Source: a bacterium (lineage in GTDB: Bacteria; Patescibacteriota; Minisyncoccia; Moranbacterales; GWC2-37-73). From it: 50,502 nt of DNA. Positions 1 to 50,502 of the stretch are shown here, piece after piece; position 1 is the first letter of the stretch; each line of letters begins with the position of its first letter. Under the pieces are notes generated by a model. The model was not told the origin of the DNA, made no database searches, and saw nothing but the letters and a program-made list of their open reading frames with translations. The translations under genes and the position numbers were made by a program. The stretch covers positions 1 to 50,502 of the forward strand of contig QKEW01000018.1 of the NCBI GenBank assembly GCA_003251635.1, in the 5' to 3' direction.

Positions 1-144
1 AAATTTACCGAACTGTTTGGAAATACAACAACACTAGAATTCATACTGCCCTGAAAATGCCACCTCAGCAGTTTGCTCTAAATGCCCAAATTCAATACAA
101 TTTAGATAACAAGGTTAGTGTCTAAAGAAATGGGGGAAGTACAC
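1..144. repeat. Terminal inverted repeat, left copy (IS end)
   Basis: Bases 1-144 are, as read by eye, the exact reverse complement of 50359-50502. The shared block holds the last 40 codons of a transposase and 19 further bases ending in GAAGTACAC. After base 144 the two flanks are unrelated. This is what is expected when an assembly stops inside two copies of one insertion sequence lying in opposite orientation. The IS terminus is inferred to lie at or just before 144. Confidence 0.9.
3..125 (+). CDS. Transposase C-terminal fragment (IS3/IS481-type integrase core), 5' end off the window
   Basis: Frame 3 is open from the window edge to a TAA at 123-125 and gives 40 residues. They include the signature YNNTRIHTALKMPP, typical of the C-terminal end of rve-type (DDE) integrase cores in IS3 and IS481 transposases, where the 'R.H.al...P' run follows the catalytic Glu helix. 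The catalytic residues themselves are outside the window, so activity cannot be judged. An identical fragment in opposite orientation occurs at 50378-50500. The family call is confident; which IS family is not. Confidence 0.85.
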   Translation: MYRTVWKYNNTRIHTALKMPPQQFALNAQIQYNLDNKVSV

Positions 145-155
145 CACCACAATTT

Positions 156-788
156 ATGGAGAAAATTTTTAGAATAAAAATAAATAAAATTAGTGCTATT
201 AACCTTTATTATTTTCCAAATAGTAAATCTTACATCCTGACTATTCCCAAATTTAGTTCACCCAATGGTTCATTTTTAGATAATCATCTAAGTTTTCATA
301 CAATAAATAATCGAATTACCCACAAAATTGTTAATGCTGGTAATATAAAAACCAATTTTGATTCATTTAAGAATTACGCTAAAAATAAAGGCTGTCACGT
401 TACGAAAGATATAGATTTATTAGGAGGGATGATTCTGAATGATAATGACCTAAATAATCATTTGGTTCATTGGAGTTATTTTTCTTATAATTTTTTGCAT
501 GATAATTATTTGCAAAAAAGCATAGTCAAAACTAAGACTAGCGATACTAAATTTGCTAAAATTATTGATTTAAAAACAACTGTCAGTCTTCCGGCAATAT
601 ACATATCCCTCTATATTTCAAAAGATTTAAAAATTGATCCAGAGCTATTAGTACATGAAGTAGCAAAATTACCTGTTCATAAAAAAATATTTATCACCAA
701 TAAACAGAATAACTGTAAATATACTTTTTCAATATTTGTTAAATTAGCTGATAAATACATGGTAAAAAAGACAAATTTATCTTTATAA
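156..788 (+). CDS. Hypothetical protein, possibly N-terminally truncated by the IS
   Basis: A 210-residue protein, very Asn/Lys/Ile rich (MEKIFRIKINKIS...), with no motif I recognise and no clear membrane segment. The ATG lies 11 bases after the IS boundary at 144, with no convincing Shine-Dalgarno. The frame stays open upstream back to the transposase stop at 123-125, so the ORF may be the remainder of a longer gene cut by the IS. It is followed by a stem-loop terminator at 834-863. Its base composition is clearly more AT-rich than the core genes, which suggests accessory origin. Function unknown. Confidence 0.5.
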   Translation: MEKIFRIKINKISAINLYYFPNSKSYILTIPKFSSPNGSFLDNHLSFHTINNRITHKIVNAGNIKTNFDSFKNYAKNKGCHVTKDIDLLGGMILNDNDLNNHLVHWSYFSYNFLHDNYLQKSIVKTKTSDTKFAKIIDLKTTVSLPAIYISLYISKDLKIDPELLVHEVAKLPVHKKIFITNKQNNCKYTFSIFVKLADKYMVKKTNLSL

Positions 789-833
789 ATAAATTAAGAC
801 CTAGTCCAAAAAACCATCCCAAAACTACAAAAA

Positions 834-863
834 ACCTACCCACTTACACGGGTAGATTTTTTG
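834..863 (+). terminator. Rho-independent terminator after the 156-788 ORF
   Basis: Stem CTACCC (836-841) pairs with GGGTAG (850-855) around an 8-base loop and is followed by a T run (857-862). A related stem-loop follows tRNA-Gln at 50213-50242, and the sequence downstream of both is also similar, so terminator and palindromes appear to form one repeat unit. Confidence 0.7.
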
Positions 864-980
864 TTTCAGAGACTATTTGAAAAAATCAAAGCTAAGCTGA
901 GAATTTTTTAATACGTATTATAATACGTATTACTTTTTTTGCATTTACGTACATATGTAAGTAAATGTTTACTTACATGA
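834..980. repeat. Dispersed palindromic repeat, left copy (modules A and B)
   Basis: Module A at 910-931 is a perfect palindrome made of two self-complementary decamers AATACGTATT separated by AT, followed by ACTTTTTT. Module B at 955-978 is an inverted repeat with 11-base arms ATGTAAGTAAA / TTTACTTACAT and a TG spacer. The unit, including the terminator-like start, resembles 50211-50345 in the same orientation and order. Module A alone recurs at 29336-29357 and module B alone at 9589-9616. No gene is visible inside. Confidence 0.75.
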
Positions 981-993
981 CTCTCTACCCTTT

Positions 994-2640
994 CTAGAAA
1001 TCTTCCGGTTTTTCAATTTTTTCATAATCAAGATTCTTGGTTCCTTTGCGGACTTTCATGCCGGAAAGTGGCAGTTTGATATTGAAGGTGGTTCCCTTTC
1101 CTTCTTCTGATTCAAACCAGACCTGCCCGCCCGTCACCTCAATGATTGACCTGGCGATATAGAGGCCCAGACCGGTGCCTTCAATCTTGGTTTCCTTAAC
1201 ATTATTGGCTCGAAAAAGTTTGGTGAAAATTTTGGCTTTTTGATTTTCCGGAATTCCCATGCCAGTGTCGGACACTTGGATCAGATATTCTTTCTCCTGT
1301 TTTTCTATTTTCAAAGTTAGAGTTCCGCCATCTCTATTATATTTTACCGCATTGGAAAGAAAATTTTGAAAAACAATCAGCATCAGTTTCGGATCCACAT
1401 TGACCTGAGGCATCGCCTTGTCGATTGAAAGAGAAACTTTGATTTTCTTTTGCTTTATCTTGTGTTCCAATTCCTTGAGCACAGTCTTGGCAATTTCCGT
1501 GATATCTGTCTTTTCAGGCTCAACTGCAAAAGTTCCCAATTCGATGCTGGTGACATTTCTCAGTAAAGTGTTTACCAAATCCACCATCCGCTGATTTCCC
1601 TTATAGATTTCTTGCAGATAATCTTTCTGCTCCTTGGTCAGCTTGCCGGCATCGCCAGCCAAAAGCATCTCCGTGTACCAATTAACAAAAGAAAGTGGAG
1701 TACGCAATTGATGGGAAGCCAAGGAAAGAAATTCCGTCTTGGCCCTGTCGACCTCCTTTTCTTTAGTGATATCCCTTTCAACTCCCACAAAAAAGTATAG
1801 CTTGCCATCAGCGTCCAAAACAGGGGAAATACTTGCCCAAGAAATATATTCTTCCCCATTTTTTTTCTTGTTTGTAAGTTCACCTGAAAATGTTTTTTTC
1901 TCTTCTTTTATGGTTTTCCACATTTTTTCATAAAACTCATAATCCATCTTGCCACCCCAATTATCCTGCGTGCCCACTTTTTGACCAATAATTTCATCTC
2001 GCCTAAAGCCAGTGATTTTTTCCACAGCTTTATTGGCATAGATGATGATTCCGTCCGGATCGGTAATTACAATATGGTCCGAAACATTTTCCACCGCCAG
2101 TTTAAATTTTTCCAAATCCGTAGCCAACTTTTTTGATTTGGTTTTTTCCTGTTCAGCATCTTCCAGCACGTTGAGCAAGGTCCCTTTTTGACTTTCCAGT
2201 TCATCCGCTTTCTTTTTTATATCAGCCATTTGCTGTTTCATTTTTTGATCGATCTCCACTTGAGATTTTTTTATGGCGGCTACCATTTTGCCAAATGAAC
2301 GCGAAAGACCGCCGATCTCATCTCCGCCTTTCACTTCAATCTTATGTTTGAAATTACCTCTGGCAATGATTTCCGCACTTTTTTGCAAATTTTCTATAGG
2401 AACAATAACTTTTTGAACGACAAAACATGTCACTGAATAGTAAATGAGGATAAAAATAACCAGAACAATCAATAAAACAAAAATTAATTGATCGAGGTTG
2501 GCAATAACCTCCTTTCCACTAAAGCTCTCGAACGAAAAAAAGGAGATCAAAAAGCCAATCACCAAAAATGATGCTGCCAACTGGACAGCCAGTGATGAAG
2601 CTAATTTTCTCCTAATTTTTATTTTTTTATTTTTTGACAC
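994..2640 (-). CDS. Membrane sensor histidine kinase (HAMP-PAS-HisKA-HATPase)
   Basis: A 548-residue kinase with a GTG start. Two N-terminal membrane helices (about 15-36 and 51-76) enclose a very short loop, so there is no sizeable extracellular sensor domain. A HAMP linker (about 75-125), a coiled coil and a PAS domain (about 180-295, with a PAC-like end FVGVERDITK) follow. The H-box SLASHQLRTPL puts the phospho-acceptor at His310. The ATP-binding domain shows the N-box NFLSNAVKYN, G1 DTGMGIP and G2 GTGLGLY. It is the last gene of the pilus operon, whose first gene is a response regulator, so the two are the likely cognate pair (inference). All catalytic motifs are intact. Confidence 0.93.
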   Translation of the reverse strand: MSKNKKIKIRRKLASSLAVQLAASFLVIGFLISFFSFESFSGKEVIANLDQLIFVLLIVLVIFILIYYSVTCFVVQKVIVPIENLQKSAEIIARGNFKHKIEVKGGDEIGGLSRSFGKMVAAIKKSQVEIDQKMKQQMADIKKKADELESQKGTLLNVLEDAEQEKTKSKKLATDLEKFKLAVENVSDHIVITDPDGIIIYANKAVEKITGFRRDEIIGQKVGTQDNWGGKMDYEFYEKMWKTIKEEKKTFSGELTNKKKNGEEYISWASISPVLDADGKLYFFVGVERDITKEKEVDRAKTEFLSLASHQLRTPLSFVNWYTEMLLAGDAGKLTKEQKDYLQEIYKGNQRMVDLVNTLLRNVTSIELGTFAVEPEKTDITEIAKTVLKELEHKIKQKKIKVSLSIDKAMPQVNVDPKLMLIVFQNFLSNAVKYNRDGGTLTLKIEKQEKEYLIQVSDTGMGIPENQKAKIFTKLFRANNVKETKIEGTGLGLYIARSIIEVTGGQVWFESEEGKGTTFNIKLPLSGMKVRKGTKNLDYEKIEKPEDF

Positions 2641-2676
2641 CCTAATTTCTTTTTCTTAAGTTTAAGCATCCTTAAT

Positions 2677-2700
2677 CAAAAGCCAATTATGCGGCTATTT
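2677..2700. terminator. Short stem-loop between the pilin and kinase genes
   Basis: AGCC (2681-2684) pairs with GGCT (2693-2696), with A/T runs on both sides. The stem is weak and could give partial termination after the prepilin gene (minus strand), reducing expression of the downstream kinase. Confidence 0.4.
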
Positions 2701-2719
2701 TTTCAACTCAATCAAGTCA

Positions 2720-3169
2720 CTATCGAGTAACGCTTATAACTGCATCTTGCTCAGCATCTGGAGCTACTACTGTTATTCTTCCATTGGCAGATTTGTATAT
2801 TTCATAACCAGCTCCGTTGGCTGAAGATCCACTTGGATCACCTGGAATGGCTACTAAATATTCTTCATTAGCTGTCAAAACTGACAAATCCACTAGCCCT
2901 GAACAATCTCCTCCGCTGGCACAGATCTCAGTCTGAGTTTCGCTGATATCCGCTGGCAAAGCGCCATTATTATCAATTGAATATTGATAAACTGCGTTTA
3001 TAATAGTGTTGACATCGCTTGATCTTTGACTGTTGCGAGTGTCGCCCAATTGTTTTCCCGGATTAATCGCCACGATAACAATTCCCGCCAAAATAGAAAT
3101 AGCCGCCACTACCAGCAAGATTTCCAACAAGGTGAAACCTTTTTTGCTCTTTTGCATCTTCATTTTCAT
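2720..3169 (-). CDS. Type IV prepilin (major-pilin-like)
   Basis: A 149-residue protein with a short Lys-rich leader and a class III signal: GFTLLEILLVVAAI, cleaved after the Gly, with the conserved Glu at +5. The hydrophobic helix continues into a small C-terminal globular domain holding two cysteines (CASGGDC) that could form a short disulfide loop. Its size and position as the last and canonical pilin suggest the main pilin subunit; minor pilin is the alternative. Assembly would need PilB and PilC, encoded upstream, and a PilD peptidase that is not in this window. Start chosen at the first of three closely spaced Met codons. Confidence 0.88.
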   Translation of the reverse strand: MKMKMQKSKKGFTLLEILLVVAAISILAGIVIVAINPGKQLGDTRNSQRSSDVNTIINAVYQYSIDNNGALPADISETQTEICASGGDCSGLVDLSVLTANEEYLVAIPGDPSGSSANGAGYEIYKSANGRITVVAPDAEQDAVISVTR

Positions 3170-3251
3170 TGTCTTTTTAATTTTAATTTTTAGATAAATA
3201 ACTTACTTAAATATTATACCATACATCGCCCAAATTAAAACACCGAGCGGC

Positions 3252-3656
3252 TCAAGGTAGCTCCTGCCAAGAGGTAACATTCAATTTTGGATTGAGCTGA
3301 TTCAATTTGATTTCCAACTTGCGAGTGACTTGATCGACTTGGGCATTGACTTGAATGGTTCGATTTTCACCTTCCTCAATGGCAACAGAATAGTCGCAAG
3401 CATCGCCTTCCAATGTCAAACTTCCATTGCCGGAAAAATCTTCGTTATCCCGAATGTTTTGCAAAGCCTCTTCCGCACAAGCATCCACCAACGCTCTGGA
3501 TTGAGCCGATTGTTCCAAACTCAACCCCATCCGGGCAAAATCGGCTCCGGCAATTAGCAAAGAAACAGCAATGGTTGTTGCCGCCGCACCAATGACTATA
3601 ACCCCCAACAGAGCTACATAGCCTTTCTGATTGTAATTATATTTTCTACTTAGCAT
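3252..3656 (-). CDS. Minor prepilin, PilX/GspK-like
   Basis: A 134-residue protein with a leader ending KG and a hydrophobic segment YVALLGVIVIGAA. The +5 Glu of ordinary pilins is absent (Leu in its place), as in the tip pseudopilin GspK, and the position after the PilW-like gene matches PilX-type genes. The rest holds two Cys (VDACAEEAL and GDACDYS) and a beta-rich tail. It lies 15 bases from its upstream neighbour in the same operon. Inferred role: part of the minor-pilin complex that primes pilus assembly at the tip. The family call rests on context and the N-terminus. Confidence 0.7.
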   Translation of the reverse strand: MLSRKYNYNQKGYVALLGVIVIGAAATTIAVSLLIAGADFARMGLSLEQSAQSRALVDACAEEALQNIRDNEDFSGNGSLTLEGDACDYSVAIEEGENRTIQVNAQVDQVTRKLEIKLNQLNPKLNVTSWQELP

Positions 3657-3671
3657 TTGATTATTCTATAT

Positions 3672-4202
3672 TCAATAAAGTGCCACGCTTCCATAAAAAG
3701 TTTGATCAAAATTATATTCATTTCTGCCCTCGGGATTGTTGTAGGTCAGGGTAAATTGAAAACGGATTATTCCTGACGTATTTGGGCGGGAAAGATTTTC
3801 AAAAACCAGATCAGAAGCCACAACTCGAGAATTGTTCAAAGAAATGGCTGAACCAGTTCCCTCCTTGATTTGGACAACTCCATCAGCCAAATCAAAAATT
3901 GTCGGATCATCTCCACTGGTCACCACGTCCAAAGAAATGGCCGGATCAGCGGCCCCCCCGGCTGGAGAATTCACATTTTCCGCGTTGCGGATCGAATGGG
4001 TTATGAGCTGAGAAATCTGCAAGCCCTGCTGATTGACCTCGTTAATCGCCTGGTTTTTCAATCGGGATTGCAAGATGACAAAAAAGAAACCCGAAGCGGC
4101 AAAAAGAATGAAGACCACAATTCCCAGATAGAGCAGCAATTCCACCAGAGTAAAGCCGGCTTGATTTTTTTTCTCTTTTTTTCTATTTGTTGATTTATCC
4201 AT
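3672..4202 (-). CDS. Minor prepilin, PilW-like
   Basis: A 176-residue prepilin. After a Lys-rich leader (DKSTNRKKEKKNQA) comes the cleavage site G|FTLVELLLYLGIVVF with Glu at +5, a long membrane helix, then a beta-rich domain with repeated short strands. The motif pattern (FTLVELL.Y and a helix ending in QSRLKNQ) is typical of PilW/PilJ-type minor pilins. It is spaced 9 bases from the propeller-bearing prepilin upstream and 15 from the PilX-like gene downstream, consistent with translation as one unit. Confidence 0.75.
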   Translation of the reverse strand: MDKSTNRKKEKKNQAGFTLVELLLYLGIVVFILFAASGFFFVILQSRLKNQAINEVNQQGLQISQLITHSIRNAENVNSPAGGAADPAISLDVVTSGDDPTIFDLADGVVQIKEGTGSAISLNNSRVVASDLVFENLSRPNTSGIIRFQFTLTYNNPEGRNEYNFDQTFYGSVALY

Positions 4203-4211
4203 TACAAGTCG

Positions 4212-5603
4212 CTATGGTTGAATAATTATCATTTCACTGTTATTGTCATTTCCCACCGCAATAACTCGATCACTTTCCGCCGTGTAGGCCACGCCGTTCA
4301 AATTATTCGGCGCATTGAAACTACCTAACAAATCCGGATTGTCTTTGTCAGAAATATCTATGGCCTGAAATTCTTCCCCACCTTCATTGCAAGCAATAAA
4401 GACATAGTCATTATCATTTCCCAAAGCCAAATCATTCACATCATCCTTAGCATCAAACGTTCCTCTTAGCTCGGGATTATCCGCCGAAGAAATGTCCAGA
4501 ATCAAAACTTCCCCGCCAGATCGACCCAGCACAACCGTTTGGGCAAAACCGACAATTGAAAGCCCGGCGCTATTGCCATTAGCATCATATCCGCCCACTT
4601 TGTTCGGTGAGGATGAGCTGGAAATATCAATCACTTGCAGTTCTTCTGAATTACTGTCAGAAGCAACAAAAGCATAATCATCCAAAACCACCACCTCTTG
4701 AGCATTGCTGCCCAATTCTTCTTCGCCCAGCAATACTGGGCTACTCGGATTATTCACGTTGATAATAAAAAATTCTCCGTTTTTATTGTCCTGGTCAGTA
4801 ACCAGATAAACTTTATCATCAGCAAAATAAATTCCATTGGCATTATCATTGCCTGCTAAATTGTAGGTTCCGATCAGCGATGGGGAGCTAGGGTTGGAAA
4901 TATTAACAATTTGAAGCTCCTCGGAATTACTTTCAGAAGAAATATAGGCATAGTTGCCATTTACCGCGATGTTGGTCGGATTGTCTGGCAAATTGAGCGC
5001 ACCAACTAAAACTGGGGTGGCTGGATCGGAAATATCAACCACCACAAAATCCGGATCGCCGCCCAGACGCACCATGTAGGCATAATTTCCCTGCACTTGC
5101 ACTTTCCGACCATTTTGATTGCCAGCCAATCCTAAAACTGATTGCATTGTGGGATTGGTCCAATCTCCAAATTTTTCCACCACCTTTTGCCAATAAGTTA
5201 AATAACTCACCAATAAGACCTCTCCGGTGCGTTGTAAATTCTGATCCCAATTAACACGAGTGCTGATTTGTTTTCGGTTATCATCAATGGAGGTGACGGT
5301 AGTCTCTCGAGTAAAAATATCAATGTCGTCCTGACTACCGGAAAACTCCCATTGACCATTGCTAAACACTAAACCATAGGTACCATCAGCCAGATTGGCA
5401 AAATCTTCATCTCTGATGTTTCTGGCCACCGCCAACCCTTCCTCAGCCAAAAGCACCGCCTTAGTTCGATTACCCAATAGTCGAGAGCTTTCCCAGCCAT
5501 AAATAAAAGTCCCGCCAATAACAGTTACCAGTAAAGCCAAAACTGCTCCGGCAAGAAGAATCTCTACCAAGGAAAAACCTCTTGAAAAATATTTATCTTG
5601 CAT
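4212..5603 (-). CDS. Minor prepilin fused to an LVIVD-repeat beta-propeller (candidate pilus-tip adhesin)
   Basis: A 463-residue protein. Residues 1-10 are a leader, followed by G|FSLVEILLAGAVLALLVTVIGG with the pilin Glu at +5 and a PilV-like stalk to about residue 150. From about 165 to the end lie six repeats of roughly 46 residues built on the pattern (V/L)xVVDIS(D/N)P(S/A)xPxLxG; examples are VVVDISDPATPVLVG, LQIVNISNPSSPSLIG and FQAIDISDKDNPDLLG. These are LVIVD-type propeller blades. The propeller is Asn/Asp/Ser rich, acidic and has few cysteines, as expected for an exported domain. In other bacteria a separate propeller protein (PilY1) caps the minor pilins; here both parts are one chain. 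Surface-adhesion role is inferred. Confidence 0.88.
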   Translation of the reverse strand: MQDKYFSRGFSLVEILLAGAVLALLVTVIGGTFIYGWESSRLLGNRTKAVLLAEEGLAVARNIRDEDFANLADGTYGLVFSNGQWEFSGSQDDIDIFTRETTVTSIDDNRKQISTRVNWDQNLQRTGEVLLVSYLTYWQKVVEKFGDWTNPTMQSVLGLAGNQNGRKVQVQGNYAYMVRLGGDPDFVVVDISDPATPVLVGALNLPDNPTNIAVNGNYAYISSESNSEELQIVNISNPSSPSLIGTYNLAGNDNANGIYFADDKVYLVTDQDNKNGEFFIINVNNPSSPVLLGEEELGSNAQEVVVLDDYAFVASDSNSEELQVIDISSSSSPNKVGGYDANGNSAGLSIVGFAQTVVLGRSGGEVLILDISSADNPELRGTFDAKDDVNDLALGNDNDYVFIACNEGGEEFQAIDISDKDNPDLLGSFNAPNNLNGVAYTAESDRVIAVGNDNNSEMIIIQP

Positions 5604-5620
5604 GCACTAAGCGTAATAAA

Positions 5621-6082
5621 TTAATATTCCACCATGCCTTTCTCATTGACCTCTAGAGTTCTCACGTTTCCATTAATTGATGTCAGGATAAATGTTCCCA
5701 CTGTGTCCGGTTCTCCAAGCATTTTACTGAAAACCATTTCCTGCAATCCGGTTGGAGAAATAGTGCCCGACACCGCAGAAACCTCGTCATAGAGACTGTC
5801 TCGATTCAAATAGCTATCTCCTTTGAAAACAACAATTTGTCCTTGATCAGCGCGCACTCCCCACTGGCTATCCTGCCTGTTTGTCTGGGAAAAAAGTTGA
5901 GCCTTTCTGATTGCAATGGCCAAATCACCAGAGGCCACATCCAAATCATTGCGAATCTGAAAAGTTTGATAGACTGGAACGGAAAAACCGGCAATCAAAA
6001 CAATCACCGCCATCGACAACATAACTTCCGGCAAGGTGTAACCCAACCGATTTATTTTTTTATGCAAAGGTCGGTGTTTCAT
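5621..6082 (-). CDS. Minor prepilin, GspH/FimT-like
   Basis: A 153-residue prepilin with the cleavage site G|YTLPEVMLSMAVIVLIAGFS, including the +5 Glu. The following domain (SGDLAIAIRKAQLFSQTNRQDSQWGV...) matches the GspH/FimT pattern, where a helix with RxxA/QxxA leads into a beta-sandwich. It is first in the row of pilins and lies 18 bases after pilC. In known systems FimT/GspH helps start fibre assembly; in some species FimT also binds DNA during uptake, but nothing here shows that. Confidence 0.82.
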   Translation of the reverse strand: MKHRPLHKKINRLGYTLPEVMLSMAVIVLIAGFSVPVYQTFQIRNDLDVASGDLAIAIRKAQLFSQTNRQDSQWGVRADQGQIVVFKGDSYLNRDSLYDEVSAVSGTISPTGLQEMVFSKMLGEPDTVGTFILTSINGNVRTLEVNEKGMVEY

Positions 6083-6100
6083 TTAGCCTCATGTTCGAAT

Positions 6101-7375
6101 TTAAATACTTTGATTACTTTCTTCAAAATCACGCCCTTGTGAACTTTCTTGATTTTGCGTTTCTTCAACTGGTTTTTCTGACTCGACTGGCCTGTTTTCA
6201 GTTTTCACTGGAGCAGAAATATTTTTTTTATTAATGGTCTTTGGCTGATTCAATCCTCCAATCAAACTGTAGATTGGCAAAATTACCGCCAAAGCCACCG
6301 CCACCACTCCCAGCCAAACGAAAATCAACATTATCGGTTCCAACAAAACGGTCAAATTTTTGGTAGTAGTTTCCGTTTTGACTTCATAGGTTTCTCCGAT
6401 TTTTGCAAATATTTGGGGCAAAGCGCCGGATTGTTCCCCACTGACAATCATGTGCTGTATAGTCGCCGGAATAAATTTGTTGGATTTTTTATAAGAACGA
6501 AAACTCTTTTGGAAAGAATTGCCCTGATCTATTTTAGTTTTTAGATGAGTGTAAAAATTCCGATAACCACGAAAGGTCGTAGCATTAACCAAGGAATTAA
6601 GAGCGGATGTTATCGGCATGCCAGCTCCCAGGAGATTGCCCATCAAAAAACCGAATCGAGCGATTTCCGTTTCCTGAATCAAACGTTTGATGCCAGGCAA
6701 TTTAAACAAAAACCACTGACCGATAAATTTGGTTTTGGAAAAATAAAAAACTAAATAAAAAAACAATATCAGCAACAGCAGAAAACCCGGAATCACAATC
6801 TTTCCCCAATCGCCCAAAAATTCTCCGGTTGAAATTAAAGCCCGAGTTACCAATGGAAGTTTAACGTTCAACTGAGAAAAAACCGTGGCCAATCGCGGCA
6901 GAATAAACCAAGCAATTCCAACTCCTATAAACAATGCCAACGAAAGAACCAGAACCGGATACATCATGGCTGATTGAATCTTGGAACGAAATATTCTCTC
7001 TTTTTGTTCTTGAATGGCAACCACTTTCAAATTTTCTGACAGTCGACCAGTTTCTTCCCCTACACGAATCAAGGAAATTGTGTGTTGGGGAAAAATTTGC
7101 GCACTTTCCAGCGCTTTCCAAATTGGCATACCACCTTCAATTTCAGCTTGAATTATATCCAATATCTTTTTCATCTGCTTACCGGGCATTTCTTTTTGGA
7201 TAGCTTTCAAGGCAGCCACGATATTCATGCCGGAAGCAATCAACATGCTCAGATTTTCCACAAAATATTCGCGTTCCTTTCCCATTCCAATACTCAAAAA
7301 ACGAGAATATTTTTTCCCTTTTTCTGTCTTTACTTTCTTTTTCTCCGTTTTTTTGTTTTTACTTATTTTAAGCAT
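6101..7375 (-). CDS. pilC: Type IV pilus inner-membrane platform protein PilC/GspF
   Basis: A 424-residue protein from the ATG at 7375; an upstream TTG is possible but has no better ribosome site. Two T2SSF domains are visible, one starting ENLSMLIASGMNIVAALKAI and the second starting GFLMGNLLGAGMPITSALNS, each followed by the conserved GE.(S/T)G motif (GEETGRLSE, GEQSGALPQ). Three strong membrane helices follow the family plan. A Lys-rich N-terminus and a Glu/Gln-rich cytoplasmic tail (about 45 residues, KPVEETQNQESSQ) are extensions on the usual core. The gene begins 12 bases after the pilB stop codon. Confidence 0.92.
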   Translation of the reverse strand: MLKISKNKKTEKKKVKTEKGKKYSRFLSIGMGKEREYFVENLSMLIASGMNIVAALKAIQKEMPGKQMKKILDIIQAEIEGGMPIWKALESAQIFPQHTISLIRVGEETGRLSENLKVVAIQEQKERIFRSKIQSAMMYPVLVLSLALFIGVGIAWFILPRLATVFSQLNVKLPLVTRALISTGEFLGDWGKIVIPGFLLLLILFFYLVFYFSKTKFIGQWFLFKLPGIKRLIQETEIARFGFLMGNLLGAGMPITSALNSLVNATTFRGYRNFYTHLKTKIDQGNSFQKSFRSYKKSNKFIPATIQHMIVSGEQSGALPQIFAKIGETYEVKTETTTKNLTVLLEPIMLIFVWLGVVAVALAVILPIYSLIGGLNQPKTINKKNISAPVKTENRPVESEKPVEETQNQESSQGRDFEESNQSI

Positions 7376-7387
7376 CTCAACTAACAA

Positions 7388-9055
7388 TTATATATCTTCT
7401 GGCGGCTGAGCGACTCTCAATAATTCCTCCAGAGTTGTGACGCCTTTCTTGACTTTCTCCACTCCGTCTTCAAAAAGAGTCCGTGATCCATGCTGACGAG
7501 CCAGCGCCCATATCTGATCAGCCGAAGGGTTTTTCAATATCAAATCTCTTATTTCATGATTGACTCGAATTAGTTCAAAAATAGCCGTTCTTCCATGATA
7601 GCCGGTGTAGTTGCAATTTTCGCAGCCTTTTCCTTGATACAAAGTAAGTTCTTGATCTCCAAAATATTTTTCCAAGTTAAGATTTTCTCGATTATGCTCG
7701 ACCACCCTAACTGAACGGCTGTATCGACATTTCTCGCAAATCTTTCTGACCAATCTTTGGGCTACCAACAATTCCAAAGTGGAAGCCAACAAAAACGGCT
7801 CAACCTGCATATCCAAAAGACGCGGAATAGCGGTGGGGGCATCATTGGCGTGAAAACTGGAAAATAGCAAATGACCGGTCAATGCCGCATTGATTCCTAT
7901 CTCGGCCGTTTCCAAATCCCGAATTTCTCCCACTAAAATTATATCCGGATCCTGGCGAACAATAGAGCGCAGACCCTTGGCAAAAGTAAGATCGGTTTGC
8001 GGATTGACTTGAATTTGATTGGCACCAGACAACTGATATTCAACCGGGTCTTCAATGGTGGTAACATTAACTTCGGGCTTATTAAGTTGTTTCAATAGCG
8101 CATAGAGTGTGGTGGTTTTTCCACTGCCAGTTGGCCCGGTAACTAAAATCATACCGAAAGGTTTGCGACTGGCTTCCTTTAAATTCTTGTGATCATTTTC
8201 AGAAAGTCCCAAATCGGACATGGCAAAATCTTTGACATATTCAGTTAGGATACGAATGACTATCTTTTCTCCATTTAGTGTGGGCACAATGGAAACACGC
8301 ATATCGATACGCCGATCATTTCTTAACATTCTCATTGAACCATCTTGAGCGGAAAAATGATCATCAATTCTCAAGCGAGATTGGACCTTGATTCGATTAA
8401 CAATATTTTCATAGTGTTCCTTGGGAATCTTTCCAGCTTCTCGCAATAATCCATCCACCCGGAAGCGAACTACGATGTCACGCTCACGTGGCTCGAAATG
8501 AACATCTGAGGAACGGAAAATCAAAGCATCATCGATGATTTCCTCAATTATTTCAGGCGCTATTTTGCTGCTGTCTTCAATGATCTTAGCAAAACGAGTG
8601 TCCAACGGCTTTCGATAACGGACCAGCATTTCATCAATATCCTGAGACAGAGAGTAGGCTATCTCGATTTTCTTTGAAGAAAAAAATTTTTCTAAGGCGG
8701 GCAACAAATCTTTTTGCTGAGGATCATCCGTGGTTATGACGATTTTATTGTCATCTTCCGCAAAAATTACAACCCTAAATTGCTTAGCCAACTCTTCAGG
8801 TATCCGCCCTATCTGCTCCAAAGTAGGTACATTGGAATTAAGATCGGCATATTGAATTCCAAAATTTTCAGCCACCGCTTGACCAAAAAGATCTTGGTTT
8901 ATTATTTCTTGAGAAAAAAGATAATCCAAAAAAGACCTCCCGGGAGATTTGGCCAACACTTCCTCGGCCAAGTGAGCATCTTCCTCGGAAATATAATTCC
9001 CTTTTAGGAGAATTTCTTTAATTTGTTCATCACTAAGAGATCTTTGTTGTGTCAT
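7388..9055 (-). CDS. pilB: Type IV pilus assembly ATPase PilB/GspE
   Basis: A 555-residue secretion ATPase. A GspE N-terminal domain (about 1-150) precedes the ATPase core with Walker A GPTGSGKTTTLY (307-318), Asp box TTIEDPVEY, Walker B-type DIILVGEIRD (371-380) and His box LFSSFHANDAP. A zinc-binding tetracysteine (Cys440, Cys443, Cys478, Cys481) is present, a feature of extension ATPases (PilB/GspE) and missing from PilT. It powers pilus extension from the cytoplasmic face together with PilC. No PilT retraction ATPase is in the window. Confidence 0.95.
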   Translation of the reverse strand: MTQQRSLSDEQIKEILLKGNYISEEDAHLAEEVLAKSPGRSFLDYLFSQEIINQDLFGQAVAENFGIQYADLNSNVPTLEQIGRIPEELAKQFRVVIFAEDDNKIVITTDDPQQKDLLPALEKFFSSKKIEIAYSLSQDIDEMLVRYRKPLDTRFAKIIEDSSKIAPEIIEEIIDDALIFRSSDVHFEPRERDIVVRFRVDGLLREAGKIPKEHYENIVNRIKVQSRLRIDDHFSAQDGSMRMLRNDRRIDMRVSIVPTLNGEKIVIRILTEYVKDFAMSDLGLSENDHKNLKEASRKPFGMILVTGPTGSGKTTTLYALLKQLNKPEVNVTTIEDPVEYQLSGANQIQVNPQTDLTFAKGLRSIVRQDPDIILVGEIRDLETAEIGINAALTGHLLFSSFHANDAPTAIPRLLDMQVEPFLLASTLELLVAQRLVRKICEKCRYSRSVRVVEHNRENLNLEKYFGDQELTLYQGKGCENCNYTGYHGRTAIFELIRVNHEIRDLILKNPSADQIWALARQHGSRTLFEDGVEKVKKGVTTLEELLRVAQPPEDI

Positions 9056-9115
9056 TTTTATTTTTTGATTTTTATTTTTGAAAAATATCCATCCCCTAAA
9101 AGGCGCCTGTGGATT

Positions 9116-9487
9116 TTATTTTCTCAACATTTCCCCAACTTGAGTCACGACCTCAGCAAGTGGCGTATTGGATTTGACGAAATAGCCCTTGGCGCCCAAC
9201 TCTTTAACCTTTTTCAAATCATCTTCCTGACTGAGATTGGAAAGAACGATTATCGGAACATTGATGCCTTTGTTTTTGATTTCCTCCAAAGCTCCAAAGC
9301 CATCAAGGTTTGGCATTATCAAGTCCATCAAAACCAAAGCAAATCCTCCTTTTTCCAGTTGATCAATAGCTTGTCGACCATCACCAACAACCATAACTTC
9401 ATAGCCGGCATGTTCCAATTTCAAAGAAAGCGCTTTAGCAATAGGTTTCTCATCTTCAGCAATCAATATTTTAGCTCGATCAGACAT
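9116..9487 (-). CDS. Single-domain response regulator (CheY-like)
   Basis: A 123-residue receiver domain using the ATG at 9487; the longer ORF start adds 11 residues before the natural MSDRAKILIAEDE. Acidic pocket E11-D12, phospho-acceptor Asp55 in LVLMDLIMP, Ser83 and Lys105 in FVKSN are all present, so phosphorylation should work. There is no output domain, so it should act by protein contact. It is first in the pilus operon, 60 bases before pilB, with the sensor kinase last. A role in pilus extension or direction control is inferred. Confidence 0.9.
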   Translation of the reverse strand: MSDRAKILIAEDEKPIAKALSLKLEHAGYEVMVVGDGRQAIDQLEKGGFALVLMDLIMPNLDGFGALEEIKNKGINVPIIVLSNLSQEDDLKKVKELGAKGYFVKSNTPLAEVVTQVGEMLRK

Positions 9488-9588
9488 TATCTTTATTTTA
9501 GCTTTTAAATCCAACCTCACAGTATCAATCTACCACAAAAAAGACCGCCTCACAAGAACATATCAAACCCAACACCTTCAGAATCCAC

Positions 9589-9616
9589 CATTTACGTAAA
9601 TCTTTACTTACATGGA
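9589..9616. repeat. Palindromic repeat module B, solitary copy
   Basis: TTTACGTAAA (9591-9600), TC, then TTTACTTACATGG, framed by CCA and TGG, forms an imperfect inverted repeat between the pilus operon and the 9631 gene. It is the same motif family as 955-978 and 50312-50345. The rest of the 9488-9630 gap shows nothing else clear. Confidence 0.6.
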
Positions 9617-9630
9617 TTTTAAAATATTTT

Positions 9631-10098
9631 TCAATACCCCAGCGGCGGTTTGGTTCTTTTCCCCAACTGATTGAGATTCATTTCTTTGATTTGCGAATAG
9701 ATATCTTCAATTTCCTTCAAAAAATCATCCAGCGATCTGCCATTAATTTTCATATTTTGATGAACATATTCGAGTGTTTTATCAAAATCATTTTTAAACT
9801 TTGTATTGATATCTTTCCAAACAATTCCCCTCAGGGCTTCGGCGTAAATTGGGTCATATTTAATTGCGCCAATCTTCATCAAAAATGCAATTGAAGGATA
9901 ACCCAAATAGCCTTGCCAATACGAGCCGTTGTCATTGGCCCTGATTGCCTTGGCGGAGGGATCATAGTAAACCGTATAAAATTTGTTTCCGCTGGAAGAA
10001 AAAATCTTGGCTGAATTATTGCCCATTTCTATGCGCCCATCGCCAATCGCTCCCAGCGCTTCATATATTTTTATTTTTGGCGGCAATTTCCATTTCAT
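9631..10098 (-). CDS. Conserved hypothetical protein, soluble
   Basis: A 155-residue protein starting MKWKLPPKIKIYEALGAIGD, with an aromatic-rich middle (NDNGSYWQGYLGYPSIAFL) and a charged helical C-terminus (SLDDFLKEIEDIYSQIKEMN). There is no signal peptide, membrane span or catalytic motif that I recognise. The 'GxYWQGYLGYP' stretch looks like a conserved core, and I have the impression of similar proteins in other CPR genomes, but I cannot name the family. The ATG lies 11 bases after a 26-codon ORF (10110-10190) and the two may share a transcript. Confidence 0.65.
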   Translation of the reverse strand: MKWKLPPKIKIYEALGAIGDGRIEMGNNSAKIFSSSGNKFYTVYYDPSAKAIRANDNGSYWQGYLGYPSIAFLMKIGAIKYDPIYAEALRGIVWKDINTKFKNDFDKTLEYVHQNMKINGRSLDDFLKEIEDIYSQIKEMNLNQLGKRTKPPLGY

Positions 10099-10109
10099 AA
10101 TTTAAAAAT

Positions 10110-10190
10110 TTATTCAATAACCGGACACCAACGAATGTTGGTAAAATCAACCTGCCCCGGCTTGGATTTGAATTTCTTTTCTTTTTTCAT
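10110..10190 (-). pseudogene. 26-codon ORF resembling the N-terminus of a NUDIX hydrolase
   Basis: ATG at 10188-10190, TAA at 10110-10112. The peptide contains KPGQVDFTNIRWCPVI, which resembles the N-terminal strand that precedes the first sheet of many CPR NUDIX hydrolases, then stops before any NUDIX box. It may be a gene remnant or a genuine very small protein. No frame continues the NUDIX fold downstream. The resemblance is from memory, not from a search. Confidence 0.4.
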
Positions 10191-10194
10191 AAGA

Positions 10195-10803
10195 TTATTT
10201 TCCACCCTTTTCCTTTATATCAAATTCCCAACATCCACCCATATTTTTCTCTCCATGATATTTCATGGCCTCAAAAATTTTATCAATTTTTACCATTTCC
10301 CATTTCTTGCTTTCCTGTCCTGGATTGATAAATCTTAATTCATCTTTATCAGAATAAATTCTATCAAAAACACAAACATGCCCACTATGAAAATCACTGC
10401 CAACAAGCGCGCCCCAATCAAAACAAATCAAGACATCTCTATCATATTTCTCAATTTCAACTAAATATTCTTTGAAATCATCGACTGTTTCAAATTTGTC
10501 TATCAAATGCAAACTCATTTTCAGAGGTATATTAAGTTTTTCAAAAACTAAGTTAGGCTCATATTTCTGATTTCCAATTTGAGTCCCCCATCCTGAAGAC
10601 GGCCTTTTGCCCGTTCTAGCGTTCCAAAAATATTTTAATTCTTGCTCAGGCACAATCAAGCCCAAATGATAACCTAGAAACTCAGCAGCTAAAAGCGGTA
10701 CTTCATGCTTTAGCATGATCATTTGGATACACGTTGGCACACAGCACCAATTTTGCTGCGTAAGTGGAACATACCTTGAATCTTTTGGAATGATTTCAAT
10801 CAT
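10195..10803 (-). CDS. C39-like (papain-fold) cysteine peptidase domain protein
   Basis: A 202-residue protein. QNWCCVPTCIQMIM near the N-terminus (Gln17, Cys20/21) matches the oxyanion Gln plus nucleophile Cys pattern of C39-like and related papain-fold proteins. SGHVCVFDRIY supplies the expected His, and FINPGQESKKWE sits where the Asp/Asn of the triad is usual. There is no signal peptide and no ABC transporter partner nearby, so this is a stand-alone cytoplasmic domain. Whether it cleaves peptides, and what, cannot be told. Its AT-rich codon use resembles the neighbouring accessory gene. Confidence 0.65.
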   Translation of the reverse strand: MIEIIPKDSRYVPLTQQNWCCVPTCIQMIMLKHEVPLLAAEFLGYHLGLIVPEQELKYFWNARTGKRPSSGWGTQIGNQKYEPNLVFEKLNIPLKMSLHLIDKFETVDDFKEYLVEIEKYDRDVLICFDWGALVGSDFHSGHVCVFDRIYSDKDELRFINPGQESKKWEMVKIDKIFEAMKYHGEKNMGGCWEFDIKEKGGK

Positions 10804-10837
10804 ATTTTTGTATATATTTTATATCACAAAACAATAA

Positions 10838-11539
10838 TTACATTATCCCAATCACCGCTACCATTGCTTCGACTTTTTCGGGCTTGTCGCGACGAAAGGA
10901 AAAATATTTTTGCTCGTTTTCAAAAGTGCATTCTTGATTGTCCTCAATGTTTTCGGTTTTGATTCGGAGCTTAGCTAACTGAGATCGGATGATGCCTTTG
11001 AGATCAACCAAAATTTTTCCATCCTTTTTAACCACAAACTGAGGATATTTTTCAAATTCAGCCAAGATATCCGAACCGATTTCGAAATGACACTGATTGA
11101 TTCCCGGCCCCAGAGCCAGATGTAAATTTTCAACACTGCCCCCAATTTCCAAAATTTTTGCAACCGCATTTTCAATCACTCCATCAACAATTCCCCGCCA
11201 ACCGGCGTGAACCAAGGCTACGATTTGGGCTTTTGATTCGCAAAAATAAACTGGGATGCAATCAGCAATGGTCACTGAAAGAAAAACGTTTTTCTTTTTG
11301 GTCACCAATCCATCCGCGCCCAAAATCATGACCTCACTTTTTTGATCAACCAATTCAACTTTGCTGCCATGAACAATTTCGGCCGCTATTACCTTTTTTT
11401 GATCAGCTCCGATTTTTTCAAAAAATGATTTTCGATTTTCCAAATTCAAATCACTGCCGACAAACAGCTTCATTGACCCATCCGACCTTTCTGACATTAC
11501 CGCCGTTACATTTTTTAATTTTGGAAAAAAATCCAGCAT
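10838..11539 (-). CDS. pgeF: PgeF/YfiH family (peptidoglycan editing factor, laccase-domain)
   Basis: A 233-residue protein of the COG1496 family. The zinc-binding site residues are all seen: His57 in EIVHGSK, Cys93 in TIADCIPVYF and His111 in VHAGWRG. GPGINQCHFEIG and FSFRRD are further family motifs. Members remove wrongly built UDP-MurNAc-Ser precursors or act as purine nucleoside phosphorylases, so either role is possible. It lies 6 bases downstream of murI, fitting a peptidoglycan precursor role. Confidence 0.88.
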   Translation of the reverse strand: MLDFFPKLKNVTAVMSERSDGSMKLFVGSDLNLENRKSFFEKIGADQKKVIAAEIVHGSKVELVDQKSEVMILGADGLVTKKKNVFLSVTIADCIPVYFCESKAQIVALVHAGWRGIVDGVIENAVAKILEIGGSVENLHLALGPGINQCHFEIGSDILAEFEKYPQFVVKKDGKILVDLKGIIRSQLAKLRIKTENIEDNQECTFENEQKYFSFRRDKPEKVEAMVAVIGIM

Positions 11540-11545
11540 AAATTT

Positions 11546-12370
11546 CTAATTCAAAATAATTTTTTGAGCTTTAATTCCTTCACCTAAAAATTTGCTTCCC
11601 AAATTAACAAATTTATCCGTCAAATCAGTTGTATAAAATTTTCTTTTTGAATTCCTATTTAGTTCTATCTCTATTTCCGGATGACGCTCCAAATAATTAG
11701 CCAACTTTTCTGCCACAATTTCACCTTCCGAAAGAACAGTAATTTTTTTTCCGACAATTTTCCTAATCTCATTTTCCAGAATTTCATAATGAGTACAACC
11801 CAAAATCAAAGTATCAATATTTTTCTTCATCAACGGTTCTAGATAATTTTTCAAAATCATTCCGATTAATTCCGGAGAATTTCCACTTGATTCAATCAAA
11901 GGAACTATAAGTGGGGCCGCTTGAGAAAAAACTTTGACCCGCGGATTTCTTTTGACTAATTCTTTTTCAAAAGCTCCGGAAATCACCGTGCCCTCAGTTG
12001 CAATAACTCCAATCCTCCCATTTTTTGTTGCTTCAACAGCCTCTTCTACCGTTGGCACAATTACTCCCAAGACTCTTTTTTGCGGATATCTAATTGGCAA
12101 ATATTCTTGTTGAATTTTTTTAAGAGCCTCTGCGGAAGCTGTGTTGCAAGCCAAAATAATTAATTTACAATTTTGATTAAAAAGAAAGTCCACGGCTTGC
12201 TTTGTGAACTCATAAACCACCCCTTGAGAACGAGTTCCATACGGAACCCTGGCGGTATCACCCAAATAGAGAAAATCGTAATCTGAATTTTTTTTCAAAA
12301 TACTCTTCAAAATATTTAATCCGCCAAAACCTGAATCAAAAACACCAATTGATCCTTTTTTAAAATTCAT
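11546..12370 (-). CDS. murI: Glutamate racemase
   Basis: It makes D-glutamate for peptidoglycan. The protein is 274 residues from the ATG at 12370 (MNFKKGSIGVFDSGFGG); an ATG 30 bases upstream would add ten residues unlike the family start. Both catalytic cysteines are in their motifs, ACNTASA and GCTHYEIL, and the substrate loop DSGFGGL and DTARVPYG are present. It precedes pgeF by 6 bases, forming a two-gene peptidoglycan unit. The terminator and tRNA-Lys debris at 12441-12577 lie just upstream. Confidence 0.93.
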   Translation of the reverse strand: MNFKKGSIGVFDSGFGGLNILKSILKKNSDYDFLYLGDTARVPYGTRSQGVVYEFTKQAVDFLFNQNCKLIILACNTASAEALKKIQQEYLPIRYPQKRVLGVIVPTVEEAVEATKNGRIGVIATEGTVISGAFEKELVKRNPRVKVFSQAAPLIVPLIESSGNSPELIGMILKNYLEPLMKKNIDTLILGCTHYEILENEIRKIVGKKITVLSEGEIVAEKLANYLERHPEIEIELNRNSKRKFYTTDLTDKFVNLGSKFLGEGIKAQKIILN

Positions 12371-12440
12371 ATCTTTTTTGAATTTATCGACTCGTCCCAT
12401 ATGCTAATTATAAACAGATTTTCCAAAAAATCCACAAAAA

Positions 12441-12470
12441 AACTTCCTTTTCAGGAAGTTTTTTTCTTAG
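12441..12470. terminator. Bidirectional stem-loop terminator
   Basis: AACTTCC (12441-12447) pairs with GGAAGTT (12454-12460), with T runs on both strands. On the minus strand it ends the tRNA-Lys transcript after the decoy region. Confidence 0.75.
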
Positions 12471-12577
12471 TGCGTCGTGAGGCCTGCCTGCCGTCAGGCA
12501 GGGATTCTCCTTCGGACCTGGGCACTGAAAAAGCAAAATCATTTGCTTTTTCCGGGCGCGCCCTTCGAATCCCTTTA
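12471..12577 (-). pseudogene. Broken copy of the tRNA-Lys 3' end carrying palindromic insertions
   Basis: Plus-strand bases 12471-12482 repeat the last bases of tRNA-Lys (TGCGTCGTGAGG). The copy is then interrupted by a 20-base palindrome with arms CCTGCCTG/CAGGCAGG (12483-12502), resumes with GATTC (12503-12507), and is interrupted again by about 60 bases with a perfect 11-base-arm hairpin (GAAAAAGCAAA 12527-12537, TTTGCTTTTTC 12542-12552). It ends with GAATCCC. GGATTC and GAATCC bracket the second insert as an outer stem. The copy lacks the encoded CCA. It lies between tRNA-Lys and the terminator, so it should be transcribed as tRNA trailer. Confidence 0.7.
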
Positions 12578-12589
12578 ATTAAGAGAAAT

Positions 12590-12665
12590 TGGTGCGTCGT
12601 GAGGGATTCGAACCCCCGACCATCAGCTTAAAAGGCTGTTGCTCTACCGACTGAGCTAACGACGC
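12590..12665 (-). tRNA. tRNA-Lys (anticodon TTT)
   Basis: The cloverleaf is complete: acceptor GCGTCGT/ACGACGC, D-arm AGCTCAGTCGGTAGAGC, anticodon loop CTTTTAA with TTT at 34-36, T-arm CGGGGGTTCGAATCCC. Discriminator A is followed by an encoded CCA (12590-12592), unlike the other two tRNAs here. A partial copy with insertions lies directly downstream. Confidence 0.97.
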
Positions 12666-12736
12666 AAAACAAAAAACAGGCTTTTAAATAACCAAATTAA
12701 TTATACTCCAAACAAAATTTTCGTCAACCTTCAGCT

Positions 12737-13228
12737 CTAGTTTTTGCCGCGGCCGATGAAAAGTAAAAACACCAAAGGCAAAATCATCCAAATGACCCCC
12801 GCTAATGGCGAAATGAAATATTGTAAAGATTCACCCGAAACATAGTCCAATACCGGTTTTTCCGGTAAAATTGTCAAAATTATGCTAAATAGAAGGCCTG
12901 CCTCCAAAAAACTAAGGACCAAAACCTGCCAAATAGACAAACCGCTGCCAGATAGATGAATTTCAAAGAGCTTACTATCAACCATGGTCAAAAATACGAC
13001 CAAGGCCAAAAATATAATCAGAGGACTGAATTTACCCAAAGAGGAAGACAACCCGTTGGAAACTTGCAAGATAGCAAAAGCGATATAAATATTGATCAGG
13101 GCATTGTGCAAACGAAAACGCCCAATCAAAAGCCAAAACAGTAAACTGAAACCAAAAAGGGCCAACACCACGATGACCAACTCACCCACCAAGCCGGAAG
13201 GCTGCAAATTTGTCCAAATATTGCTCAT
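12737..13228 (-). CDS. Polytopic membrane protein, hypothetical
   Basis: A 163-residue protein from the ATG at 13228; the longer ORF begins with TTG. Four to five hydrophobic helices can be drawn (LVIVVLALFGFSLLFWLLIG, FSPLIIFLALVVFLTMV, VLVLSFLEAGLLFSIILTIL, PLAGVIWMILPLVFLLFIG) and the C-terminus is a short basic tail GRGKN. No family recognised. It is divergent from the plus-strand gene at 13361 and convergent with nothing, so it is probably a single-gene unit. Confidence 0.65.
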   Translation of the reverse strand: MSNIWTNLQPSGLVGELVIVVLALFGFSLLFWLLIGRFRLHNALINIYIAFAILQVSNGLSSSLGKFSPLIIFLALVVFLTMVDSKLFEIHLSGSGLSIWQVLVLSFLEAGLLFSIILTILPEKPVLDYVSGESLQYFISPLAGVIWMILPLVFLLFIGRGKN

Positions 13229-13291
13229 ATTTCCAATCAATAAATAACAGCTCAATTATATAACCTTTCCCCGAAAACAACAATATTCGAC

Positions 13292-13320
13292 TGGACAATT
13301 AACCCTGATTCGACTAAGAT
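13292..13320 (+). promoter_or_regulatory. Predicted sigma70-type promoter for the PEGA-domain gene
   Basis: TGGACA (13292-13297), 17-base spacer, TAAGAT (13315-13320), 40 bases before the ATG at 13361. Confidence 0.45.
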
Positions 13321-13360
13321 TAAGGGAGTTGAAGTGAAGATTTTTAGACCCTAATAATCC

Positions 13361-14842
13361 ATGTTTGACATCAATAAAAAAAGGAATAAACAAATTTTTT
13401 TCTGGATCTTGGTAATCCTGTTTTTTGTAACTTCCTCATTCTTAATCCTCTACTCTTTCGGTTATACGTTCAATTCCGAAAGAGGTATTTTTGTCTATGC
13501 TGGCTCAATCACACTCAAATCAAATCCGCAAGATATTGATGTGAAAATAAACGATTTAGACGTTTCCAAAAAATTAAGCCTAATCAACAATTCATTTCAC
13601 ATTGATCGAATCAAACCAGATGAATATATCCTCAAAATCAGCGCTCCGGGCTTCAACACTTGGAACAAAAAAATTCAAGTTCGCAGTGGAGTTTCCACTG
13701 AATTTTGGAATGTGCTTTTGACTCGTCAGGATTATCAACGCACAAACTATGAAACTGATTCGAATATAAGCAACTTTTTTATCGCTCCCACTAAAGATTT
13801 GATTGCTTTGGTAAACAACAGAAAAGAGGATGATGAATCATCTGAGCTTTCCATAGATATTCTGGATAGTGAAAAAAATGAGACCGAAAGGGTTTTCTCT
13901 TCGAATGAATATGAATTTACTGACGACAAACAGGAAAATATCGAGTGGTCGCCTCAATCACAAAAAATTATCCTACCCCTAAAAAAAGGTAGCGAAAAAG
14001 AATATTTCATCATTGACCTGGAAAATCCGAATCAGCCCTTGAAGCTGGAGGATTTGGCTGAAACTTCCAAAGTTTCCATGGTTCGCTGGGATCCTCAAGA
14101 TAAAAATATAGTTTATTACATGTCCAAGAGAGATCTTTATCGACTAGACACGGCCGATCCGCAAAATCCAAAAGTCATCGCCAGACAAATATCCAGCTAC
14201 GATATCTCTGGGAAATTCATCTATTATTTCCAACTTCCCAATGGAATTGTTTTTCAAACCAATTTAGACGGCTCAATGTCGCCTCAACAAATCACCACCT
14301 CCGCTCCGTCTGACATGCATGACGATTCCTTCCGCATCATTGTCTATGATAAGGAAAAAATTGCCATGAAAAATAAGTCCAACCAACTTTTCATTTTCAA
14401 TAAAACTGAAAAGGATGAGTATTTCAATAAACTCTTGGATAATGCTCAGGGATTACAATTTTCCAATGACGGAAAAAAACTGCTTTTTTGGAATGAGCGA
14501 GAAATTCTCACCTATTTCACCTCCAATTGGGAAGATCAGCCACTGCGCCAAGAAAATGATATTCTCTTGGTCACCCGCTATTCTCAGCCTCTTTCCAATG
14601 TCCAATGGAGTGACGACTATGAACATGTGCTCTTTCTAGCCACTGACAAAATCAAGGTTACCGAGCTGGATCAACGCGATCACAGCAACACTTTTGATGT
14701 TGCCACGTTGAGTCAATGCCAGGCCAAAATGGTAGACAATTTCTCTCAAGATCGACTCTATTTCACCAACCAAAACGAACACGGTGAAAACATCTTTCAA
14801 TCAATCGACTTCCCTGAAGAAGTTGGAATATTTGGGTTTTAA
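13361..14842 (+). CDS. Membrane-anchored PEGA domain protein with C-terminal propeller-like region
   Basis: A 493-residue protein. A basic N-terminus (NKKRNKQ) and one membrane helix (about 13-35) place the rest outside the membrane. A PEGA domain follows (about 45-125; GSITLKSNPQDIDVKIN ... PDEYILKISAPGFNTWNKK). The remaining 350 residues contain TolB/WD-like blades (e.g. NIEWSPQSQKIILPL, VRWDPQDKNIVYYMS, LQFSNDGKKLLFW, VQWSDDYEHVLFLA). PEGA domains are often wall- or S-layer-associated. It stands alone on the plus strand with its own promoter and terminator. The precise role is unknown; a surface structural or sensing role is inferred. Confidence 0.8.
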   Translation: MFDINKKRNKQIFFWILVILFFVTSSFLILYSFGYTFNSERGIFVYAGSITLKSNPQDIDVKINDLDVSKKLSLINNSFHIDRIKPDEYILKISAPGFNTWNKKIQVRSGVSTEFWNVLLTRQDYQRTNYETDSNISNFFIAPTKDLIALVNNRKEDDESSELSIDILDSEKNETERVFSSNEYEFTDDKQENIEWSPQSQKIILPLKKGSEKEYFIIDLENPNQPLKLEDLAETSKVSMVRWDPQDKNIVYYMSKRDLYRLDTADPQNPKVIARQISSYDISGKFIYYFQLPNGIVFQTNLDGSMSPQQITTSAPSDMHDDSFRIIVYDKEKIAMKNKSNQLFIFNKTEKDEYFNKLLDNAQGLQFSNDGKKLLFWNEREILTYFTSNWEDQPLRQENDILLVTRYSQPLSNVQWSDDYEHVLFLATDKIKVTELDQRDHSNTFDVATLSQCQAKMVDNFSQDRLYFTNQNEHGENIFQSIDFPEEVGIFGF

Positions 14843-14865
14843 TTTTTCTGAAAAAATTTAGGATA

Positions 14866-14899
14866 ACAAAAAAACACTTCGTAAAAAAGTGCTTTTTTT
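14866..14899 (+). terminator. Terminator of the PEGA-domain gene
   Basis: CACTT/AAGTG stem, extended by A/T pairs, followed by seven T (14893-14899). Confidence 0.65.
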
Positions 14900-14910
14900 A
14901 TACACAAAAG

Positions 14911-14930
14911 AAAAAACGCCCGAAGGCGTT
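14911..14930 (-). terminator. Terminator of the infA-rpsI operon
   Basis: On the minus strand AACGCC TTCG GGCGTT is followed by a T run. It directly follows the outer duplicated copy of the rpsI end (codons for PQWAKR and a TAA), not the copy used by the present gene. Confidence 0.75.
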
Positions 14931-14939
14931 TCGTTATCT

Positions 14940-15070
14940 CTTCGCCCATTGTGGGGTCGCTTCACTCCTTGAAACCTCGCGGTTTCAATACTTCCACCCC
15001 GGGAAAACCCAGGTTTTCCCGAACCCTTTCCTCCCACAATATTCTCGCTAGCGCTTCGCCCATTGTGGGG
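14940..15070. repeat. Duplicated rpsI 3' end enclosing GC-rich palindromes
   Basis: CTTCGCCCATTGTGGGG occurs at 14940-14956 and again, identically, at 15054-15070; it encodes the rpsI tail on the minus strand. The 97 bases between hold a hairpin with arms TTGAAACC/GGTTTCAA (14969-14988) and a perfect 10-base-arm inverted repeat CGGGAAAACC/GGTTTTCCCG (15000-15021). CCCACAAT near 15033 can also pair with ATTGTGGG of either end copy. No protein-coding capacity is credible. The arrangement parallels the tRNA-Lys and tRNA-Gln decoys. Confidence 0.8.
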
Positions 15071-15608
15071 CGCGGCGGGCTTTTTTTAGTCCTGGCTTCT
15101 TTCTTTCAACCTTTCTGGAATCTCGAGTCAACATACCCAAGCTTCGCAAGGTTTTTTTGAAACCTTCGTCAAATTCCACCAAAGCTCTGGCAATTCCCAA
15201 CTGAACTGCTTCCACCTGTCCGGTAATTCCACCGCCTTTCACCAAAACGGTCATGGCGAACTTACCATACATTCCGGTTTCCTTTAGGGGAGCCAGTAAA
15301 ACATTTTGCTGAATCAAGGAAGCGAAATAATCTTTCATTTCCCGATCATTAACAACAATATCGGCTTCAGTCGCCTTGGCATTTTCATAAATCCGAACTT
15401 GAGCCACCGAAGTTTTACGTCGTCCAACTCCAACAAAGTATTTTCCGGTAATTTTTTTTGCGACTTTAGATTTGCTTGAAGCTGTCTCTTTTTCCTCAAT
15501 CACTGTTTCAGAAGCTTTTACTTCCGGCGCGACGTCCTTCACAGCCGTCTTGCTTTTGGCGGGCTGTTTCTTGACTGAATCTTTTTTCGTCTCTTTTTTT
15601 ACTGCCAT
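15048..15608 (-). CDS. rpsI: 30S ribosomal protein S9 (uS9) with a long N-terminal extension
   Basis: A 186-residue protein. The uS9 core starts near residue 51 (GKYFVGVGRRKTSVAQVRIY) and ends with the canonical tail KKARRAPQWAKR, whose C-terminal Lys-Arg reaches the P-site tRNA in bacterial ribosomes. Residues 1-50 are a Lys/Ala/Glu/Ser-rich low-complexity extension (ETKKDSVKKQPAKSKTAV). It is the last gene of the operon. The stop is TAG inside a duplicated segment; the outer duplicate encodes the same PQWAKR followed by TAA and the terminator. Confidence 0.95.
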   Translation of the reverse strand: MAVKKETKKDSVKKQPAKSKTAVKDVAPEVKASETVIEEKETASSKSKVAKKITGKYFVGVGRRKTSVAQVRIYENAKATEADIVVNDREMKDYFASLIQQNVLLAPLKETGMYGKFAMTVLVKGGGITGQVEAVQLGIARALVEFDEGFKKTLRSLGMLTRDSRKVERKKPGLKKARRAPQWAKR

Positions 15609-15664
15609 AATATTACTAGATAATGAAAATCTTAAAATGATATATATTTAACACGGACTATTTT

Positions 15665-16051
15665 CTAATGAGTAACATCAATTTTGTATTGGTGTTCGCT
15701 ACCAATTACCGGATGCAGCCTCTTCATCATTCGATCTCTCAATTTATTCTTTGGAAGCATTCCATTGACCGCATTCATCAATACCTTAGTCGCATCTTTT
15801 TTCATTAAATCCTTCAAGGCAATCGAAGTGACTCCGCCTGGGTAGCCGCTAAACCGATGATAAACTTTGTCATCCATCTTTTTGCCACTAACTGCAACTT
15901 GGTCTATATTGATCACAACTACTGAGTCGCCACCGTCAATATGTGGAGTGAAATCAACTTTATTTTTTCCGCTCAAAACCAAAGCCACCTCGGTTGCTAA
16001 TCTTCCCAGAATTTTTCCTTTGGCATCAAAAAGATGAGTTTTCCTTTCCAT
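15665..16051 (-). CDS. rplM: 50S ribosomal protein L13 (uL13)
   Basis: A 128-residue protein with family motifs LGRLATEVALVLSGK, HIDGGDSVVVIN, YHRFSGYPGG and a C-terminal region GMLPKNKLRDRMMKRL. It is slightly shorter than typical (about 140). It precedes rpsI in the classic rplM-rpsI pair. Confidence 0.97.
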   Translation of the reverse strand: MERKTHLFDAKGKILGRLATEVALVLSGKNKVDFTPHIDGGDSVVVINIDQVAVSGKKMDDKVYHRFSGYPGGVTSIALKDLMKKDATKVLMNAVNGMLPKNKLRDRMMKRLHPVIGSEHQYKIDVTH

Positions 16052-16096
16052 AATAATTTTTTATCCAACTAAATTAGCTACTTAAAAACAAATAAA

Positions 16097-16462
16097 TTAA
16101 ACAAATTCAATAACGGCCATTTGAGCGCTATCACTCTTGCGTCTTTCCAGTTTGGTAACTCGAACAAAACCGCTCTGACGATCTCCAAATCGATCAACAA
16201 AATTTCCGCTCAATTTCTTCACTGCTACTGCCGGCATGAAACGACGCAAATCACGAATAATTGCAACTTTTCGAGTTTCATCTTTTTTCATCTTCAAAGC
16301 CTTACCAATCATTCTATCAACAATTGACTTAAGCTCCTTGGCTCTTGCCTCAGTAGTGGTCATTTTTTCCTTCACGATCAAACTACCCAAAAGCGTTTTA
16401 AGAAGGGCTGTTCGTTGACCCTTGAGTCTACTAAATTTTCTGCCTTTTACTCTATGTTTCAT
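16097..16462 (-). CDS. rplQ: 50S ribosomal protein L17 (bL17)
   Basis: A 121-residue protein starting MKHRVKGRKFSRLKGQRTAL, the standard bL17 opening, with TTEARAKELKSIVDRMI and a C-terminal DSAQMAVIEFV. It follows rpoA as in most bacteria. Confidence 0.97.
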   Translation of the reverse strand: MKHRVKGRKFSRLKGQRTALLKTLLGSLIVKEKMTTTEARAKELKSIVDRMIGKALKMKKDETRKVAIIRDLRRFMPAVAVKKLSGNFVDRFGDRQSGFVRVTKLERRKSDSAQMAVIEFV

Positions 16463-16504
16463 ATGAGTTCCTACAATCTAAACAAATTATTCTCCGTTAT
16501 TTTT

Positions 16505-17476
16505 TTACTTTAAAGTAAATCCCAATTCCCCGATTGATTTTTTAATTTCTTTCAATCCTTTTTCTCCCATTCCTTCTAAAGCCAAGATTCCCTCTTCGTC
16601 GTATTTGATGATATCTTTAACTTTTTTAATTCCAGCTGTTTCCAAAACATTCAAAGTTCGGGTTGAAAGAGATTTCAATTCCTCAACTTTGGTCTTGCTC
16701 AAATCTTCTACTGGCTCGCTTGATTCAACTGGAGATTCAACACTTTCTTCTTCAATTTCACCTTCGCTGATTTCCTCTTCTTCTTTGGCAACTTCGATAC
16801 CAATTAAAGCTGAGAATTGTTCTACCAAAATATTCACTGCCTTGGAAAAAGCTTCTTGCGGATCAATGCTTCCATCAGTGACAACTTCCAAGGTAATTTT
16901 ATTATAGTCAGTTCTCTTTCCAACCCGACTATTTTCAACTTCATAATTCACTCTCTTGATAGGAGTATAGACTGCATCAATTGCAATCACTCCGATTTCT
17001 TTTTCTTCTCGCTCTTGCTGCTCAATAGGCAAATAACCCAATCCGGTTGAAATTTCCAATTCCATTTCCAATTCGGTTTTCTTGTCAGTTATGGTTGCAA
17101 TAGCTTGGTCTTTGCTAACAATTTCAACATCTGAAGAACATTTGATGTCGTTAGCGGTTATCACTCCTTCACCCTTGGATTTCAAGCTGACTTTAATTGG
17201 ACCGTCATGATGCATTTTGAAACGAATTTTCTTCAGATTCAAAATAATTTGAACCACGTCTTCTTTCACGCCTTCGATAGTTGAAAATTCATGAGACACA
17301 CCCTTGATTTTCACTGAATTTATAGCTGCTCCTTTCAAAGAAGAAAGAAGCACTCGACGCAAAGCATTTCCCAAAGTTGCTCCGTATCCCGGATAGCATC
17401 CGGCGATTTCGAACTTTCCAGAAAACTCATCAATCGGTGTATATTTTGGTTTCTGAGGAAGAGAAACTATCTGCAT
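16505..17476 (-). CDS. rpoA: RNA polymerase alpha subunit
   Basis: A 323-residue protein. The alpha-NTD shows the dimer motif GYGATLGNALRRVLLSSL and the later GYLPIEQ element. An acidic linker (about 230-260, EEEEISEGEIEEESVE) joins an alpha-CTD with the helix-hairpin-helix region (LSTRTLNVLETAGIKKVKDII). Full length, so UP-element and activator contacts should be possible. It lies between rpsD and rplQ. Confidence 0.97.
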   Translation of the reverse strand: MQIVSLPQKPKYTPIDEFSGKFEIAGCYPGYGATLGNALRRVLLSSLKGAAINSVKIKGVSHEFSTIEGVKEDVVQIILNLKKIRFKMHHDGPIKVSLKSKGEGVITANDIKCSSDVEIVSKDQAIATITDKKTELEMELEISTGLGYLPIEQQEREEKEIGVIAIDAVYTPIKRVNYEVENSRVGKRTDYNKITLEVVTDGSIDPQEAFSKAVNILVEQFSALIGIEVAKEEEEISEGEIEEESVESPVESSEPVEDLSKTKVEELKSLSTRTLNVLETAGIKKVKDIIKYDEEGILALEGMGEKGLKEIKKSIGELGFTLK

Positions 17477-17553
17477 ATCCTCTTGATAAATTCTTAACCC
17501 GTGATCTCATCACAAATTAAGGATTTTAGTTAATAATTGAGATTTAAAAAAAT

Positions 17554-18186
17554 TTAACGTGAATAATACTCCACAATCATTTGCGGATCAACATGAATTC
17601 CGATTTCATCCCTGCTTGGAACTGAAACAATCTTTCCTTCAAATTTACTGGCATCAAATTGAACCCAAGCTGGAAAATCTTTCTTATTCTTCAAAATTGG
17701 CATTTGGGAAGCAAAGAAAGCGGATTCCTTTTTATTTTCATTGATTGCTATCACGTCTCCAACCTTTACTTGAAAAGAAGGAATATCCACTCGACGACCA
17801 TTAACCGTAAAATGTCCATGATTCACTAATTGTCGAGCCTGGGAAGGAGAAGTAGCAAAACCCATTTTTCTAACCACACTATCCAAACGCATTTCCAAGC
17901 CAGCTAAAAGCAAATCGCCAGTCACACCTTTCTTGTTTTTTGCCTCTTCAAAATGACGACGGAATTGTTTTTCCAAAACTCCGTACATTCTCTTGAGTCT
18001 CTGTTTCATGGCCAATTGACGACCAAACTCGCTAAGCCCACGAGAAATAGTTTTTCCGTGTATTCCTGGAGCGTAAGCTTTTCGAACCATTGCACACTTA
18101 GGCGAATTGCAGCGATCTCCCTTAAGAAAAAGCTTCTCTCCGGCTCGGCGGCATTTTTTACATTTTGATTCCAAATCTCGTGCCAT
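17554..18186 (-). CDS. rpsD: 30S ribosomal protein S4 (uS4), zinc-binding form
   Basis: A 210-residue protein. The N-terminus carries four cysteines (Cys9, Cys12, Cys26, Cys31; CKKCRR and CNSPKC), so this is the C+ zinc form. The S4 RNA-binding domain (MRLDSVVRKMGFATSPSQARQLVNHGHFTVNGRRV) is intact. It lies between rpsK and rpoA. Confidence 0.97.
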   Translation of the reverse strand: MARDLESKCKKCRRAGEKLFLKGDRCNSPKCAMVRKAYAPGIHGKTISRGLSEFGRQLAMKQRLKRMYGVLEKQFRRHFEEAKNKKGVTGDLLLAGLEMRLDSVVRKMGFATSPSQARQLVNHGHFTVNGRRVDIPSFQVKVGDVIAINENKKESAFFASQMPILKNKKDFPAWVQFDASKFEGKIVSVPSRDEIGIHVDPQMIVEYYSR

Positions 18187-18229
18187 AACTAAATAATCTA
18201 TTACTTATTGATACTAAATATTTTTTAAA

Positions 18230-18703
18230 CTAAACTCGTCGAGGTTTTTTAGGTCGACATCCATTGTGAGGAATTGGAGTAACATCCTTTATCATTTGGA
18301 TATCAAATCCTCGGTTAGCCAAAGCTCTAATTGAAGCTTCTCGTCCGTTTCCTACACCTTTAACATAAACCTCCAATTCAGACATTCCATATTTTCTAAC
18401 TTTTTCCGCCACGTCACCCACCACTTGCGTTGCTGCATAAGGAGTAGCCTTCTTGGCGCCTTTGAATTTCAATAATCCGGAACTTGACCAACCTAAAACA
18501 GCTCCGTTCAAATCTGAAATAGTTACAATCGTATTGTTATAGGTACATTTGATATGAGCTTGGCCCTTAAGAATCTGGTGGCGAATCTTTTTCTTCTTCT
18601 TTTTCAAATCAGAAGCCGAAGAATCCGCCTCTTTTTCAGTCGGAGCATCACTTTCGGTCTGCACTTTTTTTATCTCTTCTTTTTTATCAGATTTTTCGGT
18701 CAT
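18230..18703 (-). CDS. rpsK: 30S ribosomal protein S11 (uS11) with N-terminal extension
   Basis: A 157-residue protein. The core begins near residue 45 (GQAHIKCTYNNTIVTISD) and ends PIPHNGCRPKKPRRV. The first 40 residues are a charged Lys/Glu/Ser tail not found in typical uS11 (about 129 residues). Confidence 0.96.
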   Translation of the reverse strand: MTEKSDKKEEIKKVQTESDAPTEKEADSSASDLKKKKKKIRHQILKGQAHIKCTYNNTIVTISDLNGAVLGWSSSGLLKFKGAKKATPYAATQVVGDVAEKVRKYGMSELEVYVKGVGNGREASIRALANRGFDIQMIKDVTPIPHNGCRPKKPRRV

Positions 18704-18781
18704 AGAAAATTAACTTACTATTTTTATTATCCAAACGTCTGTCTATCTAATTATTTATCAGTCAAAACCAGCTTGCAAACC

Positions 18782-19168
18782 CTAGGTCTTTTCAACCGTT
18801 CGACGTCCACTTCCCATAGTTTTTCTGACGTTACCCCGAACCGTTCTGCTGTTGGTTTTAGTTCGTTGACCTCGAACCGGCAAACTCTTCTGATGACGTG
18901 ATCCTCGATAGCAACCAACTTCCCGCAATCTCTTCACGTTCATTTTGATTTCGTGCTTGAGATCTCCTTCAACCTTATAACCTTTCTCGATCTCATCTCG
19001 AAGCTTGTTTGCATCTTGAGTCTCAACATCCTTGGTCCTAAGCTCCTTATCAATTCCAACCTTTTCCAAAATCTTTTCACTGGTTGAAGGCCCGATTCCA
19101 TAAATATGAGTTAGGGCAATTTTTATTTTCTTATCATCAGGCAAATTTATTCCAGCTATTCTTAGCAT
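18782..19168 (-). CDS. rpsM: 30S ribosomal protein S13 (uS13)
   Basis: A 128-residue protein starting MLRIAGINLPDDKKIKIAL, with the YGIGPSTSEKIL motif and the basic C-terminus RGQRTKTNSRTVRG. Canonical length and place after rpmJ. Confidence 0.97.
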   Translation of the reverse strand: MLRIAGINLPDDKKIKIALTHIYGIGPSTSEKILEKVGIDKELRTKDVETQDANKLRDEIEKGYKVEGDLKHEIKMNVKRLREVGCYRGSRHQKSLPVRGQRTKTNSRTVRGNVRKTMGSGRRTVEKT

Positions 19169-19219
19169 AAGTCTATATTAAATCTATTTTATTAAAACTT
19201 CTCCAAATTAGATAATCTA

Positions 19220-19333
19220 CTAACCCTGACGTTGCTTATGTTTAGGTATCGGACAAATAACATAAAGCTTTCCTCTACGTCGAACTATTTTACATTTGGC
19301 ACAAATCTTTTTTACAGATGCTCTAACTTTCAT
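19220..19333 (-). CDS. rpmJ: 50S ribosomal protein L36 (bL36)
   Basis: A 37-residue protein found by reading the infA-rpsM gap. It starts [17 protein letters not shown] and ends [13 protein letters not shown], with the zinc pattern CxxC...C...H (Cys11, Cys14, Cys27, His32). Its place between infA and rpsM is standard. Confidence 0.96.
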
Positions 19334-19353
19334 TTTTTTGTGTAAATTTCGAA

Positions 19354-19569
19354 TTAAATTCTCTTAATAATCCGCCCTTTAGTTAAATCATAAGGGCTCA
19401 TCTCCAAGATAACTCTGTCTCCCGGCAAAAGACGAATGTAGTTAACTCGCATTCTCCCGGAAATATGGGCTAGGACCTCATGACCATTATCCAATTTAAC
19501 TTTAAAGGTTGTGCTTGGCAGCGTTTCAACTACCACGCCTTCCATTTTTATCAATTCTTTGTCGGCCAT
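19354..19569 (-). CDS. infA: Translation initiation factor IF-1
   Basis: A 71-residue protein from the ATG at 19569 ([18 protein letters not shown]); the longer ORF start adds 21 residues unlike any IF-1. The OB-fold motifs [32 protein letters not shown] are complete. It is first in the ribosomal/rpoA operon. Confidence 0.96.
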
Positions 19570-19707
19570 AAAACAATAATTTATTATTGACACCCCAAAA
19601 AAAGAGGCTTGGATTTTTCTCCAGAAAAACATTCCTTAAGCGTGATTAACAACGTTTTTTCCTCTATTTCTGGACCCCCTATTGACTTTTTCAGAAAGCA
19701 TAGGCAC

Positions 19708-19736
19708 ATGATAACAGATAACGTTTTTTCTGTCAA
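19708..19736 (-). promoter_or_regulatory. Strong sigma70-type promoter of the infA-rpsI operon
   Basis: On the minus strand: TTGACA (19731-19736), 17-base spacer, TATCAT (19708-19713). The 5' UTR to infA would be about 130 bases. The 19570-19827 gap holds nothing else clear. Confidence 0.8.
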
Positions 19737-19827
19737 CCAGGGAACCTCTTATCCACCAATTAGCGATAGCCCCTGGTCCAATTTGAGAGTTTTTCCTAAA
19801 AAAGCAAGGGGGCATTTTTTGCACTTT

Positions 19828-20772
19828 TTAGGCGCAATCATTGCCCAATTGAGAACCCAAAGAAGTCTCATCTTGGTCACTTTCTTCACTTTCTTTTTCT
19901 TTATCTTTCTTTAATTTATAGTAAAGACGATTTTCTACTCTCAGATCAACATATTCCAGTTGCTTCACTTCTTCGGTAGATAGTTGTCGATTCAAAAAAT
20001 TCTCCAAAAAATCAATAGTCTTAGACGGCTCAATTTCAGTGCTGATAAAGATGGTCCAACCATTTTGAGTTTTCAGATTAACTTCTTGGGCCAATTTTGA
20101 ACTTAACGTAAACTCATTTTCAACGCCCAAATCAACGCCCTTCAATTCATTCCTGGTTTTTACCAAAAATTCTATTTTTTCCTTATTCAAGACCTTGTCC
20201 CCCTCTGAGGTTTCTTGACTTTCCTGGTCTGTAACTTTCAGCAAATCGTTCTCCAGAACCTCCTTAGAATCGAGAGAGACCTGTTGATAGGCAAAGCCTT
20301 CGTTATCCACCAAAAAACAGTGATTGGAAGAATCACACCAAACTAAAAGCAAGTCCCTTTCCACAATTTCCACCAAAACACTTTGCGGAAAAACTTTTTC
20401 AATTTTTATTTGGCGAATCCTTTTGAAATTCTCCAAAAGCACATCATTAACTTTTCCGCGTGGAAAAAGAAGGAAATTATTTTTAGGAAAAATTCCCAAA
20501 TACTTTCCATTCCAAACCTCCTGACTGACACCCATCAACATCTGGGAATCCAGCTTTTGATTTCCAACAATCTTCACTTCATTTATTCGCAAGAATTGAG
20601 AGAAAAAGAGCGAATAAACCAAGATGGCGAAAAAGGCTATTGCTAAAAAATAGAAAAAGGAACGATAAAAAAGACCAAACAACTGAAAATTGTTGTTTCT
20701 TCTGGAAATCAATCGGCTTTTTTGATATTCCAACTCTTTTTTTATCTTTTTTTTATGACCAAAGTAAGCCAT
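19828..20772 (-). CDS. ftsQ: Cell division protein FtsQ/DivIB (POTRA domain)
   Basis: A 314-residue protein: basic cytoplasmic N-terminus, one membrane helix (about 35-60), POTRA domain (FLRINEVKIVGNQKLDSQMLM), then the FtsQ domain (KIEKVFPQSVLVEIVERDLLLVW). An acidic, low-complexity C-terminus (KKDKEKESEESDQDETS) is an extension. FtsQ joins FtsL and FtsB to control FtsI at the septum. It is separated here from the main dcw cluster at 38412-43682. Confidence 0.85.
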   Translation of the reverse strand: MAYFGHKKKIKKELEYQKSRLISRRNNNFQLFGLFYRSFFYFLAIAFFAILVYSLFFSQFLRINEVKIVGNQKLDSQMLMGVSQEVWNGKYLGIFPKNNFLLFPRGKVNDVLLENFKRIRQIKIEKVFPQSVLVEIVERDLLLVWCDSSNHCFLVDNEGFAYQQVSLDSKEVLENDLLKVTDQESQETSEGDKVLNKEKIEFLVKTRNELKGVDLGVENEFTLSSKLAQEVNLKTQNGWTIFISTEIEPSKTIDFLENFLNRQLSTEEVKQLEYVDLRVENRLYYKLKKDKEKESEESDQDETSLGSQLGNDCA

Positions 20773-20773
20773 T

Positions 20774-21634
20774 TTAAAAATCGATTAACAAATTTTCCAA
20801 AACTAATCGCGCATTAACATTGCTATTTTTCAGCGTATGGATGACCCGGTCAATGGCAAAGATTTTAGAATAATGGGAAATTAATTGTTGACCCTCATTT
20901 TTAATCGCCTCTTTTCTGAGTTGCCAAATCCAAACATTAAGGAAAAATAGGGCTTGTGGAATGTTTTTTGACATCTCCTGAGCATGAGAAATTCTTTGAT
21001 TCAAATCCATTTGAAAAATTTCTTTCAAAGCTCCGCAGGCTTTGTTGTAAGCATCCACTGTCAAATTTTGTTCGGAAAGACCCGGGCGACCCATCAAAAA
21101 ATCCTGACCCTCACCCTCACTGCCCAATTGAACATTTTCCACTAAAGTAAAATTGATTTTTTGACAACGCGACTTGATGGTTGGCAAAATTTTTGAATCT
21201 TCATGGGTAATCAAAATGATAACGGAAGTAGAGTTGGGCTCCTCCAAATTTTTCAAAAAAGCATTTTGAGCCGTTAAATTCATCTTATGAGCATTGTCTA
21301 CAATCAAAACCTTTCTTTTTCCATTAATCGGAAAAAAAGCCAATTCCCGGCAAGATCGCCGCACCATTTCTGCTGAAATCTCTTTTTCTTTTATTATGCC
21401 TTTTTTCTCTTCAATCTCCGGACTCAAGACAATCAAATCGCCAAGCAATGCATTTTTTAGATCCCGAGTTAAAGAAAGATTTTCACCCAAAATTAAACTG
21501 CGGGCAAAAGCTTTGGCCAAAAGAAACTTTCCCACATTTTCCGGACCACAAAACAAATAGGCTCCGGCAATAGAATTTTTTTCTATAACTTTTTGCAAAA
21601 AATCGAAAGCTTTTTTATTACCAAAAAATTGCAT
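20774..21634 (-). CDS. holB: DNA polymerase III delta' subunit-like clamp-loader AAA protein
   Basis: A 286-residue protein with a Walker A-like GPENVGKF, the Walker B region KVLIVDNAHKMNLTAQNAFL, LKNLEEPNSTSVIIL and the SRC motif (TIKSRCQKINF). The altered P-loop, with no Thr/Ser after the Lys, fits the non-hydrolysing delta' subunit. It partners DnaX, encoded at 48192-49907. It lies 1 base from ftsQ. Confidence 0.85.
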   Translation of the reverse strand: MQFFGNKKAFDFLQKVIEKNSIAGAYLFCGPENVGKFLLAKAFARSLILGENLSLTRDLKNALLGDLIVLSPEIEEKKGIIKEKEISAEMVRRSCRELAFFPINGKRKVLIVDNAHKMNLTAQNAFLKNLEEPNSTSVIILITHEDSKILPTIKSRCQKINFTLVENVQLGSEGEGQDFLMGRPGLSEQNLTVDAYNKACGALKEIFQMDLNQRISHAQEMSKNIPQALFFLNVWIWQLRKEAIKNEGQQLISHYSKIFAIDRVIHTLKNSNVNARLVLENLLIDF

Positions 21635-21655
21635 GACTCTAGTACCTTTCTACAA

Positions 21656-22804
21656 TTAAATAACTTTGTTTATATATTCAATAATTTTTTCCCGAAAGGA
21701 TTCTTTGGAAAAATTTTTCGCCCACTTTCTAATACCATCGCTATTGAATTTTGATTCACTTTCCAAAAATCGCCGCACTGCGTCAGTCAAAACTTCCGCC
21801 TTTTGTGAGTCATAAAATATTCCTGTTTCATTTTCCACTACAGTCTCCAAAGCCCCACCGCTTCGATAAGCAATTACCGGCAAACCAAAACTCATAGCCT
21901 CAACTGGTGCAATACCAAAATCATCTTCGGCCGCAAAAACAAAAGCTCGAGCATTTTGATAATATGCGGCTAAACTTTCGTCACTTTGCCAAGCCACAAT
22001 TTTCACATTTTCCTGAGCAATTTTTTTCAGATAATTTAGTTGCTCCCCTTCCCCAATCACAACTAACGGCAATCTCAATTCATTGAAGGCCTTCACAATG
22101 ACATCGACTTTTTTGTAGCCGGACAATCGGCAAACCGTCAAAAAATAATTCTCTTGAATTTTTGCCGATTCTTGGGAAGATTGGTCCTGATCTTTTTTTA
22201 TTAATTTATCAGCCAAGTCAGCTACCGGAGGATAGATCACTGACGATTGCCGACGATAATATTTAGTGATTCGTTTTTGGGTATATTTGGAATTAGCAAT
22301 CAAATAATCCGGTCTGTCCGCCGCCATCCTATCCCAGATTCGCAAGTAACTAAAAAACAAGCGCTTTATGATTGAATTTCGCACTCTTTTTTCTTTTAAA
22401 TAGGCATCTTTATAATCCCAAACAAAACGCATCGGAGAATGAACATAGGCAATATGTTTTGTTTCCAATTTAGTTACAATGCCCTTAGACCAGGCCCCTG
22501 AAGAAGAGATTATCAAATCAAAGTCTCTCAAATTGAAAGTTTCCGGAATTACTGGAAAAAACGGAGCCAGCCATTGATAGCGACGTCGCAAGAACCTGGG
22601 AAAATTTTGCAAATAGGATGAACGGATATCCCTTTTTGCAAACATTTGTCCCAGTTTTTCCTTATCATAAAGCATGGTATAGATAGGCGCTTCGGGAAAA
22701 ATTTCCGAAATGGCCTCCAACACTTTTTCCGCTCCTCCGATTTGCACCAAAAAATCATGCACCAGCGCTACTCGCAAATTCTTTTCCTGCCATTTTTTCT
22801 CCAT
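21656..22804 (-). CDS. Glycosyltransferase, family 4 (GT-B)
   Basis: A 382-residue protein. The N-terminal motif VALVHDFLVQIGGAEKVLEAI, IANSKYTQKRI in the middle, and a C-terminal GT-B domain with RLSGYKKVDVIVKAF and the donor-site EDDFGIAPVEAMSFGLPVI (E...E pattern) identify a retaining GT4 enzyme. It is cytoplasmic or peripheral. The neighbouring gene is a second GT4, so the pair probably builds a surface glycan. Sugar and acceptor cannot be told. Confidence 0.9.
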   Translation of the reverse strand: MEKKWQEKNLRVALVHDFLVQIGGAEKVLEAISEIFPEAPIYTMLYDKEKLGQMFAKRDIRSSYLQNFPRFLRRRYQWLAPFFPVIPETFNLRDFDLIISSSGAWSKGIVTKLETKHIAYVHSPMRFVWDYKDAYLKEKRVRNSIIKRLFFSYLRIWDRMAADRPDYLIANSKYTQKRITKYYRRQSSVIYPPVADLADKLIKKDQDQSSQESAKIQENYFLTVCRLSGYKKVDVIVKAFNELRLPLVVIGEGEQLNYLKKIAQENVKIVAWQSDESLAAYYQNARAFVFAAEDDFGIAPVEAMSFGLPVIAYRSGGALETVVENETGIFYDSQKAEVLTDAVRRFLESESKFNSDGIRKWAKNFSKESFREKIIEYINKVI

Positions 22805-22815
22805 AAAAATATTTT

Positions 22816-23913
22816 TTATTTTTCTTTCAACAAAAATGAAACTTCACGAGCCGAATCAATCCAACTAAATTTTTTGATATTTCCCAAACCGTCACGAATC
22901 AAATTCTCTCTAGCGCTTTCATTCTTCATCAAAATATTAATATTTTCAGCTATTAAAGCACTGTCGCGCGGATCAACCTGCAAGGCCGCACCCCCGCTAA
23001 TTTGCGGCAAAGATGAAACATTGGAAATTATGACGGGAACCATAGCATTTTGCGCCTCCAATACCGGCAGACCAAATCCCTCATAGAAAGTCGGAAAAAG
23101 AAACATTTTGGCGGCGGCTAAAATTTCCCATTTTTCTTCGTCAGAAATGTAACCCAATTCAATAATGTCCTCCTTGAACGGAGATTTTTCAATTCGCTTT
23201 TTTATTTTAGCATATCCATATCCAGGCTTCCCCGCTAAAACCAAAGAGCAATCCACTCCATATTTCTTGCGATAAATGTCAAAAGCCTTTACGATTCCTT
23301 CAACATTTTTCCTTTCTTCAATTCGGCCAACAAAAAGCAGAAAATTCGACTTGATTTTTTTGGCCTCAAAATCAAAATTGCTTTTGAGATTTTTATTTTT
23401 AACATCACGACCCGAATAACCTTCCAAAATGACTTTGATTTTATTTTCATCAATTCCATACAAATTCATTACGTCTTTTTTGGTGTTTTGCGAAACACAG
23501 ACAACATCACTAGCCCAACGGCAAGAATTTTTAATTACAAAACGCATATAAATCCTTTCGAGCAAAGAGTAGGCCTGGGGATAGAATTCATATTCCAAGC
23601 CGTGAATAACCACGACAGTCTTGGCTGGATGACGAAATGGCACCGTGTGAGCTGGCACAAATAACAAATCAACCGGCCGACGAAAAAGCTCCCAAGAAAG
23701 ACGAATTTGGGTCCAAAAGCGCGGAAACCAAAGTTTCTTAATTTTCCAATTGTCAGGGATTTCAAAATCAACTTCCTGATCGGAGCGAATATACAAAATC
23801 ACTTCCTGATCAGTCAAAAACAAGGTTAGATGTCGAATAATCTGATAAGAATATTCTTCTATTCCTGTTCGTTTTTTAATGAAAGCTCGCGAACCATCAA
23901 TTCCAATTTTCAT
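22816..23913 (-). CDS. Glycosyltransferase, family 4 (GT-B), mannosyltransferase-like
   Basis: A 365-residue protein starting MKIGIDGSRAFIKKRTGIEEY, a typical start of the 'GT4 mtfB-like' group. It has VVCVSQNTKKDVMNLYG, FVGRIEERKNVEGIVKAF and the donor motif FPTFYEGFGLPVLEAQNAMV. It lies 11 bases upstream of the first GT and 28 bases from mreB. Role in a surface polysaccharide is inferred. Confidence 0.9.
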   Translation of the reverse strand: MKIGIDGSRAFIKKRTGIEEYSYQIIRHLTLFLTDQEVILYIRSDQEVDFEIPDNWKIKKLWFPRFWTQIRLSWELFRRPVDLLFVPAHTVPFRHPAKTVVVIHGLEYEFYPQAYSLLERIYMRFVIKNSCRWASDVVCVSQNTKKDVMNLYGIDENKIKVILEGYSGRDVKNKNLKSNFDFEAKKIKSNFLLFVGRIEERKNVEGIVKAFDIYRKKYGVDCSLVLAGKPGYGYAKIKKRIEKSPFKEDIIELGYISDEEKWEILAAAKMFLFPTFYEGFGLPVLEAQNAMVPVIISNVSSLPQISGGAALQVDPRDSALIAENINILMKNESARENLIRDGLGNIKKFSWIDSAREVSFLLKEK

Positions 23914-23941
23914 TTTTTAAAGCTTAAGACAAATTAAAAAA

Positions 23942-24949
23942 TTATTTGGCCAGCATGATAGTTTTTTTGTAGAGATCAAGGTTGTCCAAAGAAATTCCGG
24001 TTCCCTTGATCACGCAAAAAAGCGGATCATCTGCCACATAACAAGGCACCCCTATAGTTTTAGTGATCAATTGATCCAGATTTCTAAGTAAAGCACCGCC
24101 GCCGGAAAGCACCATGCCTTTGTCCATAATGTCAGCTGCCAATTCGGGTGGAGTTTCATTGAAAACTTTCTTGATAGCGTTAATAACTTCTCGCAGCTCA
24201 TCTTGAAGACCCTCTGTCACCTCATTAGAAGAGATTCTGATTGTCTTTGGCAAGCCGCCCATTAAATCTCGACCCTTAACTTCCATGAAATCTTCCTTAA
24301 CCTGAGCGATGGCTGACCCGATCTCAATTTTGATTTCTTCTGCTGTTCTTTCACCAATTGCCAATCCATATTTTCTTTTCAAATAATCCGAGATGGCTTG
24401 ATCAAATTTATTGCCTCCAACTCGAGCACTATGCGCCACCACCAAACCGCCCAAAGAAATGACTGCAATTTCGGAGGTTCCGCCTCCAATGTTGATGATC
24501 ATGTTGCCTTGAGCGCTGTGAATTGGAATTCCAGCTCCGATCGCTGCCAGTAAAGGCTCCTTCACTACATAGGCTGATTTGGCTCCAGCCTTGACGGCCG
24601 CATCCACTACCGCTCTTCTTTCAGTCGAAGTCACGCCAGCCGGAATTGAAATCATAATTTCCGGTTTAAAAAGTCGAACCTTGCCGCTAACCTTATTGAT
24701 GAAATAGCGCAGCATTGCCTCAGTCACTCGATAATCAGCAATCACACCATCTTTCATTGGTCGGCTAGCCACAATAGTGTCTGGTGTGCGACCCAACATT
24801 TCTTTGGCTTCATTACCCACAGCTAAAACCGTGTTGTCAGTTATGGAAACCGCTACTACTGATGGTTCATTAATGATGATTCCCCGACCGGGCACAAAAA
24901 CCAAAGTATTGGCTGTTCCCAAGTCGATTCCCATTTTTCGGATAAACAT
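23942..24949 (-). CDS. mreB: Rod shape-determining protein MreB
   Basis: A 335-residue actin homologue. Phosphate-1 motif GIDLGTANTLVFV, the central INIGGGTSEIAVI (phosphate-2) and the adenosine motif VLSGGGALLRNLD are intact. It polymerises under the membrane and guides wall synthesis. No mreC/mreD or rodA neighbours are in the window, which is unusual for mreB. Confidence 0.96.
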   Translation of the reverse strand: MFIRKMGIDLGTANTLVFVPGRGIIINEPSVVAVSITDNTVLAVGNEAKEMLGRTPDTIVASRPMKDGVIADYRVTEAMLRYFINKVSGKVRLFKPEIMISIPAGVTSTERRAVVDAAVKAGAKSAYVVKEPLLAAIGAGIPIHSAQGNMIINIGGGTSEIAVISLGGLVVAHSARVGGNKFDQAISDYLKRKYGLAIGERTAEEIKIEIGSAIAQVKEDFMEVKGRDLMGGLPKTIRISSNEVTEGLQDELREVINAIKKVFNETPPELAADIMDKGMVLSGGGALLRNLDQLITKTIGVPCYVADDPLFCVIKGTGISLDNLDLYKKTIMLAK

Positions 24950-24960
24950 ATAAATATTAA

Positions 24961-25404
24961 TTAGAATTCTATGTATTTTTTGTTCAGATAACTCTCAATT
25001 GTTTCCTTTGTAGTTTGAGTAATTTTTTTAGGAAGTTTATCCAATGAAAACCACCGAATTTCCTCACACTTTTTAGGTTCCATAATTTTTGGAATACCTT
25101 TTTTTATTTTACCCAAAAAAGAAATGGATATCCAATGCTGATGTTCTTTTTTTATAATATGATCAGTATGCAGGGTTTGTGCCCAAACTTCAATATCAAC
25201 ATCTAATTCTTCTTTCACTTCCCTCCTGGCAGCCATCTTTACTTTTTCATTAAAATCAACAGCTCCACCCGGTTGTGACCAGTAACCAATTTCATTTTTT
25301 GAATTCTTACCTCGCTTCATCAACAAAACCTCATTTTCACTGTTGAATATCAAAATCCCGCAACCAACCCCAATATAATCTTTTCCAGCTTTCAATTCTC
25401 CCAT
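24961..25404 (-). CDS. NUDIX hydrolase
   Basis: A 147-residue protein with a full NUDIX box (G-x5-E-x7-REVKEELDV, starting GAVDFNEKVKMAARREVKEE). Near the start it carries GCGILIFNSENEVLLMKRG, and in the middle a His-rich stretch (HTDHIIKKEHQHW). It probably hydrolyses a nucleoside diphosphate derivative; the substrate is not predictable. AT-richer than the flanking mreB and murA genes. Confidence 0.9.
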   Translation of the reverse strand: MGELKAGKDYIGVGCGILIFNSENEVLLMKRGKNSKNEIGYWSQPGGAVDFNEKVKMAARREVKEELDVDIEVWAQTLHTDHIIKKEHQHWISISFLGKIKKGIPKIMEPKKCEEIRWFSLDKLPKKITQTTKETIESYLNKKYIEF

Positions 25405-25423
25405 AAAATTATTTGCTCAATAT

Positions 25424-26692
25424 TTATTCTCCTTCAAACACTCTTTGAATATCGGCGCCGATTTTTTGCAAACGCTCTTCAATTTTTTCATAACCTCGGT
25501 CAACCTGATAAATCTCTTTGATCACACTCTGACCCTCAGCCAAAAGCGCGGCCAAAATCAGAGAAGCTCCGGAGCGCAAATCATAGCTGGTAATCACATC
25601 TCCCTTCAATTTGGTTGGCCCAAAAAAAATGGCCTGATGCGGATTGAGCACTTTAACTTCAGCTCCCATCTGCTCAATTTCCGCCACGTAGTTAAAGCGG
25701 CCCTCAAACAACGTGTCAAAAACCATGGTTTCACCGTGAACCTGAGTGGCCAAGACTCCAAAAAGCGCTTGGTCATCAGTTGGAATTCCGGGATAAATCC
25801 GCGAATCAATTTTTGAAAGGGCTTTTAATTTTTCAACAGGCACCACCTCAATTTCATTCTTTCCAATTTTAAATTGCGCTCCCATTTCTCGCAACTTTTC
25901 TAAAACCAAATCTAAATGGTCTTCCATAGCATTTTTCACCACAATCTGACTTTTTAGAGCTACGCCCATGATCAAAAAAGTGGCCGCCTCATTGGCATCC
26001 GGAATGATTTTATGCACGGCTCCGGAAAGATTTTTCTTGCCTTGGATTTTCAAAGTATGCGTTCCCAATCCCTGAATTTTTGCGCCCATCTTTATTAAAA
26101 ACTTTCCCAAATCCTCGACATGCGGCTCACAAGCTGCGATCTTTATGACAGTTTCTTCCGGCAAGGAAGCTGCCAAAATCATAGCAATCTCTGTGGCTGT
26201 CACTGAAAACTCACGCAAAACAATTTTGGAATGTTTGCGACCACGCGCATCAATTCGATACTTCTTTTCAGTCTGAGAAATTTTTACCCCCAATTCCTCC
26301 AAAGCAGCAAAATGAGTTTCTAATGGCCTTTTACCAATTTTACACCCGCCTGGATTGGCCAACTCAAAATAATCGAAACGCGCGCTTAGCGAACCTAAAA
26401 GCAAAATAGGCAATCGCACCTTTCGAACCAACTCTTGATTGATTTTTCTGACGTCTAAATTTTGCGGGCTTATTTTAATTTTACGTTTACCCAACCACTC
26501 AATTTCAACTCCCATACTTTCCAAAATTTCCAGCAATCTGAAAATATCTTCAATCAAAGGAATATTGGAAATTATTGACGGATTATCGGAAAGCAAGCTT
26601 GCAGCGATAATCGGAGCAGCTGCGTTTTTGCTACCAAAAACTTCAATAGTTCCAGAAAGCTTTTTTCCGCCATTTATTACAAATTGTTCCAT
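25424..26692 (-). CDS. murA: UDP-N-acetylglucosamine 1-carboxyvinyltransferase
   Basis: First committed step of peptidoglycan synthesis. The protein is 422 residues from the ATG at 26692 (MEQFVINGGKKLSGTIEVFG); the longer ORF has 13 unrelated residues. Lys22 in SKNAAAP and the catalytic Cys117 in GGCKIGKRPLETH are present. The presence of Cys rather than Asp predicts fosfomycin sensitivity by family knowledge. IPTDDQALFGVL is the late active-site motif. Confidence 0.95.
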   Translation of the reverse strand: MEQFVINGGKKLSGTIEVFGSKNAAAPIIAASLLSDNPSIISNIPLIEDIFRLLEILESMGVEIEWLGKRKIKISPQNLDVRKINQELVRKVRLPILLLGSLSARFDYFELANPGGCKIGKRPLETHFAALEELGVKISQTEKKYRIDARGRKHSKIVLREFSVTATEIAMILAASLPEETVIKIAACEPHVEDLGKFLIKMGAKIQGLGTHTLKIQGKKNLSGAVHKIIPDANEAATFLIMGVALKSQIVVKNAMEDHLDLVLEKLREMGAQFKIGKNEIEVVPVEKLKALSKIDSRIYPGIPTDDQALFGVLATQVHGETMVFDTLFEGRFNYVAEIEQMGAEVKVLNPHQAIFFGPTKLKGDVITSYDLRSGASLILAALLAEGQSVIKEIYQVDRGYEKIEERLQKIGADIQRVFEGE

Positions 26693-26846
26693 AAATTCAA
26701 TTAATAAACTTACTTTAAGCCAAAATATCAAGCATGAATCTATTTTAAACTACATTTGAGTTTTTTTCAATCATCCCAAATTCAAAAAACAAAAAACCGC
26801 CACTTGGACGATTTTTTGAGCAAATTCGCTTTTTTCAAAAGAACTT

Positions 26847-27422
26847 TTAATTTGAAACTTGGATTCTTTGAGTTGTCAAAGATTCTAAATCTGAGTTTAT
26901 GTTTCTGCCAACGCTAACTGAAACAGAGGATCCGACGGCTAAATTATCCTGACCGAGGGTCTCAATTTTTTCAATCACTAAATTTTCTCCAAAAGAAATG
27001 GTCTTATTTGTTCCGTCTTCCAATTGAATCGTGATTGAATTATCATCCTTGGAAATTATTTTTCCTTCAATCAAGTTCCCTCCTCCCAAACCAGCACCAC
27101 TGCCATCTTGCAAACCATTGCCTTGACCAAGACCAGCACCGGAACCAGAACCGAGACCAGTGCCAGGACCAGAGCAATCCCCATCACAACCAGCTCGCTG
27201 ATCCATACGACTATTGCGCTTTCCATCAAAACGAGATTGTCCCCTGTCAAAATCCCTATCCGACCTGAAATGTTCAAATTGATTAACTGGAGAATAATAG
27301 TGTGAACCCCTTGTTAAATTGCCATAATAGGCCATTTTCAATCCCCCATAAAACAAAATGCCCAGAGCCAAAAGGCCCGCAACCGAATAGATAGCCAAAC
27401 GTTTCTTATCCTTTATTTCCAT
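26847..27422 (-). CDS. Membrane-anchored Gly-rich protein, hypothetical
   Basis: A 191-residue protein from the ATG at 27422. One N-terminal membrane helix (AIYSVAGLLALGILFYGGL) anchors an Arg/Asp-rich stretch, a Gly-rich linker (about 85-118, GLGSGSGAGLGQGNGLQ) and a beta-rich C-terminal domain (IEGKIISKDDNSITIQLEDG), which resembles DUF5666-type OB-like domains. Two Cys (CDGDC) precede the linker. Function unknown; surface-exposed by topology. The G-rich linker has a different base pattern from its neighbours. Confidence 0.65.
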   Translation of the reverse strand: MEIKDKKRLAIYSVAGLLALGILFYGGLKMAYYGNLTRGSHYYSPVNQFEHFRSDRDFDRGQSRFDGKRNSRMDQRAGCDGDCSGPGTGLGSGSGAGLGQGNGLQDGSGAGLGGGNLIEGKIISKDDNSITIQLEDGTNKTISFGENLVIEKIETLGQDNLAVGSSVSVSVGRNINSDLESLTTQRIQVSN

Positions 27423-27534
27423 CAAATTAGATCTGTTCGATTATTTTATTCAAAAAACCGACCAGAAGAAATTAAATAATTAATGCGCACCCGAAAATAG
27501 ATACGCATCAAAAATTGAAAAGTTTGCACAATGC

Positions 27535-27561
27535 AAAACCCCGCCCATAGGGCGGGGTTTT
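27535..27561. terminator. Strong terminator after rplL
   Basis: AAAACCCCGCCC and GGGCGGGGTTTT form a 12-base stem with a 3-base loop (27535-27561), 28 bases after the rplL stop on the minus strand. Confidence 0.85.
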
Positions 27562-27588
27562 GACTAAAACAAGATAAATTCCGAGAAT

Positions 27589-27993
27589 TTATTTAACTTC
27601 AACTTTAGCTCCAGCTTCTTCCAATTTCTTCTTGATTTCTTCAGCTTGATCTTTGCTAACTTTTTCTTTAACAACTTTTGGAGCGCCGTCTACCAAGTCC
27701 TTAGCTTCTTTCAAGCCCAAACCAGTGATTTCACGCACAGCCTTGATCACGTTGATTTTTTGAGCTCCAGCTTCTTTCAATTCAACATCGAATTCAGTTT
27801 TTTCTTCAACTGCCTCCCCAGCTCCAGCCATTGGCATAGCTCCCATCATCATTGGAGCAGCTGCACTAACACCGAATTTGTCTTCCAAAATCTTCACCAA
27901 TTCCGCTAAATCCAAAACACTCATTTTTTCAATTTCACTTACAAGTTTTTCGAATTTTTCTGGAACTACAACTTCCTTTTTTTCTTCAGTCAT
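27589..27993 (-). CDS. rplL: 50S ribosomal protein L7/L12 (bL12)
   Basis: A 134-residue protein. The N-terminal dimerisation part ([19 protein letters not shown]), the Ala/Met hinge ([17 protein letters not shown]) and the C-terminal domain ([20 protein letters not shown]) are canonical. It follows rplJ after a 150-base gap that holds a heptamer-periodic repeat. Confidence 0.97.
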
Positions 27994-28074
27994 AATTTTA
28001 ATTCAAATTTCCGATTTTATTTCTCAATAAAAACGAAAATTCTAAAAAATAATTTATAATTAATTTAATCTTAA

Positions 28075-28143
28075 AACATGGAACGCATAACATGGAACAA
28101 CCTCTAAACCTGACAACCTAAAAGCTATTAACTGTAACCTGCT
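28075..28143. repeat. Degenerate heptanucleotide-periodic array between rplJ and rplL
   Basis: Reading in sevens from 28075 gives AACATGG, AACGCAT, AACATGG, AACAACC, TCTAAAC, CTGACAA, CCTAAAA, GCTATTA, ACTGTAA, CCTGCTT. AACATGG recurs exactly and the AAC phase holds at the start. It ends at the rplJ stop codon (28144). The rest of the gap (27994-28074) is plain AT-rich sequence. Confidence 0.55.
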
Positions 28144-28662
28144 TTAAGCTTTCTGCTCTTTGATCGCGTTCAAAACTTGAACCAAACCTCGCAGATTGCC
28201 GCCCAAAACATTGGCAAATCCGGAAATCGGCGATTTCAAGCTACCAACCAATTTGGCCAACAACTCTTCCTTGGAAGGAATTTTTGCCAAAGCCTTAACC
28301 TGACTCTCATCCATCATTTGACCATCCAAAATTCCGGCCAACATTTTTAGATTCTCATTAGTTTTAGCAAACTTGTCAAAAATCTTGGCTGAAGCCACTT
28401 CATCTTCATTAGAGAAAGAAACGGCTACCTGACCCTCTAGGGTTCGGATGGTGCCATCAACTCCGGCATTTTTCAAAGCCAAATCAACCAAGGTCTTGCG
28501 AGCAACAACATAATCAACTCCAGCCTGACGCAACTGTTTTTTCAAATCAGTCACATCTTTAACTGAAATACCCTTGTAATCGACAAAAATAACTGATTTA
28601 GCCGCTTTAGCCTTTTCAGTCAAATCCTGCACGATTTGCTTCTTTTGATCTTTAGTAATCAT
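28144..28662 (-). CDS. rplJ: 50S ribosomal protein L10 (uL10)
   Basis: A 172-residue protein from the ATG at 28662 (MITKDQKKQIVQDLTEKAK); the longer ORF runs into the leader RNA. The family motif VIFVDYKGISVKDVTDLKKQLRQ and the C-terminal helix that binds bL12 dimers (VQVLNAIKEQKA) are present. It is preceded by a structured leader. Confidence 0.96.
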   Translation of the reverse strand: MITKDQKKQIVQDLTEKAKAAKSVIFVDYKGISVKDVTDLKKQLRQAGVDYVVARKTLVDLALKNAGVDGTIRTLEGQVAVSFSNEDEVASAKIFDKFAKTNENLKMLAGILDGQMMDESQVKALAKIPSKEELLAKLVGSLKSPISGFANVLGGNLRGLVQVLNAIKEQKA

Positions 28663-28679
28663 TTTTTTACTTGTTTTAA

Positions 28680-28817
28680 TAAAAAAACAAAAAAATCTGC
28701 TCACGCAGACTCGACCTTTGGGCACGCAAAATCCATTTTAGCCAAAAACCAAAAAGATTTTGCATCCTCGACAGGACTTATGCTTTGGTCGAAACCAAAA
28801 TGCCTGTTGTCTGCGGA
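28680..28817 (-). ncRNA. Ribosomal protein L10 leader (cis-regulatory RNA)
   Basis: On the minus strand, CCGCAGAC (about 28808-28815) pairs with GTCTGCGT (about 28697-28704), closing a long region. Inside, ACAGGC and CCTGTC, and CATTTTGG-type arms pair around the kinked centre. This matches the general plan of the bacterial L10 leader, bound by the L10-L12 complex to repress rplJL. Exact pairing not computed. Confidence 0.7.
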
Positions 28818-28821
28818 TAAA

Positions 28822-28850
28822 AATTATTCTATTAAAAAATCTTTTGTCAA
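28822..28850 (-). promoter_or_regulatory. Predicted promoter of rplJ-rplL
   Basis: Minus strand: TTGACA (28845-28850), then a weak -10 (ATAATT, 28822-28827) at 17 bases. It sits at the end of rpsP and ahead of the L10 leader. Confidence 0.5.
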
Positions 28851-28853
28851 AAA

Positions 28854-29207
28854 TTATTTCTCCTTTGGAGCCTCTTCCTTAGGAGTTTCCTCCTTCTTCT
28901 CCTCAGTCACTTCTTCCTTTTTTTCTTCTTCTTTAACTTCCGGCTTTGCCATCTTCACAGCTCGTTTTTTGCCTTCAAGCACGCCTTCTTTTACTAGCAA
29001 ATTATAAACGCTATCGGAAACTTGCGCTCCTTTTCCAACCCATTCCTTGATTTTGTCAGCTTGCAAAACAGCTTTTTTCAAATGCGGGTCATAGCTACCC
29101 AACCAAGCCACGTGTCTTCCGGTCGGAGCAGCGGTCTTTTCCTGCAAAACAATTCGAAATTGAGCTCGGTTTCTTCTTCCAGTTCTGGCAAATCTAATGG
29201 TCAACAT
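28854..29207 (-). CDS. rpsP: 30S ribosomal protein S16 (bS16) with acidic/Lys C-terminal tail
   Basis: A 117-residue protein. The core (MLTIRFARTGRRNRAQFRIV ... GRHVAWLGSYDP) covers residues 1-80. The last 30 residues are a Glu/Lys tail (EEEKKEEVTEEKKEETPKEE) not found in typical bS16. Confidence 0.96.
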   Translation of the reverse strand: MLTIRFARTGRRNRAQFRIVLQEKTAAPTGRHVAWLGSYDPHLKKAVLQADKIKEWVGKGAQVSDSVYNLLVKEGVLEGKKRAVKMAKPEVKEEEKKEEVTEEKKEETPKEEAPKEK

Positions 29208-29279
29208 AATATTTTAGCAATCTATTCTAATAAATTAAACCTTCCCAATCTTTTTGGGAATCAAAATTAACACTTGTTT

Positions 29280-29307
29280 AGTTTACCAGAAAGAAAAAAT
29301 CTGTCAA
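29280..29307 (-). promoter_or_regulatory. Predicted promoter of rpsP
   Basis: Minus strand: TTGACA (29302-29307), 16-base spacer, TAAACT (29280-29285). The leader includes a small TTCCCAA/TTGGGAA hairpin (about 29242-29260). Confidence 0.6.
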
Positions 29308-29335
29308 TATCAGCCCCAAATCCCGCCTCCAGTTT

Positions 29336-29357
29336 GGTAAGTATTATAATACGTATT
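29336..29357. repeat. Palindromic repeat module A, solitary copy
   Basis: GGTAAGTATT, AT, AATACGTATT followed by ACTTTTT, matching module A at 910-931 and 50278-50299 in the same orientation. It lies upstream of the rpsP promoter. Confidence 0.65.
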
Positions 29358-29392
29358 ACTTTTTCCGACAAAAAAACAACTCCAAATGTGAT

Positions 29393-29430
29393 CAACGGCC
29401 TGTGCTAATTAAAGCGACAGGCCGTTTCAA
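29393..29430. other. Stem-loop downstream of the 29446 gene
   Basis: AACGGCCTGT and ACAGGCCGTT are perfect 10-base arms around a 13-base loop. There is no immediate T run on either strand, so it is either an imperfect terminator of the minus-strand gene or an mRNA-end stabiliser. Confidence 0.6.
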
Positions 29431-29445
29431 AAAAACTCACTCAAT

Positions 29446-30036
29446 TTAGGAAAATGGAACAAAAGCAAAATTTTTCTTAAAAGAAATCTCCCTTTCATCG
29501 AATCCGCCTGAAATAAGCTTGCCACAAATTTCGTCAATCAATATAGAATCCGAATCCACTATTTTAATATAATGTGGCTCTTCCTGAATTGATGCGTAAT
29601 TATCAACTTGTCCGATGTGAATTTCAACATCAAGCGAATTGGCCAAGCCGGGTTTATCAGATACAATTTTTTCAGCAATAGCTATCACGCGATCCTCGTC
29701 AGGGGCATAAATAGCAGCACAATAAGCGTTTGAACTTTTTCCACCCGAAACAAAAAAACACTCAGATGGCATTAAAATAGTTTCGATACCGGTTTTTTCC
29801 CATAAAACATAAGCGAGCCGCTCGCCAACCCCAATAATATTAGATTCAACGAAACCATGCAACAAAATGATTTCCTGTTTACCTTTAAGAAATTCCTCCG
29901 TTTTCTTAACAAAGAGAGCAGTTGCAATGGTCGTAATGAAAACGTCCGTGCCAGAAGAAATCATAATCGCTTCTATCACCCTTCTAATCCCTATGAGTTG
30001 CTGCCTATCCCTATTCGCCACAATAATATTTGCCAT
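29446..30036 (-). CDS. Hypothetical protein, soluble, possible receiver-like fold
   Basis: A 196-residue protein with an excellent ribosome site (GGGAGG, 8 bases before the ATG). The first 100 residues read like an alternating beta/alpha fold (ANIIVANRDRQQLIGIRRVI ... EIILLHGFVES) but lack the Asp of a true response regulator. SECFFVSGGKSSNAYCAAIY in the middle could be a ligand loop. I know no family with certainty. It is a single-gene unit ahead of lepA, with a perfect stem-loop at its 3' side. Confidence 0.65.
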   Translation of the reverse strand: MANIIVANRDRQQLIGIRRVIEAIMISSGTDVFITTIATALFVKKTEEFLKGKQEIILLHGFVESNIIGVGERLAYVLWEKTGIETILMPSECFFVSGGKSSNAYCAAIYAPDEDRVIAIAEKIVSDKPGLANSLDVEIHIGQVDNYASIQEEPHYIKIVDSDSILIDEICGKLISGGFDEREISFKKNFAFVPFS

Positions 30037-30155
30037 CTCAGCACCTCCCTGCGCTCAATTTTTGTTAAATTACTTTGTCTCGAATAAACATTTTATTCGA
30101 ATATCTGATTATAATTTACCAAAAGTAAAAGTCAACCCCAAGCTCAAATACATTC

Positions 30156-31982
30156 CTACCTTTTCAAAACCGCCAGATAGGCTTCGGATGGGACTTGGAC
30201 TCGACCCTGGTCGCGCATTTTCTTTTTACCTTTTTTCTGTTTATCCAAAAGTTTGTTCTTGCGAGTCACATCGCCGCCATAAAGCTTGGCAATCACATCT
30301 TTACGATAGGGTCGAATGGTTTCGCGAGCCACGATCTTACCACCAATAGCCGCCTGGACCGCAATGGCAAAGTTCTGACGCGGAATAGCATCCTTGAGTT
30401 TAGTCACGATCACCCCTCCTTCACCATGAGCCCTTTCGCGTGGCACAATTCGCGACAAAGCTTCCACTTTTTCGCCGCCGAGCAAAATGTCCAAGCGAAT
30501 CAAATCTTGAGCGCGATATCCGATAAATTCATAGCTCATGGAAGCATAACCAGAAGTGGCACTCTTGAGATCATCGTGAAAATTGACAATGATATCAGTC
30601 AAAGGAATTTCAAAAGACAAAATGATTCTTTCCATGTCCAGATATTGGGTATTAAGATAGATTGAGCGCAAAGTGCCCATCAGCTCCATGACCGCTCCCA
30701 GATATTTGGACGGCGTCACGATTTCCAACTTCACAAAAGGTTCGCGAATTTCTTCAATCAACATAGCCTCCGGCACATCCATGGCTGAATAAATTTTTTG
30801 GGGCTGATCTTGATTTTTGAACAAAATTTCATAGACCACACTTGGGGTGGTGATGGTCGGGGTGAAATCAAATTCCCGCTCCAGTCTTTCTTTGATAATT
30901 TCCAAATGCAAAAGTCCCAAAAATCCGCAACGAAAACCCTTGCCCAAGGCTTGATTGCTTTCCGGCTCAAAAACAAATGAGGCATCATTGAGTTTCAATT
31001 TTTCCAAAGAATCGCGCATCAAATTGTAGTCATCACCATCAACCGGATAGAGACTGGCATAAACCACCGGCCGCACTTCTCGATAGCCCGGCAAAACCTC
31101 AATTTTTTCATTTTTCTTTTGCAAACTTTTGAAAGTTTGAAAATCAGTAATCGTGTCTCCCACTCGACAAAAATCCACACTCTTCAGTCCGGTAGCGATG
31201 TAGCCAATATCACCGGCGCGCAAAAATTGTGCGGCTACCATAGCCGGCTTGAAATGTCCCACCTCAATCGTGTTGGAATCCTTGCCACTGGCCATCATCA
31301 AAATCTCTTGGTCGGATCGCACCTGTCCGTCCACGATTCGCACAAAGGCCAACACGCCTTTGTAGGTATCATATTTGGAATCAAAAATCATGGCGCGCAA
31401 CGGTTTTTCCAAGTCACCTTGCGGCGTCGGGATTTTTTCCACAATGGCTCGCAAAATGTTTTCCACTCCAATTCCGGTTTTGCCACTGGCTTCAATGATT
31501 TCATCTTCGGCGCAACCCAAAATGTGCACGATTTCTTTTTTGGTTTTTTCCACCTCGGCATTGGGCAGATCGACTTTGTTAACCACTGGAATAATTTCCA
31601 AACCTTGCTCGATGGCCAAATAAAGATTGGAAAGAGTTTGAGCCTGCACTCCTTTGGTGGCGTCAACCAACAAAACCGCGCCTTCCACTGCCGCCAAAGA
31701 ACGTGAAACTTCATAGCCAAAATCGACATGGCCTGGCGTATCGATCAAATTCAAGATATATTCCTGACCATCCTGAACATAGCTCATTCGAACCGGCTGC
31801 AGCTTGATGGTGATGCCCCGTTCCCTTTCCAGATCCATCTGATCCAAAAGCTGCTCTTTCATTTTGCGCTTTTCCACGGTTTGAGTGAATTCTAAAAGCC
31901 GATCAGCCAAGGTTGATTTACCATGGTCAATGTGGGCAATAATGCAAAAATTACGAATATTTTTTTGATTGTCCTGATTCAT
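30156..31982 (-). CDS. lepA: Elongation factor 4 (LepA), ribosome back-translocase GTPase
   Basis: A 608-residue protein. The G1 motif AHIDHGKSTLADRLL, G2 RGITIKL, G3 DTPGHVDF and G4 NKVDLPNAE are intact. EF-G-like domains and the LepA-specific C-terminal domain (AKLYGGDVTRKNKLLDKQKKGKKKM) follow. Typical length is about 600. Confidence 0.97.
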   Translation of the reverse strand: MNQDNQKNIRNFCIIAHIDHGKSTLADRLLEFTQTVEKRKMKEQLLDQMDLERERGITIKLQPVRMSYVQDGQEYILNLIDTPGHVDFGYEVSRSLAAVEGAVLLVDATKGVQAQTLSNLYLAIEQGLEIIPVVNKVDLPNAEVEKTKKEIVHILGCAEDEIIEASGKTGIGVENILRAIVEKIPTPQGDLEKPLRAMIFDSKYDTYKGVLAFVRIVDGQVRSDQEILMMASGKDSNTIEVGHFKPAMVAAQFLRAGDIGYIATGLKSVDFCRVGDTITDFQTFKSLQKKNEKIEVLPGYREVRPVVYASLYPVDGDDYNLMRDSLEKLKLNDASFVFEPESNQALGKGFRCGFLGLLHLEIIKERLEREFDFTPTITTPSVVYEILFKNQDQPQKIYSAMDVPEAMLIEEIREPFVKLEIVTPSKYLGAVMELMGTLRSIYLNTQYLDMERIILSFEIPLTDIIVNFHDDLKSATSGYASMSYEFIGYRAQDLIRLDILLGGEKVEALSRIVPRERAHGEGGVIVTKLKDAIPRQNFAIAVQAAIGGKIVARETIRPYRKDVIAKLYGGDVTRKNKLLDKQKKGKKKMRDQGRVQVPSEAYLAVLKR

Positions 31983-32036
31983 AGTTCTTTGTTTATTTCA
32001 AATCTAATCATATATGGTTTAAACACAAACGTCAAA

Positions 32037-32107
32037 GCAGTAACTGGTTACTAGTCACTTGTTGTTAGTTGTTAGTTGTTAGTTGTTAGTTGTTAGTTGT
32101 TAGTTGT
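32037..32107. repeat. Heptanucleotide tandem array upstream of lepA
   Basis: Six exact copies of TAGTTGT (32066-32107) are preceded by decaying units CAGTAAC, TGGTTAC, TAGTCAC, TTGTTGT. The array lies 55 bases upstream of the lepA start, in its 5' region. Confidence 0.9.
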
Positions 32108-32165
32108 ATAAAACAAAAACCCATCCGCAACACAGAAGGATTTCTGTTTTTTGCGAATGGGTTAT
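32108..32165 (-). terminator. Terminator overlapping the end of the zinc-finger gene
   Basis: Minus strand: AACCCATTCGCAA pairs with TTGCGGATGGGTT around a loop with its own small hairpin, then TTTTGTTTT. The outer stem includes the stop-codon region of the gene at 32162. Confidence 0.7.
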
Positions 32166-32575
32166 ACCATTAAGATCTCTAGAATTTTTTCATTTATTTT
32201 TTCATTTATTTCTTCTAACCTCCTTTTCAACTCTTCCCTCTCTTTTTCCAATTTTTTTCTTTCTTCTTTCAACTTTTCAGAATTAAACGCCTCGGCCCTT
32301 TCCTCTGCTATAAACTGAAACAACTTGATAACAGGAATTTCGGTTGATAATTTATGGGCTTTTAAGAATTCATTCAGAGAGGGAATATCCCTTTTACCAA
32401 AAAAAATATCAGCCCAGGACACACAAAGAGGATCTTCGATTAAAATCATCTTTAAGCATACCTGAATACACTCATCGCATATACAAGCATCTTGAGGTCC
32501 GATGATCATTTTTTCTGCTTCTCCCTGTTCCTTTCCGCAAAAAGAACATACGTAATTTTTATTACCCTCACTCAT
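32162..32575 (-). CDS. ClpX-type C4 zinc-finger plus coiled-coil protein, no ATPase domain
   Basis: A 137-residue protein from the ATG at 32575, which has an ideal AAGGAGG 5 bases upstream; the longer reading starts at a TTG inside that ribosome site. Cys10, Cys13, Cys33, Cys36 in VCSFCGKEQ and CICDECIQVC match the ClpX zinc-binding domain (an adaptor- and substrate-binding dimer). The AAA+ module is replaced by a middle segment and a 45-residue Glu/Lys/Arg coiled coil (KEERKKLEKEREELKRRLEE). It could act as an adaptor or decoy for ClpXP, or be unrelated. Full-length ClpX is not in the window. Confidence 0.8.
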   Translation of the reverse strand: MSEGNKNYVCSFCGKEQGEAEKMIIGPQDACICDECIQVCLKMILIEDPLCVSWADIFFGKRDIPSLNEFLKAHKLSTEIPVIKLFQFIAEERAEAFNSEKLKEERKKLEKEREELKRRLEEINEKINEKILEILMV

Positions 32576-32697
32576 GATAGCCTCCTTCAAAAAAAAGAAT
32601 TATGAAGCTTGCCCTGTTTTATACTTGTCAAAAAACAATACAAAAGCCTAGCAAAAAACCAGGCTTTTGTCAAGTAAAATTTTTTGTTCTTTCCGGC

Positions 32698-32862
32698 TTA
32701 ATTTAAAAATTTGTAAGTCAGATAGATTCCCAAAAAACCGCCAACCGCAGTAAAAAAAATTGAAGACAAAGAAAAAGCATTCGCGCCCCATAAAGACGGC
32801 AACCAGCTTCCCAGCCAGGAGCCCAAAACAGCTCCACCCAAAATCAATTTTCTCTCATGCAT
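32698..32862 (-). CDS. Small two-helix membrane protein
   Basis: A 54-residue ORF, start 32862, stop 32698, read from the gap before trxA. It has two hydrophobic helices (LILGGAVLGSWLGSWLPSL and SIFFTAVGGFLGIYLTYKF) rich in Gly, resembling the GlsB/YeaQ transglycosylase-associated group, though weakly. It starts 12 bases after the trxA stop and ends in the same transcript direction. No strong ribosome site is visible. Confidence 0.6.
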   Translation of the reverse strand: MHERKLILGGAVLGSWLGSWLPSLWGANAFSLSSIFFTAVGGFLGIYLTYKFLN

Positions 32863-32874
32863 AAGCTATAAAAC

Positions 32875-33192
32875 CTAAGCCAATTTTTCCAACTCTTTTT
32901 GCAAAGTTTCGCCATTTTGCACCCCGACAAATTCTTTGACAACTTTGCCGCCTTGGAAAATTTTGATAGCCGGAATGGACATGATGGCATATTTTTGAGC
33001 GCTCTCGCCATTTTCATCCACATTCATTTTTCCCACTTTGGCTTTGTCCCCCATTTTCTTGGCCAGTTCTTCAATGATCGGCCCCATCATTTGGCACGGT
33101 CCACACCACGGTGCCCAAAAATCCACCAAAACCGGTTTATCACATTGTAAAACTTCTTTCTCGAAATTAGCATCTGAAAATTCTTTCTCCAT
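32875..33192 (-). CDS. trxA: Thioredoxin
   Basis: A 105-residue protein with the active site WAPWCGPC (Cys30, Cys33), cis-Pro in MSIPAIKIF and the family length. It reduces cytoplasmic disulfides and would feed electrons to the CcdA-like protein encoded 29 bases upstream. Confidence 0.96.
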   Translation of the reverse strand: MEKEFSDANFEKEVLQCDKPVLVDFWAPWCGPCQMMGPIIEELAKKMGDKAKVGKMNVDENGESAQKYAIMSIPAIKIFQGGKVVKEFVGVQNGETLQKELEKLA

Positions 33193-33221
33193 CTTTTTTT
33201 GTTTTAAAAATTAAATATTTC

Positions 33222-34322
33222 TTAAAGTTGCCCCAAAATCAAATAGATTCCAATCAAAAGCATCAGCATACCCACAATCAAATGAACTTTTTCAATATTT
33301 CTCTGTCGCCAGTCTTCCAAGGCTCCGGCTTTAACATTAAAATAGGAAACTCCCAAGGTAATCAAAATCATTGGAGCAATAAAAATCAAATTGTAAAAAA
33401 TCAACAAAGTGAAAGTTCTCACGAAATCGGTTTTTTCCGCCAAAAGTCCCAAAATTACCACATAGGGACCACTGGTGCAAGGCAACAAAAACAAACTCAC
33501 TAAAAGTCCAGAAATCAAGGCCCCCAAGGGACTAACCACCCGACCAATAATTGCTTTCATCTTCGGTCGCCAAGAAAAAGGCACTTCCATCACGAATCCT
33601 TTACCATACCAAAAAACATCTTTCAAATTAGCCAGACCGATAATGATCGCCAAAATTCCAACTACCAAAGAAATTATTTTGGGCAAGTTGAAAACTGTGA
33701 TGGCCTTGTAAACTCCCAAGCCCATTAAAACGTAGGAGACAAAAATCGCCAAAGAAAAAAGCAGTCCGCACCAAAGAGCGCTCTTGCGTCCCCTGGCTTT
33801 GGTCACAGTCGCCACCAAAATTATCAAAACCGCAAAGGCACATGGATTGATAGCGTCAGCCAAAGCCGCTCCAATCAAAACCCAAAGCGAGATTCCGCTT
33901 TTTTGAAAAATATCTTTCCAGGCAGACTGGGACGAGCCAACTTCTTGTAAAAAAGCCGCGGTGCCTTTCGACTGATCGGAACTTTCCATTTTCTGCTCAA
34001 AATTTTCAATGATCGGGGTGTCGCCCATCAACAATTCGTCGCCAATAATCATAACCGGAATTCCGCCATCGGAAATTTTCTTGAACTGAAAAATTTTTGA
34101 CAACAGAACTTGATTGTCCTTTTCTTCAATACTGAATTTTTGAATGTTGTACTTTTCGTAAAGATTATTCTGCTGCAAAAAACTTTCCACCTTGCGGCAA
34201 TGCGAACAACTGGGAGAAAAAAAATAGGCAGCCGTTTTTTCCGATTCATTCAAAGCCTGGGCTCCGACTAAGTTTGGCCAAAAAAATAAACAAAATAAGA
34301 GCAGTCCCAAAATCTTTTTCAT
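33222..34322 (-). CDS. CcdA/DsbD-like thiol-disulfide transporter with N-terminal thioredoxin-like domain
   Basis: A 366-residue protein from the ATG at 34322 (MKKILGLLLFCLFFWPN, a signal peptide ending VGAQA). The first domain has SCSHC (Cys39, Cys42) in a glutaredoxin/thioredoxin setting, facing outwards. Then come six or more membrane helices with the CcdA core motifs DAINPCAFAVLI and LLPCTSGPYVVI, each Cys next to a Pro. Electrons from cytoplasmic TrxA would pass to the outside. The arrangement (Trx-like domain first, then CcdA) is a two-part version of DsbD. Confidence 0.85.
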   Translation of the reverse strand: MKKILGLLLFCLFFWPNLVGAQALNESEKTAAYFFSPSCSHCRKVESFLQQNNLYEKYNIQKFSIEEKDNQVLLSKIFQFKKISDGGIPVMIIGDELLMGDTPIIENFEQKMESSDQSKGTAAFLQEVGSSQSAWKDIFQKSGISLWVLIGAALADAINPCAFAVLIILVATVTKARGRKSALWCGLLFSLAIFVSYVLMGLGVYKAITVFNLPKIISLVVGILAIIIGLANLKDVFWYGKGFVMEVPFSWRPKMKAIIGRVVSPLGALISGLLVSLFLLPCTSGPYVVILGLLAEKTDFVRTFTLLIFYNLIFIAPMILITLGVSYFNVKAGALEDWRQRNIEKVHLIVGMLMLLIGIYLILGQL

Positions 34323-34384
34323 TTTCGTATTTTCAGTTAATAGTTTTTCCCCAAACCCAATATACACCCGAAGAAATTTTCAGT

Positions 34385-35089
34385 CTAGGCGCCTTTTTTT
34401 CGCCGACGCAAAGAAAAATCGTCCAAAGCCTCCTCCAAATGAGCAATTCCAAAATCCGGAAAATATTGATCGGCAAAGAAAAGCTCGGAATTGGCCGTAT
34501 CCCACATCATGAAACCGGCACTCAAGTGAGCTTCTTTGCCGGTTCGAATCAAAAAATCAACCGCCGGAAGTTCGGCTGTCATCAAATTTTGCTTTACCAA
34601 ATCCCCATCTATTTTTTCCGGCGAAACCCCACTGCCCACGATCTTCTTGATGGTTTCCACCATTTCATCATCACCATTGTAGGCCAAGAAAAAATTCAAA
34701 GTGCACTTGACGTGACTTTTGGTTTTTTCAATTCCATCCTCCAAAATGCTTTTGAGTTTTTGCGGAAACTGCTCGCGCCAGCGTCCGATAACATTGATAC
34801 GCGCCTGCTTTTCAAAAATATCTTTGCTTTCCAAAAGCCTTTGAAAATATTGTTCATATATTCTCAATAGCTCTCTTTTTTCTTCCAAGGGTCTTTTGGT
34901 CAAATTGTCTATCGACGAACCCCAAAATGACAGATTGCGAATTCCCAAATCAAAGGCTTTTCGAACTAAATTTTCAATATTTTTAGCCCCCTCTTCATGC
35001 CCCAACCAAGGATCCAGGCCATGCTGCTTGGCCCAACGCCGGTTACCGTCTGGAATTATAACTAAATGATTAGGCAAAATGTTCTCCAT
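34385..35089 (-). CDS. uppS: Isoprenyl (undecaprenyl) diphosphate synthase, cis type
   Basis: A 234-residue protein with the signature HLVIIPDGNRRWAKQHGL (catalytic Asp14) and RTGKEAHLSAGFMMWDTANSE. The usual SxxNWxRP loop is seen as SSIDNLTKRP. It condenses isopentenyl units into the lipid carrier for peptidoglycan. It is 10 bases downstream of ispG; the prenyl synthase lies next, so three isoprenoid genes are together. Confidence 0.92.
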   Translation of the reverse strand: MENILPNHLVIIPDGNRRWAKQHGLDPWLGHEEGAKNIENLVRKAFDLGIRNLSFWGSSIDNLTKRPLEEKRELLRIYEQYFQRLLESKDIFEKQARINVIGRWREQFPQKLKSILEDGIEKTKSHVKCTLNFFLAYNGDDEMVETIKKIVGSGVSPEKIDGDLVKQNLMTAELPAVDFLIRTGKEAHLSAGFMMWDTANSELFFADQYFPDFGIAHLEEALDDFSLRRRKKGA

Positions 35090-35099
35090 GATTTCTTTT

Positions 35100-36161
35100 T
35101 TAAATCTTAAAATTCTTAACTTCTTTTATAAATTCTTTTAGTAAATCTTTTTCCGGGACTTGGCGCAAAATTTCTCCTTTCTTAACAATCAAACCCACGT
35201 CTTTACCGCCCACGATCGCCAAATCAGCTTCACGGGCTTCGCCCGGACCATTAACCACGCACCCCATGACTGCCACATGCATCGGTTTATCAATTAAAGC
35301 CAGTTCTTTTTCAACTCTCTGAGCCAATTCTATCAAATTTATCTGAGTTCGACCACAAGTCGGACAACTGGTAATAGTAATGCCTCTTTGGCGAATTTGC
35401 AAGGATTTGAGAATCTCCCAAGCCACTCGCACTTCTTCCACCGGATCAGCCGTCAAAGAAACTCGTAAAGTATCTCCAATTCCTTCAAAAAGCAAGATTC
35501 CCAAACCAATCGAACTCATGATTGTGCCGCGAAAAATTGTCCCGGCCTCCGTGATTCCAATGTGAAGCGGATAATCAACTTCTTGCGAAAGCATCCAATA
35601 GGCCTCGACTGTTCGCTGGACGTCCGAAGCTTTCAGAGAAATCAAAATATCTCGAAAATCATATTTTTCCAAAATTCGAATGTGACGCAAAGCTGATTCA
35701 ACCATGCCCTCAGCCGTCACCTTGCCTTGATATTTTTCCAAAATGTCTTTTTCCAAAGAACCGCCATTAACTCCAATCCTGATCGGAATTTTTCTGCGCT
35801 TAGCCTCTTCAACCACCATCCGGATTTTTTCTTCACTGCCAATATTGCCGGGATTTATTCTGAGCTTATCAATTCCTTGACGCATAGCCTCCATGGCCAA
35901 ATCAGCCGAAAAATGAATATCAGCCACCAAAGGGATTTTGACTTGCTTTTTGATTTTTCCAATTGCCTTGGCTGCCTCCAAATCCAAAACCGCCAACCGC
36001 ACCATTTCACAGCCGACTTCTTCCAATTGCTTAATCTGCTTGACGGTCGCCTCAACATTGCGCGTGTCAGTGTTGCACATTGACTGCACCAACACCGGCG
36101 CATTGCCGCCAATCCAAAGATTGCCAACCTTAACTTTTCGAGTCTTTTTTCTTTTAATCAT
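35100..36161 (-). CDS. ispG: 4-hydroxy-3-methylbut-2-enyl diphosphate synthase (MEP pathway)
   Basis: A 353-residue protein. A TIM-barrel N-terminus (VKVGNLWIGGNAPVLVQSM) and C-terminal iron-sulfur ligands, Cys in SCPTCGRTQ and MGCVVNGPGEA, define IspG. It reduces the cyclic intermediate of the MEP route. Whether the rest of the pathway is present cannot be seen here. Confidence 0.95.
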   Translation of the reverse strand: MIKRKKTRKVKVGNLWIGGNAPVLVQSMCNTDTRNVEATVKQIKQLEEVGCEMVRLAVLDLEAAKAIGKIKKQVKIPLVADIHFSADLAMEAMRQGIDKLRINPGNIGSEEKIRMVVEEAKRRKIPIRIGVNGGSLEKDILEKYQGKVTAEGMVESALRHIRILEKYDFRDILISLKASDVQRTVEAYWMLSQEVDYPLHIGITEAGTIFRGTIMSSIGLGILLFEGIGDTLRVSLTADPVEEVRVAWEILKSLQIRQRGITITSCPTCGRTQINLIELAQRVEKELALIDKPMHVAVMGCVVNGPGEAREADLAIVGGKDVGLIVKKGEILRQVPEKDLLKEFIKEVKNFKI

Positions 36162-36168
36162 AATTGCG

Positions 36169-36224
36169 CGTAACGCTTAACGTAGAACGCATAACCCATA
36201 ACGTGTAACGTGGAGCGTTTAACT
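36169..36224. repeat. Heptanucleotide-periodic array upstream of ispG
   Basis: Eight units in register: CGTAACG, CTTAACG, TAGAACG, CATAACC, CATAACG, TGTAACG, TGGAGCG, TTTAACT. The NNTAACG pattern is clear though units vary. It begins 7 bases before the ispG start codon. Confidence 0.8.
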
Positions 36225-36273
36225 AATGATCTAAAAAAAATCTAATAATTAAAAACCTAAAACCGCCCTAAAA

Positions 36274-36308
36274 ACCTAACAACTAACAGCTATGAGCTAT
36301 CAGCTGCC
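36274..36308. repeat. Heptanucleotide-periodic array at the prenyl synthase 3' end
   Basis: ACCTAAC, AACTAAC, AGCTATG, AGCTATC, AGCTGCC in register, running to the stop codon of the prenyl synthase. With the 36169 array it fills most of the 146-base gap. Confidence 0.65.
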
Positions 36309-37372
36309 TAGACTTCTCTTCTGATTATGTAGTCGGCCAAATTTTCCAAAAATTTTTGTCCTTCTAAGTTGGATATTTTCTTCACTGTCCGCTTGGCTTT
36401 TTGAGCATATTTCTCGGCCTTTTGACGAGCATATTTGAGCGCGCCACTGTCCATGATGACTTTTTGAAATTCATTGATTTCCTCCGAGGAAATGTTTTTC
36501 TTACCCAATAAATCTTGCATCCTCTCTTTGAAAAACAAATTATTTTGAGCCATGACCTGGGTCGTTAGGATTGTTTTTTTACCTTCCATAATGTCTGAAG
36601 CGGTTGATTTGCCCAATTTCTCTTCGCTGCCGAATACTCCCAAAATGTCATCTTGAATTTGAAAAGCAATTCCAAGCGGCACTCCATAGCTTTCAAATTT
36701 TTTCAACAAATCTTTCTCGGCACCAGCCAACAAAGCGCCAAAACAAAGAGGTCCCACAAAAGTGTAGCGGGCCGTTTTGTTTTCACACATTCGCAAAATT
36801 TCCTCCTCGGAAACTTTCTCGCGATATTCAATCAAAACGTCCTGGGCTTCACCCACACAAGTTGTTGCCACCACTTTTTGCAAATATTTCAAAGCTTCCA
36901 AAACAGATTGACTGTCCAGACCGCTTTCCAAAACAGCTTCCTGAGCCCAAGCCTGGGTCAGATCGCCCAAAACAATCGCCATCGAATCACCAAAACGTCG
37001 CGCCCAATCTTTTTGAAACATCTGACGACTTTTTTCTTCGCCCCAAACATTTAAAGTTGCAATGCCATGACGCCGATCTGATTCATCAATGATGTCATCG
37101 TGAATCAAGAAAAAGATATGAATCAATTCCACTCCCACGCAAGCGTGCAAAATCTTTTTTTCATCCTTTCCACCAGCAATTCGATAGCCCCACCAAACCA
37201 AAGCCGGCCGGATTCTTTTGCCGCCAGAAAGTACCAATTTCTGAACATAGCGCATGCCCTCGGCCACAAATTCATCTTCCTTGGCCAGTTGGCGAATTTT
37301 GGCATTAAAAAAAATCTCGATTTCCTGATCAATTTTCTTTTTAAACTCAATTAATGATTGCTTAAAATCCAT
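36308..37372 (-). CDS. trans-Polyprenyl diphosphate synthase (probably C15-C20)
   Basis: A 354-residue protein from the ATG at 37372; the longer ORF start lies inside tRNA-Glu. Both Asp-rich motifs are present: DDIID (92-96) and DDILG, plus GGKRIRPAL. Phe87 and Phe88 sit 5 and 4 residues before the first Asp, where bulky side chains stop chain growth in FPP/GGPP synthases, so a short product is inferred. The ATG is 2 bases after the tRNA-Glu discriminator base, leaving no room for a ribosome site after tRNA processing. Confidence 0.9.
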   Translation of the reverse strand: MDFKQSLIEFKKKIDQEIEIFFNAKIRQLAKEDEFVAEGMRYVQKLVLSGGKRIRPALVWWGYRIAGGKDEKKILHACVGVELIHIFFLIHDDIIDESDRRHGIATLNVWGEEKSRQMFQKDWARRFGDSMAIVLGDLTQAWAQEAVLESGLDSQSVLEALKYLQKVVATTCVGEAQDVLIEYREKVSEEEILRMCENKTARYTFVGPLCFGALLAGAEKDLLKKFESYGVPLGIAFQIQDDILGVFGSEEKLGKSTASDIMEGKKTILTTQVMAQNNLFFKERMQDLLGKKNISSEEINEFQKVIMDSGALKYARQKAEKYAQKAKRTVKKISNLEGQKFLENLADYIIRREV

Positions 37373-37374
37373 AG

Positions 37375-37446
37375 TAGCGCTACGGGGAATCGAACCCCGG
37401 TTACCAGGATGAGAACCTGATGTCCTAACCACTAGACGATAGCGCC
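37375..37446 (-). tRNA. tRNA-Glu (anticodon CTC)
   Basis: 72 bases. Acceptor GGCGCTA/TAGCGCT (first pair G-T), anticodon stem TCAGG/CCTGG with loop TTCTCAT (CTC at 34-36), T-arm CGGGGTTCGATTCCCCG. No CCA is encoded; after the discriminator A comes CT and then the ATG of the prenyl synthase. Confidence 0.93.
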
Positions 37447-37462
37447 AAAATACTCATATAAA

Positions 37463-37490
37463 ATAATAACAGTTCAGACAAAATAATCAA
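37463..37490 (-). promoter_or_regulatory. Predicted promoter of tRNA-Glu and the prenyl synthase
   Basis: Minus strand: TTGATT (37485-37490), 16-base spacer, TATTAT (37463-37468), about 16 bases before the tRNA 5' end. Confidence 0.6.
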
Positions 37491-37512
37491 TACTTTGCCA
37501 AATAAAATCTTA

Positions 37513-37550
37513 AACCCCGGTTGGAAAATTTCCACCCGGGGCTAGTTTTT
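37513..37550. terminator. GC-rich stem-loop after the 37578 gene
   Basis: CCCCGG/CCGGGG stem with an inner TGGAAA/TTTCCA stem (37515-37541). The T run is better on the plus strand, although the genes are on the minus strand. A similar stem with a similar flank is at 37915-37945. Confidence 0.6.
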
Positions 37551-37577
37551 TTCATTTATGTTTTTCATTTTGTACTC

Positions 37578-37763
37578 TTACAATATCCTGTTGTTCATTT
37601 TAAAACTTGCGATGTCTCCAAGACCTAATTGGCCCTTGAAACATAGATCTTGGAAATACCTTCCCAAAACCAGAGTTTCTTGAGAATTAAATCCTCTCAT
37701 GTGAACCAAATCATGTGGCCCACAATTACGGTTTCTAAGAATTTCACGAATCTGTTCTTGCAT
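37578..37763 (-). CDS. Small hypothetical protein (61 aa)
   Basis: Start chosen at ATG 37763, which has GGGGGAG 8 bases upstream; the longer ORF (to 37859) lacks a ribosome site. The peptide (QEQIREILRNRNCGPHDLVH ... GLGDIASFKMNNRIL) has no known motif and is soluble. It is flanked by GC-rich stem-loops on both sides, so it can be expressed alone. Function unknown. Confidence 0.5.
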   Translation of the reverse strand: MQEQIREILRNRNCGPHDLVHMRGFNSQETLVLGRYFQDLCFKGQLGLGDIASFKMNNRIL

Positions 37764-37914
37764 ACCAAATACTCCCCCTGAAAATAGTTTTGAGAGACAT
37801 TTTTTCATATTTCGAAAAACATTTTTTGTTTTTATTTTCATTTTAAAGTTGCTAATCATATTTTAAATCTTCAGACCAAAATTTTCAACAGGCAAATTAT
37901 CCACAAATAAACGA

Positions 37915-37950
37915 AGCCCCGAAGCAGATTTTCCGCCCGGGGCTATTTCT
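37915..37950. terminator. Stem-loop after the two overlapping small ORFs
   Basis: AGCCCCG (37915-37921) pairs with CGGGGCT; a short AT stretch follows. Resembles the stem at 37513-37550, as do the bases that follow each (TTTTTCATTTTG). The rest of 37764-37965 shows nothing else. Confidence 0.55.
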
Positions 37951-37965
37951 CGTTTTCGATGTTTT

Positions 37966-38124
37966 TCATTTTGCTGACCTTTTTTCCAAAGATTTCTCAA
38001 CCGCCAAAATGACGTCCAAGGGAGTCAGATTTAATTTCATCCTCAAGCTTAACTCCAAAAATTCTTTGCACAAGGAAACAAACTCACTGAATCCATAATT
38101 ATTGCAAAACTCTACTATTTCCAT
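37966..38124 (-). CDS. Small hypothetical protein (52 aa), second of an overlapping pair
   Basis: ATG at 38124, TGA at 37966. The peptide runs MEIVEFCNNYGFSEFVSLCK ... and ends SLEKRSAK; helical, Leu-rich (TPLDVILAVEKSLEK). The start lies 23 bases inside the end of the upstream ORF in another frame, with GAGGTG about 7 bases before it, an arrangement typical of translational coupling. Confidence 0.55.
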   Translation of the reverse strand: MEIVEFCNNYGFSEFVSLCKEFLELSLRMKLNLTPLDVILAVEKSLEKRSAK

Positions 38125-38257
38125 TATTCGTCACCTCGAACAGATCTTTGAAACCGTTAACTTTCTTGATTTTTTCCAAAAGTCCCCTCCAAAAAATAAT
38201 TTCCCTCTCCAAAATTTTTGTCTCGCCTTCCAAAATTTCAATCCTTGTTCTACTCAT
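38099..38257 (-). CDS. Small hypothetical protein (52 aa), first of an overlapping pair
   Basis: ATG at 38257, TAA at 38099, with a strong AGGAGG 5 bases before the start. The peptide (MSRTRIEILEGETKILEREI ... GNSRVLQ) looks like a short amphipathic coiled coil (ILEGETKILEREIIFWRGLL). No family recognised. A promoter (38387-38415) lies upstream. Confidence 0.6.
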   Translation of the reverse strand: MSRTRIEILEGETKILEREIIFWRGLLEKIKKVNGFKDLFEVTNNGNSRVLQ

Positions 38258-38386
38258 GACAACCTCCTATCGTTGAAAGTTACGCAAAATTGAGCGAAAA
38301 ACACCTTTTATGTATTCAAAAACGAAGTCGAGACCACCCCGCTTCGCCTTGTTTTCTTTATTAAGCTACTATACCTACTTTCTCTA

Positions 38387-38415
38387 ACTATAGCACTTTT
38401 TAGGGTTAAAATCAA
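38387..38415 (-). promoter_or_regulatory. Predicted promoter of the small-ORF pair
   Basis: Minus strand: TTGATT (38410-38415), 17-base spacer, TATAGT (38387-38392). The -35 overlaps the murF stop. The remaining 5' UTR is about 125 bases. Confidence 0.65.
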
Positions 38416-39716
38416 GGCCTGGTGAAGGGTCGCTTTCTCCATTCCCGACTCTGACGACAAAGCAAATTTTCCACTTTTTCCGGCTCACCCATAATCTCTT
38501 CCGTTACTTTTTCCATCCGCATTCCTTGAGAACCTTTAATCAGCACCAAATCTCCCTGCTTCATCAATTCCTGAGCCTTGAGTCCGGCTACCATCGGATC
38601 AGCAAAAATCCAAACTTTTTCTCGATCAAAGTTTTCTCCCAAAACTTTTTTCACCGCCGTTTCCATTCTCTTTCCAACCGCAATAAAAATATCCACCCCC
38701 ATATCTGAAATTTTTTCCACCACTTTTTGATGACCCGCCTCACTCTCTTGTCCCAATTCCAACATGTCTCCCAATACCGCCATTTTGCGCGGCGCTGCCA
38801 AATTTTGCAAAACTTCCAAAGCCGCCAACGTGGAAGTTGGTGAAGCGTTGTAGGTGTCATCAATCAAAAAAGTATTTTTAATACCTGAGAGCAAATTCAG
38901 CCGACCTGGCGGAGAAAAAAAATCTTCCAGCGAAACGGCTGATTCCAAAACGTTGATCTTAAAAATCGTTCCCAAGCCCATGGCAACCAAAGCCGCATAA
39001 ACTTGATGCGGAGCCAAAATATGCTTGAGTCTGACTGGAATATTTTTTCCTTCATGATTCAACTTGAAACTGATTCCGTCAGGCCTTTGATTATCATCGT
39101 AATTATAGACCACCCGATCGGCCTGAAGTTGGGCTTTTTGCGAAAAACCAAAAGAAATCAAATTTCCAGCCTTGGATCTTTTTTGCATGTTTGCCACTTT
39201 TTCATCATCGATATTCAACAAGACAGAGCCGCCAGCTGGAATTTTCTCCACCAAAACTCCTTTTTCTTTGGCAATTTTATCCAAACTGCCAAAAAATTCC
39301 AAATGGCTGGAAGAAATATTGGTAACAACCCCGATTTTTGGCTGGAGAAAATCAGTCAGATATTCCATATCACCAGGATGATCAACTCCCAACTCCAAAA
39401 TGACAATTTCCGGATAGTCTTTTTGAAAAAAGAAAACCCAAAACCATTTCCCAAAAACCCCGATCCACTTCCAAAGCGACCCTTCCCCACTCAAAGCTCC
39501 GATAATCGTCAAGGGAATTCCAACTTCATTGTTATAATTTTTCTCATTTTTGCGAACTCGAAATTTTTTGGACAAAACCAAATAAGCCGCCTCTTTGGTG
39601 CTGGTTTTTCCCAGTGAACCAGTAATTCCAATCACGGTCGGTTGATGTTTTTTCAAAATCGCCCGCGCCATTTTTCGCAAAATTGCTTCCAATAATTTCA
39701 ATTTTTTCGATTTCAT
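38412..39716 (-). CDS. murF: UDP-MurNAc-tripeptide:D-Ala-D-Ala ligase
   Basis: A 434-residue Mur ligase. P-loop GITGSLGKTSTKEA, catalytic Glu region VILELGVDHPGDMEYL, NISSSHLEFFGS, and the later DDTYNASPTS identify MurF. It completes the UDP-MurNAc-pentapeptide in the cytoplasm. It follows ftsI in the dcw cluster; murE, mraY, murD, ftsW and murG are not here. Confidence 0.93.
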   Translation of the reverse strand: MKSKKLKLLEAILRKMARAILKKHQPTVIGITGSLGKTSTKEAAYLVLSKKFRVRKNEKNYNNEVGIPLTIIGALSGEGSLWKWIGVFGKWFWVFFFQKDYPEIVILELGVDHPGDMEYLTDFLQPKIGVVTNISSSHLEFFGSLDKIAKEKGVLVEKIPAGGSVLLNIDDEKVANMQKRSKAGNLISFGFSQKAQLQADRVVYNYDDNQRPDGISFKLNHEGKNIPVRLKHILAPHQVYAALVAMGLGTIFKINVLESAVSLEDFFSPPGRLNLLSGIKNTFLIDDTYNASPTSTLAALEVLQNLAAPRKMAVLGDMLELGQESEAGHQKVVEKISDMGVDIFIAVGKRMETAVKKVLGENFDREKVWIFADPMVAGLKAQELMKQGDLVLIKGSQGMRMEKVTEEIMGEPEKVENLLCRQSREWRKRPFTRP

Positions 39717-39825
39717 GCCTTTTTGATCAATTGATTATCCCCTCATTTACACAAAAATCTCATCTATATTATAACCCTTTTTTTCGCTTTTTTAAAACCC
39801 TTCAAGCAAGTTGCGATCAAACTGA

Positions 39826-41721
39826 TTAATCATCTTTCTTTTTATCTTTTTTGCTTTGCGATTCATCCTTTGTTTCATTTTGATCGGCTTGATCTTCCTG
39901 CTCTTTTTCTGAAACATCCTCCGTTGCTTCTTGTCCATAATATTCATCATACATGGGAGAAATTTTCGGATCCTCGGTTGGTTGAACTTTATAGTACTCT
40001 AATAAAAATTTCATAATTTTGCCAAACAAAGGAGCCGCTGTCGATTCCGCCCACATCACATCTTTTGGATTGGAAATTTTTACCAAAATTACAAATTGCG
40101 GATCATCCAAAGGAGCATAGCCGATGAAAGAACCGATTGTTACTCCATCTTCATAACCGCGTGCATCGGCTTTGGCCACCTGGGCCGTTCCGGTTTTGCC
40201 ACCAACCAAATAACCTGGCACGTCCGCCCTTTTGCCGTGACCGTTCATCACCACTGCTCTGAGCATTTCACCCAAAGATTTAGAAGTTTCTTTGGATATT
40301 ACGCTTCGAATTTTTTCCGGCTCAACTTCCTCTTCTCTTCCATCTGAATGGATGATTTTTTCCACCACCTGAGGACGCATCAAGTCGCCACCATTGGCAA
40401 TAGCCGAAAAAGCACTGACCAATTGAACCGGAGTTACTGAAATTCCTTGCCCAAAAGAAGCTGTGAAAAAATTTATGGTGCGATTGGTTTTTTGCAAATT
40501 AATAACACTCCCGCCAACTTCAGCTGGCAAATTGATTCCGGTTTTGGAACCAAAGCCGAATTTGTCTACATAGTCTAAAAATTTTTCATTACCTATCAGC
40601 TTTTCAGCGAAAATAACTCCGGTGTTAATGGACTCTTCCAAAACCTGAGTCATAGTCTGTCTGCCATAAACCTTGCCCTCAGAATTTTTTAAGTTATAGC
40701 CAGCCTCCGAGACAAAACCCTGATCAACATATTCAGTGCTGGGGGAAACCTTACCTTCATTGATAGCCATGGCCATTGTAATCGGCTTAAAAACCGAGCC
40801 AGGTTCATAGGGAGTTGAAACGATTGGATTATTGAAAAGTGAGATATCTTCAGTTTCGGAATAATTGTTCGGATCAAAATTCGGGTAACTGGCCATGGCC
40901 AAAATTTTACCCGTCTTGGGTTGCATAACAATTATCGATCCGTCATCAGCTTGATGTCCCTCAACGCTTTCGCGCAAATTTTTCTCTGCTTCATATTGAA
41001 TCGTGTGATCAACACTTAAAACCAAATCAATTCCATTTTCAGCTGGCTCAAAATCCCGATCCGACACTGAAATCCAACGACCGCCGGAATCTCTTTCTTG
41101 ACTGATATGTCCAGCTCGCCCTTGCAATTGATTTTCCCAGGAAGCTTCCAACCCATACATGCCCTGAAAACCATGACCGTTGGAACCAACAAATCCCACC
41201 AACTGTGAAGCCAGATCGCCCGAGGGATAATAACGATAAATTTCCGGCGAAAAATAGATGCCGTCTAAATTCAATTCCTTGATTTTAGCTACCTGATCAT
41301 CACTAAGTTTCTTTTTCAAAATTTCAAAAGGGTCGCTGTGATCAGACAATTTTCTTTCAATTTCAGACTGCTCAACTTCCAAAATCGGCGCTAATTTGGC
41401 AGCGATTTCCCAGCTGTTTTCAATATCTTTAGGAACCGCATAGAGCATTTGGAATTGCCGATTGATCGCCAATGGATAGGGGTCATCGCCCTCCGTTAAG
41501 AAAATTTCTCCTCGATTAGCTTCCAATTCCGAAACAGCCTTGTGCTGGTCTTCCGCCAAAGCTCGATATTTTTCCCGGCCGACAATTTGCAAAGAAACCA
41601 ACCTGAAAAGAATCATCAAGAAAATCAAAAAAAACGAAAAGGCCAGAAAATAGACTCTCCGATTTTTTCCACTAACTTCACTGCGCAACCGATTATCACG
41701 AATACTTTTGACACTCTTCAT
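39826..41721 (-). CDS. ftsI: Penicillin-binding protein 2/FtsI (septal transpeptidase)
   Basis: A 631-residue protein. One N-terminal membrane helix (VYFLAFSFFLIFLMILFRLV), a PBP dimerisation domain and the transpeptidase: SxxK as SVFK in YEPGSVFKPITM, SxN as SIN in EESINTGVIF, and KTG in VGGKTGTAQV. The C-terminus has a charged, repetitive tail (KEQEDQADQNETKDESQSKK). It works with FtsQ and FtsL at the septum. Confidence 0.95.
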   Translation of the reverse strand: MKSVKSIRDNRLRSEVSGKNRRVYFLAFSFFLIFLMILFRLVSLQIVGREKYRALAEDQHKAVSELEANRGEIFLTEGDDPYPLAINRQFQMLYAVPKDIENSWEIAAKLAPILEVEQSEIERKLSDHSDPFEILKKKLSDDQVAKIKELNLDGIYFSPEIYRYYPSGDLASQLVGFVGSNGHGFQGMYGLEASWENQLQGRAGHISQERDSGGRWISVSDRDFEPAENGIDLVLSVDHTIQYEAEKNLRESVEGHQADDGSIIVMQPKTGKILAMASYPNFDPNNYSETEDISLFNNPIVSTPYEPGSVFKPITMAMAINEGKVSPSTEYVDQGFVSEAGYNLKNSEGKVYGRQTMTQVLEESINTGVIFAEKLIGNEKFLDYVDKFGFGSKTGINLPAEVGGSVINLQKTNRTINFFTASFGQGISVTPVQLVSAFSAIANGGDLMRPQVVEKIIHSDGREEEVEPEKIRSVISKETSKSLGEMLRAVVMNGHGKRADVPGYLVGGKTGTAQVAKADARGYEDGVTIGSFIGYAPLDDPQFVILVKISNPKDVMWAESTAAPLFGKIMKFLLEYYKVQPTEDPKISPMYDEYYGQEATEDVSEKEQEDQADQNETKDESQSKKDKKKDD

Positions 41722-41740
41722 GAATCTTGATTTCGATTGA

Positions 41741-42130
41741 TTAGTTTCCCGAAGTCGAATTCAAGGCCAAAGATTCAGTCTCGTCCAAGAAAACAACTTC
41801 CGTTGCCTCAACCATGTTAAGATCCTGACTGAACTGCTCAATTTTGTAAAGAGATTTAAGCTCAGCCTCTTTGATTTTCAAAGCTTCGTTCTCTTCCTCA
41901 ATTTTAGCAATTTCTTTCTCAATCGCCTTAATTTCAAAACCCTTAACTGCGCTTTGATTTATAGAATAAATGTAAGCTAAAAAAGCCAGAACGGCAAACA
42001 CAACCGCAACAACCACCGGACTTGCAAATCCAGACGTCGTGACTCTTTGTTTTGTTTTTATTTTTGCTCTTCTAATTTGAGATCCTTGCGAAAAATTACA
42101 ATTACGAAGGATCACGCTTCGCCTTTTCAT
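41741..42130 (-). CDS. FtsL-like division protein
   Basis: A 129-residue protein: basic cytoplasmic part, one membrane helix (VVVAVVFAVLAFLAYIYSI) and a coiled coil (about 70-95, KAIEKEIAKIEEENEALKIK), followed by a short tail. Size, topology and position between rsmH and ftsI identify FtsL by synteny; sequence alone is too weak to name it. Confidence 0.75.
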   Translation of the reverse strand: MKRRSVILRNCNFSQGSQIRRAKIKTKQRVTTSGFASPVVVAVVFAVLAFLAYIYSINQSAVKGFEIKAIEKEIAKIEEENEALKIKEAELKSLYKIEQFSQDLNMVEATEVVFLDETESLALNSTSGN

Positions 42131-42225
42131 TGTTTTGCGCCCCCTGAACTGCGCTTAAACTCTGCTTTTGTTTTTAATTTTTTAATTTATCCAATCTGAC
42201 CAAAATTTTATTTTTTCAAGCTTCT

Positions 42226-43173
42226 CTAAACTTTTTCAATAATCCGAAGCTTGGCACTGCGCGCCCTAACATTTTTTTCAAGCTCATCTTCACCCGATTG
42301 AATCATTTTTCCAACCAACCTCACTTTAGGTTTGTGACCACACCGACAAACTGGAAATTCCGGCGGACATATGCATCCCCTTGCATATTGCCGAAAAGTA
42401 TTTTTGACGATTCGATCTTCACCGCTGTGAAAGGTAATCACTGCCATTCTTCCGCCAGGACTCAGCATTTCAATTCCATCTTCAAGCATTTTTTCCAAAA
42501 CCATCACTTCCTGGTTTACCTCCATCCGCAAAGCCTGAAAAACTTTAGTAGCCGGATGAATCTTGCCTCTTCGATAAACTGCCGGCACTGAATTTTCAAT
42601 TATCTTTGCCAACTGCCCACTTGTGACGATTCTTTCTTCTTTTCTAATTTGTAAAATTTTCTTAACAATCGGCAATGCATATTTCTCATCTCCCAATTGT
42701 CGAAAAATTTTTACCAAATCGCCCGCTTCATATTCATTAACAACTTTTTCCGCTGTCAATTCACCTTGACGACTAAGTCGCATGTCCAACGGTCCGTCAT
42801 TTTGAAAACTGATTCCCAAATCATTGTCAGCCAGCTGATCGGAAGAAATTCCCAAGTCAGCCAAAAACCCGTCCACTTTTTCAATTTGATTTTCTCTTAA
42901 TTTATTTTTTAAATCAGCAAAATTGGCCTCCACTATTATTATTTTATCCTCATAACTCTTGAGATTTGCCTCTCTTTCTATTCTTTGCCGAAAAGCCTCC
43001 GCCGCTTTAGGATCTTGGTCAAAAACAATCAATTTCCCGTTTGGCAAAATTCTTTTCAAAATTTCCAAACTGTGTCCACCAGCGCCTAAGGTCAAATCAA
43101 CCGCCACGGAACCATTTTTTAAATTTAATCCGTCAACTGATTCTTTCAACAAAACCGATTCATGAATAGACAT
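42226..43173 (-). CDS. rsmH: 16S rRNA (cytosine1402-N4)-methyltransferase RsmH (MraW)
   Basis: A 315-residue protein. SAM site VDLTLGAGGHSLEIL, FLADLGISSDQL, and the C-terminal motif ITFHSGEDRIVKNTF are canonical. A heptamer array lies directly between it and mraZ. Confidence 0.96.
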   Translation of the reverse strand: MSIHESVLLKESVDGLNLKNGSVAVDLTLGAGGHSLEILKRILPNGKLIVFDQDPKAAEAFRQRIEREANLKSYEDKIIIVEANFADLKNKLRENQIEKVDGFLADLGISSDQLADNDLGISFQNDGPLDMRLSRQGELTAEKVVNEYEAGDLVKIFRQLGDEKYALPIVKKILQIRKEERIVTSGQLAKIIENSVPAVYRRGKIHPATKVFQALRMEVNQEVMVLEKMLEDGIEMLSPGGRMAVITFHSGEDRIVKNTFRQYARGCICPPEFPVCRCGHKPKVRLVGKMIQSGEDELEKNVRARSAKLRIIEKV

Positions 43174-43180
43174 AGGGGCA

Positions 43181-43236
43181 GGTGTTAGGTGTTAGGTGTT
43201 AGGTATTAGGTATTAGGTATTAGGTATTAGGTATTT
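43181..43236. repeat. Heptanucleotide tandem array between mraZ and rsmH
   Basis: Three GGTGTTA, four GGTATTA and one GGTATTT in perfect register. The array begins 7 bases before the rsmH start codon and ends 11 bases after the mraZ stop. Confidence 0.95.
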
Positions 43237-43247
43237 CAGGTTATGCG

Positions 43248-43682
43248 TTAATATATTCCCAGTTTTCCTAGTTGTTCAGCAATTTCATCGCTTCCACTTT
43301 CGGCCTTAGCTTTATATTCTTGCCATTTATTCTCATTCCAAACTTCCAGCCGATTGAAAAGTCCGGCTACCACCACACTTTTATCCAGTTCAGCATACTC
43401 TTTCAAATAATCTGGCAACAAAACTCGACCTTGTTTATCCAGCTCAACATCAACTGCTCCGGCTAGCATCAGGCGAACAAAACTGCGAGTTCCCGACTCC
43501 CCCATCGGAAGTGTTCCCAATTTTTCCGCCAATTCCTTCCAGGTCTTCCAAGGATAGACAAATAAGCATTTATCCAAACCGCGAGTCACCACCACTTTGA
43601 CTCCCAGATCCTTGCGAAACTTCGAAGGTAGCGCCAAGCGCTTTTTCGGATCAATATTATGTTGATATTCACCAATAAACAT
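43248..43682 (-). CDS. mraZ: Transcriptional regulator MraZ
   Basis: A 144-residue protein with two SpoVT-AbrB-like motifs (DPKKRLALPSKFRKD and DKQGRVLLPDYLKEY). It binds repeats in its own promoter and represses the dcw cluster. Candidate boxes lie upstream at 43772-43804. Confidence 0.96.
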   Translation of the reverse strand: MFIGEYQHNIDPKKRLALPSKFRKDLGVKVVVTRGLDKCLFVYPWKTWKELAEKLGTLPMGESGTRSFVRLMLAGAVDVELDKQGRVLLPDYLKEYAELDKSVVVAGLFNRLEVWNENKWQEYKAKAESGSDEIAEQLGKLGIY

Positions 43683-43711
43683 CTGGATTGTTTAAATTAC
43701 TTTCTGGGCTA

Positions 43712-43771
43712 GCTATAAGCTATAAGCTATAAGCTATAAGCTATAAGCTATAAGCTATAAGCTATAAGCTA
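43712..43771. repeat. Heptanucleotide tandem array in the mraZ 5' UTR
   Basis: About 8.5 perfect copies of GCTATAA between the MraZ boxes and the mraZ start codon (30 bases away). Confidence 0.95.
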
Positions 43772-43804
43772 CCCATTCACCACTTTTCACCACTTCTCCA
43801 CATT
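43772..43804 (-). promoter_or_regulatory. Candidate MraZ operator boxes
   Basis: Minus strand: GTGGAGA, AAGTGGTGAA, AAGTGGTGAA and TGGG occur at about 10-base steps, like the AAAGTG(T/G) direct repeats bound by MraZ in Mollicutes. They sit just downstream of the promoter at 43813-43841, ideal for repression. Confidence 0.75.
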
Positions 43805-43812
43805 TCAATTTA

Positions 43813-43841
43813 ATTTTAACCCACCCACCACCAACCGTCAA
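43813..43841 (-). promoter_or_regulatory. Promoter of the mraZ/dcw cluster
   Basis: Minus strand: TTGACG (43836-43841), 17-base spacer, TAAAAT (43813-43818). Confidence 0.75.
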
Positions 43842-43926
43842 CACTTTTTTGGGTAGTTTTTCAAAGCAACAAAAAATCGCCCAAATAAGCAATCGAATTT
43901 CAGTTATCCACAGCTCTTTTTTAATT

Positions 43927-43955
43927 TTGACTTCAACGAATTTGCCAAATAAAAT
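43927..43955 (+). promoter_or_regulatory. Promoter of the 44052 small peptide
   Basis: TTGACT (43927-43932), 17-base spacer, TAAAAT (43950-43955), divergent from the mraZ promoter. Confidence 0.65.
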
Positions 43956-44010
43956 TTTCGTTGTTAAATTATAGTTAAGAAGTTAGTTTCAACTTTGAAA
44001 ACCCCAACGG

Positions 44011-44030
44011 CGTCCATTGCAATGGACGCA
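44011..44030 (+). other. Perfect hairpin in the 5' UTR of the small peptide
   Basis: GCGTCCATTG and CAATGGACGC are perfect 10-base arms; it ends 8 bases before AAAAGGAG, so it can influence access of ribosomes. Confidence 0.6.
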
Positions 44031-44051
44031 AATGAGAAAAGGAGAAATGAC

Positions 44052-44150
44052 ATGATAGAATGCATATTTTTTTCAATAATTGCATTTTTGATGATAATTG
44101 GAATTTTATCCGGAAAAAAAAGGGGTTCCGGATATCATTACCATAGTTAA
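44052..44150 (+). CDS. 32-residue single-helix membrane peptide
   Basis: ATG at 44052, TAA at 44150, with AGGAG 7 bases before the start. The peptide is one hydrophobic helix (CIFFSIIAFLMIIGILSG) followed by a basic, His-rich end (KKRGSGYHYHS). It has its own promoter, a 5' hairpin and a strong terminator. Toxin-like or regulatory small membrane peptides have this make-up, but nothing proves such a role. Confidence 0.6.
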   Translation: MIECIFFSIIAFLMIIGILSGKKRGSGYHYHS

Positions 44151-44160
44151 CAATCAAAAG

Positions 44161-44197
44161 GGCCGCCAGCAGCAAACCGCTGGCGGCCTATTTTTTT
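44161..44197 (+). terminator. Strong terminator of the small peptide gene
   Basis: GGCCGCCAGC (44161-44170) pairs with GCTGGCGGCC (44179-44188), then TA and seven T. Confidence 0.9.
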
Positions 44198-44211
44198 GCA
44201 AACAAACATTT

Positions 44212-44802
44212 TTAAACTTTGCCAATTCCTGGGCGAACAGTTTCCCACTCACCGCTTTTTTCCAATTTGATAATTGTCGATGGAAGCGAATTTAGATAGC
44301 CGCCTTCGACATAGAAATCAGCTTGATCGCCAAAATATTTACGAGCCACAAAAATTGAAGTGGCTACCGACTCGCCTTGGCGATTGGCACTGGGCGCTAC
44401 CAATGGTCCACTTTTTCTCAGCAGCCAGCGCAACCAAAAAACCTTGGGAACACGAAAAGCCAAGGTTTTATTTCCACGATGCAGATAGGCAAACTTTTCC
44501 AAATCACAATCCAAAACCACACTGACCTGGCCTGGCCAAGTTTTCTTAAGAATTTTTTTCTGCTGAAAGCTCAGTTTGATATCAAATAAATTCAAATCTT
44601 TCCATGAACTGATCAAGATTATTAGCGGTTTTTTCAAATCCCTTTTTCTAAGTTGATAAATTTTTTCCACTACTTCCGATTGCAGTGCCGAACCAACCAA
44701 ACCATAAACCGTGTCGGTTGGCAAAATCCCAATCTGACCATTTTTTAAAAGCTTGGCAGTTTTTCTTAGAGAAAAAATTTTTGTAAAAAATTGTCCAATC
44801 AT
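44212..44802 (-). CDS. L-threonylcarbamoyladenylate synthase (Sua5/YrdC)
   Basis: A 196-residue YrdC-domain protein: GILPTDTVYGLVGSA, KRDLKKPLIILI, WPGQVSVVLDC, SGPLVAPSANRQGES. It makes the TC-AMP intermediate for t6A37 of ANN-decoding tRNAs. No C-terminal Sua5 domain, so a short TsaC-type form. It overlaps the rarA stop by 4 bases. Confidence 0.92.
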   Translation of the reverse strand: MIGQFFTKIFSLRKTAKLLKNGQIGILPTDTVYGLVGSALQSEVVEKIYQLRKRDLKKPLIILISSWKDLNLFDIKLSFQQKKILKKTWPGQVSVVLDCDLEKFAYLHRGNKTLAFRVPKVFWLRWLLRKSGPLVAPSANRQGESVATSIFVARKYFGDQADFYVEGGYLNSLPSTIIKLEKSGEWETVRPGIGKV

Positions 44803-46043
44803 AAATATTTTCTTTTCTTTAATTTATCCGGGAAATAATCTTGCGCTGCTTGCTGAGAATCAACAAAGTCCGGCGTGTATTTATAATCTTTACCATAGCC
44901 TAAGTCTTTCATCAACTTCGTTGGTGCATTTCGAAGGTGCAGCGGCACTCCTTCAGCTGGAAAATCCCGAGCATCCTGGGCGGCTTTTCCATAGGCCACA
45001 TAAAGCGCGTTACTCTTTTTGGATCGAGCCATATAAACCACTGCCTGAGCCAAGTTGACCACGCACTCCGGCATACCCACAAAATGACAGGCTTGATAAG
45101 CACTAACCGCCTGATCCAAAGCCAAGGAGTTGGCAATTCCAATGTCCTCTGAGGCGAAACGAATCAGACGCCTCGCTACGTAGAGCGGGTCTTCCCCGCC
45201 CTCCAACATACGAGCCAACCAATAAAGGGCCGCGTCCGCATCAGATCCTCGCATGCTCTTGTGCAGAGCCGAAATCAAATTATAGTGCTGCTCCCCATTT
45301 TTGTCATAGACCAAATGACTTTTTTGCAAAGCTTCTTTAATCTTTTCCTTATCCAAATTTATTACCTTTTCTGTTTTTTTCTGATCAGATTTTTCTCCCT
45401 GCACTGCCAAATCCAAAACATTCAAAGCCAAACGAGCATCCCCGTTGGAAAGCTCGGCCAACATTTGCAAATCATCATCGGTAATTTCAACCTTCTCTTT
45501 CCCTAGGCCTCTTTCAGAATTTTCCAAAACACTCTTGAGTAAAATCCTGATTTCTTCACTTCCCAAAGGCTCCAAAACAAAAACACGCAAACGCGAAAGT
45601 AAAGCCGAGTTAACTTCAAAGCTGGGGTTTTCAGTTGTAGCTCCAATCAATGTCAAAGTTCCATCTTCCACATAAGGAAGTAGCCTGTCTTGCTGAGCCT
45701 TATTGAAACGATGAATTTCATCCAAAAACAAGATGGTTTTCTTTTTTTGAAATTCTAAATTTTCCCAGGCCTTTTCAACCACCTTCTTTATTTCTTTAAC
45801 TCCGCTGGAAACCGCACTCAGCTGAACAAATTCACTATCGCTTTGATTGGCAATTATTCGAGCCAAGGTAGTTTTGCCACTACCTGGCGGTCCCCAGAAA
45901 ATCATGGAAGGAATCTGATCACTTTGAATTATCTTGGAAAGCAGTTTACCGGGACCCAAGATGTGTTTTTGTCCCACAAATTCCTGCAGATTTTGCGGAC
46001 GCACTCTTTCTGCTAGCGGTTTTTCACTCTTTAGCAAATTCAT
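44799..46043 (-). CDS. rarA: Replication-associated recombination ATPase RarA (MgsA)
   Basis: A 414-residue AAA+ ATPase with Walker A GPPGSGKTTLARI, Walker B LFLDEIHRFNKAQQD, Sensor GATTENPSFEVNSALLSRLR, and the tetramerisation C-terminus (AYQACHFVGMPECVVNLAQA). It acts at stalled forks. It overlaps the Sua5 gene start by 4 bases (ATGA type). Confidence 0.95.
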   Translation of the reverse strand: MNLLKSEKPLAERVRPQNLQEFVGQKHILGPGKLLSKIIQSDQIPSMIFWGPPGSGKTTLARIIANQSDSEFVQLSAVSSGVKEIKKVVEKAWENLEFQKKKTILFLDEIHRFNKAQQDRLLPYVEDGTLTLIGATTENPSFEVNSALLSRLRVFVLEPLGSEEIRILLKSVLENSERGLGKEKVEITDDDLQMLAELSNGDARLALNVLDLAVQGEKSDQKKTEKVINLDKEKIKEALQKSHLVYDKNGEQHYNLISALHKSMRGSDADAALYWLARMLEGGEDPLYVARRLIRFASEDIGIANSLALDQAVSAYQACHFVGMPECVVNLAQAVVYMARSKKSNALYVAYGKAAQDARDFPAEGVPLHLRNAPTKLMKDLGYGKDYKYTPDFVDSQQAAQDYFPDKLKKRKYL

Positions 46044-46074
46044 AAAATCCGAGGTAATTTAGAAATTTATATCT

Positions 46075-46308
46075 TTAGTCAACAAAATTATGCTTGGATT
46101 GCCCGGAAAAATGATTGCTTTTATCTTCGGAAAAAAGAAAAATATAGATAATATCCAAAATTGCCAATGTATTGAAAATCAAAAGAAAGGTAAACCAACC
46201 CAAATGACCGGCTCGAGCCGCTCTCCATAAGGCCCAACCCTTCCAAGGCACTGTCCAAATCAAAACTAAGATCAAAACCCAAAAATGTTCCAAAAAAAAT
46301 TGCTCCAT
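46075..46308 (-). CDS. DUF5652-like small membrane protein
   Basis: A 77-residue protein from the ATG at 46308; the longer ORF starts with TTG. Two helices flank the motif WKGWALWRAARAGHLGWF, characteristic as I recall of DUF5652 proteins frequent in CPR genomes. Function unknown. Confidence 0.7.
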   Translation of the reverse strand: MEQFFLEHFWVLILVLIWTVPWKGWALWRAARAGHLGWFTFLLIFNTLAILDIIYIFLFSEDKSNHFSGQSKHNFVD

Positions 46309-46394
46309 AAAATTTTCAAAATAAGTCAATTTATCGGCTAATTATCCATCTTTTCGATTATTACATAAGATTTGATCTTTGACAAAAAATAAAT

Positions 46395-46423
46395 TTGCCC
46401 TTTTTTAAAAAATATTGTAAAAT
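46395..46423 (+). promoter_or_regulatory. Predicted promoter of the plus-strand cluster
   Basis: TTGCCC (46395-46400), 17-base spacer, TAAAAT (46418-46423). Confidence 0.45.
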
Positions 46424-46525
46424 TCCTTTGATAAACAAAAATAAAAATATTTTCCCGAAAGCGATGATTTTAGGTTGTCTAAGATTAATTTATCAGTCGC
46501 TTTTGCTGGAAATTTCCAAAACAAA

Positions 46526-47398
46526 ATGAACGATAATTTCAACGATATTTCCAATAATCAGGATGACAATGACAAAGCTCGAAAGATTGAGTCGTTGCGC
46601 TCCATGATTGTCAATGCTGAAAAAACTATTCAAAGCGCCAAGGCCATGCTCTTGCAGATTGAAGGAAAAAAGAAGGCTGGACGCAAAAGAAAATTTGAAG
46701 ATGATGAAGATGGCGAAGTGGTTGAAGGAACTTTTGACGGTCAGATCATGATCGGCTCCAACGGTAAGCAATATCCGGTACCGGCCAACTACGCTTCCAA
46801 ATCCAAATTAGTTGAAGGTGACATGCTTAAACTCACCATCACACAAGACGGATCTTTTGTTTATAAGCAAATAGGGCCAGTGGAACGCCGCCATTTGATT
46901 GGGATCGTCAGCCAAGATGAAAAGGGCAATTTCTATATCTTTTCCGAAGGCAAACCGTACAAAGTTTTGTTAGCTTCCATTACCTATTTCAAAGCCGAAC
47001 CTGGCGATGAGGTGGCCATTTTAACTTCTCGAGAAATTGAAAGTTCTTGGGCTTCCATCGAAAATGTCTTGCAAAAAGGTGGCGATAATCCAATGGGCGA
47101 CAAATCTTTTTCCCTAGACAATGACCTGGAAGATTTAAAAAAAGAAATAGAACAAGAAACTTCCTCCCCTCAACCAACAGCTGAAAATGACTATTCCGCA
47201 GAAAATAACGATCAGGATGATTTTGAATTGAAAGTTGAAAGCGAGCAAGAAGACGAGACTCAAAACGTCAATTCAAATGAAATTAAAAAGAATGAATCTC
47301 AAGAAAATTTCAAAAATCCCCCAACCGTTTCATCCCTGATGGATGAATGGACATCTGATATCGGTGATTTAGAAAAAGAGATAAAAGCTCAAGAATAA
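46526..47398 (+). CDS. Conserved acidic hypothetical protein
   Basis: A 290-residue protein from the ATG at 46526; a TTG at 46475 is possible. A helical start (IESLRSMIVNAEKTIQSAKA), a basic patch (KKKAGRKRKF), a compact middle domain (VVEGTFDGQIMIGSNGKQYP ... KLVEGDMLKLTI ... VERRHLIGIV) and a long acidic, Asn/Gln-rich tail. The middle domain recalls a protein often found in CPR; I cannot name it. A transcript- or ribosome-binding role is only a guess from the basic patch. Confidence 0.7.
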   Translation: MNDNFNDISNNQDDNDKARKIESLRSMIVNAEKTIQSAKAMLLQIEGKKKAGRKRKFEDDEDGEVVEGTFDGQIMIGSNGKQYPVPANYASKSKLVEGDMLKLTITQDGSFVYKQIGPVERRHLIGIVSQDEKGNFYIFSEGKPYKVLLASITYFKAEPGDEVAILTSREIESSWASIENVLQKGGDNPMGDKSFSLDNDLEDLKKEIEQETSSPQPTAENDYSAENNDQDDFELKVESEQEDETQNVNSNEIKKNESQENFKNPPTVSSLMDEWTSDIGDLEKEIKAQE

Positions 47399-47430
47399 AT
47401 TGTTTCTCTAAACTTCAACATAACAAAACA

Positions 47431-48075
47431 ATGGAAAATCAAAAATCCCTGGCTAGTAAAAAAGACTATGCTCTGATTTCGTTTATCGGAATATCCTTTG
47501 CCCTTTTTTCAATCCCAATTTTGCAAAACATCAAGCTTAGCTTTTTGCCGATCAATTCAGTTTCTATCGTATTGCTAATAATTTTCTTTTTGGCTTTGGC
47601 TAATTTTGGCCTATGGATTTCTGCCATTATTGCTAAAAAAATTCCGGTAATCTTTCAGATTGCCAAATATGGAGCTGTTGGAGCTTTCAATACTTTTCTA
47701 GATTGGGGCGTGGTTAACCTTCTGATTGCCCTAACCGGGATCGTTAAGGGAGGTTGGTTTTCAGTTTTTGCCGGCACCGGGTTTATAGTAGCTAATATCG
47801 GCAGTTTTTTCTGGAACAAATATTGGACTTTCACTACCGCCACCAATCAAGGCAACCAAGCCAGCAAAGACAAATTGGACCTGATCCAATTCTTCGCAGT
47901 CAGCCTGATTGGTTTTGGTGTTAAGGTCTTGGCAGCTTCTTTGGTTGTTAATGTCATTGGAACTCCAAGTGGCTTCACTAATGAACAATGGGCTAACATT
48001 GGCAATGTAGCCGGGACCGCCCTTTCAATGGTTTGGAACTTCCTGGGATATAAATTTTGGGTTTTTAAAAAATAG
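47431..48075 (+). CDS. GtrA-like membrane protein
   Basis: A 214-residue protein. After a short additional pair of helices comes the GtrA domain with its start FQIAKYGAVGAFNTFLDWGVVNLL and NKYWTFTTATN; the last helix ends VWNFLGYKFWVFKK. GtrA proteins take part in moving lipid-linked sugars, which could link to the two glycosyltransferases at 21656-23913 (inference). Confidence 0.85.
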   Translation: MENQKSLASKKDYALISFIGISFALFSIPILQNIKLSFLPINSVSIVLLIIFFLALANFGLWISAIIAKKIPVIFQIAKYGAVGAFNTFLDWGVVNLLIALTGIVKGGWFSVFAGTGFIVANIGSFFWNKYWTFTTATNQGNQASKDKLDLIQFFAVSLIGFGVKVLAASLVVNVIGTPSGFTNEQWANIGNVAGTALSMVWNFLGYKFWVFKK

Positions 48076-48096
48076 CTCAATCTCCTTCTCAATCCT

Positions 48097-48126
48097 GAAA
48101 ACTTCCCGGATAACCTGGGGAGTTTT
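48097..48126 (+). terminator. Imperfect terminator after the GtrA gene
   Basis: AAAACTTCCC pairs with GGGGAGTTTT (one mismatch), followed by TCTTG. Confidence 0.5.
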
Positions 48127-48141
48127 CTTGCGTCAGCTTTG

Positions 48142-48150
48142 TGCTATAAT
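48142..48150 (+). promoter_or_regulatory. Extended -10 promoter of dnaX
   Basis: TGCTATAAT (48142-48150) is a perfect extended -10; no good -35 at the right distance. It lies 42 bases before the dnaX ATG. Confidence 0.55.
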
Positions 48151-48191
48151 ACCCTAAGGCTAATTTTGATCATTCATTTTATTTGAAGTTT

Positions 48192-49907
48192 ATGTCCAAT
48201 ACTCTTTATCGCAAATATCGACCACAAAAGTTTTCCGATATCATAGGTCAAAACCATATTACCCAGACTCTTTCCAATGCCATCACTCATCAACGCATCG
48301 GTCATGCCTACCTTTTTACCGGTCCACGAGGTACCGGCAAGACTTCCATGGCTCGTCTTTTTGCCAAAGCCATCAACTGCACTGATTCGAAAAAAGGAGA
48401 AGCTTGTTTGAAATGTGAAAACTGCCAAAACATTTCCCAGGGTAAATCTTTGGATGTTTTTGAAATTGACGCCGCCTCCAACACTGGAGTGGAAAACATT
48501 CGAGAACTTCGCGAGACCATCAAGCTGCCGCCTTCTCAAGCTAAATACAAAGTGTATATCATTGATGAGGTTCACATGCTTTCAACCGGAGCCTTTAATG
48601 CTCTTTTGAAAACTTTGGAAGAACCGCCTACTCACGCCGTTTTCATTTTAGCTACCACTGAAATCCACAAGGTACCGCAAACCATTCTTTCCCGTTGCCA
48701 ACGTTTTGATTTCGGTCGAATTTCACTTGAAAACATCATTAAAAAACTTTCCCTCATAGCTTCAAGCGAAAAAATCGAAATCGAAAAAGAGGCTCTGGAG
48801 GCCATTGCCATTGCCGCTGAAGGCGGAATGCGAGACGCCGAATCGCTTTTGGAACAAATCATCTCATTGGAAGATAAAAAAATCACCGCCCAAGAGGTAG
48901 CTGAAATTCTCGGGACCACCAGCAATCAAGCCATTGAAAAATTTGCCCAATTAGTCCTAGAAAAGAAAACCAAAAAATCCCTAGAACTGATTTCATCTCT
49001 TTCTAATGATGGTTTTGATTTGGAGGTTTTTCACAAAGCTGTACTAAATCACCTTCGACAGCTGCTTCTTTTAAGTATTGATTTGGATTTAGCTAGAAAC
49101 TTCTCTTTCGAGTTAACCGGGGAGCAATTGAAAAAAATGCAAAAAACCGCTCAAAAAAATTCAACCCAAGAAATTTTAGCGGCCCTAAATATTTTCTCCG
49201 AATTGCAAGGAAAAATTAAAACTGCTTTTATACCTCAATTACCTCTGGAAATGGCTATCGTCAAAATAACCCAATCAATAAATCCGGTTCCGACCGAGCC
49301 AACAACCGGGGGTCAAAAAATCACTGTCCCAATCCCAAGCCAAGCTCAATCAATAGAGGAATTATCATCTCCGACTCAGACTAAAAATATAGTCAGCGCA
49401 ACCTCGCCAGAAAATCTTCAAAAAATTCAACCAGCCTCAGATGAAATCAGCTCAAATTCTGAACCACAAATGAGCATAGCAAAAGTAAGTTTTTCTCAGC
49501 CTCAAGTAGAAAAAATTTGGCCACAGGCTTGCAAACAAATAATCGAAACCAATCACTCCTTGGCCGCCCTTCTTCCCCTCTCAATGCCACAGGATGTTCA
49601 AGACGGCTACTTGACCATTGTTACCCGTTATGGATTCTATAAAGACAAACTTAATGAAAATCAAAATCGATTGACAGTCGAATCGGTTTTTGGTAATCTT
49701 TTAGGGTCAAAAGTGAAATTGAGAGTTTTAACCGAAGATGAATCGGGAGTTAAGGTTCCGCTATCTTCAACTTCCAAAGTGCCGTCTTTCGGAACAAAAC
49801 CAGCTGAAATATCGGCTGAAAAAAAAGCGCCAGAGACTGAAAAGCAAACCAGCTCCCTCTTGGAAGGTGCGGCCAATTTGCTCGGCGGACAAATCGTGCA
49901 AGAATAA
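48192..49907 (+). CDS. dnaX: DNA polymerase III gamma/tau subunit
   Basis: A 571-residue protein from the ATG at 48192 (MSNTLYRKYRPQKFSDIIGQ); a TTG 9 bases upstream is not needed. Walker A GPRGTGKTS (44-52), zinc cysteines 63, 72, 75, 78, Walker B IIDEVHML, SRC motif LSRCQRFDF. Residues past about 360 are Ser/Thr/Pro/Gln-rich with a small folded end (AALLPLSMPQDVQDGYLTIV), probably tau-like. It is the ATPase of the clamp loader. Confidence 0.95.
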   Translation: MSNTLYRKYRPQKFSDIIGQNHITQTLSNAITHQRIGHAYLFTGPRGTGKTSMARLFAKAINCTDSKKGEACLKCENCQNISQGKSLDVFEIDAASNTGVENIRELRETIKLPPSQAKYKVYIIDEVHMLSTGAFNALLKTLEEPPTHAVFILATTEIHKVPQTILSRCQRFDFGRISLENIIKKLSLIASSEKIEIEKEALEAIAIAAEGGMRDAESLLEQIISLEDKKITAQEVAEILGTTSNQAIEKFAQLVLEKKTKKSLELISSLSNDGFDLEVFHKAVLNHLRQLLLLSIDLDLARNFSFELTGEQLKKMQKTAQKNSTQEILAALNIFSELQGKIKTAFIPQLPLEMAIVKITQSINPVPTEPTTGGQKITVPIPSQAQSIEELSSPTQTKNIVSATSPENLQKIQPASDEISSNSEPQMSIAKVSFSQPQVEKIWPQACKQIIETNHSLAALLPLSMPQDVQDGYLTIVTRYGFYKDKLNENQNRLTVESVFGNLLGSKVKLRVLTEDESGVKVPLSSTSKVPSFGTKPAEISAEKKAPETEKQTSSLLEGAANLLGGQIVQE

Positions 49908-49928
49908 TTTTTTTCGAAAAAGATATAT

Positions 49929-50099
49929 TGGGGATTAGCCCCTGGCCGCGCCCGAGGCGCAGCCGCTCTCAGGCAAGCGGCTCGTCCGCCGTAGGCTTGC
50001 CGAAGGCGGATAAGGCACCAGGTTTTCCCGATCATCCGATCGGACTCCGGATCCTGGCATGCGGGGGTTTACATCCCGTCGCATGACGGGACGAATCCC
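49929..50099 (+). pseudogene. Broken copy of tRNA-Gln interrupted by four GC-rich insertions
   Basis: Pieces of tRNA-Gln occur in order: TGGGGATTAGCC (49929-49940), AAGCGG, TAAGGCACCAGGTTTT, TCCTGGCATGCGGGGGTT, CGAATCCC (50092-50099). Between them lie insertions of about 34, 30, 25 and 22 bases, nearly all GC-rich and self-complementary (GCGCC/GGCGC, GGCAAGC/GCTTGCC, CCCGTC/GACGGG). The anticodon is split and the 3' acceptor half is missing, so the copy cannot work as a tRNA. The intact gene begins 31 bases downstream. Even the preceding ATATAT is duplicated. Confidence 0.85.
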
Positions 50100-50130
50100 A
50101 AAAAACAAAAATGATTTCAAAATAATATAT

Positions 50131-50202
50131 TGGGGATTAGCCAAGCGGTAAGGCACCAGGTTTTGGTCCTGGCATGCGGGGGTTCGAATCCCTCATCCCC
50201 AA
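50131..50202 (+). tRNA. tRNA-Gln (anticodon TTG)
   Basis: 72 bases. Acceptor TGGGGAT/ATCCCCA, anticodon stem CCAGG/CCTGG with loop TTTTGGT (TTG), T-arm CGGGGGTTCGAATCCCTC. No full CCA encoded. It follows its broken copy and is followed by a terminator-like stem. Confidence 0.96.
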
Positions 50203-50210
50203 CATAAAGA

Positions 50211-50345
50211 AAATCTGCCCATGTAAATGGGTGGATTTTTTCGTATACAAAAAATCAAGTTTAGGGCTGAAATTTTTAATACGTATTATAATAAGTATTA
50301 CTTTTTTGAGGTTTACGTAAATATGTAAGTAAATGTTTACGTAAA
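50211..50345. repeat. Dispersed palindromic repeat, right copy (modules A and B)
   Basis: A stem CTGCCCA/TGGGTGG with a T run (50215-50241) serves as the tRNA-Gln terminator. Module A at 50278-50299 (AATACGTATT, AT, AATAAGTATT) and module B at 50312-50345 (TTTACGTAAA, GTAAGTAAA, TG, TTTACGTAAA) follow. Order, orientation and flanks match 834-980. Confidence 0.75.
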
Positions 50346-50358
50346 TTTCAAATAACAA

Positions 50359-50502
50359 GTGTACTTCCCCCATTTCTTTAGACACTAACCTTGTTATCTA
50401 AATTGTATTGAATTTGGGCATTTAGAGCAAACTGCTGAGGTGGCATTTTCAGGGCAGTATGAATTCTAGTGTTGTTGTATTTCCAAACAGTTCGGTAAAT
50501 TT
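50359..50502. repeat. Terminal inverted repeat, right copy (IS end)
   Basis: Reverse complement of 1-144. Flank differs from the left copy from 50358 leftwards. Confidence 0.9.
50378..50500 (-). CDS. Transposase C-terminal fragment (IS3/IS481-type), 5' end off the window
   Basis: Same 40 codons as at 3-125, on the minus strand. The TAA is at 50378-50380. The missing N-terminal part lies beyond the window edge. Confidence 0.85.
   Translation of the reverse strand: MYRTVWKYNNTRIHTALKMPPQQFALNAQIQYNLDNKVSV

Follow-up and report, generated by a model that had tools for sequence, protein, structure and literature searches.

A hairpin-interrupted tRNA-Gln copy as a probable remnant of a homing-type GIY-YIG element associated with tRNA genes

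A broken copy of tRNA-Gln, split by four GC-rich inserts, lies beside an intact tRNA-Gln gene in a 50,502-nt stretch of bacterial DNA, called the window here. Inserts 1 and 2 have homologues, and insert 3 shares its core with an insert, in tRNA copies that are linked to genes for small GIY-YIG proteins. The most plausible reading is therefore that the broken copy, duplication included, belonged to a GIY-YIG element. Since the locus has no nuclease gene and only a 31-nt spacer, it was classified as a scar or non-autonomous form and not as an intact element. Most probably the window harbours a GIY-YIG-less remnant, or a non-autonomous form, of a selfish element of the homing type that targets tRNA genes.

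The interrupted tRNA-Gln copy of the window

The relevant features of the window are the following.

48183..49907, plus strand: ORF, presumably dnaX (DNA polymerase III gamma/tau), named from its sequence; conserved neighbour on the upstream side of tRNA-Gln(TTG), serving as marker of the orthologous site
49924..49940, plus strand: piece 1, leader TATAT and TGGGGATTAGCC (49929-49940); acceptor 5' strand and D-stem 5' strand; identical to 50126-50142
49941..49974, plus strand: insert 1, 34 nt, 82% GC, at the 5' edge of the D-loop
49975..49980, plus strand: piece 2, AAGCGG, D-loop
49981..50010, plus strand: insert 2, 30 nt, D-loop; TCCGCC...GGCGGA hairpin
50011..50026, plus strand: piece 3, TAAGGCACCAGGTTTT; D-stem 3' strand, anticodon stem 5' strand and part of the loop
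50027..50051, plus strand: insert 3, 22-25 nt, inside the anticodon; hairpin z -4.1
50052..50069, plus strand: piece 4, TCCTGGCATGCGGGGGTT; anticodon stem 3' strand, variable region and T-stem 5' strand
50070..50091, plus strand: insert 4, 22 nt, T-loop; hairpin TCCCGTC-GCAT-GACGGGA, z -4.4
50092..50099, plus strand: piece 5, CGAATCCC; end of the copy
50100..50130, plus strand: AT-rich spacer, 31 nt; intact elements have a GIY-YIG ORF here (compare L068 8012-8263, and L237)
50131..50203, plus strand: intact tRNA-Gln, anticodon TTG (ARAGORN; Rfam RF00005, 64.5 bits)
12480..12505, minus strand: second scar, palindrome CCTGCCTGCCGTCAGGCAGG inside a tRNA-Lys 3' fragment, downstream of the intact tRNA-Lys at 12590-12665 (minus strand)

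Gapped alignment showed that 49929-50099 is a collinear, near-identical copy of tRNA-Gln(TTG) with its 3' end cut off. The five pieces follow the order of the intact gene, with one discrepancy near insert 3, and the ordered broken copy with four GC-rich inserts described in an earlier note on this DNA was thereby borne out. The alignment score of broken versus intact tRNA-Gln is 35.8, compared to a maximum of 20 for control alignments of tRNAs with the flanks of other tRNA genes, which rules out chance. Missing from the copy is TCATCCCCAA, the remaining T-stem 3' strand and the acceptor 3' strand. The longest unbroken identity between the two copies in this alignment is ~18 nt.

GC contents of the inserts range from 59 to 82%, against ~40% for the background, and all four map to tRNA hairpin loops, two to the D-loop, one to the anticodon and one to the T-loop, a placement on which the earlier note is silent. 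The same note had called them mostly self-complementary, which is true of inserts 3 and 4, both strong hairpins; inserts 1 and 2 are by themselves only weakly so (z -0.6 and -1.4). Insert 1 and the AAGCGG piece together do fold into a hairpin. These 6 nt may by themselves be a chance match; the identical split is retained in the relatives G025, G023 and G005. Insert 4 splits the T-loop sequence between GGTT and CGAATC, of which the other strand matches RAWTSGAAC, the motif of the phage nuclease SegB (see below).

Neither a GIY-YIG ORF nor a recognizable GIY-YIG remnant was found at the window locus, the 31-nt spacer included. A group I intron was rejected as a candidate, as Rfam detected tRNAs only over the window and no group I intron core in the inserts of 22-34 nt. 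Likely introns occur elsewhere in this genome (G000): at C16 82199-82930 the anticodon loops of two tRNA genes, one of them Phe-like, are apparently interrupted by group I introns.

The contig ends 299 nt downstream of the intact gene, in a repeat, which might point to an assembly or binning artefact. Positions 1-144 and 50359-50502 form a perfect 144-nt inverted repeat at the contig ends, resembling by eye the 3' end of an IS3/IS481-type transposase gene, and the assembly therefore probably broke at insertion sequence copies. The same tRNA-Arg(TCG) with near-identical flanks is found at the ends of two other contigs (C4 13624-13698 and C12 8266-8340), suggesting a repeat that broke the assembly there. 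Against an artefact stand a second locus in the genome and homologous structures in many independent assemblies, including those of the isolates Algoriphagus and Leeuwenhoekiella, which makes this explanation very unlikely, to the point of being negligible.

GIY-YIG genes and broken tRNA copies in the same genome and its relatives

The genome of the window was covered by searches and by the stretches that surround its tRNA genes. The second tRNA-Gln locus (contig C5, anticodon CTG) was located by searching the genome with the broken copy. Two broken 5' copies of tRNA-Gln are followed here by an ORF encoding an 83-aa GIY-YIG protein (Pfam PF01541, E 8e-18) and then by the intact tRNA, into which the ORF runs, its stop codon TAG lying within the tRNA. 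Both broken copies carry a homologue of insert 1 from the D-loop of the window copy (L068 ~7870-7910 and ~7930-7976). Insert 1 also has a homologue in G015, at the same tRNA position. Insert 2 shows 82% identity to a sequence of G025 (E 1.1e-8) and has homologues at the same position, adjoining a GIY-YIG gene, in G025, G023 and G005. The core of insert 3, CCCGATCATCCGATCGG, is shared with the T-loop insert of a GIY-YIG-linked copy in G045. The inserts thus recur at other tRNA copies, a possibility that the earlier note had raised. It had also dismissed a simple att duplicate and a single transposon, and rightly so, as both are ruled out by the five pieces with their several junctions and by the homologous inserts elsewhere. 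The closest match in layout is L237, a tRNA-Ser locus of Patescibacteria with hairpins in all three loops. It is truncated at the same T-loop point as the window copy, and a GIY-YIG gene and the intact tRNA follow.

The flanks of the 39 tRNA genes of G000 were each compared with their own tRNA, with the flanks of other tRNAs as the control. Seven loci exceeded the 99th percentile, while 0.4 were expected (Met, Gln-TTG, Trp, Ser-GGA, Gln-CTG, Leu-TAG and Ser-TGA). Clear broken copies lie beside at least five further tRNA genes of the genome, in addition to both tRNA-Gln loci. Copies of Thr-CGT, Lys, Val-TAC and Ile were seen by eye and are weak in the flank test. At the Met and Ser-TGA loci the intact tRNA is enclosed by an interrupted outer copy, between inverted arms. 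The intact tRNA-Met lies in the D-loop of the outer one (C9 27545-27760; L006 about 1464-1680), with the arms CCCCGTTGCACTTTA and TAAAGTGCAACGGGG, and the anticodon loop of the outer copy also has a hairpin. At Ser-TGA it is the anticodon loop of the outer tRNA-Ser that holds the intact gene (C2 14430-14760; L027, reverse strand), with the arms CCCCGTA...AAAG and CTTTCTTACGGGG. On contig C6 (120188-120569; L070) a GIY-YIG gene is located after tRNA-Tyr and directly before tRNA-Thr(GGT). It is preceded by a long inverted repeat and not by a tRNA fragment, an arrangement repeated in G015 (L150). Three tightly packed tRNA genes at C18 27142-27404, two with doubtful anticodon calls, are possibly atypical or mobile.

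The site of the window copy was followed across relatives by means of dnaX, homologues of which are present in 56 of 57 genomes, with tRNA-Gln(TTG) downstream in most relatives inspected. The site is empty in G002, G003, G006, G012, G016 and others, and occupied by a GIY-YIG gene in G005, G010, G020, G023 and G053. A scar without such a gene, a hairpin-plugged copy, is found in G014 as well as in the window. Immediately downstream of the site, G004 has a GIY-YIG reading frame that is broken. The site thus displays the presence/absence polymorphism of a homing element. From the orthologous and paralogous loci we infer that the GIY-YIG gene was lost from the window locus; alternatively, the window may hold a non-autonomous form that was acted on in trans. 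An ORF with a helix-turn-helix-like start is located in the dnaX-tRNA-Gln gap of G047 (L196) and might represent an invader of a different class.

Small GIY-YIG genes are common in 47 Moranbacteria-like relatives. In a sample of 93, 44 have a tRNA gene no more than 400 nt away, in all 44 cases on the same strand. In 29 of the 93 the tRNA starts within 100 nt downstream of the domain, for which the chance is ~0.2% each (P ~4e-54), with the qualification that the elements are mutually related and the counts not fully independent. A fragment of the same tRNA is found upstream of the GIY-YIG gene in 18-19 of these 29 cases, exceeding shuffles, and the upstream fragments that were inspected have a GC-rich hairpin in a loop. 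Two layouts occur. In type A a broken 5' tRNA with hairpin is followed by the GIY-YIG gene and the intact tRNA. Type B is its mirror image, with the intact tRNA first, then the GIY-YIG gene and a hairpin-plugged 3' fragment (G005, G053, L164, L214 and L223). Some tRNA-adjacent GIY-YIG genes have no tRNA fragment (e.g. at Thr and Ala).

The encoded proteins are minimal (~80-95 aa), with no obvious separate DNA-binding domain. They have a GIY-YIG catalytic domain with its conserved Tyr, Gly, Arg, His and Glu; Y5, Y16, G18, R26, H30 and E62 are invariant across 10 aligned proteins. Their phylogenetic tree sorts by tRNA isotype, with 11 changes compared to a mean of 19.1 after shuffling and 0 of 200 shuffles as low; the strength of this result is moderate, given a short alignment of few columns and a tree in which many forks stay open. 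Several clades are without tRNA linkage; among their genes that were checked, Rfam placed two just upstream of tmRNA and one inside 16S rRNA. The two tmRNA cases are small genes from two relatives (L165 1204-1968 and L112 1501-2266), suggesting that the family may target ssrA as well. The third is a small gene ~100 nt into the 16S rRNA gene of G034 (L102 1399-2660).

A single-protein search of named genomes yielded 45 loci. Most of these have a same-strand tRNA nearby together with a partial copy of it, located either across the gene or past the tRNA itself. The architecture occurs in Bacteroidota isolates, among which the two genera named above, and in Ignavibacteria, Omnitrophota, Peregrinibacteria and other CPR. 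Phage records contained distant relatives only of the GIY-YIG protein.

It had been proposed that the broken copy is a decoy, shielding the intact tRNA gene from insertion; a tRNA-targeting nuclease could be diverted in the same way. The copy does adjoin the intact gene, and amplification of the SegB type can raise tRNA dosage versus tRNA-cutting defences (PMC13096335). However, most copies lack the 3' half and have plugged loops, making them poor mimics of a target or a tRNA, and they are accounted for by their linkage to GIY-YIG genes or the scars of these. The decoy explanation is unsupported and highly improbable.

Loop hairpins and the recurrent palindrome

Automatic extraction gave 57 inserts, of which 48 lie at tRNA hairpin loops while 37% of junctions were expected there; for three Gln inserts the D-loop assignment relies on an equivalent shift by one base, and the set contains related elements, so that the events are not independent. 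Folding with z < -2 was found for 46 of the 57. The insert position is constant within a nuclease/tRNA lineage, for example between positions 35 and 36 in Glu (anticodon loop), 17 and 18 in Leu-TAG, and 33 and 34 in Cys. A double hairpin with paired changes occupies one and the same anticodon-loop position in Glu elements from four genomes and three families. Across the six sequences of the Glu/Val double hairpin all cells pair and three pairs are changed on both sides, a score reached in 3 of 500 shuffles.

A 20-nt palindrome, CCTGCCTGCCGGCAGGCAGG, is dispersed in many relatives, where most sampled sites lie outside tRNAs. At the cross-phylum loci it is often set cleanly into a tRNA loop. Across genomes the number of palindromes correlates only weakly with the number of GIY-YIG genes (Spearman 0.36, P 0.02), too weakly to be decisive.

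The dispersal of this palindrome, mostly away from tRNAs, could mean that ordinary tRNA duplicates were hit independently by loop-preferring, REP-like palindromes and that the GIY-YIG neighbours are unrelated. As a working tRNA could not be interrupted without killing the cell, hits would be seen in duplicates alone. This passive decoration is improbable. In the genome of the window three of the four copies of CCTGCCTGCCGGCAGGCAGG lie within tRNA fragments, the linkage of GIY-YIG genes to tRNAs and their sorting by isotype are far beyond chance, and the Glu double hairpin is held at one position in all three families. The comparison in the earlier note with Rickettsia palindromic elements, as hits on a passive duplicate, did not stand either, since inserts 1 and 2 are homologous to GIY-YIG-linked ones at the same positions and insert 3 shares its core with one; decoration of this kind alone was downgraded as a candidate once the GIY-YIG link had been found. 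Rickettsia palindromic elements are palindromic inserts within genes. Unlike the inserts described here, which are 15-44 nt and lie in GIY-YIG-linked tRNA remnants, they are longer and reside in functional genes. With REP and BIME sequences the inserts have in common that they are short, GC-rich, dispersed palindromes. REP super-families are marked by a tag, either GTAG or CGTC, the former type being linked to Y1 transposases (PMC3733652). In contrast, inspection by eye of the insert list showed that neither tag is present in CCTGCCTGCCGGCAGGCAGG and most inserts, and a Y1 transposase (PF01797), found in 20 of 39 genomes, has no match in G000. A REP/RAYT system was rejected on these grounds.

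Two further explanations are compatible with the proposed GIY-YIG element and concern its hairpins. The plugged copy may be a functional RNA leader, transcribed from the tRNA promoter, that resists processing and regulates or stabilizes the GIY-YIG mRNA. In type A the distance from the end of the plugged 5' copy to the GIY-YIG start codon is between a few and some tens of nt, helices are preserved through paired changes, and the whole window copy folds better than its shuffles (z -3.2). Hairpins near the start codon are reported for T4 segB, mobE and seg43(25) (PMC2988022). In type B, however, the plugged fragment lies downstream of the ORF, and the window has no ORF to regulate; a leader role is somewhat unlikely.

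The hairpins may also break the homology between the tRNA copies and so protect the element from recombinational deletion. Efficient RecA-dependent recombination is usually taken to need more identity than the ~18 nt that is the longest shared run in the window. Glu elements, on the other hand, retain 35 identical nt, and this role is considered unlikely.

Proposed element, known systems and meaning

In its intact form the proposed element would consist of a partial target tRNA with its loops plugged by GC-rich hairpins, a GIY-YIG gene of ~80-95 aa and a complete tRNA of the same isotype. The first step is hypothesized to be a cut by the putative nuclease within the loop-coding part of a tRNA gene that is not yet occupied, after which repair off the occupied allele would bring in the hairpin, the nuclease gene and the full tRNA. 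As a full tRNA would be copied in, the host would retain a working tRNA. The broken copy would retain the native leader, and the former tRNA sequence would cease to be an uninterrupted target. Later loss of the nuclease gene would leave the hairpin-plugged pieces beside the intact gene, as in the window. The hairpins may serve to destroy the target in the remnant, to regulate the nuclease mRNA or to hinder recombination between the copies. Resistance of the intact tRNA by sequence change was considered and is excluded at G014, where the tRNA beside the scar is identical to that at the empty sites of G012 and G016. Self-resistance, if the intact tRNA is the target, would therefore depend on the flanks, or else cutting would be inefficient.

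The best comparison is with SegB of phages T4 and T6, a free-standing GIY-YIG homing endonuclease in a tRNA cluster that cuts tRNA genes at the T-loop motif RAWTSGAAC (PMC13096335) and drives tandem amplification of tRNA and its own gene (PMC13096335; PMC2988022). As with SegB, a GIY-YIG gene is found among tRNA genes, and T-loop inserts split the sequence of the SegB motif. Unlike SegB, the genes described here are bacterial and chromosomal, encode putative nucleases of ~80-95 aa, are sorted by isotype and lie between a plugged partial and an intact tRNA. The accessible portions of the SegB accounts (PMC13096335; PMC2988022) do not describe hairpin-plugged tRNA remnants. Homing endonucleases such as the LAGLIDADG enzyme I-ShaI invade CPR rRNA genes as introns (PMC11270868). 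Both cases involve homing endonucleases in stable RNA genes, and the genome studied here has the two apparent intron-bearing tRNAs mentioned above. The rRNA cases are intron-like insertions within a single gene, whereas the present loci combine a duplicated tRNA, a remnant that is not a functional gene and inserts with no intron motif. Integrative elements that use tRNA att sites also leave a partial tRNA duplicate beside an intact tRNA. They differ from the present loci, which have no integrase between the copies and no large island, show several internal junctions and, in the intact form, have a nuclease gene of ~250 bp separating the copies.

A literature search, with most subscription papers and preprints outside its reach, returned no description of hairpin-blocked tRNA remnants, of palindrome-tRNA pairing, of CCTGCCTGCCGGCAGGCAGG or of GIY-YIG/tRNA associations in Patescibacteria or Bacteroidetes. 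Tentatively, the loci could represent an undescribed class of elements that spans phyla, in which a minimal GIY-YIG nuclease and an essential, co-mobilized palindrome act together: the nuclease would cut loops of stable RNA genes, the invaded copy would be sealed and a replacement tRNA provided.

Such elements offer a possible explanation for many of the very small GIY-YIG genes found in CPR bacteria and Bacteroidota, which would be selfish and live off tRNA genes, and would also account for hairpin-plugged tRNA fragments that adjoin intact tRNAs. A partial tRNA near an intact one need not be an att site, nor a pseudogene left by simple duplication. At one orthologous site the life cycle could be reconstructed from empty to occupied to scar, and the many nuclease/tRNA pairs offer directly testable specificity.
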